Shown: piece after piece, positions 1 through 64,000 of the stretch
Position numbering within the stretch: position 1 is the stretch's first letter
Layout of the letters: every line of letters starts with the position of its first letter
Source of the DNA: Hypomesus transpacificus
Lineage: Eukaryota; Chordata; Actinopteri; Osmeriformes; Osmeridae
Direction of reading: 5' to 3'
Length of the DNA: 64,000 nt
Assembly (NCBI RefSeq): GCF_021917145.1
Contig: NC_061071.1
Span: 832,460-896,459, forward strand
Position numbers and translations under genes: made by a program
Notes under the pieces: generated by a model
Told to the model about the DNA's origin: nothing
Databases searched by the model: none
The model's input: only the letters and a program-made list of their open reading frames with translations

Positions 1-337
1 TATTTCCATGACAACAATACTTGGCTGACAGGTGTTCATAAAATACCAAGGTAAACTCAAATCTGTAAACTAGCTAACAAGATGGATGTAACGAAATTAT
101 ACTAGAAATAGGGTGGTTGTTCATCACAAGGCTTTTGATAGTATATGGTCTATCTCTTTTATAAACGTAGTAACAAATGTTAACAAAAACTAACTAGATC
201 ATTGTCATCGTAACAGGTACTGTAGGTTAGCTACTGTACATAGTACTAGTCGAGGTCCACTTTTTGACCATTGCTATTACAAGTGACTGGCGGACTTGAA
301 GTTTGAACTTATAATACTGTTCGTTAAATGTGCCAGT

Positions 338-3300
338 ATGTTTAGAAAAACAACCTGGAAGAACACTGTCAGCGATGCAGTTAGTTGGCACCAGGACCAA
401 GCCCTGAACACAACTATATTCATACTGAAGGAATATGGTCCAATCGGATTCTTGCTCAAAGAGGAGGGGGAGTCCAACAACTTTAAAGTAAGGCACTATG
501 TCAATCCTTGCATAATTTTGCAAAAGTAGCCCAGGCTTGCTAGCAGGCAGTCATATTTGTTTTTTTTCTTTTTTAAATATATTCAATTGCTGATATTGAT
601 ATTTTATTATATAGCAGTTGTGTTATCATCATTCATTGATCTTTCAGGTTTGCTTAGGAGATCCACATACTTGTACCTGTTCAACTTTTCTCAAAGACAG
701 GGACCCCTGCAAACACATATGCTGGTAAACAGAAAACCTATAACTATTTTTAATGTGACTAAGAAGTTGTAAACTAATTACACCTTAATTACAGGGTTTT
801 AATGAGGAAATTCAGACTGCCAAGAGAACACGAATGTAAGTTCTTTAAAATGCCTACAGGTCTGCAGTTTCCTGAATCTCAAGACAAAATCGAATCCATG
901 TAAAAGATAAATTAGATATTTATGTGCAGTTGTTTTTGTGTTGTATCAACTTCCAGACTGTTTTCAGCAAGGCCTTGTGGAGAGGCAGATTGTGGAGGTG
1001 CTCCATGGTTTACACAAGAGCAGAACCCCGCAGCAACCGGACTCGTTGGCCTCAGCTGAAGAGAAGCCGGATCCGGACCAGGAAGATGGGAGCATACACC
1101 AGAAGGGGATCCAAGCTCAGGATGTGTGTCCCATCTGTCAGGAGGAGCTACTGGAAAAGCTTCTACCTGTGTGTTTTTGCAGGTTGGTTTGACAATAATA
1201 GATAATAATAACAAATTATATTTATAATGCACTCAATATTTAGACAATCTCTGAGTACTACAAAGCATATAATACAATAAATAAATAAGTAAAAATAAAC
1301 AATCAAAGTTTATTAATTAAAATAAAATAAAAAAAGATCATGGTTTAACAGCTAATTCTGAATGAATTCTTTAAGAAATTTTTGATTCAACGGAAAACTG
1401 CCTTCAAGCATAGCACCTTCTGACTATTTCCTGTAATTTACCCATACCCATTTTCAGGTTTGGTTGTGGCAACAATGTTCACATCTCGTGTATGAAAGTG
1501 TGGGCTGACCATCAGCCCCCGTCGGATCTGAAAGCCATGGTGAAGTGCCCCCTATGCAGAGAGGACTTTGGGCCTTTGAAACTCCTGCAGGAACAGGTGA
1601 AGAACTCTGCCAAGCTCCACACGCCTGCAGAGAGAGAGAAGCCGGACAAACACCTGGGTATCCTCTGTAACAATTGCAGAGTTTGTCCTATTACAAGGAA
1701 GTGCTTCAAGTAAGTCAACGTTTCTTTCTGGTGTCAAAATAATACCCTGGCCTAATGCAGTACAATAATAATATTTGACCTTGACATTGAACTTACTGTA
1801 TGTCTCCCCTATATGCACCTCATCTCAGTATAAATAATTCTGTTCAGATGCACTGTCTGCAGTTATTACCATCTCTGTGAGGAGTGCATGAGGAGGAATT
1901 GTCATCCACAGCATATATTTGCAATGCGAATGGTAGGCTCCTTTCGTGAAACATTGTGAAATGTCTCATGTGTATTGGTTTTGACAGACAGTCTCAGCAA
2001 ATAATATGGTTATTTAATCTCCTTTAGAAACGGACCCAGAAGTGGAGACCAGTGAAACAGCTGGTCTTTCACACATTGGAGACAACTGAGCTGTCAGAGA
2101 ATGCCAGGCAAGAATTCCCTCATCCATGGAATACTTTCAGTCCAAAATCCACACATTTGATAAAGCAATAAAGAACTATAGTGAATAGTCGAAACCTATA
2201 AATCGCAGTCACTCTTACATTTTTCAAAAATATTTTCGAAATGTTAGATGTTAATTATATGAGGAAATTTGCAATCATTGAGCCATGTTTCATGTAAACC
2301 CAATTTTTTTTCATCCACATCTCAGCTCGGTTCCAATGGAGAGTGACCCAGTGCCAGAACATGTGGTGAAGAGCCTTCCTGTGGTTCGTGTGAGGATAGG
2401 CAGCCGACTATTGGACCCTGGTCAGCAGTGCAGAATGTGTCTCAGGAACTTTAACCTTGGTCAGAATGTCAGAACTCTGCCCTGCCATCACAAGGTTCAC
2501 ATAAATACATGTTTCTGAATTTTAATCTTAATTTATTCAGTTTCCCTGTAGACAAGACTATTTTTTCAGTGTAGCCCTTTTCATGTCAGAATGAAGAAAT
2601 AGCAAACCCTTCATTGAATTGTAGTCCTCCCTGTCTCAAGGTTGATCTTTTTTTTCTCCTCTTTAGTTTCATAAAGATTGCGTTGACGGATTTCTACAGA
2701 GGTCCAACTTTTGCCCCCTGGACGGCTTTGTCATCTTCAACCCGTTGCTGTGGTGCTGCAAATGGGATAAGAGCACAGGAAAGCTGGCCTCTGCCCTTAC
2801 ACAAACCCAGACCAAGCTCTCTGACAAGCAGGAGCAGCTGTTCGTCCCTGGAGTGTCCCTCCTTCATAAGGCAGTCTCCAGACCTCTTCCCTCCCTGGGT
2901 GTAGCTACCTCTGATGAACTCGCTGGTGCCCTCTTACCAGACCCAGTGATCCACGGCTTACAGGGTCTTTGCATCAACACGACGAGCAAAGAGATGATAG
3001 ATCACCAGAGAGACACGGAAGAGAAAAGAGTTCTTTCGAAAGCTCTTCTAAGTAGGAAAAGCTACTCGTCTGAACAACTCGGCTGCCCTTCTGACCAGCT
3101 TAGGAAAGATCTATTAGGGGTAAGACCAGGAACTAAATCACGCCTGTATAAAATGAGAACAGGGCAACGTAGGACAGTCTCGTCAGACAGGTTGGCAGTC
3201 AACGGAGGGAGTGGAGGAAGCCTGCAGGGCCTGTTTGTAGGTTTAAGAATGACTGAAGCAGAAATGACCGATGCCCCTCCTCATAACGCTGCCAGCATCC

Positions 3301-3428
3301 TGCGGAGAAACAGGACAGTGAAGAAGCTGAGAGCCAGACCCAGATTCGACCCTGGGGACAGGCTAACTTCTGGGCTGAGAATGGCTGGGGTGCTTATAAG
3401 CACTCAACACCAGGGGAAATCAGAATGA
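338..3428 (+). CDS. zswim2: E3 ubiquitin-protein ligase ZSWIM2 (complete, 9 coding exons)
   Basis: Exons read as 338-487, 648-724, 795-835, 957-1182, 1458-1709, 1848-1932, 2028-2107, 2326-2494 and 2667-3428. They sum to 614 codons including TGA (613 aa; human ZSWIM2 is a little over 630). In order: SWIM zinc finger with CTC at residues 59-61 and CKH at 71-73; first RING from about C147 (CPIC) to C198 (CPLC); ZZ-type finger from about 234 (CNNC) to 280; second RING-H2 from about C339 to CPLD at 376; then a basic, low-complexity tail with no recognised domain. The family is known as a self-ubiquitinating E3 ligase studied in testis and Fas-induced apoptosis; the substrate cannot be read here. 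The start is the ATG of MFRKTTWK, which precedes the conserved WHQDQAL block. Intron 7 uses a GC donor (after 2107). The gene is convergent with fam171b. Confidence 0.93.
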
Positions 3429-5786
3429 GACCTGGCAGTCTTTATGAAGATGTGTCCTGCAACTGGAATGTAAGAGTAAGATTAAAATGATTAATCACTC
3501 AACAAAGTAACAAGAGGATTGTACTGTATATGACAGTTAAGATTGGCAACTCTGGCCTGAGGAAGCAAACTTCCTGTTTGCTGTGATTTAACTTCCTGTT
3601 TTCTGCCAATGTTTTTTTTTACTAATGTTTTACTGTTAAAATTATTTGTAAAACCGGCAATATTTTTAAGAAAAATGTGTCACTCATTATTTGGTATCAA
3701 GTGAGTTTATTAAGTAAACTTGGTAAGTGCACAAAAAGGCAGACTAATACCACTACTTTCATATACAGAAGTAAACCAACACAAGTTGCCCATTTTGTAA
3801 GCTTTAAGCCTATAAATTAAGATACAGTAGAAATACAATACAGCACATTGAAATAAATACAGGGATATACATTCAGCAAATGCCACTTTTCAAATTTTCA
3901 ATGGCAAAATAAAAAATACAAAGTTAATTCTTTCAATCCCCTTTTTACAGTATGCATCATTACTGATCTGGTGAACAACTTGCGATGCTACATTTATAAT
4001 TAAGGTACAAGTTGCTACAATTCAAAGTTTTTGCGCTGTATCGTCTAATGGTATCTAAAGCTTGAATTTGTTATATCGTGTCTTGAAACTTTCTCACTCT
4101 AAACACTGGGATGCATTCTCTCATAACTTCTTTGCTAAAAGCTAAGGAAATGGAGATGTTGTACACATACTGTATGCACATTCTAAACATAAAAAGACAA
4201 TCACACACAATGCTTATACACAAACAGCTATTAATGTAGCTAACTACCATATTGAGCCCATAAGCACTGAGGGAAAATATGTCACTACACTACCATGAAG
4301 GAAGACTAAATATGGCCACAATGCCGATGATGTTTCAAACTCAGCACACACTCTAATATTGCTGGATAAGTCGTTTTCAGGAAATTAGCATCAGTTTGTG
4401 CTTCATGAAATTTCTTTACAGTAAGAGGTCATTGAATTAATAACCTCTATTGCCAATTGAGTGCTGTGAAAACTGAACACTTTGGTTGTGTTCTATTATA
4501 ATAATGTAACAATAACAATGTATTAATTTCAGACACTTTTATCCAAATCGACATACAGAGGAGAATTTCAACCTGCAACCTCAAGATCTGCAGACAAATG
4601 CTCCATCACTCACTTACACCCACCTCTTGTTCTGTAAGTTTTCATTGTGATTTAAATTACTTTAAACGCATATTAGACAGTCTGTACTGATTGTCTAATG
4701 CCCAACTGTGGTAAAATACAATATCACAAACAGATAAAAGTGTTCTGTGCTTGGCTGAACTCGTCAATGAAAACCTCATCAAGCCATATGAAAGAGATCA
4801 GTGTGAGAATTATGACTTGCAAACCTTTGAACAACTACAGTTACTACAGTGTTTGACAAATATATTAATGTAAGATATGACTGTTTACATCGACCTCCCT
4901 CAGATCACGGTAGCATTCACATGGTTTAAGACGCTTTATGTAAAATCTAAGTAACTTCTTTCTTGTCGCACACAGTGTAATATTTCCTTTCATGCATTCT
5001 CAAATAAAGGGTTCAAGCCCCAAAACAATGAAGACCTCACAAGGGGCAGTTGTGCATCGCAATATAATGTACATAAGTGTCTGCTTTCCAGTACTCTTGT
5101 ATTGTTGGTCCAATATAAGACCTTGAATATATCGCAAATGCAACCTGGACTCTTTAAATTGAAAGAAAATTGATGGTTTGAAGGCCAGCTGAGAGTAAAC
5201 CAGAAGTAAGCACTGTGGATGTGTAGTTGCGTTAATATAGATTTTCTTTCAAAAGCAGGCATTTATGGTGCGAGTAACTGTACTGTACAAGGACTGTCTT
5301 TATACAGCCTTCTCATCTGTTCTATAGATAACATTTCCAGTAGATTCTACAATGCTCAAAATCTGTATCCTTTAATTTGATCGCAAACCATCGACACACA
5401 TCCAAAATAACAACAGGCTTAAGGAAGGCACCCTCTGGTGCTGTTCTCAAGAATTAGGGGGCAATGAGACATGCGTAGACACTGTAAAGCGTCTCGCTGG
5501 TGATTATTCCAAGTTTAGGGAGAGTCCGCAACTGTCGCTCGGCATGTCAACCAAATTGTCAAACTGACAAACATCCTGCCTCTGTAGCTTACTTCGTTTG
5601 TGACTTTTTGTCACGCAGCAATGCACTGACCACTATGCCAATACGTATGCAAGTTTTAGGGTTAAAGACTTTTCCATGGAGGACAATTTGAATTTAGAAA
5701 TGACCGTGCAGTCAGGACTGAAGTAAGGCTCGATTTCTCAATTTTGTTGATTGGATGGCCGTATTTGTCAGTTGGTGTCCATAGCT
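3429..5786. other. Intergenic / 3' UTR stretch between convergent zswim2 and fam171b
   Basis: No coding region is supported here. The first part should hold the zswim2 3' UTR; an ATTAAA-like signal lies near 3481. The rest up to the fam171b stop probably contains the fam171b 3' UTR, with AATAAA on the minus strand (tttatt near 3704). AT-rich. A degraded SINE-type tail lies at about 4530-4615. Confidence 0.5.
4530..4615 (-). repeat. Diverged SINE-like tail fragment
   Basis: The sequence around 'cacttttatccaaatcgac' resembles the tail shared by the SINE copies at 35178-35358 and 49643-49805 ('gcgacttacagta' next to 'ttatcc'). Only the tail is convincing; the part beyond it differs from those copies. 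The minus orientation is inferred from that tail. Confidence 0.4.
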
Positions 5787-11793
<6,007 letters not shown>

Positions 11794-13376
11794 GGCGAAA
11801 GGGAGCGGCGACCCAAAGACATAACTGCGCCAATCGAGGTGAGAGGGGAAGAATGGGGTCTAGCAGATTCTTTTGTCATGTAGACCTCATAGCTGGGTAG
11901 CAGTAGGTTAACCCAACCTATGCACCGATCACTGGCTGGTGACGGGCTGGTGCTGATGCTGGATTTTTGGGGCGTGTGTTATAGAGGCAGACATGCTCTT
12001 GGTGTTACATCATAGCGCTCGATACCGCCCTCTGTCGCTTGCTACAAACAACCCAAAGTTGCAGTAAATACATGCTTTGTATCAGAGGCACCAACCACCA
12101 AGTGGCAATATTGTATCATTTTCCAGTAGCTTATTTTTTTTATATTATACGACACGTTACTTCTAAATAATCCTTGCAGGGGGTTTCACCAAAACGAATT
12201 CAAACTAATCCCAGACTATGATTACTTTATTCAACCATAACTTGAATTCCTGGTTTAAGATATTCTCATTCTAGATAATAAAACAAATTCAGAATAAAGA
12301 GTATAAATAATCAAGTTTAACTTCAGAAAAACCTATGTTGGCTTCCAAGTTAACCTATGTTGGAAAATTGTTCAGAAGGACTATTTCAGTCCACACCGTT
12401 TTGAGCAATGTCTCTGGATAGATGTGTCGATCTATTTAAATTATTGCTTATCAAACATTTTCAAAAAGTAATTTTCAACAAAAACAAATATGATACACCT
12501 GGTTAAAATGACTGTTAATTAGTAATACAAGGAAGTGAAAGATATGCATAGTAAGGGGGACATAATAGGATTGTGCAGCCCATAGTGTCTCATGTTCATC
12601 CCTTTTAAACAATCTGCTTGGTTTTTGTATGTGTTAACCTGCTCCTCTCCCCAAACATGTGATGTGAATACTCAGGGCACGTGTTATCAATGCTGAACAA
12701 AAAACAAACCATGGAAGATGGCGGGTGTTTTAATGAGATTCATCAGTGAAATTTGTATTCGGCAGTTATTTGTGGAATTTCTTTATTGAATAGTCAAAGG
12801 GACTGCTGCTCACTTTTCAAGCATTATTTTTCCATTTTGAGTCATTTTTACAATGATATTCACGACAGAAACACAAATAAATACTCTATGGTATACATGT
12901 TATAACTTTTTATCTATGTTACCATGATTACATATACAATTAAAATGAGATGACTGTAAGCTCCAGTACAGCATCACCATGACCCATCAACAAAAGAAGC
13001 AATATATACATCCAATATACACTCTCCTTCCTCCTGCCATCTCACCCACACCACCATCCTGGTTTTTCTGAATTCAGCAGAGGCCGTCTGCCTCTCTGCA
13101 CCTCACTGATAAACGACTTTCTCCACCAATGGTTTTAATGGGGCGCTGTGGGCATTGCGCAGTCCAGTCTTGGGCAGAACATCAGTTTCTTCTCATACTG
13201 AGAAGCCGATCACTTCTCAGGAACAGTTAATTTTGGACACAGCTTTGTGACTCCATGACAAAACAGTTCTATACCGTAAAGCACACGTTGTTCCTTCGAG
13301 AGAGAATCCTTTCAACTAATTGTCTTCGTATACACAACACTATAGTGGTTAGTATAGTAGGTTATATAGACTACTA
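11794..13376. other. fam171b promoter side and AT-rich intergenic DNA
   Basis: Immediately upstream of the fam171b start (11793, minus strand) the sequence is relatively GC-rich to about 12050, as expected of a 5' UTR/promoter, but no specific element is convincing. From 12100 to 13376 I see AT-rich DNA with no gene. Confidence 0.4.
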
Positions 13377-13674
13377 GTCCAGTCATTTTATGAAAAAAGG
13401 TAGGACAAATTGCAACAGAAGCAAACTCAACTGATTTTGTATCCTCAATATGTCCTGAGTAAGGAAAAAAAAATCCCAGAAGAATCCCATTAGGGGAAAG
13501 TTTCGAAAAAGACTAAACTATTGACTATTCATACGATTATTCATTCTTTTTCTCATGTAAATAGGGTAAAAATGTTAACCTTTAGATATCACCATGTGAA
13601 GAAAAAAAAGCATCCTGCTGTGGACTCTGTTTACTTCATTAATGTGTTTACTGTGTTAATGGACTGAGGATGGG

Positions 13675-13765
13675 AATAGAATTGGGTATTCGGTTTCGGA
13701 TTCGGCTGAATCTTAACCAGTGGATTCGGTATTCAACCAAAACCAAAAAATCTGTATTCGGTGCA
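13675..13765. repeat. Fragment of a 'TTCGG'-rich hAT-like MITE
   Basis: A short stretch rich in repeated 'attcggt' and ending 'tcggtgcatcccta', a terminus commonly seen in fish hAT-type non-autonomous elements. It sits between the left TIR and the tandem array of the larger element. The family assignment is from memory. Confidence 0.45.
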
Positions 13766-13775
13766 TCCCTAATTT

Positions 13776-16700
13776 GGAGTCATCACAGAGCCAGCACCAC
13801 AGAGGTCACCATATCTGACGGTCGTCAGAATATGTGACCTCAATGTAGCTGCTTACCGAAGGAGTTAAAACTTTAACAATGGTTTGGGGTGTTTACGTCA
13901 TTTAAACTTTTAACTCCTTTGGGAAGCAGTTACGGTTGGGTCACACAATTATAATTTTATTTTTTTGGGTCACACATTCTGACGGCTGTCAGAAATGGTG
14001 ACCTCTATGGAACTGGCTCTGTGATGGCTCCAAATAAAAAAATATAGTTCCAGATTAGTGTGAAGGTATGATAGAACTACTTCAAACCATTGTTTGAAGT
14101 TTTAAGTCATTTGGGAAGCAGTAATGATGGGGTCACACGTAATTTTTATTTTTTTTATTTTTTGGGGGTGGGGTCACAAATTCTGACGGCTGTCAGACAT
14201 GGTGACCTCTGTGGAACTGGCTCTGTGATGGCTCCAAATCAGAAAATATGGTTCCAGATTAGTGTGAAGGGATTATATGACTACCACAAACCATTGCTTG
14301 AAGATTTAACTCCTTTGGGCAGCAGTTATGGTGGGGTCAAACATTTTTTGGAGGGCTTTTTTTCTGGGTCACACATTCTGACAGCTGTCAGAAATGGTGA
14401 CCTCTGTGGAACTGGCTCTGTGATGGCTCCAAATCAGAAAATATGGTTCCAGATGAGTGTGAAGGTATGATAGAACTGCTCCAAACCATTGTTTGAAGTT
14501 TTAACTCATTTGGGAAGCAGTTACGATGGGGTCACAAGTAATTTCGATCTTTTTTTGTTTTTGGGTCACACATTCTGACGGCTGTCAGAAATGGTGACCT
14601 CTGTGGAACTGGCTCTGTGATGGCACCAAATGAGAAAATATGGTTCCAGATTAGTGTGAAGGGATGATATGACTACCACAAACCATTGTTTGAAGATTTA
14701 ACTCCTTTAGGAAGCAGTTACGGTGGGATCACACATTTTTTGGAGGGCTTTTTTTCTGGGTCACACATTCTGACGGCTGTCAGAAATGGTGACCTCTGTG
14801 GAACAGGCTCTGTGATGGCTCCAAATCAGAAAATATGGTTCCAGATGAGTGTGAAGGTATGATAGAACTACTCCAAACAGTTGTTTAAAGTTTTAACTAA
14901 TTTGGGAAGCAGTTTTGATGGGGTCACAAGTAATTTCGATCTTTTTTAATTTATTTTTTGGGTCACACATTCTGACGGCTGTTAGAAATGGTGACCTCTG
15001 TGGAACTGGCTCTGTGATGGCTCCAAATCAGAAAATGTGGTTCCAGATGAGTGTGAAGGGATGATATGACTACCACAAACCATCGTTTAAAAATTTAACT
15101 CCTTTGGGAAGCAGATACGGTGGGATCACACATTTTTTGGAGGGCTTTTTTTCTGGGTCACACATTCTGACGGCTGTCAGAAATGGTGACCTCTGTGGAA
15201 CTGGCTCTGTGATGGCTCCAAATGAGAAAATATGGTTCAAGATTAGTGTGAAGGTATGATATGACTACCACAAACCATCGTTTGAAGATTTAACTCATTT
15301 GGGAAGCAGTTTTGACGGGGTCACAAGTAATTTCGATCTTTTTTTTATTTATTTTTTGGGTCACACATTCTGACGGCTGTCAGAAATGGTGACCTCTGTG
15401 GAACTGGCTCTGTGATGGCTCCAAATGAGAAAATATGGTTCCAGATTAGTGTGAAGGGATGATATGACTACCACAAACCATCGTTTGAAGTTTTAACTCA
15501 TTTGGGAAGCAGTTACGATGGGGTCACAAGCAATCACGATCATTTTATTTTTTGGGTCACATATTCTGACGGCTGTCAGAAATGGTGACCTCTGTGGAAC
15601 TGGCTCTGTGATGGCTCCAATTTAGAAAATATGGTTCCAGATTAGTGTGAAGGGATGATAGAACTACTCAAAACCATTGTTTGAAGTTTTAACTCATTTG
15701 GGAAGCAGTTTTGACAGGGTCACAAGTAATTTCGATCTTTTTTTAATTTATTTTTTGGGTCACACATTCTGACGGCTGTCAGAAATGGTGACCTCTGTGT
15801 AACTGGCTCTGTGATGGCTCCAAATGAGACAATATGGTTCCAGATTAGTGTGAAGGGATGATATGACTACCACAAACCATCGTATGAAGATTTAACTCCT
15901 TTGGGAAGCAGTTTAGGTGGGATCACACATTTTTTGGAGGGCTTTTTTTCTGGGTCATACATTCTGACGGCTGTCAGAAATGGTGACCTCTGTGGAACTG
16001 GCTCTGTGATGGCTCCAAATGAGAAAATACGGTTCCAGATGAGTGTGAAGGGATGATATGACTACCACAAACTATCGTTTGAAGATTTAACTCCTTTGGG
16101 AAATAGTTACGGTGGGATCACACATTTTTTGGAGGGCTTTTTTTCTGGGTCACACATTCTGACGGCTGTCAGAAATGGTGACCTCTGTGGAACTGGCTCT
16201 GTGATGGCTCCAAATCAGAAAATATGGTTCCAGATTAGTGTGAAGGTATGATATGGCTACCACAAACCATCGTTTGAAGATTTAACTCATTTGGAAAGCA
16301 GTTTTGACGGTTTCACAAGTAATTTCGATCTTTTTTTTATTAATTTTTTGGGTCACACATTCTGACGGCTGTCAGAATTTTTGACCTTTGTAGAATTGGC
16401 TCTTTGATGGCTCCAAATGAGAAAACATGGTTCCAGATTAGTGTGAAGGGATGATATCACTACCACAAACCATCGTTTGAAGATTTAACTCCTTTGGGAA
16501 GCAGTTACGGTGGGATCACACATTTTTTGGAGGGCTTTTTTTCTGGTTCACACATTCTGACGGCTGTCAGAAATGGTGACCTCTGTGGAACTAGCTCTGT
16601 GATGGCTCCAAATCAGAAAATATGGTTCCAGATGAGTGTGAAGGTATGATATGACTACCACAAACCATTGTTTGAAGTTTTTACTCATTTGGGAAGCAGT

Positions 16701-16925
16701 TACGATGGGGTCGTAAGTAATTTTGATCTTTTTTTGTTTTTGGGTCACACATTCTGACGGCTGTCAGAAATGGTGACCTCTGTGGAACTGGCTCTGTGAT
16801 GGCTCCAAATGAGAAAATATGGTTCCAGATTAGTGTGAAGGGATGATATGACTACCACAAACCATCGTTTGAAGATTTAACTCCTTTGGGAAGCAGTTAC
16901 GATGGGGTCACACATAATTTCGATT
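13776..16925. repeat. Tandem array of about 15 units of 194-203 bp with palindromic cores
   Basis: The core 'tctgacggctgtcaga' starts its 'gac' at 13981, 14184, 14380, 14577, 14772, 14973, 15169, 15372, 15568, 15771, 15965, 16161, 16363, 16559 and 16755, so periods are 194-203 bp. Each unit continues with 'ggtgacctctgtggaactgg' and 'gaagcagtta'-type sequence. Two spacer types are mixed: A, containing 'ttttttggagggcttt', and B, containing 'caagtaatttcgatc'. The first unit (about 13776-13870) is a diverged copy in inverted orientation. Open frames across the array are by-products of the repeat. Confidence 0.95.
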
Positions 16926-17467
16926 ACTAACATCAAGACAATTTTTTTTTTTTTTCTAAGTTATTTTGAAATTGTTTGTTAACATGGGCAAACGCTGCAT
17001 AATCCAATTAGGTATATGAATCTCTGCCCCTTGTTGCGACATTTGTTTGCCTCTAGTCTTTTACTGTAAGATGTCAACAAGATTCTGCAACACATTTTCA
17101 CCATATATCCAATGTCTACAAATGTTGTGGTATTTGCTAAATAGCGCATACATTGTTATGCACCGTTTTCTAATGTTACCAAGAAAAATCTGGCAATAAT
17201 TATTTTGTTTGTTTTTTATGTAAGTAATCAACTCAGTATTTTCATGGTGATATCTAAAGGTTAAAAATGTTTGCCTATTCGCATGTGAAAAAGAATGAAT
17301 ATGAATAGGCTTTATTTGGGTCATATCAAAACTTTCCCTATAATGGGATTCTTCTGGGCTTCTTTTTCCTTAGTCAGGACATAATGACGATACAAAATCA
17401 GTTGGGTTTGCTTCTGTTGCAATTTGTCCTAGGTTGACCCCCATTTTGGCTTAAAATGACTGGACTA

Positions 17468-20400
17468 TACTCATACCTTCAGCCTTTGTTTCGTTGATCA
17501 AATAGCCATCAGGATCGGTTCAAAGAACGGTTGATTCTAGATGGTTCACTGTATGTGCAAACATGACTGTAATGCATAATCCAACAGTCAGGTCCAACCC
17601 CCACATTCCAGATAGACCCTCATCACAAAATTCTATTGACATTTTAAACATTACCTTTCTCAAACTAAATGCTACATCAAGTAATTCAGTCACAAGTTCA
17701 CATTCTGATGTAGTGAAATAGTTATGTCAGACGTTTCTGTTTGCCAATATTTCCATTAGGGAACGTAAAAAGCTTTTCATTAAAATAGTGATCAAATCAT
17801 TTTATCGCAGACTGTAAAAGACTGTACATATTTAACCAATCCAAACCTAAACCACAATGTGTTTGACAGCCATATCGGCATCCATAAATTTGCGTTGTTC
17901 ATGGTTGTCAAAATAATTGATATGACGAGTGTTACAATTATTACACTTAACAGTGAAAAATGTAATACTTAAAAGTGACCTACATCTGCTTACTGCTGAC
18001 AACAACATGGGAATTAGAACTATACAAAGCCTGCTCTTGCATTTATTGTTACATGGTGTACTTGTGAAATTTTTGGGTGACTAGTAAAAATGTGTTTGTT
18101 GTTGTCTGTGTCACCCATTTGCAATAATAAAGAATCGATCCATTTAGGAGATTTGGTGGCAAAAAGTAAGTCAAAATGCACAAAAGACAAAATAAAGAAC
18201 ATCAAACCTCAATCAATACATGTAGGCCTACATTAAAATGGTGAAATGAAGGACAGTGTCTCTTGAAAATAGGAAACATCATTATTCCCATTTCGCCACA
18301 CCAATGTAATGGTTCATTACATCCATCAGGAAATTAGGAATTGCCAAAGCAGAACCGAAATGACCATTAACAAATCCGAGATGCACCTGCTAGCCAATCC
18401 CACTTCTGTTTCCCCCGCTCTGTCCTTTGAACAAACAACACAGCACTGCGTTAACACACACACACACAGACATGCATAAACACACACACACAATCAGCAT
18501 GTGTTTAATAGGGCGCTGGGCTCTCACATAAGGGGCTTGAGGTCCAGTGACAGCTTTAAGGATGTAGGGTTACCATGACATCTGACAGAACTGACACAAA
18601 CAGCTGCATCTCATTAGTGACCATGGTGGCTGCCAGTGAACAAAGAAATGATTTACTCTGTTTAATAAATGTTTCTTTAAAGTCTGACAAATGGATTCAA
18701 ATGAATGTCAAATTATAGTTAGTACAAAAACAGTTTGCTCTGTAAATATTTTACAGTCCATTTACACTCTGTAACATATCAGTAAAAAGATCCACACAAC
18801 CACCCCTTATAAAAGTGACTTTAAATGAGTCAGGAGACTCAATGCCAGACAGTTGTCTCCAGGTCATGTGTTGCTAATGTTTTATTCTGTCTTTGTGAAG
18901 GTCATGGCCTATGAGGGAGAACACAATCAGAGAGGCAAGAAATTGGCTCTAGGGGCCCAAAATGGATTCCTAAACCACTGACTGAACTCTCTAAGATGAT
19001 TCAAAGAAAAAGGTATGTGAAAAGGGGCAGATCTTAATTTACTATCTTCCCCATGGGATCTGAAATGTTGGAATGGAAAGGTAAGAGTAGGAAGGGCAAG
19101 CACAACGTTCCTTGAATAGTGGACTGACATTACCTACCTCAGGTTTTCACTTGTCTTCCATTTGTCTAAATACTTACTAGCATTTTAACAAACTAGGATC
19201 TATACGCCCATGAGTTCAATATATGTAAACATACATTCAGCTTGAAGTTGATGAACAGAATCTTGGTGGTGTCTATTTTTAATGGTCTGAGGTAAAAATG
19301 GACTGTTTGAGTGTTTCACCGTGCACATGACCAATAATACACCCAAAGAAAAAACGACTGGCATATTTTAAGATTCATTGTTAAGCGTTACATGCTTCCA
19401 CTGGGGCTTCTCATTGATGCCTTGCTGTCTAAAAGGAAGGATGGAAATATGACAAAAGGGAAGGCTGTCCTATTATGTTATTTTCAGCCCGAGATTACAC
19501 AGCTATGTTTTATTGTGTAACGCTGATCGAATACTCATTTGTATGCTACAAGATTTATCTCAACATAATTGTATCACCCCCCCCCCTTCCCCCTCACATA
19601 TTTCTGTCCTGAGAGTTTTGCTGTGATTCAGTCTGTTGAGATCTGGATAATTAGGTTTGATTGAATCAAGTCCCAAACCCTGAATGGAAACACCAAGTGA
19701 ATTAGTATCCCTTTGTTTACCACATAAATCTCCCCACCATTCCCCTCTTCCAAGCCTCTCCTAACGTGAGCCAGGTCCAGATCGGCTGTTTTCCACACTC
19801 CCAGGGGTCCACCGTGATGTGCCCAGCCCTCAATCACATTACTTTAATATCATTATGGAATCCGTTCTATCATGTACAAGCGGTCACTGCATGTGAGAGA
19901 GCGGCATGGGTGGTATTCGTGAGATCTGGTAGGAACACATCCAGGGCCAAGCGGCCAGCAGTATTGATTGGAGTCAACCATTGCTCTTGATTTAGCCATC
20001 GCACATCTGTAGCAGCCTTGTAAGGCTAATGACAGGACCATTCATCTTTCCTAACAGTGACAGGGAGAGACACACTGACCTCTGCTTTCTCAGGCTAATT
20101 AATAATATTCCATTCATTACGCTCTGCTGTGCGGTGGACTGAGGGCTTGTAGGACAATGTCTCAGTGACTAAGCCCAGAATAAAAGCATGATTAAGATGA
20201 GGGACATGAGGTCAGGAGCATGCCTTTGCCTTTTTGGCCTCATATTGGTTCTCCTGGGGTTTCCAATTTGTTTTCTGCTGAAAGTTATCATGTACAGTAA
20301 AAGTCATCACAGTCTGTTAAGTTTAACTTAATATCATCTTTACATTTGTTAAACTGTAATGGTGTATTTGATGTGGAGATTTGGCATTGTAGACTGTAGA

Positions 20401-23400
20401 AACCCTTCCTAGTTTTTCAAGGATTTTCTTCTTTCTTCAGCCGACTAAAATTGGCTAGGGTATTCAATTTGGCCTATAGTCATGTTGTGGCATGTTCTAC
20501 TGTACACTCGAGAACAAAGGCTGCATAATTGTGCTATATTACAGTACCGTTAGTATCAGGTAAAAAACAATTCCAGACTGCAGCCGAGGTGCATGTATCA
20601 TCAGACTGTTGGATGTACACAGAAGGATGCTCTGTATGAGTGGTGTTTTTTTAAGAAACTGCATTTCCTTTTCTTCCCTACCCTTTTATTACATTGATAT
20701 GGACTCGTTTGCAAAAAGGTTTGTTTCATCTATCAATAATGGATCCCCCCAAACACCAAACACTAAACAGTGAGATTAGAAATGAGGACTGGAACAAAAA
20801 GTCATCCAAAGTTGTTAAACTATAGTAATTAATTACATGTTTAACATTGAACTTAGGAACGATTTAAGTAAATCTTATCATTGGGTGAATTGAAAAGTGT
20901 CAACATTTCCACTTCTGTGATAAATACATACAATTAAGTTTGTTTTCAACCCAAAACAAACCAATTTTTGAGTTATTTTGGCAATTTATCTACATGCATT
21001 CAGAGAAAATTGTCTCCCCAAACAATCACCATGTCTCATAACCCTAAATTCACTTTCCTGCCATCTGGTGTTGTTGTTCAGCATTCTCTGAAAGGCTAGG
21101 TAGGGAAAGCTTCCTTTACCCAAACAAACCCACTATTCCAGGCACCAGGCTAGAGGGGGGTCGACCTTCACCATATGCTGGCAGCATTGTGTGCCACAGG
21201 GGATGTCCACACAAGGACATACACTCCTCTGTATCCCAATGAGGCTGCATGTTAGGCAGGGGGTCATAGACAGAACCTTGAACTAAATGTGTTGCCACAA
21301 CCAGTCTACGAGAGTACAGAGGCAGCCACTCGCAGGTGACTGAGAAAGGATCATGCGAGACTGAAACGGCCAGTATGCCCACAATTGATACCAAGACTTC
21401 AGCTTGATGAGGACCTGGACCACAATCATTTGAGGACTTGAGGACTGTGGAATGTTGACAATTGTAAATGGTAGATGTTTACAGCATGAGAAGGTGTTAG
21501 TCTATTGTTGAAGAGGGTGCTTCTCTCCAGAGATGAAGGCTCCTGCGTGACAGCTCTAAGATCCTGAGAAAATGTGTAAGCCATTAGCAATGGAGGGATG
21601 GAGCTTTTACAAATTATAACAGCTAATAGGGACAATGGACAGCTCATAAAGCCTTTTCAAATCATTTTGATCCATCACTATCTCAATACCTTTTCTCTGG
21701 TATAATACGATGAAAAGCTCTGAGCACCTTTGATGACCTTTAAAAGTAACCTTTAGTTTTGGAGATCCCGCAAAAGAAAAAAAAGGTTCCTTTGTACAAT
21801 GGTAACTGACTGCAATATTAGAAGATGCAAAGATTTAATAATGAAATTGAGTCAGTGTAGGTCTGTCTTTCAGCAAGTTATAATTACAGGAAACTGCCCA
21901 GAAACACAAAAATTAATCATTTTGAAACAGAAACAACCTTAGTGTCTAACCTTTCTGTGCACTGCTCAGCAAGGTGTGATTAATTCAAAGTGTAAATATC
22001 ACAATATGCAGATAAGGTGATGTAGACATTGTATTGATTAAACATATCAATAAATTATAAAATTATGTACATAGATGTACCAATTTCACTCTTAGCCCAA
22101 AGTATTTTGCCCTTTTGACTGTGAAATAATTATTCTTGTTGATGTAATCATTAAATCATCAGCTTTTTTCTGTCTATATTGAAATAGCACTTTGTTGTGT
22201 AATTCATTACTTTCACTAGTGGCAGACACTGTGAAGTAAAGACTTGGATAACAAACCACTTTGTCTCAAGATGAGGTTTCCTACTGCGTGGTTAATCAAA
22301 TTTCGCAGACAAAACAGGATCCACATTAGAGAATTTATTTTCCAAAGGCGTGTAGTGTTACTGAAGGAAACATAAGGACTGTTTAACAATAACAAATGTA
22401 ATCAACTGTTCAAAGCAAAACCCTATGATTTAAGTTAGACTTTACTGAGACAGCCAGTAGAAAAAGTTAAAAAGTTAAAGATGAAGCCATGAAAGAAAGG
22501 GAAGACAAAGGACAACAGCTATGATTAAACAATGTATACACAGAACGTTATTTTCAGTATCCTCTCCAGAACTGCACAGTAGACCAGAGACTCCCAGTCA
22601 CTTCTTGGTCCTAAGCACTTTTGTATAATTCATAATGATATATATTTTCTTGTGATAAATTTAAAACCTCATTATAAACCCATGCATTAGGGCTGAGTTG
22701 TGCAACAGTACTATACAGTAGGTCAAAAAGGGTCTAGATAAATCTCTGTCCTCCCTCTTGATGTTTCATATGCTTTCATAACCAAAGTTCTTCTATCACG
22801 ATTTCTGAACCACAGTCTGATTGAAATGAAAGGTACAAAAAGAGCTGCCCAGTATTGCATTAAGTAGATGGAAATGAGACCAACATACCATCTCCATCAG
22901 CATTAAGTCTGCTATAAGTGTCAGACCGACACAAATGGACAGGAAGCTTAAGTAGATAAACTGCCCTTCAGAGGCCTTAAATCTCTTTTTCATCTCCAGA
23001 AAAAAATTACTTATTTCATTATTTCTTCATAATTAATTATTTCATGACAATCTTCCTTGACAAATAATTTCGAGACTCTACAGTGCATACTTCCCACTGA
23101 AATAGAGTTTAGTATTACAGTAACTTCATTTTTGTCTGGGACTCTTACACATTAATTACATAAACTACCATTTGAGCAGACACACTAAAATGTAAAATGT
23201 TATGTAAATATTACAGAACGCAAATGCAGCAGACAAAAGTATATTGATGCATCCTAAACACTACATGTACATTTTGCTATTGACTATAAAGTTACTGTGT
23301 ATACAGGAGTGCTCAGTAGGACTGGTTACATTGGTAGCATTAAAGAGAATTACTGTATAACAATTAGATACCAGTCATGAGTTCTACAGAGAACCTAATG

Positions 23401-24254
23401 TACCTTTACAAATGTTGTGGCAAAATATTCAAATTGATTTACTGATCTGTACATTTATTTTCCCGATTGTTCACAGTGCCATGGTTTAAAGGGTCTTGTT
23501 TCTAGGCACTTCAAGATGCAGGGATACATGGATGCCGTGGGAGAAATCCGGAATTTCTTATGTGCTTATTTTGACCATTATCAGTAGACAATGCATCATC
23601 TGCTGTTGCAACTTGGGCCTGACTACCGGTAGTGCAGTGTCTGTTCCATACAGGACTGTCATTGATACACAAGTGATTACAGTAGGAAAACACATCTATG
23701 AATGAGTATTAACATAACAAAACGATAATAAAGCACAAACTGATCCATTGATTGTGATTCACATAAACACATAAGAAATCCCTGATTTCTCCCACAATGT
23801 ACATACACTGGCATTTGGGAATTAGGAAGTAAGTGAAAGTGTCATTACGTTTTTTGGATGGATGGATCAGGATGAGCTTCGTGTACAGTATGTTCACATT
23901 GGAAACATGTTGATGTTGGTTAAATGTGACATTACTGACTGAATTTCTTAGCCAGGAGAACATACCACTTTCATTCATATAATGCTTATGAAATCAGACA
24001 ATAGATGCACTAATGGGAAGAAGAAACCTTCAATATTCTTTTTTTCATCCTGACAGTTATCTTAAATACTCAAGTAATTATTACACACAAATGTCTAATA
24101 GAAATTGTTACATTTCTAAATAGTGTACCACTTTTATAAATTAAAAATATATTCTATTCCATTGTTGACATCACGTTTTGTAATCCATACTTTCTTGTCC
24201 TGATCAGACACACGCACACTAAAACACCCAGTTTCACACACACGCGATGGCAGC
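17468..24254. other. Gene-free intergenic region
   Basis: No exon-like open frame with family resemblance was found on either strand. It holds short CA stretches near 18460-18495, a C-run near 19577-19586 and ordinary AT-rich DNA. The stretch 19840-20260 is more balanced in composition and could be conserved noncoding sequence, which cannot be tested from one genome. Confidence 0.5.
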
Positions 24255-25052
24255 CTAGAGCACCGTGCTGGCAGTGTCGTAGTCTTTGCTGATTTGGGAG
24301 GTGCTGGGCAGAGATTTCAGGTACTCCATGTGCCTGCGAGCGTCCTCCTGATTGTGCCTGACGTAATAGATTATGTACGCAATCACCATGGCGAACCAAC
24401 CGAACATGGTCACAAACATGGCTACGTCCGTCGTCCTGTGGTGGAAGTTACAGAAGTTGATCCCAGAGTCCAGAATCTGGATGATGGGTCGGCCAGCGTA
24501 CTCCTCCTGCACCGACGTATGACAGTTGACCTGGTTGACTGTTTCTGGGTCCAACCTCATGTCTCTTAGCATCTCCTGCAAAGAGCACTCACAGTGCCAG
24601 GGGTTGTGAGACAGGCTGACCCGTGCTTCCAACTTGGAGAAGGTGTCTTTGGGCACACTGCGAAGCTGGTTGTTGGAGAGGTCAAGGGAGCGGAGTCCTT
24701 CGGCGATGCCCTGGAATGCCCCGGCGTCCACGCTTTCGATGGCGTTCCGTGACAGGTCGAGTTCCCTGAGCCGGCGGAGGTCCTTGAAGGCCTGTTTGGG
24801 GATGTGCCTGATGCGGTTGGAGGACAGGAGGAGGACAACGGTGTCCTCCGGCAAATTGGACGGGATTTTGTCCAGGTTCCGTGAGACACACTGGACCACC
24901 ACACCATTCCTCTCTGAGCAGTGGCAGTTTTTAGGGCAGGCTGCCACCGCCACTAATGCCATCACCAGGACGAGACACAATGTCCTCAGAGAGGAGTGTG
25001 AGACCCTGGGGACAAAGATCTGGGCTTGCCAGTGTGTGTAAGAAACCCCCAT
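24255..25052 (-). CDS. lrrc3: LRRC3-family leucine-rich repeat transmembrane protein
   Basis: Single-exon ORF of 265 aa ending in TAG at 24255. Signal peptide about residues 22-38, then an LRR N-cap (CPKNCHC from C39), about three LRRs (residues 60-145), an LRR C-cap beginning NPWHCEC at 150, a transmembrane helix about 209-231, and a short tail with QEDARR and EYLKSLPS. The tail ends -STVL, a class I PDZ-type ending. Human LRRC3 and LRRC3B are about 257-259 aa with the same order. The C-cap and juxtamembrane block (CHTSVQEE, HRTTDVAM, MFGWFAMVIAY) is closer to LRRC3 as I recall it than to LRRC3B, while the tail end is more like LRRC3B. The paralogue call is therefore moderate; the family call is strong. 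Function is not established. Confidence 0.88.
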   Translation of the reverse strand: MGVSYTHWQAQIFVPRVSHSSLRTLCLVLVMALVAVAACPKNCHCSERNGVVVQCVSRNLDKIPSNLPEDTVVLLLSSNRIRHIPKQAFKDLRRLRELDLSRNAIESVDAGAFQGIAEGLRSLDLSNNQLRSVPKDTFSKLEARVSLSHNPWHCECSLQEMLRDMRLDPETVNQVNCHTSVQEEYAGRPIIQILDSGINFCNFHHRTTDVAMFVTMFGWFAMVIAYIIYYVRHNQEDARRHMEYLKSLPSTSQISKDYDTASTVL

Positions 25053-25089
25053 TAGCTTGTGTATCGTCAGACCTGACTATTATCTCTGT

Positions 25090-26600
25090 ACCTGAGCGGT
25101 TTTCAGCGTCCATCAGTACAGCAGGGGTATACATCTGGGGAAGCCTTATTAATTGGTCACCTCAACAAGCCAGTATCCTCCATGTGTCAACCCACTGAAA
25201 TTTGTTGTACTGTGAGACTGGAGACTAGGTGGAAGCCCATCATGGTGAACCAGGAAACCAGTTGGAAGGAGAGGGGGAGAACACGAGGTCATGTAGATCC
25301 GGAGACGAAGGCATTCTCTCACAAAATCCTTTGGAAGTCAAGGATTCTGTGAGAGAAAGGAGAAAGAAAGCCAGAGAGGAAAAGCAAGAGAGAAAGAGAT
25401 GTGAATTAACAAGGCTCCACAAGACAAGACAGCATAAATGGGGAAGATACATTATCCTGGTAATAATAGAATTGCTCTGATAGTTCCAGATGGTTACTCC
25501 CAATTTCAGGCTGCGGAGACAGACTCACACAAGCTATGCATACCCACTGTAAAAAACACACTGTATGACGTGCCCCTGGCAGCACCCAGGGGACTTGATG
25601 GAGTGGAAATGTTGTACGTTCTCCAAATATATTTGCTTGCACAGCAGAATGGTTAATGTCCTGTCAGGCAATTTACCCTGCATTCTTTTAGGAAAAAACA
25701 CAGTTGGCCAAGTTATATAGGTCACGTTTGGAGATGTTTTTGGAGCAGTGTATTACATCAAGAAGGTTTATGACAAATAGTATTGTATCGGTAAAAGGTC
25801 TTCTTCCTTATCTTACCACACCTGTGCCATGCCGTTCAAGAAATGGTGGTCCTGTGCTATCTAGTTCAATAATCCAAATTGCATGTCAGTCTAGCCTTGA
25901 ACACCTGCTTCTAGATTAGGTGTACTATCTTCGCAGACCCTCTGTGTCTTTGCTCCCCAGTACAACAGACCAAGGTAAAGGTTAAATTACCATACTCACA
26001 ACATCCTACAGCAACGACCTCCAGTTATAGTTGATAATGATGATGTTTGGCAACAAAGTGTAGGATATATATTGCAAAATCTGTAAAACTCATTTATGGA
26101 TAGTTGTTGAAAAGTTGGAATGTACTTTCACAAAGCCAAAATCTGACAAAATAAACCTTTTAGCATTACCAACATATGTGTCCAACGCAAGTAGTCCACT
26201 GTGCTTTACAAACAAATATCGTGAATATTCCCGTTTCTAAAGCTATATTAAATCAAAAAAGCTATTTATCAAATTGAAACTATTACGCCTGCATATTGGA
26301 GAAGTATATTCTCAATCAGGATCTTTGTTCGTGAAGGGTATGCTGCTCAAACGTACGGATTATTCAATAATAAGAAAACCAAAACTCGTATTGATTAGAA
26401 CAATGCGTAAAGACTTACGGACGTAAAAAAACATTATGCTCACCTCTCCGTAGCATAACCACGCGTAATATACTGTCCTATGCTCACTTGTTGCTATTCT
26501 AAGAAAAGCGTTGCTGTTCTCATATTCAACTGTGCTGCTTCACGGAGAGATCTGTACACGCCGTGACGCGGATTGGATTCTGAAACTCAAGTGGTGGTAA
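25090..26600 (-). other. Possible noncoding 5' exon and intron of the LRRC3-family gene
   Basis: Upstream of the coding exon on the minus strand there is an acceptor-like 'gctcag' next to 25092. A donor-like GAGAG|GTGAGC lies near 26443, preceded by a less AT-rich stretch to about 26600. Other LRRC3 genes have a noncoding first exon, so this fits, but no transcript evidence is available here. Confidence 0.25.
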
Positions 26601-29600
26601 GAAGCGTTTTCCCCCAGTTGCTCTACGTAATGGACTACGGGATATCTAAGTGGTTCAAACACATTTTCACCATGAATGTCATGACAGGTATTGATATTCA
26701 GCCTAAACTGAGCTCTTTGGATCAGTAAACAAAGTTGCGACACCATCACAGGGTCCGAGATCAAATCCGGAGGAAGGCACTGACTAGCAAACGCTCACCA
26801 TGGACTCATGGGAGGACATCAATTGCCTGTGATCTTCTAAAAGCCCTTCAACAGATTGCAATCTGTCTCTATGCCGAGTCTCACCACAGGACGTGTGCCC
26901 ATGATCGGGAAGAAGTGCACACTCAGTAAAATGGAGAGCCCTTTAAATTCAATTTGTCTCGGAAAAAGATATAATCTAGCCGGTGGAAAAGGCAGTGATT
27001 TGTTTAATTTACTTAACATAATGCTATCAATGCTATCATAATCTATCAAATATTATGGCTTCAGAGGATACGGGACCATCATAAAAACTTTTTTACATCT
27101 TGCCTCTACTGCACCAATTAACTGACACCTATCTTATAAGGTGAACATATATGTATTGATTATATGTCATATGACGGCTTGAAATGTGGGGTTCTTTCTC
27201 CTTGGTGTGACGTGACACCTAATTTAATAACATATCACAGCAGAAGGATAAGCCTACAGTGGAGATCCTATACTTGCTTGTGCTGCGCAATTGTCGTTAC
27301 AGTATAATGCGTGTGCAATGCACTATGTATATTAAGTGTGAGTCTGACACTTTTCTTCCAATAATTTCGCCGTAGATACCCAGCTTTTGTTCACAACAAA
27401 AAAATAAGGGCACAGATTCACTCTGGCAATAATATATTTTACGTTGGAGTCTCCAATGAAGGCATCTTTTAGCTGAGTCTTCACAACTGTACCTACCTCA
27501 GCACCCGTCAGCATCCCCAAGTGTACTGACAGACTGGTCTCTTCTGTGCCACCTGAATACATTTTTCATATCGAAGAGTACAAAAGATGTGTCCCTCCAG
27601 ACAGAACGCTGCGAACCTGAAGTTGCCACAATGAGTAAGGACCTCTGAATGACGTCCCTACTGTATCTCTCTCTCACACACTAGCTCAAGCAGTGAAATA
27701 TGTAGGCACTTGGCAACTCTTCAACACAGCCCTAATTAAATAGCGTCCCAGAGGGTTGACTTGAGTGTCAGGTTTGATTTAAATCGTCCACTAATTTAAT
27801 GTGTGGAAAACCCGTGCCATGTTAGATTATTAACAAACAAAAAAATATAGTATGAGAGGTAAATCACAGAGGGCAAAAGTCTTAATAGGAAACCAACCTT
27901 TTTTCACTGTGTTAGCTGTCTCAGGAGAAAGGCGTCCAACACTGTAGCTGTCAGTTCAGGTAAAGAGAAAAAACAAGATTACTTTGGCATGGACTGGACA
28001 ATACAATATATAATTTCCCAATGGGCAGGCCATTCTGTTCAGGCACAGAGTCATTATCTGTGTTCCCTTCTTAGTAGACTAATTATAGTCATATTTGAAC
28101 AGCTAGTGAAACCTAATGTTTTTGTGGGGTTTTCTTAATCAAGCATGACTGAGGGAAACAAAATGAGATAATTCAATTTTTGATTGGATGTGGTCCCCAC
28201 AGCAAGGTGCATGGTTTATTCCAGTGTAAGCCTTAATCGACATTTTCTCATCCTCTATTCAATGTGGCCATGAATGAAAACAGTAAAGCAGACAATTCAC
28301 ATGCAGGGGTTCAAACATGAATGACATTCTTCTTGAAGACACTCACAAACACATAGACATAACTACATGCTCTTATGGTTTCTTCCCTTTAGCACTTATT
28401 TTTGGTTGTTCACAATGTGTACTTCTGTTTTTGGCTACCTGCAATGCTTTGGCGCTATCTTGTTGTTATTATCAGTGACCTATGCACTTTGTAAAGCTCT
28501 CTCTTGGAAGTCGCTTTGGATAAAAGCGTCTGCTAAATGAATAAATGTAATGTAAATGTAGACATACACCTTCAAAACAGGGGAATTGCTAGTGCTGGGA
28601 AAAGGGAAAGTAAGTAATGGGGCCCTTGGCTTGGCAGAAGGCCACGCTTGTGTGCCTTAGAAATTTGTGTTAGTCTCTAATTTAAAAAGGAACAAGCCAA
28701 AGCTTTTCTTGCAATACCACTTCACACGCTTACACATACTAAAACTTTTTACTGTATTATCAAATACAAACAAGTTTAAAGGGCATAGTTGCCCTATAAA
28801 CTTGTTTTATGATGGTGCACTTGGGATATGATGTTGCTACAGACAGTCCCTGCCGTACTTACTACACAAAAATGCACAATTTGTTTTTCACTTTGTTAAA
28901 ATTGACTGCTAAAAAACATTTTACAACGTAACAACCAGGTGAAAGAATTCCGTGCACTCCGAGACTACCTCCAAAACCATAAACAAAATGTCACTATCAT
29001 ATTTCAAATGAATGCAATTAACTTTACAAATTGCTTTTTTATTTTCATTCATTTATGAGGCTCAGTCACCCATGTCCTTACCATGCAATCAATCCATTGT
29101 TGTTATCTGATCTAGAAGGGAATAATCAAAAAGTTATTCACTGTCTTTGACGACTGAAATATAAATAGATCTGACAATAATAATAGAAATGCGTCTTTTT
29201 TAATCGTACTGTCCTTGTAAGCGTTGCCTTTGAACAGTCACCTTATGCAATGGTGGACTCTGTGTACAATTTTATAATATAGAATTTAATCAAAATCCTA
29301 CAATTGCAAGGGAAAGATAAGATTTAGCAAAGCCATTTAAAACCAGGAAACAAAACATTTTGTTGAACTGAACATTCCCTGAATGAACATGAAGAATGAT
29401 CCAAATTGAGTTTAAACTGAATTAAATCCAGACAACCCTAAACTTAAACAATAACCAGCACACACACTTTAAACCATGTACTTTCACCTATACACCAAAT
29501 TTAGCTAATTCCAGTACCCAAACTTTATCGGGGAGAGTCTGCGGATTGCAGACAGTGGTTTTCAGTATTCTGTAGAAACACTGTTCTAGTGGAGATGACA

Positions 29601-31280
29601 CGACCCCTTCAGGTACACCACTCTTCTGGGTACTGTACTGGGACAGAGTCCTTACACAGTCTGATTCTCCTTCAGCAGTCCCCTGGGTGCCAGGTCCCCA
29701 CTGCGGCTAAGGAGGGCTTGCCAGGAAACAGGAGGAGAGCCAGAGGATGGAAAAGGTAGAGTGAGAAAGAGAAAGAGAGACTGAACAATTCCTTCTGCAG
29801 GTGGAGGGATTGCAGTGGTGCAACACTGAGAATATGAAAAAGGGGAGAGGAGAGCAATGGGGGTAGAGATGGGCTGAAGGAGGGTGTGGGACAGTGTGCA
29901 CTGTGGCTGGGTTGAACAGGACCTTAATCACCCCTGGCTGCAGAGCGATGTTGTGGGAGAGGACCAGAACCTGCTTGTGCCTCCCTGAACACCTGAACGC
30001 TTACAGGGGGTAAAGAGATCCCTCACCCATGCATCCATCTCATGCTCTCCCCCCTCCCACAGACGACAGAACACGTCTTTGACCATGCACAACCTCCCCC
30101 TCCACCACACACACACACACACACACCTCTATTCCCACTGCGCCAAAAGCAGTTTCATCTGTTGCTCTGGTGATATGGAGAACAGAGCATGTTCAAGACG
30201 TCCCTCATGCTAAACTCTGGCAAGGTTCCAGCATGATCAACCTGCCGGCGTTATTCCACTCACGTTTTCACTCAGTTTAGTGTAGCTACTTTGCTGCCAA
30301 GTACTGTATGTGGCACCTCAAGATGACATACATCCCTTTGTCTTCTCTTAGACTGCAACTCAGTTCCTTTTTTTGATTGCGAACCAACTACCCAATTACA
30401 TTTTTAGACATACAGAAATTATACTTTTCGATTTAAAAGATCAAATGAATCAAGTATTTAAATTTATTTGTGCATGTCCTTGGGGATGTAAAATATTTTA
30501 ACAGTAGTCACCTCTATTCGGTTTTATACAACAAGGTGTAAACATTTCCATATCTCTCATGGATATGTAATATTGGCTTGTGCTTTACTCAAGAATAGAA
30601 TCTGCCCTCTAGTGTGATTTTATCCACATTTTACCACCTCAGAACCACAACACTGAGGGGAAAGATTTTGTGTCAATGCCACCATGCAGAGGGTTCGTAA
30701 TCTATTAAATAAAAACAAACTAACTATGACAAGACTTTTTAATCTTATATAATGTAATTCAATTTGGTCTAATCTTGATGAATAGAGTTTCTGTCAAGGG
30801 AGTTTCAAGGAACAGACATCCGCCATTAATTGAATGAGGGTGACATCTACTGGCCAATGGATGGGAATGCATGTGGGATTGCTCTTGAAATGCAACCTTC
30901 CAAAATGATCGTGTTCATCTTGGTGTCTGGATCAGTAGCAGCTGTGTGACTGAGCAAATGCTTTTTTTAAATGTTGGATAAAAAATCACTTTAAGAAGAG
31001 GGTTAGGAAGCATTTTTAGAGGATTTTAAAGGGCCTAATGTATCTTCTGTGAAGTGTTTCACTGGAGTGTCCTGATTTAAGAACAGGTGGAAAATCGGAT
31101 TCATTAAATAGTTGAGTTCTATACTTGGTGACATTGAAATTATTGTATTTCATTTACAGTCCTTTGTAGTACATCAAATCTCCACCAGAGGGGGTCAACA
31201 CAAATAAATCAGTGTTGGTTGTGCTGTCACTGACATGTTTGAGCAGCTGGTTTGGCCTTAAAATATTAAGCTAAGATGAT
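26601..31280. other. Intergenic region without recognisable genes
   Basis: Only short, low-information frames are present. A SINE-type tail lies at about 28495-28560 and a CA microsatellite at about 30108-30125. Confidence 0.5.
28495..28560 (+). repeat. SINE-type 3' tail
   Basis: The motif 'gtcgctttggataaaagc' followed by 'gtctgctaaatga' and an ATGTAA-rich end is a common fish retroposon tail. It is the reverse complement of the tail in the copies at 35178-35358 and 49643-49805, so this copy lies on the plus strand. No A/B box head is visible. Confidence 0.55.
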
Positions 31281-31289
31281 GAAAGTTTC

Positions 31290-32158
31290 TAGCCTGGCTG
31301 CCAGCCCAACTTCTCCCCGCCCCAAAAAAATTTGGTCGGGAAGTTGGGTCTGGAGGGTCTCGTATTGGGGACCAACTACAGAAAACCAGAATCTGGGCGA
31401 ACCAATGAAATTGCCAGGGCGGGCTTTATACGATGATGGACAGATGATCAACAGTAAGGTAATCACCCACGACACAAAAGAGCGTTTAAGTTGAATTTGT
31501 TTTAAACAAACATGGCTACTGCTGGAGATCTGGGATGTTATGATTCTGCCATCGAGCCTGTTTTAGAAGACATCGACAGCGCATTAATTTTGAAAGAGGA
31601 ACAGAGACGCAATCAAGGCATTTGTCGATGGAAAATATGTTTTTGCCGTCCTTCCTACGGGATTCGGTAAAAGTTTAATTTATCAGCTGGCCCCGATGGT
31701 TGCGAAGAAGATGGGACACAATGAAAACCCAGTGGCCATTGTGGTTTCTCCTTTTCTTTTGTGGAGTTGTAATTCTAAACGGAGAACTTGTTTGTATATG
31801 CATTGCCCTTTATTGTTTCGCTCAAAAAGGTTGACCGTGTGAACAAGTACTCCCCCTACCCTTAAATTAATTTTACAACACCGGCAAAAATCGTTTGTAT
31901 TCATTTTTCAAGCATACTTAAAGTCTGCTTGCAGTTTAGTCAGTAAAGATTTCGCTGCCTCTCAGTTTAGTTCTGTTGACAACAACTATGCGGCGCTTAA
32001 CATACTCTGTTGCTCTGATTGGTTGTAGATCTATCCAATTGAGCGAAGAGGCATTTGTTTTCCAGACTCGTTTGAAACACGCCTCGTAGTCAAAACCCAA
32101 CGGAGAGTTCTCAGACTCATATTCTGACTAAAATTATGAGTATGACAACGTCAGGCTA
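31290..32158 (+). mobile_element. DNA element carrying a RecQ-like helicase fragment, 9-bp TSD
   Basis: The ends are TAGCCTGGC... and ...GTCAGGCTA, short imperfect inverted repeats. They are flanked by identical 9-bp GAAAGTTTC at 31281-31289 and 32159-32167. A nine-base duplication is typical of Mutator-like elements, but other assignments are possible. The interior (about 31511-31770) encodes a fragment of a SF2/RecQ-type helicase, described separately. No transposase is visible, so the element is non-autonomous. Confidence 0.7.
31511..31770 (+). pseudogene. Broken RecQ-like helicase N-terminal fragment within the DNA element
   Basis: It begins with ATG (MATAGDLGCYDSAIEPV...). After the EEQRR region the frame is lost, and a neighbouring frame continues IKAFVDGKYVFAVLPTGFGK and SLIYQLAPMV. 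That contains a Walker A/motif I (LPTGFGKS) as in RecQ/WRN-type helicases. Homology then ends within about 40 residues. One frameshift and a severe 3' truncation mark it as non-functional. It is probably host or element-derived sequence spread with the transposon. Confidence 0.6.
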
Positions 32159-32426
32159 GAAAGTTTCTTCATGGCTCCTTGAAAACATGCGAACACACGC
32201 ACACACCCACACACATTCATACACATACCAGCAATCTATATATTCTATCCTCTGTCATGCCATTCCTGTTCTGTTCCATTTAGCAGGAAGGCCTTATGAT
32301 GTCATGTCTGTGTGAGTGAGCAGAAAAAGGTCACACAGGCTTGTGGCTGAGAGATAATTGGACATGTGGAAGGGTAACCACTCCATGTCTTTAACTCTAA
32401 ATGACCTGCACATTAAAATGGTGATG

Positions 32427-32429
<3 letters not shown>

Positions 32430-32498
<69 letters not shown>
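32430..32498. repeat. (CT)n microsatellite
   Basis: An uninterrupted CT dinucleotide run of about 69 bp. Confidence 0.97.
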
Positions 32499-32500
<2 letters not shown>

Positions 32501-34504
32501 ATCTTCTCTCTAGCAGGTGTGTGTATGGGTGTGTATGGGTGTGTGAGGAGTCAGGAGGCAGGGGATTCCTTGTCATGAAACCCTGACTGTCATTGGGCTT
32601 CCTTCTGACTGTCATACTCTGACACCTAGTCAGACTCTGTCACTCTCGGCTCTGGAGAGGACAGGGAGACTGATCTGACCCCTCAACCCCTCACCCCCTA
32701 ACCCCTCATCTCCTACCCCTGTCTACCCCCTCATCCCCCTCCACTATCCACATCCTGGCACACCCTCGCTGTTGTTTTGTTTCTCTTCCTGCCCATCTTC
32801 TGAGATCTCCCCCACGCCCCTGCCCCTGTCACAGAGAGGGACTGACAGAGGAGAGGGCCCCTTCACGGTTCTCTGGGTTTGTCTCCTCCCTGTGACACAC
32901 TATCTCGTTCAGATAGTTGAAGGGAGGAGTGGAGACTTAAGCAGGAATAAGGGGCTAAGAGAAAATACGAGTTAGAGATATATAGAGAGATAGATACAGA
33001 GAAGAGAGAGAGATGGAGAGAAAGAGATGGAGAGAGACAGATTATACTGTAGCTGTATGCTAATAATCAGAAAACTTCAAAATGTTCTTCAAGCATGTCA
33101 GTTCTTATAATGCAATCAAACATCGGAAGAAAAATATAAATACAACAAGAGATAATATTTCTATTCACAAATTGAGCATCTTTATCCATATTCGTCATAC
33201 TTGAGTGAGAGAGTGAGCCTTTTCCCTACTAAGGGACTGGTGGGCTGCTGAGAAGAGAAGCCTCATTAGTGTGTGTGTGTGTGTGTGTGCGCGTGTACTA
33301 GAGAGAGATAGAGGAAGAGATTCTTGTCTGCTCTCTGCCTCTCTCTCTCTCTCTCTCTCCCTCTCTTTATTTTATTTTCCCATATCAAGAAATAGCCACA
33401 CCAAGGATGGAAGGTCAGATCTCTCTATCTCTCCAGCGCTTTCTGAGGAGACTGAGGAAGATAGCGGGCCATTCATTAGAACTGATCTTTAACATCCTCC
33501 CCTCTCCTCACTGTTGGAAATATCAAAGCTCCCTCTTGCATTCTCTCCTGGTTAATTTTGGGATCATTGTCAATTCTGTTTTGATGCTATGAATGGCCTA
33601 ATTATCCTATCAATCAGATCAGGATGTGACATTTAGGAAGCTTAGAGAAGGAAAGGAAAATCAGTTGCAGCTCTAGAAGTTGAAGAATAGACACTATTGT
33701 GACTGTTTCTAATATGTTCTATTGGCTCAGAAATACATCAGAACTCAATTACAATAAAGTCATGCTTCACAAGAATACCACAGTGCAACAATTACATCTC
33801 AAATACTGAAATACAATGCAACAACTTCCTAATTGTAGCGAAAATAATGGCTGCACCATCCTTTTTAATAGAGTTTCCGGTTAAAGACAGTCAAGATAGA
33901 CTATACGTGTGAACTCCTACATCACTCCCACAGCTTCAGTGTTGATTGGGCTCCTTTATGCACCGTAATGTTTTACTCGGTGCTACATTGGCTAAGCAGC
34001 TCTCTGGGTTGTGACAGACGCTGTTGTCCCACTGCTGAACCACAGTCGTGGTCACATAGGCCGCAAATTGTGCTTTTTCGCATGGTGACGCCTCATAGGG
34101 CTCCCTGGTGGGTGTGGCAGGATGAACTCTTAATGTGACGTAACGTCGTAACACCCATACTTCCATACTCGTCATAAAGAGACATCGGATGATGACACAA
34201 CAGAACCGCCAAACCAACCAACCATACACATACAGGAGAGTGTGTGTGCACGTACAATGTGTGTGTGTGTGCGTGAGTGTGTGTATGTTGTGTTGATGTG
34301 TTCCAGTGAGATGACATCACCAAGGTTGTCCATCTCTCTCCTGTTTCTCCACTACCCCATCCTACAAGAAAGTGCACATGAACATACACTAACACACACA
34401 CAGGCACGTACGTACACATACACACTCTCTTTCTCTCTAACCCTGGCAGACCTAACTCATTCTTCTTGTTCCAACACTCCCTCCTTCCATTTAGTCACCT
34501 AACA

Positions 34505-34566
34505 GTGTGTGGGTACTACAAGTGTGTGGGTACTACAAGTGTGTGTGTACTACAAGTGTGTGTGTA
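34505..34566. repeat. 18-bp tandem repeat
   Basis: About four near-copies of 'gtgtgtgggtactacaa' with small changes; probably grown from a GT microsatellite. Confidence 0.8.
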
Positions 34567-34680
34567 CTCTCCATCCACTTTCAGGGTTATGTCTGCACCC
34601 TTGTGCTCTTCAATCAGCTCTAATGGATCCTCTGGCTGAGAATCAACCCTGCCATTGATACTAAAGACACGGTTGCCCTC

Positions 34681-34684
34681 ACAC

Positions 34685-34753
<69 letters not shown>
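34681..34753. repeat. (CA)n microsatellite
   Basis: A CA dinucleotide run of about 70 bp with one 'cg' interruption near its start. Confidence 0.97.
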
Positions 34754-34757
<4 letters not shown>

Positions 34758-35177
34758 GTGCACACAGATGAGACAGACAGTGAGAGTGAGAAACGAGAGA
34801 GAGAGAGAGGAGTGGCGGTAAGGGAGAGTAAGAGAGAAGGTGGGGGAGGGTTGAAAAAGAAAGATGGAGAGGAAAATGAAAAGAGAGAGGGAGCACAGGA
34901 CGTGTATTTTGATGATGCACGAGTTCAAATGACCCTAATGACATTCCGTCCTTGTCGTCACCGTCCTCTCTCGTTTGTGTTGCCCATCCAATCATCTTCC
35001 TCCCCAACTGACCACACAATCCACCACCTGATCTGACGCATCACATGCACGGGAGGTTACTGCCTCCGCGCTTTCGGAAATACAAATGGACGCCACAGCA
35101 TGTTTGCATCCATGAAGTTGCACCGCAATATCATGAAACATATAATGCATTTACAATCCATTTAAATGTTTCTATTT

Positions 35178-35358
35178 AGTCATTCAGCAGACACTCTTAT
35201 CCAGAGCGACTTACAGTAAGTACAGGCACATTCTCCCCTAGGCAAGTAGGGTGAAGTGCCTTGCCCAAGGACACAACGTAATTTGGCATGGACAGGAATC
35301 GAACCAACAACCTTCTGATTAATAGCCCAACTCCCTAACCGCTCAGCCATCTGACCCC
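35178..35358 (-). mobile_element. tRNA-derived SINE, full-length copy
   Basis: On the minus strand it starts GGGGTCAGATGGCTGAGCGG. That contains a perfect A-box (TGGCTGAGCGG) of the tRNA-Leu/Ser type, followed by the B-box GGTTCGATTCC and a non-tRNA body with 'ccttgggcaaggcacttcac'. The tail contains 'taagtcgctctggataag'. It is flanked by CTATTT at 35172-35177 and 35359-35364, a probable target-site duplication. Pol III boxes and duplication together support a retrotransposed SINE. Confidence 0.85.
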
Positions 35359-35364
35359 CTATTT

Positions 35365-38300
35365 GAAAGAGAAACGTGGCCACACGCGTCAGCTTTGGAA
35401 TCCATTCATGTTTGGGCACATCATTTTTATTCCGTCAGTTGCTTGGCATGTCACATAGAGATGTGGGTTTGAATAGGGTGGCTCTCAAGAGTGCTGTTGG
35501 GCCCACCCCTTCAAGGGGTGTGTGTGTCTGGAGGGAGGGGGGGTGCTCTGTCCAGAGTGAACAGCCCCCTTGAGGCAAAAGCACTATTGTGGAAGTGTGC
35601 ATGTGTGTGCGTGTGTGTATGTGTGTGATTCCCTGTATGTGTGTGCATGCAGTAAGTGTGTGTTGGGACGGTTGCATTAGTCTTCTTCTGACTGAATCAC
35701 TTCCAAAAGCTAAGATCCCTTTTCTACATTCATGGCTTTGCAGATACTGTGAGCTCCAGGGCACACAGAGATGAATAGTCTTCCGCATGAAAAGATGGTG
35801 ACAGACTCACAGTCACACTCAACAGACAGACAAGCAACCACAAAGACTGAATGTTCCTCCTCACGTAATGTTTTCTCAGAGCAAGACTTTGAAATGATAA
35901 TAACATGACTACTATTATTTATCATTATTCATCTTAGCATAATTGACTCAAAATATACACGTGTTACACGAACATTCTGTTCAAGTACGTTTTATTGATG
36001 GCATATGGTTTTATGACTACAGAGCTGGTGTAAACATGGGGTAAACATTTGTGGTCCATACAGACTGATCAAAAGCACACAGGTCTCCGTAACACGTCCA
36101 TTCCTTGTGGGCTTGTGAAAGAACTTCACAGACCTGAGATTCACAGGTTCTCCTGCTCATTCCTGTGGTCTGGCTGGAACGTCTGGGCATGGAATGCTCT
36201 CGGTTTTCTAATCAGGTTTCCCAGCAATGATTTGATCAGGGGCAGTGGATTCTGCTCATCTGATATAGAGACTCCGCGGATCCTTATTGATACAAATGAA
36301 CGAGATGGAATACAGGCTTGGCTACGGTAGAGGCTACTGAGACAAATAATTGTTTGTGTATGTGTAGGTGTCTGTGTCGAATAGATGTGTGTGTGTGTGT
36401 GTGTCTGTGTGTAAATTGCATTAGTCTGAAAACATTTTTTTTTCTTTCCCCATGGTTGACATCCACCTTTTTAGTTTTCTCTACATGCTCTCTCTTCTTT
36501 TGCTTTCCTCTTACCCTCATCTTTCCTGGTCGGAGTAGCTCTCTCCTCTTGAAGCCTATCATCCCACCATCCTCCGCCCTCCTCCTCCACCCTCCCCCTC
36601 CTATCCCCGTCATCCCCATTCTTCAATTAGCTGTCTTGCAATTACATTACAGGGGGACATCACTTAAGATGAGAGACATAAATAGTCCCTAGCTGCCTGG
36701 CTGGCTGGCTTTCAGCCCCAGAAGAGCTGCGGCTCCACTACGTCATCACCACAAGAAGACTAGGAGATAAAAAATAAACGGCTCCATCATTATAGAAATC
36801 TTTTACGGTACCTGTACATCTGACTGCTCAATGGCGGGCTCTTTTTCCTCCCTGGTGTCATTGATGAAGGAGGATATTACAGTAAATACATTATTTTAAA
36901 TTACAGGTGAATGAGTGTGGGTGTAAGTGTATATCTTTTGTGTTTTGTGTGTACGTCTCCTTTATCATATGATTGTCCCATTGTCCCAATCAGGTTTCTA
37001 GATCACACTGAATACAGATATCCTGCATGTTCTGTAAGGACAGTGTAGCTGATCTTGACAGGGTCTTGAGGTCTGGGGAGAGTGGGCAGGGGGTGTCCCT
37101 CTTTGGGTCATGTTACTCCTCCTGTCTACACTCAACAGCATGCAAGCACACTCACTCCCATCAACACACACACACAGACACGCACGCAGCTCTCCATCAA
37201 AAGTGTCCCTCGTGCACAGGGCAGGGGCTTTCTCTGACAGGAAGCGTTTGGGGAGGAGAAAGGAATTTGTGTGTGTGTGGCACTCGAGGGCACAAACAGA
37301 ATGGTCTTAAACATGTTAGTTCTTTGTGTTTCCATATGGATTTGCATGCAGGAGGTACTTAAGGTGTACTGTAGTTAAAGTAAGTCGAAATGTGTTGAGA
37401 ACATCAATTCCGACCAACCTACATTATATGATGTCCATCTCCATCTCTGTCTTATCTAAGATCACATCTGTCCCTGTGTGTGTTAGAAACAAGCACAAGT
37501 GCTCTGGCGGGACATCAGACTCTTCTTCCCAGAAGGCATCATTATCTTCCCAGGTTGGTCCAGGAAGGAAGCTGATTAAAGTAGATTAGAGTGAAGTCTT
37601 GTGATTCAGATGGGATAACACCGGGTATGGATCAGAGAAGAAACCATGTTCCCATCTGAAATCCTGGGAAGATGTAAGATAGGATACCCTCCATATGAAA
37701 CACATCATAACAAACAAAAAGTTCAGCTTTCCTTCCTTCCTTCCTTCATTCATTTATAATGAATTATATTTGATTTACATTTTCAACCTCTGGCATTTGA
37801 CATCTGTCTTTTTGAATATATGGGAACTCCTGTGTGCTGCTGAGAGGGGTCCCGGGGTGAGCTCAGGTCAGTCAGGTCAGCTCAGGGGTGAGGGGAGATC
37901 AGGACTAGTTTGGGCTGAGTGATCGATCCAGGAAGTGACCTGTGTCAGCATACATTCATGCCAGTGTGATACATCTCTCATATCCTTGTCACTTCTACTA
38001 CATTTTGGACATGGCCTTGTAAAATGCAAGGTTGATATGGGTGGTGATACGTGCAGGTTTTAAGGTGTGAGTAGGAGGAGGGCAGGGGAGAGGAGGACAA
38101 AGAAAATAATTCCAGACGGTACATTACGATTGTATATTTTATCAAGGTGCCAGGAGTTGTATAGATTTTTTGGGGGGATTCTCTAAACCAAAAATAATCT
38201 ATTGATTGTTTATCGGGCCCATGATACATACTAACAGTAATACATGTCCTGGGCTCCGAGTCCAAACCAGCAGCAACCGAACTTTTGAACAGGCAGCAAT

Positions 38301-40920
38301 GGATTATTTATAAAAAATCTGAACTAGATGCCATTATCAATGACACATCTTAAGGACCTTGAAAGTATAGGTTCTTGTAATATAATATACTGTATCTAAG
38401 AATGGATGATCATTGGGCAGCTTCCAAATACTACTCCTGCGTCAACGGGTCCTTGAGCTCCATGCACTAGCATCTTCTCTTTTGCTCCACCCACCCATCA
38501 TTCCCATTCAACCAACCCCGCCTCCCCACAAAAGTAAGTGGATTGACTTTTGGCTGAGGGTGAGTTTTCCGTCATAATTGTTAATTATCATGAGTGCTCC
38601 GCGCCTATGCCGTTGTGTGTATGAATGAAGGGCTGGCCACGTCTCATGGAGACTCGACTCGCTCCTGCCTCTTTGTAGGATTGGGTCCCGGAGCCCCAAG
38701 GACACGACAGGGGACGCACTGGGTGGGAAAGGGGTGTGGGGATGGGAGGGGTGCTGAGATGGAGGGATGGGCGGGCGGGTGTGGGCTGGAAGATGGGTTG
38801 GGTTTGGGGATAGGAAGAGAGGCGGGTGGAGGGTGGGGTGGAGCATTTGCGTCACTCCCTTGGGGGCTAAGGCTCTAACAGGCTGCATTAGCCCCCTCCT
38901 CACAGAACAACCCCCCACCTCACAACTACCCTCCCCCAGTCCCAGATGAGAGTACAGCACTTAAGGTAATGCAAATAACGAGAGGGCTATTTTAAGACGT
39001 TGTCTTTTCACTATGGTCATGGCGGAGGGACAAAGACACAAACGGAGCGTTCAGAATTTCGGTCACGTTGTCGTCCATGTCCTGTTTCTCGCTCCCTCCC
39101 TCCCCCTCTGTCCAAAGGCTCGCACGGGCCCGGAATGTGGCCAGAACTAGCTTGCACCAGCTCGCCGCTGCCTACGAGTCATTTGTCCTCTTCTTCTTTC
39201 TTCTTCTCACATGAAGCCATGTTATTTAGCTAATTGGAAGGAATATTATCGCGTTTTAGCCTAATGCCTTGGTCTCAGTATTCAGTCTGTGTCTAAGCCC
39301 AACATCTTAAACAGAAAAATAACAAACATTACATGTTAAATAATAGTGTTTATTAAATGCTTTTCTTTTCTTTTATGACATCAAAAAATAAATAAAAATT
39401 TTGTAATCTCCCACCTGTCTAATGTGAATGATCTTCATCGTACCACCTTTATTTGAATAAACTATATTTGTCCATATGTTTATAAATATACACATTGTCA
39501 CACACAAAAAACTGTACATTGCTGTTGACAACAAATATATATTAGATATTCTAAATTGAAATCTGCCCTACTATTTTGCTGCAACACTAACTGTTAAATT
39601 TTGCAAATTACAAATAAAACACACGTATGTACACGTCAACTACATCTGGGTGAAGGATTTGTAGAATCATCAGTGGAGATTTTACATTCATATTCAAGTT
39701 TATTCTCTGTCTGGCCTTGGAAAGACCTTCACCACGGTAGCAACTGCACAGTGGACACTGTCGACAAAACCACACCCTGCCAGCTTCATTAAGGCGATAC
39801 GTAGATTAATCTTTTAAAATGTTTCCTGCTGCTTGATTTGATTTATATTGACTACGAAAAAGGAACTTGTATCTATAATGTACCTGACACAAAATAATTT
39901 TCAATCAGCAAGTACAGTGCTTCACAGGGCTTTAAGTAGACTATTGTTACTAATTGTATAAGCTCTACTCATTATGGAACAGTATATGGAGGACTGTTTT
40001 GGGGAAAGATTTTGTTGTGACGCATTAAATCTTTTAGTTAGCTTGATATATAATATACAGCATGTTTACATTGAGAGGAGTGTGTTCAACATCCAGAACC
40101 AGTAACAGATGTAAGGATCAAACACAACAAAGTGCCACGTCATTTATCTCATCCCTAAGAACAAGATTATCAATCAATGTTCCACCTGATCTTATGAGCA
40201 CTTTTTTTCTCCTCTTTTATAATACCGGTAGCTCTATTTATATTCACTTGCAATTCAAAGAACAAAAAACTGAATGTTATCACGTAATTTGTAAATGTGT
40301 GGAGAATTAGACTACACCTAACTGTTACATACAGCACATAAAATGACACTTGATCATCAGAATGTAGGCTCTTTTCACGTTTATCTTAACACTTGTTGCT
40401 CGTTCCATTTGCCATTCTGAATCATTCAGCTTTTTGTTTTTATCCCATTTTCTGTCTCAAACCATTACTATAAAGTCACAACACCTACTCTGGGAAACTT
40501 TTGTTATTGCTTTTGTTTTAACTGTTGTATCTTGACCAATCAGGCCAATCAGAGAAAAACACTCAGGTCATACATACCAATGAGCAAATCTTCTCGCTCT
40601 CTCTTGTTCTCACATCGCCTCTCTCTCTCTCCTGTTGTGACTTCAGTAGGACTCTTTTCTTTTGTCCATTGCACTACAGCGCTCCTGTTCCACCTCCCCA
40701 TCCCTCTATCCCATTACTTTCCAGATCTTAAATCATGTCCAAATAATCCCTTTGACATGAATTAGGGAGAGTCAAAATCTAACACAGAGTTCAAACAAAG
40801 AAATCTCTACACGTATATCTTCTGGTATGTCATACTTTTGGTGCGGGAAGATAGACTTGTTATCCTTGTATCACCAGTGCTTGAGGGTTGAATAGGAGGT
40901 GTGGTTCTCACTAGGTGCCG
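35365..40920. other. Intergenic region downstream of slc5a7
   Basis: No supported gene. Notable composition: GT runs near 35590-35660 and 36385-36415; a G-rich block at 38690-38950 giving a spurious 150-aa frame on the opposite strand; and AT-rich DNA from 39230 to 40500. The last part next to 40921 should contain the slc5a7 3' UTR. Confidence 0.5.
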
Positions 40921-43900
40921 TTAGTCGAGTTTGTGGTCGGGGGAGTCGGGGCTGGAGTCCTCCTCGTCCTCTATGGCGGTCGGGAGCGTGTCCCTCCGGG
41001 TGAACGTTGAGGCCAGTGTGACGCTGAGGCGGGGCTTGACGGACGCCAGCTCTGACAGCACGATGTTGTTGGAGCGGGTGACCAGCGTGGTCTTGTCCAT
41101 GATCTCCCCGCTGTCCTTGGACACCACGGCGTCCAGGAAGTCGTACTTGTGCGACAGCTTGCCGCTCTCAAAGAGATACTTGGCCAGGTGGGAGAACGCC
41201 ACGTTGCCAAGAAACGAAGCCACCATGGATACCGTCTTGTACGGAAACTTCTGGACCACCACTTTCTCCACCAGCCCGGTCAAGTGGTGCACGCGTTCCT
41301 CGACGACCCAGCCTGGGTAGTAGATGAAAGGGGGAAGCCGGAGGTAGGGCTCGCCCCCACCGATACGCAGCACCATGCCAAACAGATAGGCCGCCACCGA
41401 GCCGTAGGTGTTTGTGCCCTTGACAAAGAGCACGCTGAGCAGCTGGGGGAAGATGATGACGTAGACCAGGTCGGAACTCAGGTACCACAGGCCGTACACA
41501 GTCCCCGTAAGCAGCGCCATGACGGTGGCCAGCCCGCCAAACACGAAGATGGTGATCCTCATGACCCACACAATCTCTTTGTCTGATGCCTGGAGAAAAC
41601 ACAACATTGGAGGGATGGGGTCAACTACGCACAGAGCATAACAAGCCTAAACACACAGAGAAATAAGGAAGAAAACACATTCAGTTTGGTTACAAAGTTA
41701 CCCTCACCGATTGACGGAAAGCCATCTGGTAAATGTTCCGGGCGAACATGGAGCTAGCTGATAAAATGGAGGAGTCGGCTGATGACATCACAGCAGCCGA
41801 CACTGCCCCCAGACCAAAGAAGGAGACAAATGGCGGGCACAAGTGCTGAAGCACTATGGGGAGTATCATGTCAGCCTCGTCTTTCTCTTTGGGAGACACA
41901 GGGCCGTAGGATGTTTGGTTCCAGTCTACAGAATGAGAAGTCGAAGGGTCCCACAGTTATCAAACACATCCATTGCTGTAGCTCTATTAGTGTGAAAAGA
42001 CTTTCTACACGTGTTTTAAACCACAGTCAGCATTTCCATGTCCTTTTTCACATCCTAATATGATTGATTATATTTATTATCCATCACAACAGGCTAAAAC
42101 AGGCTAATTCTCTCTCGTCTTTTCTTCGGTGAGTAAACTTGTGTTCAGCCGATGATTCGCAGCTACTTTGATGCTGGGAAACCTGGAGAGGAGTCCTAAT
42201 TTGGTCCCCTGCTTCCCTTAGATGTAATATTTACAGAGGCCTCGTCGTTAAACGGAGCCCTCCTCCATAATGGATGAAGGGGACTAGCTGCTCTTATTGA
42301 CAGTCCTGCCGGAGATCTGAGGGGAAACACTCCACACCCTGGGGTGCCCCCCCCCCCCCCCCCCCCGGACAACCCTGACTCAGTACTGTGTGTGTGTGAC
42401 TGAGTGCTTGCACACGTGTGCTCTCACCTGTGGAGGCCCCTATAGCCCCTATGAGAACGGAGGGCACGGCCATTACGAGGCAGCCAAAGGCGGCCAGGAA
42501 GGAGAGCACCTGGGCGTAGGTAGCTGAAGAGGCAGAAAGAACCCGTTGAAAATACACCTGCCAGGGAATCCCCCCCAACATCTAGAAACAGAAACGGCCA
42601 TATAAATACAGACACCACGCATACACACACTGAGCAGCAAAAGCACACACATAAAACTTCTGTTTGGTAACATCTGCTTGGCATCGAAACATCTGTTTAA
42701 GTAAGAACGCATGCTAACATAGGCACAGCACCACAAAGCAATGAAGAGAAAACTAGCTGACACTGTTTATGTCATATGCTTGTCATTACAGACAAGGATT
42801 GTCACAGATAGGGAAGAACATTCATAAGATGTACACGTAAGACGCTAGACTAGATGCTAGTAGTGTGAGCATGTGTGTGTTTTTGTGCGTATTCACCAGC
42901 AGGCAGAAGTTGTCAATCCAGACCCAGGTGTCCTCTTTAGCCACACTGCCTCTCCATGGTGCTTGGTAGATCTGTGTCACCGCAGTAATGCCAATGTCGG
43001 ACACCGCGGGATTGGTCAGGGCGAACGGAACACTAATCCACTGAATCAAAGAGACAGACAGAGGCACTTAGGGAGGTGTAGCACAGGACAGAAAGTCCCA
43101 AAAACAAAGGTACTTAGTATTCAGCTAGTAATGTATGATAAAAAGACAAGCAAAAAGATCTATGGGAAAACCTAGAAAATCATTATACTTTATAAACATG
43201 TGTGAAAAAAAGAAAATTGAAAACAAAAGTTGCTTTGTCACTGTCTATATCTTAGATTATCATTGCTGTTACCACTTTCATGACATGGGGAAGAGGCGGC
43301 AGTTTGAATGATGGGTGTTTGGCCTCATGTCCTGGTGACTCACCAGACCCAGGAAGATACAGAAGAGCTGCACCACGTCAGTGTAGGCCACCGAGTACAG
43401 CCCCCCTACCAGGGTGTAGAAGATGGCGATGAGGGCGGAGATCACCACTGACATTTTGATGTTGATGTCGACGATGACGCTCAAGGTGGCTCCTGAAGGT
43501 CGGATGTGACGACGGAGAAAAGGAGGGAGAGAGCAAGGGGGAATGACAGAGAAAGAGAGAGAGAGTGAGAAATACAGAGGTAGATATGTGGTTTGGGAAC
43601 AGCTTTTGCTCATTTTAGAACTACGTAATATTTGTAATGCTGCCCACTAAATAGTTCACAACTAATGAAATCCATTTCAATGTCACCCTCTTTAACTTAC
43701 CCAGAGCAGACAGGATGGCTGCCGACCAGAATATCTCTCCCATCAGTGCCGGTATGAAAAGCAGCCCCCCCATTCTCTTTCCATAAATCTGCTGAAAGGG
43801 GTCGAGCATGGTGACATATCCTCTGGAACGCATGGGTTTGGCGAAAAACAGGCCACCTGTGCACAACAACGCCTGTTTTAGTAGGGCATTTGAAGTTGTA

Positions 43901-44550
43901 TTGGAATGTTATAGGGTGTACATTATTCAAAATATCCCATACCTACGACTAGACTCAGGGCGTATCCAAAAGGGGCTTGTGCCCATGCCAAGCCATAACC
44001 TGGCAGGTACACGTATTCAGCGGTGCCATTGATGTAACCGCCTCCTACCCAAGTTGCTAAAAAGACACAGAATAAGTCGCATCATGGTCGACGGAAGAGC
44101 ATCCAAAAAACGATTAAGGGTATAAACTGTTTTTATTTTTTTTTTTTTTACCTTAAACAGTGTCATGACAGCGGCAGACAATTTTCCTTATAATTTGATT
44201 AACGAGGAAAATGTACAGGACACTTCAAATAAACTAGGTCCACAATAATAACGACAAAATAACTAGTTTTAAATATTTAAATGTCAAAGTAACTGACTCA
44301 CAGCCACACTCACCAGTCATGGTAAATCCACCAACAAACAATCCGATGTCCCGGCCGCCAACCATAATAGTTTCACTCCGGTCGGTCCCTTCCGCCTCTC
44401 CTGAGTGTTTGTTCTTCCATGCCGCCCAGATTCCCACAACGAGAATAAGTAGATAAAAGATAGCGATCGCTACCAGTCCCTCAACATGGATGGTCATTGT
44501 CGCTCCAGCTGAGCCTGTGGTCTTCGTTAGGAACGAGATGGCATTGAGAC
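40921..44550 (-). CDS. slc5a7: High-affinity choline transporter 1 (SLC5A7/CHT1), complete
   Basis: Exons on the minus strand: 44550-44314 (ATG at 44497), 44056-43943, 43856-43701, 43492-43344, 43040-42897, 42581-42428, 41925-41708 and 41589-40921. Coding sequence is 596 codons with TAA (595 aa; human 580). The sodium:solute symporter fold is evident from the first helix ([17 protein letters not shown]) through [54 protein letters not shown] and the helices of exon 8. CHT1 takes up choline with Na+ and Cl- into cholinergic terminals and limits acetylcholine synthesis. The cytoplasmic tail keeps GEIMDKT and VKPRLSVTL blocks seen in mammalian CHT1. The start matches the family N-terminus (MTIHVEGL); an acceptor at 44551-44552 places the ATG in the second exon. 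Teleosts often have two copies; which one this is cannot be decided. Confidence 0.95.
42347..42366. repeat. Poly-C (poly-G on the transcript) run in slc5a7 intron 6
   Basis: Twenty consecutive C on the plus strand, about 60 nt downstream of the exon 6 donor in the transcript orientation. Length is likely uncertain in assemblies. Confidence 0.95.
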
Positions 44551-45110
44551 CTGTTGGGCACATTGAAAAGTGTCATTAGAAAATGATCAAACCTATTGCT
44601 TATAATAGTTAGAGTATTTTATTAGTTTGGCCCTGTTTTTCTTTTAGAACGTCTACCCAGATAGACAGACAAATAAAATGCTTCCTGACAAGATATCTGA
44701 CATAATTGTCAATGGTTCTCCTAGCAAATATCCTAACACTCATTCTTTCTGCCGTTATACGTCATACAAATGTTTTACGTTTTGTTTTCTTACATTATTG
44801 GATGTGCGTAAAAGGGAATTTACGCACATCTGTATGACTGGGTTTAAAATAGTTGCTTACACATTACTTACTTATTTACTCATGGATAAGTTATGAATAT
44901 GAAAAAAACAAAATGGGCTGTATTGCTAAAACAAAGTTTCCCTCGTAAAGAGAAAAACTATCTTCTCAGAAACTGGTAATGTATCTTTAACATTAACTTG
45001 CCATATTTACCATTTCATCTGGTCAAACAATTGTCATTGATTACTTTTCTGGACATTCTTATCAGCAATTAATGGTGAAACAAACTCCAGATATTCATAA
45101 AACGACTTAC

Positions 45111-45350
45111 TTGGCTTTTTAGACTCATGTACTGGGCACTTGAGGCGGTAGTTCCTTTTCAATGTTGTACTGGTGTCCGACTGAGAAGAACGCACGCGCT
45201 ATATCCTCCTTTGGGGCAAAGCAGTCATCAACCAGAGCTTAAACTGTGCGTGGTTTCCCCCGTGACTTATAAGGGAGATTGGAGTTGTCGTCAGACGTCC
45301 TATGTGTGCGCACGTCAGAGAAAATCTGACGTCCTATTCATGAGTGTTCG
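45111..45350 (-). promoter_or_regulatory. Putative slc5a7 noncoding first exon and promoter with CRE-like cluster
   Basis: On the minus strand a good donor (CCAA|GTAAGT) ends at 45111 and can splice to the acceptor at 44551-44552 before the slc5a7 start codon. Just upstream are three CRE/ATF-like sites within about 45 bp: AGACGTCC (core 45294-45299), CACGTCA (45311-45317) and TGACGTCC (45327-45334). The arrangement suggests a cAMP/CREB-type promoter. The transcription start itself is not visible. Confidence 0.4.
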
Positions 45351-45854
45351 ATATGCTTTTGAATAAAGAAGCGTCATGGGAGATTACTGGTCTTTGAGTG
45401 TGTTTGTGAGAATGCACACGGGGGACAGGGTCCATTTCAGTCTCCATACTATAGAAGTATTTCTCCAGAGGAGAAATGCAGTTGCTGTCCATTGTTCTGA
45501 TCTCACAATATTCATAAATGGTCATCAAGAAAGGCTGTTCTTACGTGTACATTTGAACTAAGTGCATTTCCAGGACCAGCCGATTACTGCCTTTAAATCT
45601 GTCCTGTTCGGGTCATAAAAAGACAGCCCGTCTTTCAGATAAAAATATAAGTTAAGTAATCTCCAGAGACCTATCAACATTTTAAGAAAGTTTCAAGCGT
45701 ACACTTTCAACTCTAATTGGAGAGTTGCGCGCTGTGTCATTTCATGGACCACTATAATCCGAGAAGATACAGGTTGGATGTGGTGGAGTCGCCTAATTAG
45801 CTTTGATATGTCTGACAGGCAGCAGCTTGAACATCTCCAATTACGTTAGGCCCA

Positions 45855-45876
45855 AAACTGCAGCGCGCTGCAGTTT
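45855..45876. other. Perfect 22-bp palindrome upstream of slc5a7
   Basis: Each half is AAACTGCAGCG and its complement, with no spacer. It sits about 0.5 kb upstream of the putative promoter. It could be a dimeric factor site or chance. Confidence 0.6.
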
Positions 45877-46488
45877 AAATTACGCTCCCCTATAGACGAA
45901 GCTGGCCCGACCCGTTTTATTCTGAACCTCAATGACATTTGCTTCTAAGTGCTACTCAATGAATTCCAACATTAAGGAAGAATTACAAATTACGATTATC
46001 AAAGAGCAGGTAGACCGATTTGCTGTTTTAAAACGTTGTCCTCTCTATAGTCTTCGATACAGTCAAGCACAGATTCAATAGTCTTAGAAAGTCGACCACA
46101 TCATCGCGATAAAAACGACCCGTTCTAATACTGCGGCGATGTAATTGTGTGACAGGCCGGGCAGAGGGTTTTCTGATAGTCTCGAAGACTGACAGCTGTA
46201 GGGGGTGTGGCTTAGGGACTTCTCTGCCGTCTCGTCTTCCTCGGTGTCAAACTGACAGCGCAAACCATGAAAATAGAGGTAAGTAAGGCGACTTGCTCAC
46301 CAGGACGAAGTGGAGAGACTTGTTGCCAAACAGAATGCGATGTTTTAAGGTAGGTATAATTTAAAGGAAGCATCTGAAAAACATAATCATATTGACTTGT
46401 AATGATTTGTAAGTTTATGACCCTGTTATGGGTTATCAATAAAACTTCAACCAGAAACCTGACAGTGATTAAGTGGCCGTTCAGTCAG

Positions 46489-46509
46489 TTCAGCACCAAG
46501 GACAGCTAC
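46489..46509 (+). promoter_or_regulatory. RE1/NRSE-like element (REST site) upstream of slc5a7
   Basis: The sequence TTCAGCACC-AA-GGACAGC matches both half-sites of the 21-bp RE1 consensus (TTCAGCACC and GGACAGCGCC) at canonical spacing; only the last few bases deviate (TAC for GCC). It lies about 2.0 kb upstream of the slc5a7 start codon, between slc5a7 and the 3' end of arl6. REST represses neuronal genes in non-neuronal cells, and cholinergic genes are known REST targets, so slc5a7 is the natural target. Confidence 0.65.
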
Positions 46510-48052
46510 CACGAACGCAATAATGGAGACAGATACTGTATGCTAACGCCTCCTAGAGTCAAAACCTGGAACCGCTGTGGGGTTGAGTTCTAATTAAGTC
46601 ACCGGCAGATGGCTCGCACGCCCTCCAAGCTGCCCACGAGGCTGAACCACCACGAAGTGCCTGCTACTGGTTGCAATCACAAACACCCAAAAACTGTAAA
46701 CGAAATCATGTGAACGAACCCGGTGTCGCCGTTAAGAAGCAGCTGTCCATGGCACAGTAAACAGCCTGCTGAGCAGAGTACGGGGTGGATATGGGAAAAG
46801 CAGTAGTGACTTCAAATGATGACAATATTAATTAATCACACTTATTTATTTTGCCCAAGCACGTATTCATATTTAAATTTTAGGTTCCTATATGTTTATT
46901 GTATGCACCTTCCTGCCAAAGTAATTTCCTTGTCTGTGCAAACTTTCATGGCGAATAAATCCCATTCTGATTCTGATTCTATGTGTACATTATCAACAAC
47001 ATATGAATACAAATTCTCTACAGTAAATGTAGCCTTAGTAGTACAAACTATACAATAACTGAGGATGCTTTGACTACTACAAACAATCCAGACACTTCCT
47101 TATCATCTTTACTTTACAATGAAGAATGGGAAAGTACTGAGACGTTCCATCAAGACTTGATGGAAAATGTACTGTGCCTTGACTAAACAGTTTCATATTC
47201 AAATATACAATCATAAAACAGAATGGATGGATTTTAATACAAAACCCTTCCTTAACCCACAAGAAAATACCTGCTATTGTAAAAATCAAGCATCATATCA
47301 TAAATGCAGGTTACAAACAGACTGGTACATTTGGGATGACACTGGAGCTGACATACCAGCATTGCTTGGTCCAACTGTATTAATGAAAAGTCATAATGTT
47401 ACTTCACATGTGAACTTCAGGGAGGCATGTACAGCCTTCCATTAGCAATGTAATGATTTGAAATGAAAACCAGCATATTTGTCTCACTTGATTAGTAATA
47501 GATAAGGCATCATATCTATCGGTTAGTTTTCAGGACTAACATGAGAACTAACATGAACCTGTTTATATATATATCTATCTATATCTGATAACTCTATATA
47601 CATCTCACTAGACACTTTATTATACAATTATTTAGTACAGTTATTTAGGAAAAGATCAACTGAAAGCATATCATTCATATTGAATGTTCTGTCGTTTTTT
47701 TGGAAGATAACTTTTTCCCCTACAAATAACATAAACTGCCAAGTCTCCATTAAGACAGAACATCTTCTGTTAGCTGCAGAAGTCACACTGTAGCCCCTCC
47801 TTCTACATCTGCTCACCTAACAAGGTGTTCCTAACAGCTGCTTCTAAGGCCAGCTTCTCACTCACAAACACTGCTGATGGAAAATGGGGAAGTGTCTGGC
47901 TGGCTTCAACATGTGGGTTTGAAGAGAGAGATGGCAAGCGCGTGTGTGTATGGGAAATGGGGTGAGGGTTTTCCGCTGTGGTGGGACTTTGCCGTTGCGT
48001 TGGTTACTGTGTCTAGGGCGCTGGTGTTTCCCCTGGGAGGTCCTCTATGACC

Positions 48053-50252
<2,200 letters not shown>

Positions 50253-52597
50253 TGGCAGGTTTATTCCAGATCAACTGGTGACAGCAGAAAACAGACCTCA
50301 AAATATATCGGGGAACGGTAGGCTAAATATCTAGCTAAAGTGGTGATCGATACTTGAAAGCAATATTTAGTTAAAGTGGTGTTCGATACTTGAAAGCCCT
50401 GCAGATGACTGCTGTGCACACGTAGGCGTAGCTGACGTTCAGGTGAACAATAATCCGCTTCTAGTTTATGCTACAGCTATATTGGCTTGCAAATTGTAGC
50501 TAACTAGCTATCAACCAGGAATGCAATCACACTACCAAAACAAATCGACTGACTTCACAAATGATGGTGCACATTTCCAACTAAGTATACCCTTTACTAC
50601 TAGCTAGCCGTACAACGTCCCTCAAAAGACGTACATACATTCATGACATAGCTAGCTAGCAGATACAGCAGCTAAACTACCTGTGCTGGTTAGCCGCTAC
50701 CAGTTGCTACAGAGGTAGCCTACAGTACTTTAGCGAGCACTAGCTTGTATTAGCAAAGGTTGGCAAATAAGCAGCATCTCCCCCTTGTTTAAAATCCTTG
50801 TACCCGCAAATAATGGCCAAAATCGCGTTCCAAAATGTTGCTTCGACGAAATGAAAGAGCACGATATCGAAATGTGTCAGCCCGAAGACACGTTTTTATT
50901 CATTTTGTCACTGACTATGAGTTGCAAAGCCAAACATAGAGGACTATTTACACCGAGTTGCCAGGAGACGACGACGATGACTTTTAGCTCAAGGACACCA
51001 TCTACTGGACTAAATCAAGGTTTCTACTAACAAAAATAAACATCTCTACTTTGATCAAGACGAATCGAGATGCATTTCAAAGAAAATAAATAAATCAAGA
51101 CACATTTCAATTGGCAGTTTCTTTAATAAATAAACATTCAGCCTATGTTGCAATCCAGATCATAGTCCTAATAAATTATACAAAAATAAACAACAACATC
51201 AAAAAATGAAAGATAATTCATTCATTGTGCTACTCTATTTCTCAGAGTGCTCAGTGTCTCGAAGGGGGCTGTTCCCCACTTTGCCCTGAGCATCTGTTGT
51301 ACAGATCCACCTGTTGAGAGTCCTCTATGTCCAAAAAATATGTTCATCATTGTTCAAGTGAGAGGAATGAATGAGGTTGTTTATTTGTGAGAGGGATTGT
51401 GTGTGTGTGTGTGTGTGTGTGTCTGTGTGCTTTGCAACTCTGGCACGTCTGCTTTCCAGAGACCCATCCTTACCCTGTGTGTTAACCCATGATCAATGTA
51501 GTATTGGTTGCCATCCACTTGCATCCCTTCTACACCATGCTTAACCCTTGAAGCTCAGTGCACTGCAATGCAAACACGGGTTTGAGACTATGTTCTCATA
51601 GCGAAAATCGTTGAAAGCTGAAACAAATTAAGAAATAGTTTTATTGTCCCTTTTTCTCAGACATTGAGCACAGCTTGGTGGCGATTGCTTTGTCCTCCAA
51701 TAACACAAACTGACCAATTTCTATACCCTAGCTAGACACGGTCCACTATCAAACCCAACAGTACAATATGCACCTATCTAAAAGCAAGTGGTTGTACTGG
51801 AACAAAATAGGTAGTTCAGATGTCTTGTTTATATACAGTGTGCCTGAGGTGGTTTTGAGTTGACTAGTTTGATGCGGATCACTGTTAGTCCAGAGGAGAG
51901 ATCTGCATACTGAGGAGAAATTAGGTTGTTGACTGACATTTGTAACTGAGGACATGTTAATAAAACTCGTCACAAAACATGACCGTCACACAAATACTGC
52001 ATATTATCAAGTTTGATGGGTTACATATAGCCTACAATTCAAAAAATCGGATGACATTCACTTGTCTTCAATTCAGAAAATCTCTTATCTTACAATTGAG
52101 CCGCGTTTCCAGTTAACAACTTGAAATGAACAAGAATGTCTTTAAACCCAAAGTATACTCCCGTAAATCCACGGTTGCAGTCTGGAGTCCATGTTATCTC
52201 AATTGACTTGAATATAATGAATGACACCAGCCAGTGTGTCAGTGTTCATTGCACAGTATGGTTCCTGCTCAACACACCACAGACAGTATACATTTAAACT
52301 ATCAGACTTCCAGACAGTAATTGGTGTAATTTCCCTAAAATAATCACAATCCCTCCAAGCCCAAAAGTAACAAATCCATTCCCATGAAAGTCTATGGGGC
52401 CAAGTTTAAAAAAGGCTTGAGTCAGTTAGGCAGCCAGTTGAAGTTGATCACACAGAGGGGGCGGGGGGGGGGGGGGAGATCATATTGCAGCTGCAAACCA
52501 TGAGGAGGGTGAGGTGTGCTTGAATGGGCAGAGAGAGGAAGAGCATGGTTGGGCTCTGATGGTGTGTGTTGTGGCCTCAGCCTGTTGGTATGGGGGC
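50253..52597. other. arl6 upstream region and epha6 3' UTR region
   Basis: 50253-51000 is the 5' side of arl6 (minus strand), containing its likely 5' UTR exon and promoter with no convincing individual site. About 51100-52597 should hold the epha6 3' UTR; a GT run lies at about 51399-51422 and a run of 14 G at 52463-52476. No other gene is seen. Confidence 0.45.
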
Positions 52598-55500
52598 TCA
52601 CACATGGAAGCCACTCTGCTGGACGTGGAGGAACTGCAGTCGCAGGGTCTGAATGCTGCTCACTATCCTCCTCTGGTGGCCGATGAGAGACACGCCAATA
52701 CGCCGAACGTCACTGAGACAGAGGAGGAGGAGAGAGGAGGAGGAGGAGGGAGGAGGGCGAGGAGGAGGAAGGGGGAGGAGGAGGGCAAGGAGGAGGAGGG
52801 CAAGGAGGAGGGAGTAGGAGGAGGAGGGAGGAGGAAGAGGCAGGATGAGAAAGTAGTAAGGAGATACATTTGTACATTAAGTCGATATGGTACCTGCACT
52901 TCAACAATCTCTATAAAACCTTTGACTTGTCAAAGAATTTTCAAATAAATATATCACAATACAGTGTAAAAATACACTACTATATACAGTGGTGCAGGTA
53001 GGATGAGGATTTGATACGTTTGGGAATCTCCCAACCGCACTCACTCTATACTCATGGTAGAGACAGAGTCCAGGGTCGTGTACCCTGCTGCCAGGAAGTT
53101 GTTCTTGTATTGGCTCATCTTTATGGAGTCCAGCCAATCACCAATGGAGATGAACAGTGGGTAGTCAGGCATGTCCTCTGGGGATTCTGGGAAACTAAAT
53201 CGATAAATGCAAAAACATAAAGCATCAACACAAAAATAGTCGAGCACTTTGTCTGCTTGTCTGTCTGTTTGTATATGTATGTCTGTATGAATGTAATTAC
53301 ACCGCTCTCCACTCATCCACTCCATGCATCCTTCCATCCACTCATCTAGAACATGTAAGAATCAGTGCTGGAACCTTCGGACATTCTCCACCAGAGGGAG
53401 CAGGCTGCTGGGGTTACGTATCAGCTTGTCCAGGAAGGACACCACGTCTGTGAAGTGTGGCCTCTGGCCTCGCTCCTTCTGCCAGGAGTGCAGCATCAGC
53501 TGGTGCAGGGCCACAGGGCAGCCCATGGGCGCAGGCAGTCGGTAGCCCTCCTCAATAGAGAGGATCACCTGTGGTCAGGAGGGCAAGGCTGAGGAACATG
53601 TAACCGTTTCTGCAATTCCCAGATGTGATAAATACACCCTGAAGCTGTCCCCAGATACATTGAGGGCTTTGTGTTGATGTTTCACGTTTAAGTGCTGTGT
53701 ATTGTATCCAGGGGGGGGGGGGGGGGGGGGGTATGCACAGTATATCTCCCCAGCACTGAAAGCTTCTCTTTATAGGATGACACTGGCTTCACACTGATAA
53801 ATACATCAAATTGCTTCATAAATGGAACATTGCTTCACATTTGACTCTTAACTAACATTTCATATCTGAGCTGCCAGTTGGATTCAGTACCACTATTTCA
53901 GCATGCGATAACCAATAACAATAAACAACACCATAAACAGTAAAAGATCATCAAGTCTTGACTCACATCCTGATTGGACATCTCCCAGTAGGGCCTCTCC
54001 CCGTATGACATCACCTCCCACATGACAATTCCATAACTCCAGGCGTCGCTGGCGGACGAGAACTTCCTGTAGGCGATGGCCTCAGGGGCGGTCCAGCGGA
54101 TAGGAATCTTACCCCCCTGGAGAGGAAAAGAAGTCCAACTAGATTAAAAGAATAAACCTAATTCCCTCTGTTTTCTAATATTTCCATTTCCTCTGATGAA
54201 GCCCACGACTAAATACAACCTAGTGCACCTATGCCGATTCATGCCTGATGTCCGGCTCCTGGTAGTTCCTGTTTAAAAAGGTTGGCCTCATCTGGTCTAA
54301 CCCTCATTGAAATACAGCTGCAGTCTAATATGAGGGTGCGTGTCTTATCCAAATGAAGGATGTTGGGTGCCGCTGCTTCTACTGTAGTGGTTGCAGGCTT
54401 TATCTAGTCACCGTGGTGGTGTAGGCAGCCTCAGGGTCATCCTCCAGGATCCTGGACAGGCCGAAGTCAGACACCTTGCACACCAGGCCCTCGTCCACCA
54501 GGATGTTGCGCGCGGCCAGGTCGCGGTGCACATAGCCCATGTCTGACAGGTAGGTCATACCTGAGGCGATGCCACGGAGCATGCCCACCAGCTGGATCAC
54601 AGTGAAGTGGCCGTCGTGTTTCTGTTAGGGAGGGCATGGGGGGGGGGGGGCGGGGGTAAGGCAAGGTGTCACAGATATGTCAATCACACGCACACATACA
54701 GGGACACAAGAGAACAGTGTTTAAGGACGCGGCCCTGAAACGAAGGCCGACATCTTCACGTCTCGACGCTGAACACGACATGCGGACGCTGCATGCGTTA
54801 CGTGAGAAACAACGAACGATCATAATGTGACGTACAATGTCCGTGACACGACGTGAGCAGTAGCCCCAGTGATATGGTGTAACATAGTGGTGTGTGTTTC
54901 TCACCCTCAGGAAGGAGTCCAAAGCTCCGTTCTCCATGAACTCCACCACGATCATCACCGGCCTGCCTGGGAGACGAGACAAAGCCGCTTCAGTGAGGAG
55001 GAATGTGGGTGAGTCTCTGTGTGAGCGCCTTGCTGTGCTGTCTGTGCGTCTGTGCGTTTCCGCACTCAATGAAATAAATCGTCTTCTCTGTTGTTATGAC
55101 ATTGAGTAGGCGAAGGTGAATGAGCAGTGTCCGACCCTCACTTCTCCTGCTGAAGCAACGACTACTGAAGCTCCTGGCTTCCCTAATGGGAGCAGGAGGG
55201 CCGCAGTGACCTGCAGCGGGAGGATGCTGCCTCAGGCTTAGTTAGCTCTGGGCTTCCATCATCACAGTCCTCCAGCTGGGTGGAAAGTGAGATGAACGCT
55301 GAACGGGAACCGTGGGGAGAACAAAAGTGGGGAGCCGGAGAGAATAAAGCTGAGTGGAAGCAGGACGAGGGAGGAGGAGGAGGAGAGAGAGGGGGCTCTT
55401 GTGTTGGTAATTAGGAGAGATGTCTTCCTTTGGCCTGCATAAAGCCTATTTACACAGACATGGCCATTAGCTACGGAGTGAAAACAACACAATCAGACTT

Positions 55501-57195
55501 GCACCCATACACACACACACACATACACGCACGCCAAGCCAGCAGATGTAGTATGAATCAGTAGTATTATGCAAACAGGTCTTGTATCAGATGCTGTGAA
55601 GTGAGACATAGTCTCAGATGCACTACACCCACACACTGACTGATCCAACAATTACATTTTTCAGTTGGTATTTTTACTTACTTTTGGTGACTACTCCCTC
55701 CAGCCTAATGATGTTGGGGTTGTCAAACTGTCCCATAATGCTGGCCTCTCGCAGGAAGTCCCATCTTTGGCGCTCCACATATCCTCCCTTAAGTGTCTTG
55801 ATGGCAACGGAGATCTCTTTTTTCCCTGGGGTTCGCAAGCGCCCACTACAAACCTCCCCAAACTCCCCTACACATACAGACACACACACATACGCACACG
55901 TAGGCACATATCAAACATTGGGTCCTATTCACACATGTTACATGGTTTGTCTATTGAAGGAAGATCTATATTGAGCGGGCGTTATTCCTTTGACATTCAA
56001 AAGAAGCTCCTGTAATTTCCCCAGGTATACAGTAGAGTGCAGTAGCATAACGCCTCCACCAGGTGACAGTCACTTAACATGAGCTCCCACAGTCAGAGGC
56101 CTGCCTCAGAAATCCTCTCCTGGAAAAGAGAAAGACAATCTGCTCTATTTTATGGATCGCCGGCTTCTCTCGCCACGGCAACCGACTTCTTCTCTGTTCC
56201 AGAAGTGGAACTGTTTAATGTCTTCCCTTCTGCTCCTCTAAGCTGAAATAAATGACTTTGGAACGGAGCTGACTGAAGGGGCTGGTGGCTGACTGACTGA
56301 GGGGGTTATTGTGGGATCTGTGAAATTAAAAGGGATTGTTTAACATCACAGAGGCTTTCCCTCACAGCGAGGAGGATGCTGTGCGTGGATAGGGTTTAAT
56401 CTGGCCTGTTCTCACTTTCGATTCTGAGTATGTTAGACACGGCAGCTTCGGGTAAAGCTCCTCTTTAAAGGCAGGTGTGTGTTCTACGTGCGTGTCCATG
56501 TGTGCGTGCAGGCGCATGTCGGCGTGTGACTTGCGACCTCACCCGCTCCAATCACTCTCTCGATGCGTATGCGGGAGGGGTCGATCTCCTTGGCAAACTC
56601 GTGAACAGCCTGGGTTGGGTCTTCGTAAGTGTCTGGATCCACATATGTCTTTATGCCAGGAAAGGGAACTGGACAGGAGAGGACAGAAAACAATGAGCAT
56701 ATGGAGGTAAATACCCCATCTCATGAGGACAGTTATAGAAGTTGGCTGTGTAACAGTTGTTAAGGGCATCTTGGGACTCAGGAAGGTCTGGATTAATCCG
56801 GTTTAGATGGCTAAAACTGATCTACAGATAGTCTAATGAACGCATTTTCATCTTTTTGGATTTGACTCAGAATGTCTGGTGACACGCTGAGGGACTGTAG
56901 TGTGGCACCTTATCTGGTTAATAACTGTCTCTGACACCTGTAGTCTTCTTAGATGAAGCCCAAGCAGTGTAATAGTATCATGGTAAGCTGTGAGCAAGAT
57001 GGAAACTGAGTTCACCTCAAAAGCAGCAAATCAGCAAGCTTTATTATAGAGCACTTAAAACCCACAATCAATTCACATGGATAATTTACAAATCTAATTG
57101 GCTGTATAAGGGAATATTAATTCTGCTCCAGTATTCTAAAAGTGGGAATGATGTTCAGTATGTAGTGTCCCAGGGACTGCAGGCAGAACATCATC

Positions 57196-57264
<69 letters not shown>

Positions 57265-58326
57265 CACTGCTCATCTGTTTATCTATCCTCGTTTTAACCA
57301 GCTGGTTTGCTAAACATACATGTTTGTGTGTGTCTGTGTGTGTGTGTGTGTGTATGTGAGTGAGAGTTCATCTGTGTGCGCAGTGTATGAACTGTGCTGT
57401 TTAGATGGAACAAACTGCAATGTAAATTAAACATCCACATGCAGAACTGTGTTTCACCATGTCCACTGTGATAATGCGTCCTCCTCTTGTCCGCAGACTT
57501 CATCTTAGACTTGATGTACCACTGGCACCTTACACAGGAAACAGGAAATTGGAGGTCAGATACAGGTCAGAGACTGCCCCGCAGGACACGCCCCTCTCTC
57601 CAGACACAAGCCAATGCTTTTATGGCTTTCTTTTCATTTTTGTTTCATTTTATTATATATATTTAGTATTTTTCCTTCTAAATTCTTTGATACTATTTTC
57701 CCCATGACTTCAGTTTGGTAGCTTTTATGCAGCTTACTCCCTGGTGAGGGCAAGTGGGGAGGGAAGTAACTTTCATGCAATTGGTACTTCAACATAGTGA
57801 AAGACGGAGTAAGGGAGAGGGGCATGGGGTTCTCACATTAACATCCCACTCTGCACCAATAGCACTCATATCTCCCACTTTAGGAAACAGAATGGAGGAG
57901 TGATTACGCAATTATTTATGTAGAGGCACTGCCTGTCATAGCATGTTACTGCCCACGATGGCACTTAAACACTCAAACACTTAATCCTTTTTAGCTGCAG
58001 TTCACATGTATGTTTAATACCAGTTGTAGGCTATTGTGTGTCTGTTTAGTTACAGTTGTGGGCAACCATGTGTCTGTTTACATCTCAGGCAGAGGTGATG
58101 TGTGTTTCTGTGCCCTGGGTCTGACAGTAGCCTGACAGTCTGTGTCCCCTCTATCCACAGAGAGCCAATGGGAGGAGACAGCCGGCAGAAGCACTGCATG
58201 CAGGGTAATTAGGTGGAAAAGAGGCTCAGCCAATCGGAAAATGAGAACGACTGCTTGGTGGCCACGGTGTCCATTAAGAGACGCTCGATTGAATTGGATC
58301 ACACTTTGGGATAATAAGAGATGGAT

Positions 58327-58420
<94 letters not shown>

Positions 58421-60001
58421 GAAAACATATTGGGTAAAGCAGAACTAGACTGAGAGAGACATAAAGACAGACCAAGGGAAATATAGACAGAACGAGAGAA
58501 ATACTGGGACAGAAAGAGTGAGCGAGGGAGAGAGAGAAAGACAGAGAGACAGTTCAGTTGCCGTATCTCATACCGTCCAGTGATGAGAAGGAAAAGAGTA
58601 AGGATGACCAATAAAGAAAAGCCGCCCACCGCTGCTGTGACAACCACCAGCACCTGACCCTGATCAGCCACCATTTCCGAGCCTGGGGAGAGAGCAAAGC
58701 CACACTATGTAACACACACACACACACAAATCCCCTTTTTTTCCAAAGCACAGCCAAACAAACACTTAATCACTCTCTCACACTCACACACACACACACA
58801 CATTGCCTCTGGGCTTACTCTCTGCTGCGGTAGAAAACTCAAACTTGGGGCTGTAGGCGGTGAAGCCAGTGGTGGTGCGAGCGCGCACGTGGAACACGTA
58901 CAGGGTGGAGGGATGGAGGCCTGTTACCACCACGCTGGGGGTCTTGGTGCGCGTCGACGAGTAGCTCAGCTGTTCCTGCTCCTGGTGGGAGACACGACAC
59001 AACACATACCATATATAATACTATGATAATAACACACATACCATATATAATACTATGATAATAACACACATACCATATATAATACTATGATAATAACACA
59101 CATACCATATATAATACTATGATAATAACACACATACCATATATAATACTATGATAATAACACACATACCATATATAATACTATGATAATAACACACATA
59201 CCATATATAATACTATGATAATAACACACATACCATATATAATACTATGATAATAACACACAAGTACACACAACTAAACAGGTTAGGCCGGTTGTGCTTG
59301 CAGCTCAGAACCCTTTTCTAAAGCAATAATGTAAAGTGAATTTGAACTATTCTCTCTGGACATCTGCACTTTTAGCTCTGATCATAGACAGTCTTCGTAC
59401 AGACCTCTGCATTTAATATAAACCCTTTTTGAAAGTGCTTAGAGTTTATGGTTGTGTTCTGTGGTAGTAGTGTTTATTTACTAGACTCAGTAGACTAAGA
59501 CTAGATTTAGTAGACTTTGGTCTGTTGACAGTAGACTGACTTAGAAGATAAACATGGTGCAGAGCACATACCTTCTCATAGTACTTGATCTCATAGTCCA
59601 GAATCACCAGTGCGAGCTGCTCCACCTCTGTCCAGGAGAGGGCGATACTATTTTGGGAGGACCAGTCCATACGTACCACACCCACCAGAGAGGGACCTGA
59701 ACACCGGGACACATTTTGACAATATTCAGTATAGCCAACCCTCAAAATCTGTGGGTGATTTTCTGTCTGTTAAGTGTGGTGCAGGACAATCATATATCAG
59801 ACATAGTATGTAATATAGTAGGACAGTACAGACTTATACACCTATATAGCTATTTAGGAATAGCGCTTAAACATTTATTGGAAAACAGAAACAGACATTT
59901 AATCGGAGACAGAAAGGTGATGCAGAGATAAGACATTTTATTGTGTTTGTGAAAATTATATTTCTGCAGCTGATTGCATGTGGGTGTGTGTGCAGGTCTA
60001 A

Positions 60002-60035
<34 letters not shown>

Positions 60036-60082
60036 CAGGCAAAGCATGTGTTTGTGTGCTTGCGTTTGTGTAGGTGTGTGTA

Positions 60083-60125
<43 letters not shown>

Positions 60126-63100
60126 CTAGACGTAGCGGACTTGATTGAATTTCTCCCAGGTAAATATTCACTCAGGGCATAGCTGAGCTGCCATCTGGGT
60201 AATAACAGCATGTGTTAGAGTAATGACTCTAACTGTTAATACTGCTATGCAAATCTAGGGCTTGTACGAGGTGGAGCAGACGTGGGGAGGGAGAGGGAGG
60301 GAGGGAGGGACTGGGAAAGAGATAGTGAGTAATGGAGGTAGGGAGAGACTGAGTGAGTTCAAAGACGAAAGAAAGAGGGTAAAGGAAGGAGTTAGAACGA
60401 TGAGAGATAGAGGAAGGACAGAGGGAGGCGGTGAGAGGGGAAGCAAGCAGAAATGTACAGAAGAAGGAGGGATTTGAGAAAGTGATAGAGGGGCAGAAGA
60501 GAAAAAAGAGAAAATGAAAAATGATTGCGGTCTGCAGGGATCAGGACTAATCATGCTCTCGCTAGCTATTGTATTTTCCTCTATAATTCCATCCTGTCTG
60601 GACTCTAATGACTGAAATGCAAACGAGACCTTGGTCAATCCATTAAGATGTAGGCCTAATGTAATTCAAGCAAAATTCAGACATTGAGAACGCAACAAAG
60701 TTTTCTCTAAACGCAACGTGGTTAGGCTGGGCTCCTCACAACAAAGTACAATACATTGCAATATAATATAATGCATTGCAGTATAATACTAAACTATTCA
60801 AGACATTCCAATTTGTCTTTAACTTTGATATTTCGCAGCTCCTCCCCAGTCAGCAGTAGTATGGTTGAATGGTTCGATTAATCTGTTTAAACCTAAAGAC
60901 GAGCTAATGGAAACTCATTACAGAAGCCTCGACCTTCATCTGAATTCTAATTAGCTCTCCCCTCAGCTTAAAGGCCTTTCCATGGACTCTGAGGGGAATT
61001 AATCAATCTGGATTGTATGGATCCCAAGACATGCCTCCACGATAAAGAAATAATGATCAGTCCGGAGCCATCCAAGTATAGTGGATCACCAAAGCTGAAA
61101 GAGACTAAACCAAATCCATTGATCCATTTATTTTTAAGGGTTGAAAAGTAACACGGTGTAATGTATGTGGATAGATGGATCTCTCCAATGCACATGCTCC
61201 CTCCTGATTGGTTGGATGGATCTCTTCAATGCATATGCTCCCTCCTGATTGGTTGGAAGGATTTCTCCAATGCACATGCTCCCTCCTGATTGGTTGGAGG
61301 GATGATTTTATTCTTGTGTGCCAACAGTAGAGCAGAGCATAGAAAGAGAGCATACAGACACTGTCTGCTGTACACGCACTGTGTGAGTATGTGCAGTTAT
61401 GTATGTGTGTGTGTGTGTGTGTGTGTGCACATGCCTGCTTGTGTGCATGCGCAGGGGTATGTGTGCATGCATGCGTGTGCATGTGCTCGCATGCTTGTGG
61501 GTGTATCACACACGTGTCCACCTAGGGCAAAAGCACAGGAGGGAGAGGTAGAGAAAAGATGTCCCTTGAAAGCATATCTCCCCCAGTAGCTGATCATAAA
61601 AATAGAAGGTGGCCTTATTCCCAGCACAGGAAGAGAGAACGGTGGAAAGATCCAGTCCCAGAAAGCACCACAATAACAGAGCTGAATTAAAAGCTAGCAC
61701 AATGTATTGTAGAGTATATTTAAGATGTACATTCAGTAGGACTGTGCTACTGCTCTCTAATACAGAATGAAGAGGTTTAAGCACAAATGACCGATTCACT
61801 TAAACGGACTCAATGCAATCTTTACTCTTGATTCAAATTCACTAATGCTAATTACTAACATGCAACACTAAAATACATTTATATTCTTAAATATTAATCC
61901 CCATAGTAATCCTGAACATTATTATATGTATTATTTCAATCATATATTGATGGACTATCCTTAAATCAACATGTAATCCTAATGTATACACTGAATATAT
62001 TTCGGGACATAATTGATGGCACAGTCTTAAAAAACAACTTATCGAGTGTACACAGACTACATGCAACAGCGAAGGAGAATTCATTAGGAGTATTGTTTGA
62101 ATAAACTTTGCATAATTAAAAGTATAATGAGCCATTAATATACCATTTGCATATGATAAGTGCCTGAGACGAAAACAAACCCTAGTTTAATGTGTTCTGG
62201 ATGAAACCCCAGTCAAATGTAATTTGTTTGTTTCTCTGTGATCAATAATTTAATGATCAATGACCGATCCATCATCGAAACAAAATAACTTCTACGACTA
62301 TGATGTGACAAGTCTGTCTCATATTTGACTAACTAACTAACTTCTGGGATAGTTCTTAAAGCAAAACTTTCCAACTGAGGCAGCATACAGCTCAGTGGCA
62401 AACATACGATCAGAAGCACTATTTGTTTGTGTGTGTCTGCCAGCATTCCTGCCTGTGTGTGGTGTGTGTGTGGTGTCTCTGTGTGTGCGTGTGTGTGTGT
62501 GTGGTGTGTGTGTGGTGTGTGGCTCCCCAAGCTGAGCAGCCTGCCAGTCTGTTTGGTAATGAGAGTTTTTTGACGTTCCAGTTGCAGCTGCAGACTAGGG
62601 CGAGTTGACAGCCCCATTTTGACGAGTCAATTCCACCCCTCCCCCACAAACAAGACACACACCCCGATGGAAAAGGCAAGCTGTTTCTCAGCCTCCGGAG
62701 AGAAAATTTACATTTGGAAGCAAAATACAAAATCCCATCATCTTCCTTGGCTCTCACAGGGTGCTCTGTGTGTTCTAACCCACATTAATGTCAGCTCCAA
62801 CGCTCACTTGCTTCCGCCGAGAGTCCACGAACAGCATTAATTGAAAAGTGACTGTGATTTTAACACACCTTTTGCCAGCCTTTGTGAACTGCGCTCATAG
62901 CTAAACCTTGAAATTGTATAAAGGGTAGCATTCGTCCTGCATACCAAACAGCAGGCCGGAGTCTCTACATCTGAATATCAAAAACCCAGTTCGTCCGGCA
63001 CATACAGTAGGGGACAGAAAACATTCTCAAAAGAATTCCCTTACCTGTATGTGAAATGGTTCAACTCCTCAAGTTTCTTTGTATACTAAGGATGTTTTAA

Positions 63101-63233
63101 TAGTTTATTTCCTGCAGCCTTAGAGACTGACAGACCCTTCAGACATTCAGGCCCTACATTAGACACAGTAGTTCACCTGTCCGTCTCATTAGCAGAGAAA
63201 AGGAGAGAGTGGGCAAAAATATAGAAAGAGATG

Positions 63234-63298
<65 letters not shown>

Positions 63299-64000
63299 GG
63301 AAGGACAGTGAGAGAGAGCAGAGCCCTGTTGGTGCGAGTGAGGCCCATACAGCCCAGGGGTAAATCCCTACCAATTACATCCCTAACGACCTCATCATCC
63401 ACAACTAAACACCCACAGGAGAGGAGCAGGCTGCTGCACTGAAGCGATAGAAGCTGTTCCACAGTTTATAGAGAAGACATGCAACTGTGTCAGTTGATAA
63501 AAAAAAGAATGGAATACAGTTCAGGAAAAATAACATTGGAAAGTAAATTTCAGACCATCCATACACATTGCGAAGGAACAACTAAAACCGCTCGATAAGG
63601 TTGCTATGGAAATCTAAAACACTGCTCGCTTTGTAAAAAAACGATGCTTGCGCTAAACAGGTGAACAAGAAGATGAGCCGTACACACAAGACGCCGACAT
63701 ACTCACCAGTCTGGTCAGTGGTGACGGTGATATTGGCCAGCGAGCGTTCCGTCTGCCCCAGCCCCGACACACCATTGATCGCCTCCACGTGGAAGGTGTA
63801 GTTGGCGTGAACGGCAAAGTCCAGCACCACCACGGAGGTTCCTGTCAGGCCCAGCGGGCGCGGCAAGAAGCGCAGGTCCACCTCGCAGGGCTCGCAGACC
63901 CCACTGCCTGGGCAGCGCTGACACAGGACGTTGTACGTGAGGTCCTTCCTGCCGCCCATGTCGCTGGGCGGGGCCCACTGCAGGAAGAGGGCGGTCTCGT
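52598..64000 (-). CDS. epha6: Ephrin type-A receptor 6 (EPHA6), partial: FNIII to C-terminus
   Basis: Exons on the minus strand: >64000-63707 (FNIII-1), 59696-59572 and 58981-58819 (FNIII-2), 58682-58574 (transmembrane helix, [21 protein letters not shown]), 57528-57458 and 56668-56543 (juxtamembrane, [13 protein letters not shown]), 55867-55682 (GAGEFGEV loop, VAIK lysine), 54966-54905, 54621-54412 ([11 protein letters not shown]), 54116-53967 (GGKIPIRW), 53568-53375, 53194-53045 and 52712-52598 (SAM domain). The frame is continuous across all junctions. All catalytic motifs are intact, so the kinase should be active. It is a contact-dependent ephrin-A receptor in axon guidance. EPHA6 rather than other EPHAs is supported by [12 protein letters not shown], the SAM domain (GDWLDSIKM) and the C-terminal QSGFHV, and by arl6 following on the same strand. 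The signal peptide, ligand-binding and Cys-rich exons lie outside the window. Confidence 0.95.
52720..52855. repeat. GGA-rich purine tract in the last epha6 intron
   Basis: About 135 bp almost purely purine on the plus strand, with imperfect repeats of 'ggaggaggagggcaagga'. On the transcript strand it is a very long polypyrimidine tract ending in the 3' splice site at 52713-52714. Confidence 0.95.
53711..53731. repeat. Poly-G run in an epha6 intron
   Basis: Twenty-one consecutive G on the plus strand in the intron between the exons at 53568 and 53967. A shorter G-run (54638-54650) lies just upstream of the 54621 exon acceptor. Confidence 0.95.
57199..57260. repeat. (CA)n microsatellite
   Basis: An uninterrupted CA run of about 62 bp in an epha6 intron. 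Confidence 0.97.
58330..58421. repeat. (AG)n microsatellite
   Basis: An AG dinucleotide run of about 90 bp with one 'aaag' interruption, about 150 bp 3' of the epha6 transmembrane exon in transcript orientation. Confidence 0.97.
58998..59262. repeat. 32-bp tandem repeat (about 8 copies)
   Basis: Near-identical copies of a 32-bp unit containing 'ccatatataatactatgata' joined by 'ataacacacata'. The array ends about 16 bp from the 3' splice site of the epha6 exon whose first base is 58981. Confidence 0.95.
60087..60121. repeat. (GT)n microsatellite
   Basis: A GT dinucleotide run; a second run lies at 60003-60031. Confidence 0.93.
61170..61300. repeat. 41-bp tandem repeat, three copies
   Basis: Three copies of a 41-bp unit containing 'atgctccctcctgattggtt', with small differences (tctctccaatgcaca / tctcttcaatgcata). 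Confidence 0.9.
63239..63295. repeat. (GA)n microsatellite
   Basis: A GA dinucleotide run of about 57 bp in the large epha6 intron. Confidence 0.97.

Follow-up and report, generated by a model that had tools for sequence, protein, structure and literature searches.

A satellite-like tandem array between imperfect terminal inverted repeats in Hypomesus transpacificus: a probable non-autonomous DNA transposon copy

The locus described here raises the question of whether two imperfect inverted repeats and the tandem array that lies between them make up a single transposable element and, if they do, how the array might have come to be its cargo. We addressed this question within the 64-kb stretch of Hypomesus transpacificus DNA referred to below as the window, with all positions counted from its first base. 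The window has a G+C content of 42.9% and a CpG observed/expected ratio of 0.44. Six of its open reading frames (ORFs) were scanned against Pfam; three of them had no family, and those with one, all on the minus strand, gave the N- and C-terminal domains of FAM171 and a leucine-rich-repeat protein. The minus strand also carries a segment similar to the high-affinity choline transporter (E 4e-75). The C-terminal part of FAM171 is at 5787-7211 and the N-terminal part at 9582-9986, and the element sits to the right of both, that is, upstream of them on the minus strand. An ORF at 11458-11859 on the same strand has a hydrophobic stretch and might be a candidate first exon.

Several other repeats were noticed in the window. 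The segments 28505-28564 and 49627-49683 form an inverted pair of 60 columns with 82% identity and may represent two copies of some other dispersed repeat. TRF found 8.2 copies of a 32-bp A+T-rich unit with 100% matches at 59002-59262, which is probably a very young minisatellite, and 3.2 copies of a 41-bp unit with 92% matches at 61174-61303.

Inverted repeats and the ends of the element

The two arms were delimited by aligning them with each other. The left terminal inverted repeat (TIR) occupies 13375-13596 on the plus strand and starts with TAGTCCAGTCATTTTA, and the right one occupies 17243-17467 on the minus strand. BLAST aligned 13375-13596 with 17467-17243 at 79.8% identity over 233 columns, and the local alignment score of one arm against the other was 237; when one arm was shuffled 500 times by mononucleotides, the highest score was 30. 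The outermost 16 bases are the same in both arms and the longest exact run common to them is 26 bases; from the 16-base end the arms align over their full length, and the flanks do not continue the match. The pair also stands apart from the background of the window. A minus-strand self-BLAST at E up to 1e-3, run with the low-complexity filter and leaving aside rows that start within 13700-16950, gave three inverted pairs, of which the TIRs scored 204 bits and the next two 58 and 47 bits. The imperfect inverted repeats of about 220 bp reported in the preliminary description are thus confirmed, and known transposon TIRs have a range that takes in arms of about 225 bp. As the arms are just 80% identical, either the copy is old or the arms were unlike from the outset.

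In the IR/DR type, which is the Sleeping Beauty kind of Tc1 elements, a direct repeat occurs twice within each TIR. We found no such second direct repeat when the first 70 bases of each TIR were compared with the remainder of the same TIR: the scores were 14 and 16, and the corresponding shuffles (300 each) had means of 15.4 and 14.2 and maxima of 26 and 25.

The exact ends allow more than one interpretation. Both arms end in TA, at 13375-13376 and 17466-17467, and this TA falls within the sequence common to the two arms, so that two readings of the target duplication fit. If TA was duplicated, the element would be 13377-17465. A duplication of TAC, which is present outside the left TIR at 13372-13374 and outside the right TIR at 17468-17470, fits as well, and in that case the element would be 13375-17467. 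With one copy, the choice between the two is ambiguous. The TA flanks noted previously on both sides are therefore truly there, but they belong to the arms themselves, and the TAC reading fits equally. Besides TAC/TA, no exact direct repeat was found at lengths of 2-12 for the ends 13375/17467 or at lengths of 2-10 for the ends 13377/17465. In particular, an exact duplication of 8-10 bp, of the kind expected for hAT, Mutator-like or Tetris-like foldback elements, is absent with either pair of ends. For repeats of 8, 9 and 10 bp, the matching positions number 3/8, 3/9 and 4/10 with the outer pair of ends, and 2/8, 1/9 and 7/10 with the inner pair. The imperfect 10-bp repeat (7/10) may be due to chance, given the number of lengths and ends tried. 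Tc1/mariner is the usual guess for elements with a TA duplication and would be a tentative placement here, where TAC fits as well.

The tandem array and the rest of the interior

Wholly enclosed by the two arms is a tandem array at 13904-16924 on the plus strand, delimited by TRF and unit alignment, with an approximate left limit. TRF described it both as 15.2 copies of a 195-bp unit (84% matches, 13909-16915) and as 7.6 copies of a 398-bp unit (89% matches, 13909-16924), the longer period being the better fit. Cutting the array with a script that began at 13909 gave 15 complete units, head to tail and each 192-204 bp long, and a partial one of 49 bp. The units could be divided into two types, A, which holds the motif GGAGGGC (6 of the 15), and B, which is without it (9 of the 15), and their order is BBABABABBBAABAB followed by the partial unit. 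Mean pairwise identity is 93.7% for A-A, 90.2% for B-B and 86.1% for A-B pairs. By distance, mean identity is higher between units two positions apart (90.5%, 13 pairs) than between immediate neighbours (87.2%, 14 pairs). These identities by lag and type suggest that the array grew partly by AB dimers. Taken alone, the A/B alternation does not reach significance, with 10 switches out of 14 possible, a number reached or passed in 1948 of 20000 shuffles. A simple gradient of homogenisation from both edges to the middle was also considered and finds no support: the lowest mean identities to the other units are those of u2 (85.5%), u13 (85.7%) and u1 (87.0%), so that the inner u13 is as low as the leftmost units, whereas u15, the last whole unit on the right, has a high value (90.2%).

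The units have a palindromic core, and under RNA parameters each of the 15 cores forms a hairpin; they were picked by a pattern allowing up to 6 substitutions, which itself favours likeness, and hence this is no independent test of the hairpin. One whole unit folded as DNA gave z -2.36, with 2 of 200 shuffles as stable, and we draw no function from these folds.

The array is accompanied by other sequence within the element. Next to the left TIR lies a non-repeated segment (13601-13680, plus strand), the last bases of which overlap the presumed start of a hAT-like piece; elsewhere in the window, the best match to this segment has E 0.51. On the other side, 318 bp of non-repeated sequence (16925-17242, plus strand) connect the array with the right TIR; this segment has no recognisable coding sequence, and its next best window match has E 0.005 over 44 columns. 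The two interior ends, from TIR to array, do not pair with each other as inverted repeats, their score being 24 (mean of 18.2 and maximum of 28 in 300 shuffles). Further copies of the TIRs, the non-repeated parts or the units were sought in the window and none was convincing, the best reaching 32.8 bits (E 0.005).

As for coding capacity, the element holds 17 stop-to-stop ORFs of at least 50 aa. Nine of these were scanned against Pfam with E up to 1, the other eight being in the array, and no transposase family was found in the nine; their sole match was a weak one to DER1 (E 0.091), whose 13.1 bits fall short of the cut-off of 26.6. The initial account of the interior, as an array of tandem units of about 200 bp in place of a transposase, consequently holds in most respects. 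The array is borne out by TRF and by the 15 units, and the statement that a transposase is missing finds support for the 9 of 17 ORFs scanned. What has to be added is that the interior is more than an array: it also includes a reversed unit and, beside the two TIRs, non-repeated sequence, which amounts to about 80 bp on the left, where the hAT-like piece follows, and to 318 bp at the other end.

Origin of the element and of its array

Taken together, the anatomy points to one copy, about 4.09 kb long, of a non-autonomous cut-and-paste DNA transposon, with imperfect TIRs of about 225 bp and an interior satellite-like array of units of about 195-204 bp. We would give this reading a probability of about 0.72. 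It retains the core of what was originally proposed, a TIR element that encloses an array and is without a recognisable transposase, which the structure supports well, and departs from it as to the TA flanks, which are ambiguous. Because of its anatomy, such a non-autonomous element would have been moved, if at all, by an outside transposase: the TIRs would serve, or would once have served, as binding sites for a transposase supplied in trans. The array, judging by the pattern of unit identities, would have grown in place through unequal exchange or replication slippage, partly by AB dimers of about 398 bp. Several points weigh against this explanation: a single copy is in hand, the arms are 80% identical, and the putative target duplication is not only ambiguous but also short. 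The non-significant A/B alternation and the missing gradient of divergence across the array count against it as well.

The alternatives depend largely on how the left edge of the array is interpreted. Immediately before the first direct unit is a diverged partial unit in reversed orientation (13772-13903, minus strand), whose identity to the 15 direct units is 77-86% and which is without most of the spacer, roughly 30 bases long, present in those units. Together with the first direct unit it forms a foldback of 264 bp at 13772-14035, the outer ends of which read ATTTGGAG and CTCCAAAT. Adjoining it is a piece on the minus strand at 13676-13771, its left limit guessed, with TAGGGATGCACCGAAT on that strand, which we take to resemble one end of a hAT-type element. 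An evident second end is absent, and there is no further copy of the piece within the 64 kb. Short forms of this hAT-like end were also looked for in literature text, where the sole match, in the text available, was a population study of the lake minnow. Overall, the left array edge appears to have undergone several rearrangements or insertions.

A possible, if rather unlikely, alternative is that the TIR element is real and the array is a later arrival, that is, a dispersed satellite or another element that was inserted or captured, expanded here and never moved with the TIRs. The reversed diverged unit and the putative hAT-like end at the left border do look like leftovers of separate insertions. 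In addition, one A and one B unit had no match in the non-array parts of the element (E up to 1, no low-complexity filter), and in the rest of the window the best match of the same units was one of 17 bases with 31.9 bits and E 0.003. However, no clean end that would mark insertion of the array was seen, and on its right side the array stops in the middle of a unit at about 16924.

We also consider it unlikely that a nested insertion, palindromic and MITE-like, at about 13772-14035 was the source of the array, one of its arms having been amplified head to tail with some flank. In favour of this scenario, 13772-14035 folds almost end to end: folded as DNA, 13769-14035 reached -87.5 kcal/mol (z -16.7), and none of 200 shuffles was as stable. 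The outer ends of the palindrome, given above, also speak for it. On the other hand, about 25 bases of the inter-unit linker are present at the inner end of the reversed unit, and this part of the reversed copy is a better fit to a reversed array unit than to the arm of a MITE. Finally, that the locus is no transposon and that an inverted duplication of host sequence flanks a satellite array by chance is very improbable, as the single copy seen and the absence of a long target duplication are set against arms of a length known from transposon TIRs that end jointly at a 16-base identical end by TA/TAC, with unmatched flanks.

Relation to known satellite-bearing elements

Satellites associated with non-autonomous elements include miDNA4 of Xenopus tropicalis, reportedly the work of Scalvenzi and Pollet, and Xstir (Xmix MITE) of Xenopus, said to be that of Hikosaka and Kawahara. 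According to the available portions of a 2025 review, tandem repeats inside MITEs can expand into arrays that become satellites, for which miDNA4 (a Tc1/mariner MITE of Xenopus) and Xstir serve as models (PMC12628747), and the part of a 2022 review at hand lists miDNA4, Xstir and more (PMC9659126). As far as these excerpts go, miDNA4 shares with our element that it is a vertebrate non-autonomous inverted-repeat element with a satellite inside, as one monomer or as an array (PMC12628747, PMC9659126). It differs in that a TA duplication is just one of the readings for the present element, and the likeness is one of description. Xstir is similar in its tandem repeats tied to a MITE and in its MITE, array and composite forms, as these are summarised in the same excerpts (PMC12628747, PMC9659126), but its repeats may derive from internal MITE sequence, whereas here the tested units have no match in the rest of the element. 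Tetris of Drosophila virilis, in the accessible text of its description, resembles our element in being non-autonomous, with tandem repeats of about 220 bp in an inverted-repeat element and without conserved ORFs; it is unlike it in carrying the repeats in its TIRs (foldback type) and in having duplications of 8-10 bp (PMC4079207). The present array is central and, save for one reversed unit, in one orientation, and no exact 8-10 bp duplication accompanies it. Helitrons are not known to have long terminal inverted repeats, in which respect the present element, having them, differs from this group. What it has in common with Helitrons/Helentrons is a central satellite-like array, as mentioned in the portions of the 2025 review consulted here (PMC12628747). 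By anatomical analogy with what these partial sources describe, the element is of the miDNA4 kind, a MITE with an internal satellite, and this kind has already been described.

Searches for relatives gave nothing further. Six sequence pieces from the TIRs and units had no match found in literature text. An exact-pattern search with a 24-base piece common to both TIRs gave 0 matches in viral and prokaryotic contigs, and a 27-base unit core (with one two-way position) likewise gave 0 matches in these contigs; both results say little, as the element's own genome may be excluded from the two collections.

It is quite doubtful, though worth stating, that the locus represents a transposon family of vertebrates, perhaps of fish, which would carry a two-type, higher-order satellite of AB dimers as stable cargo and would have seeded arrays at many sites, with copies differing mainly in array length. 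As a single locus, the element mostly illustrates a route to satellites that has been described already. If copies with differing array lengths exist, it would add another vertebrate example in which the origin and dispersal of a satellite might be followed from copy to copy.
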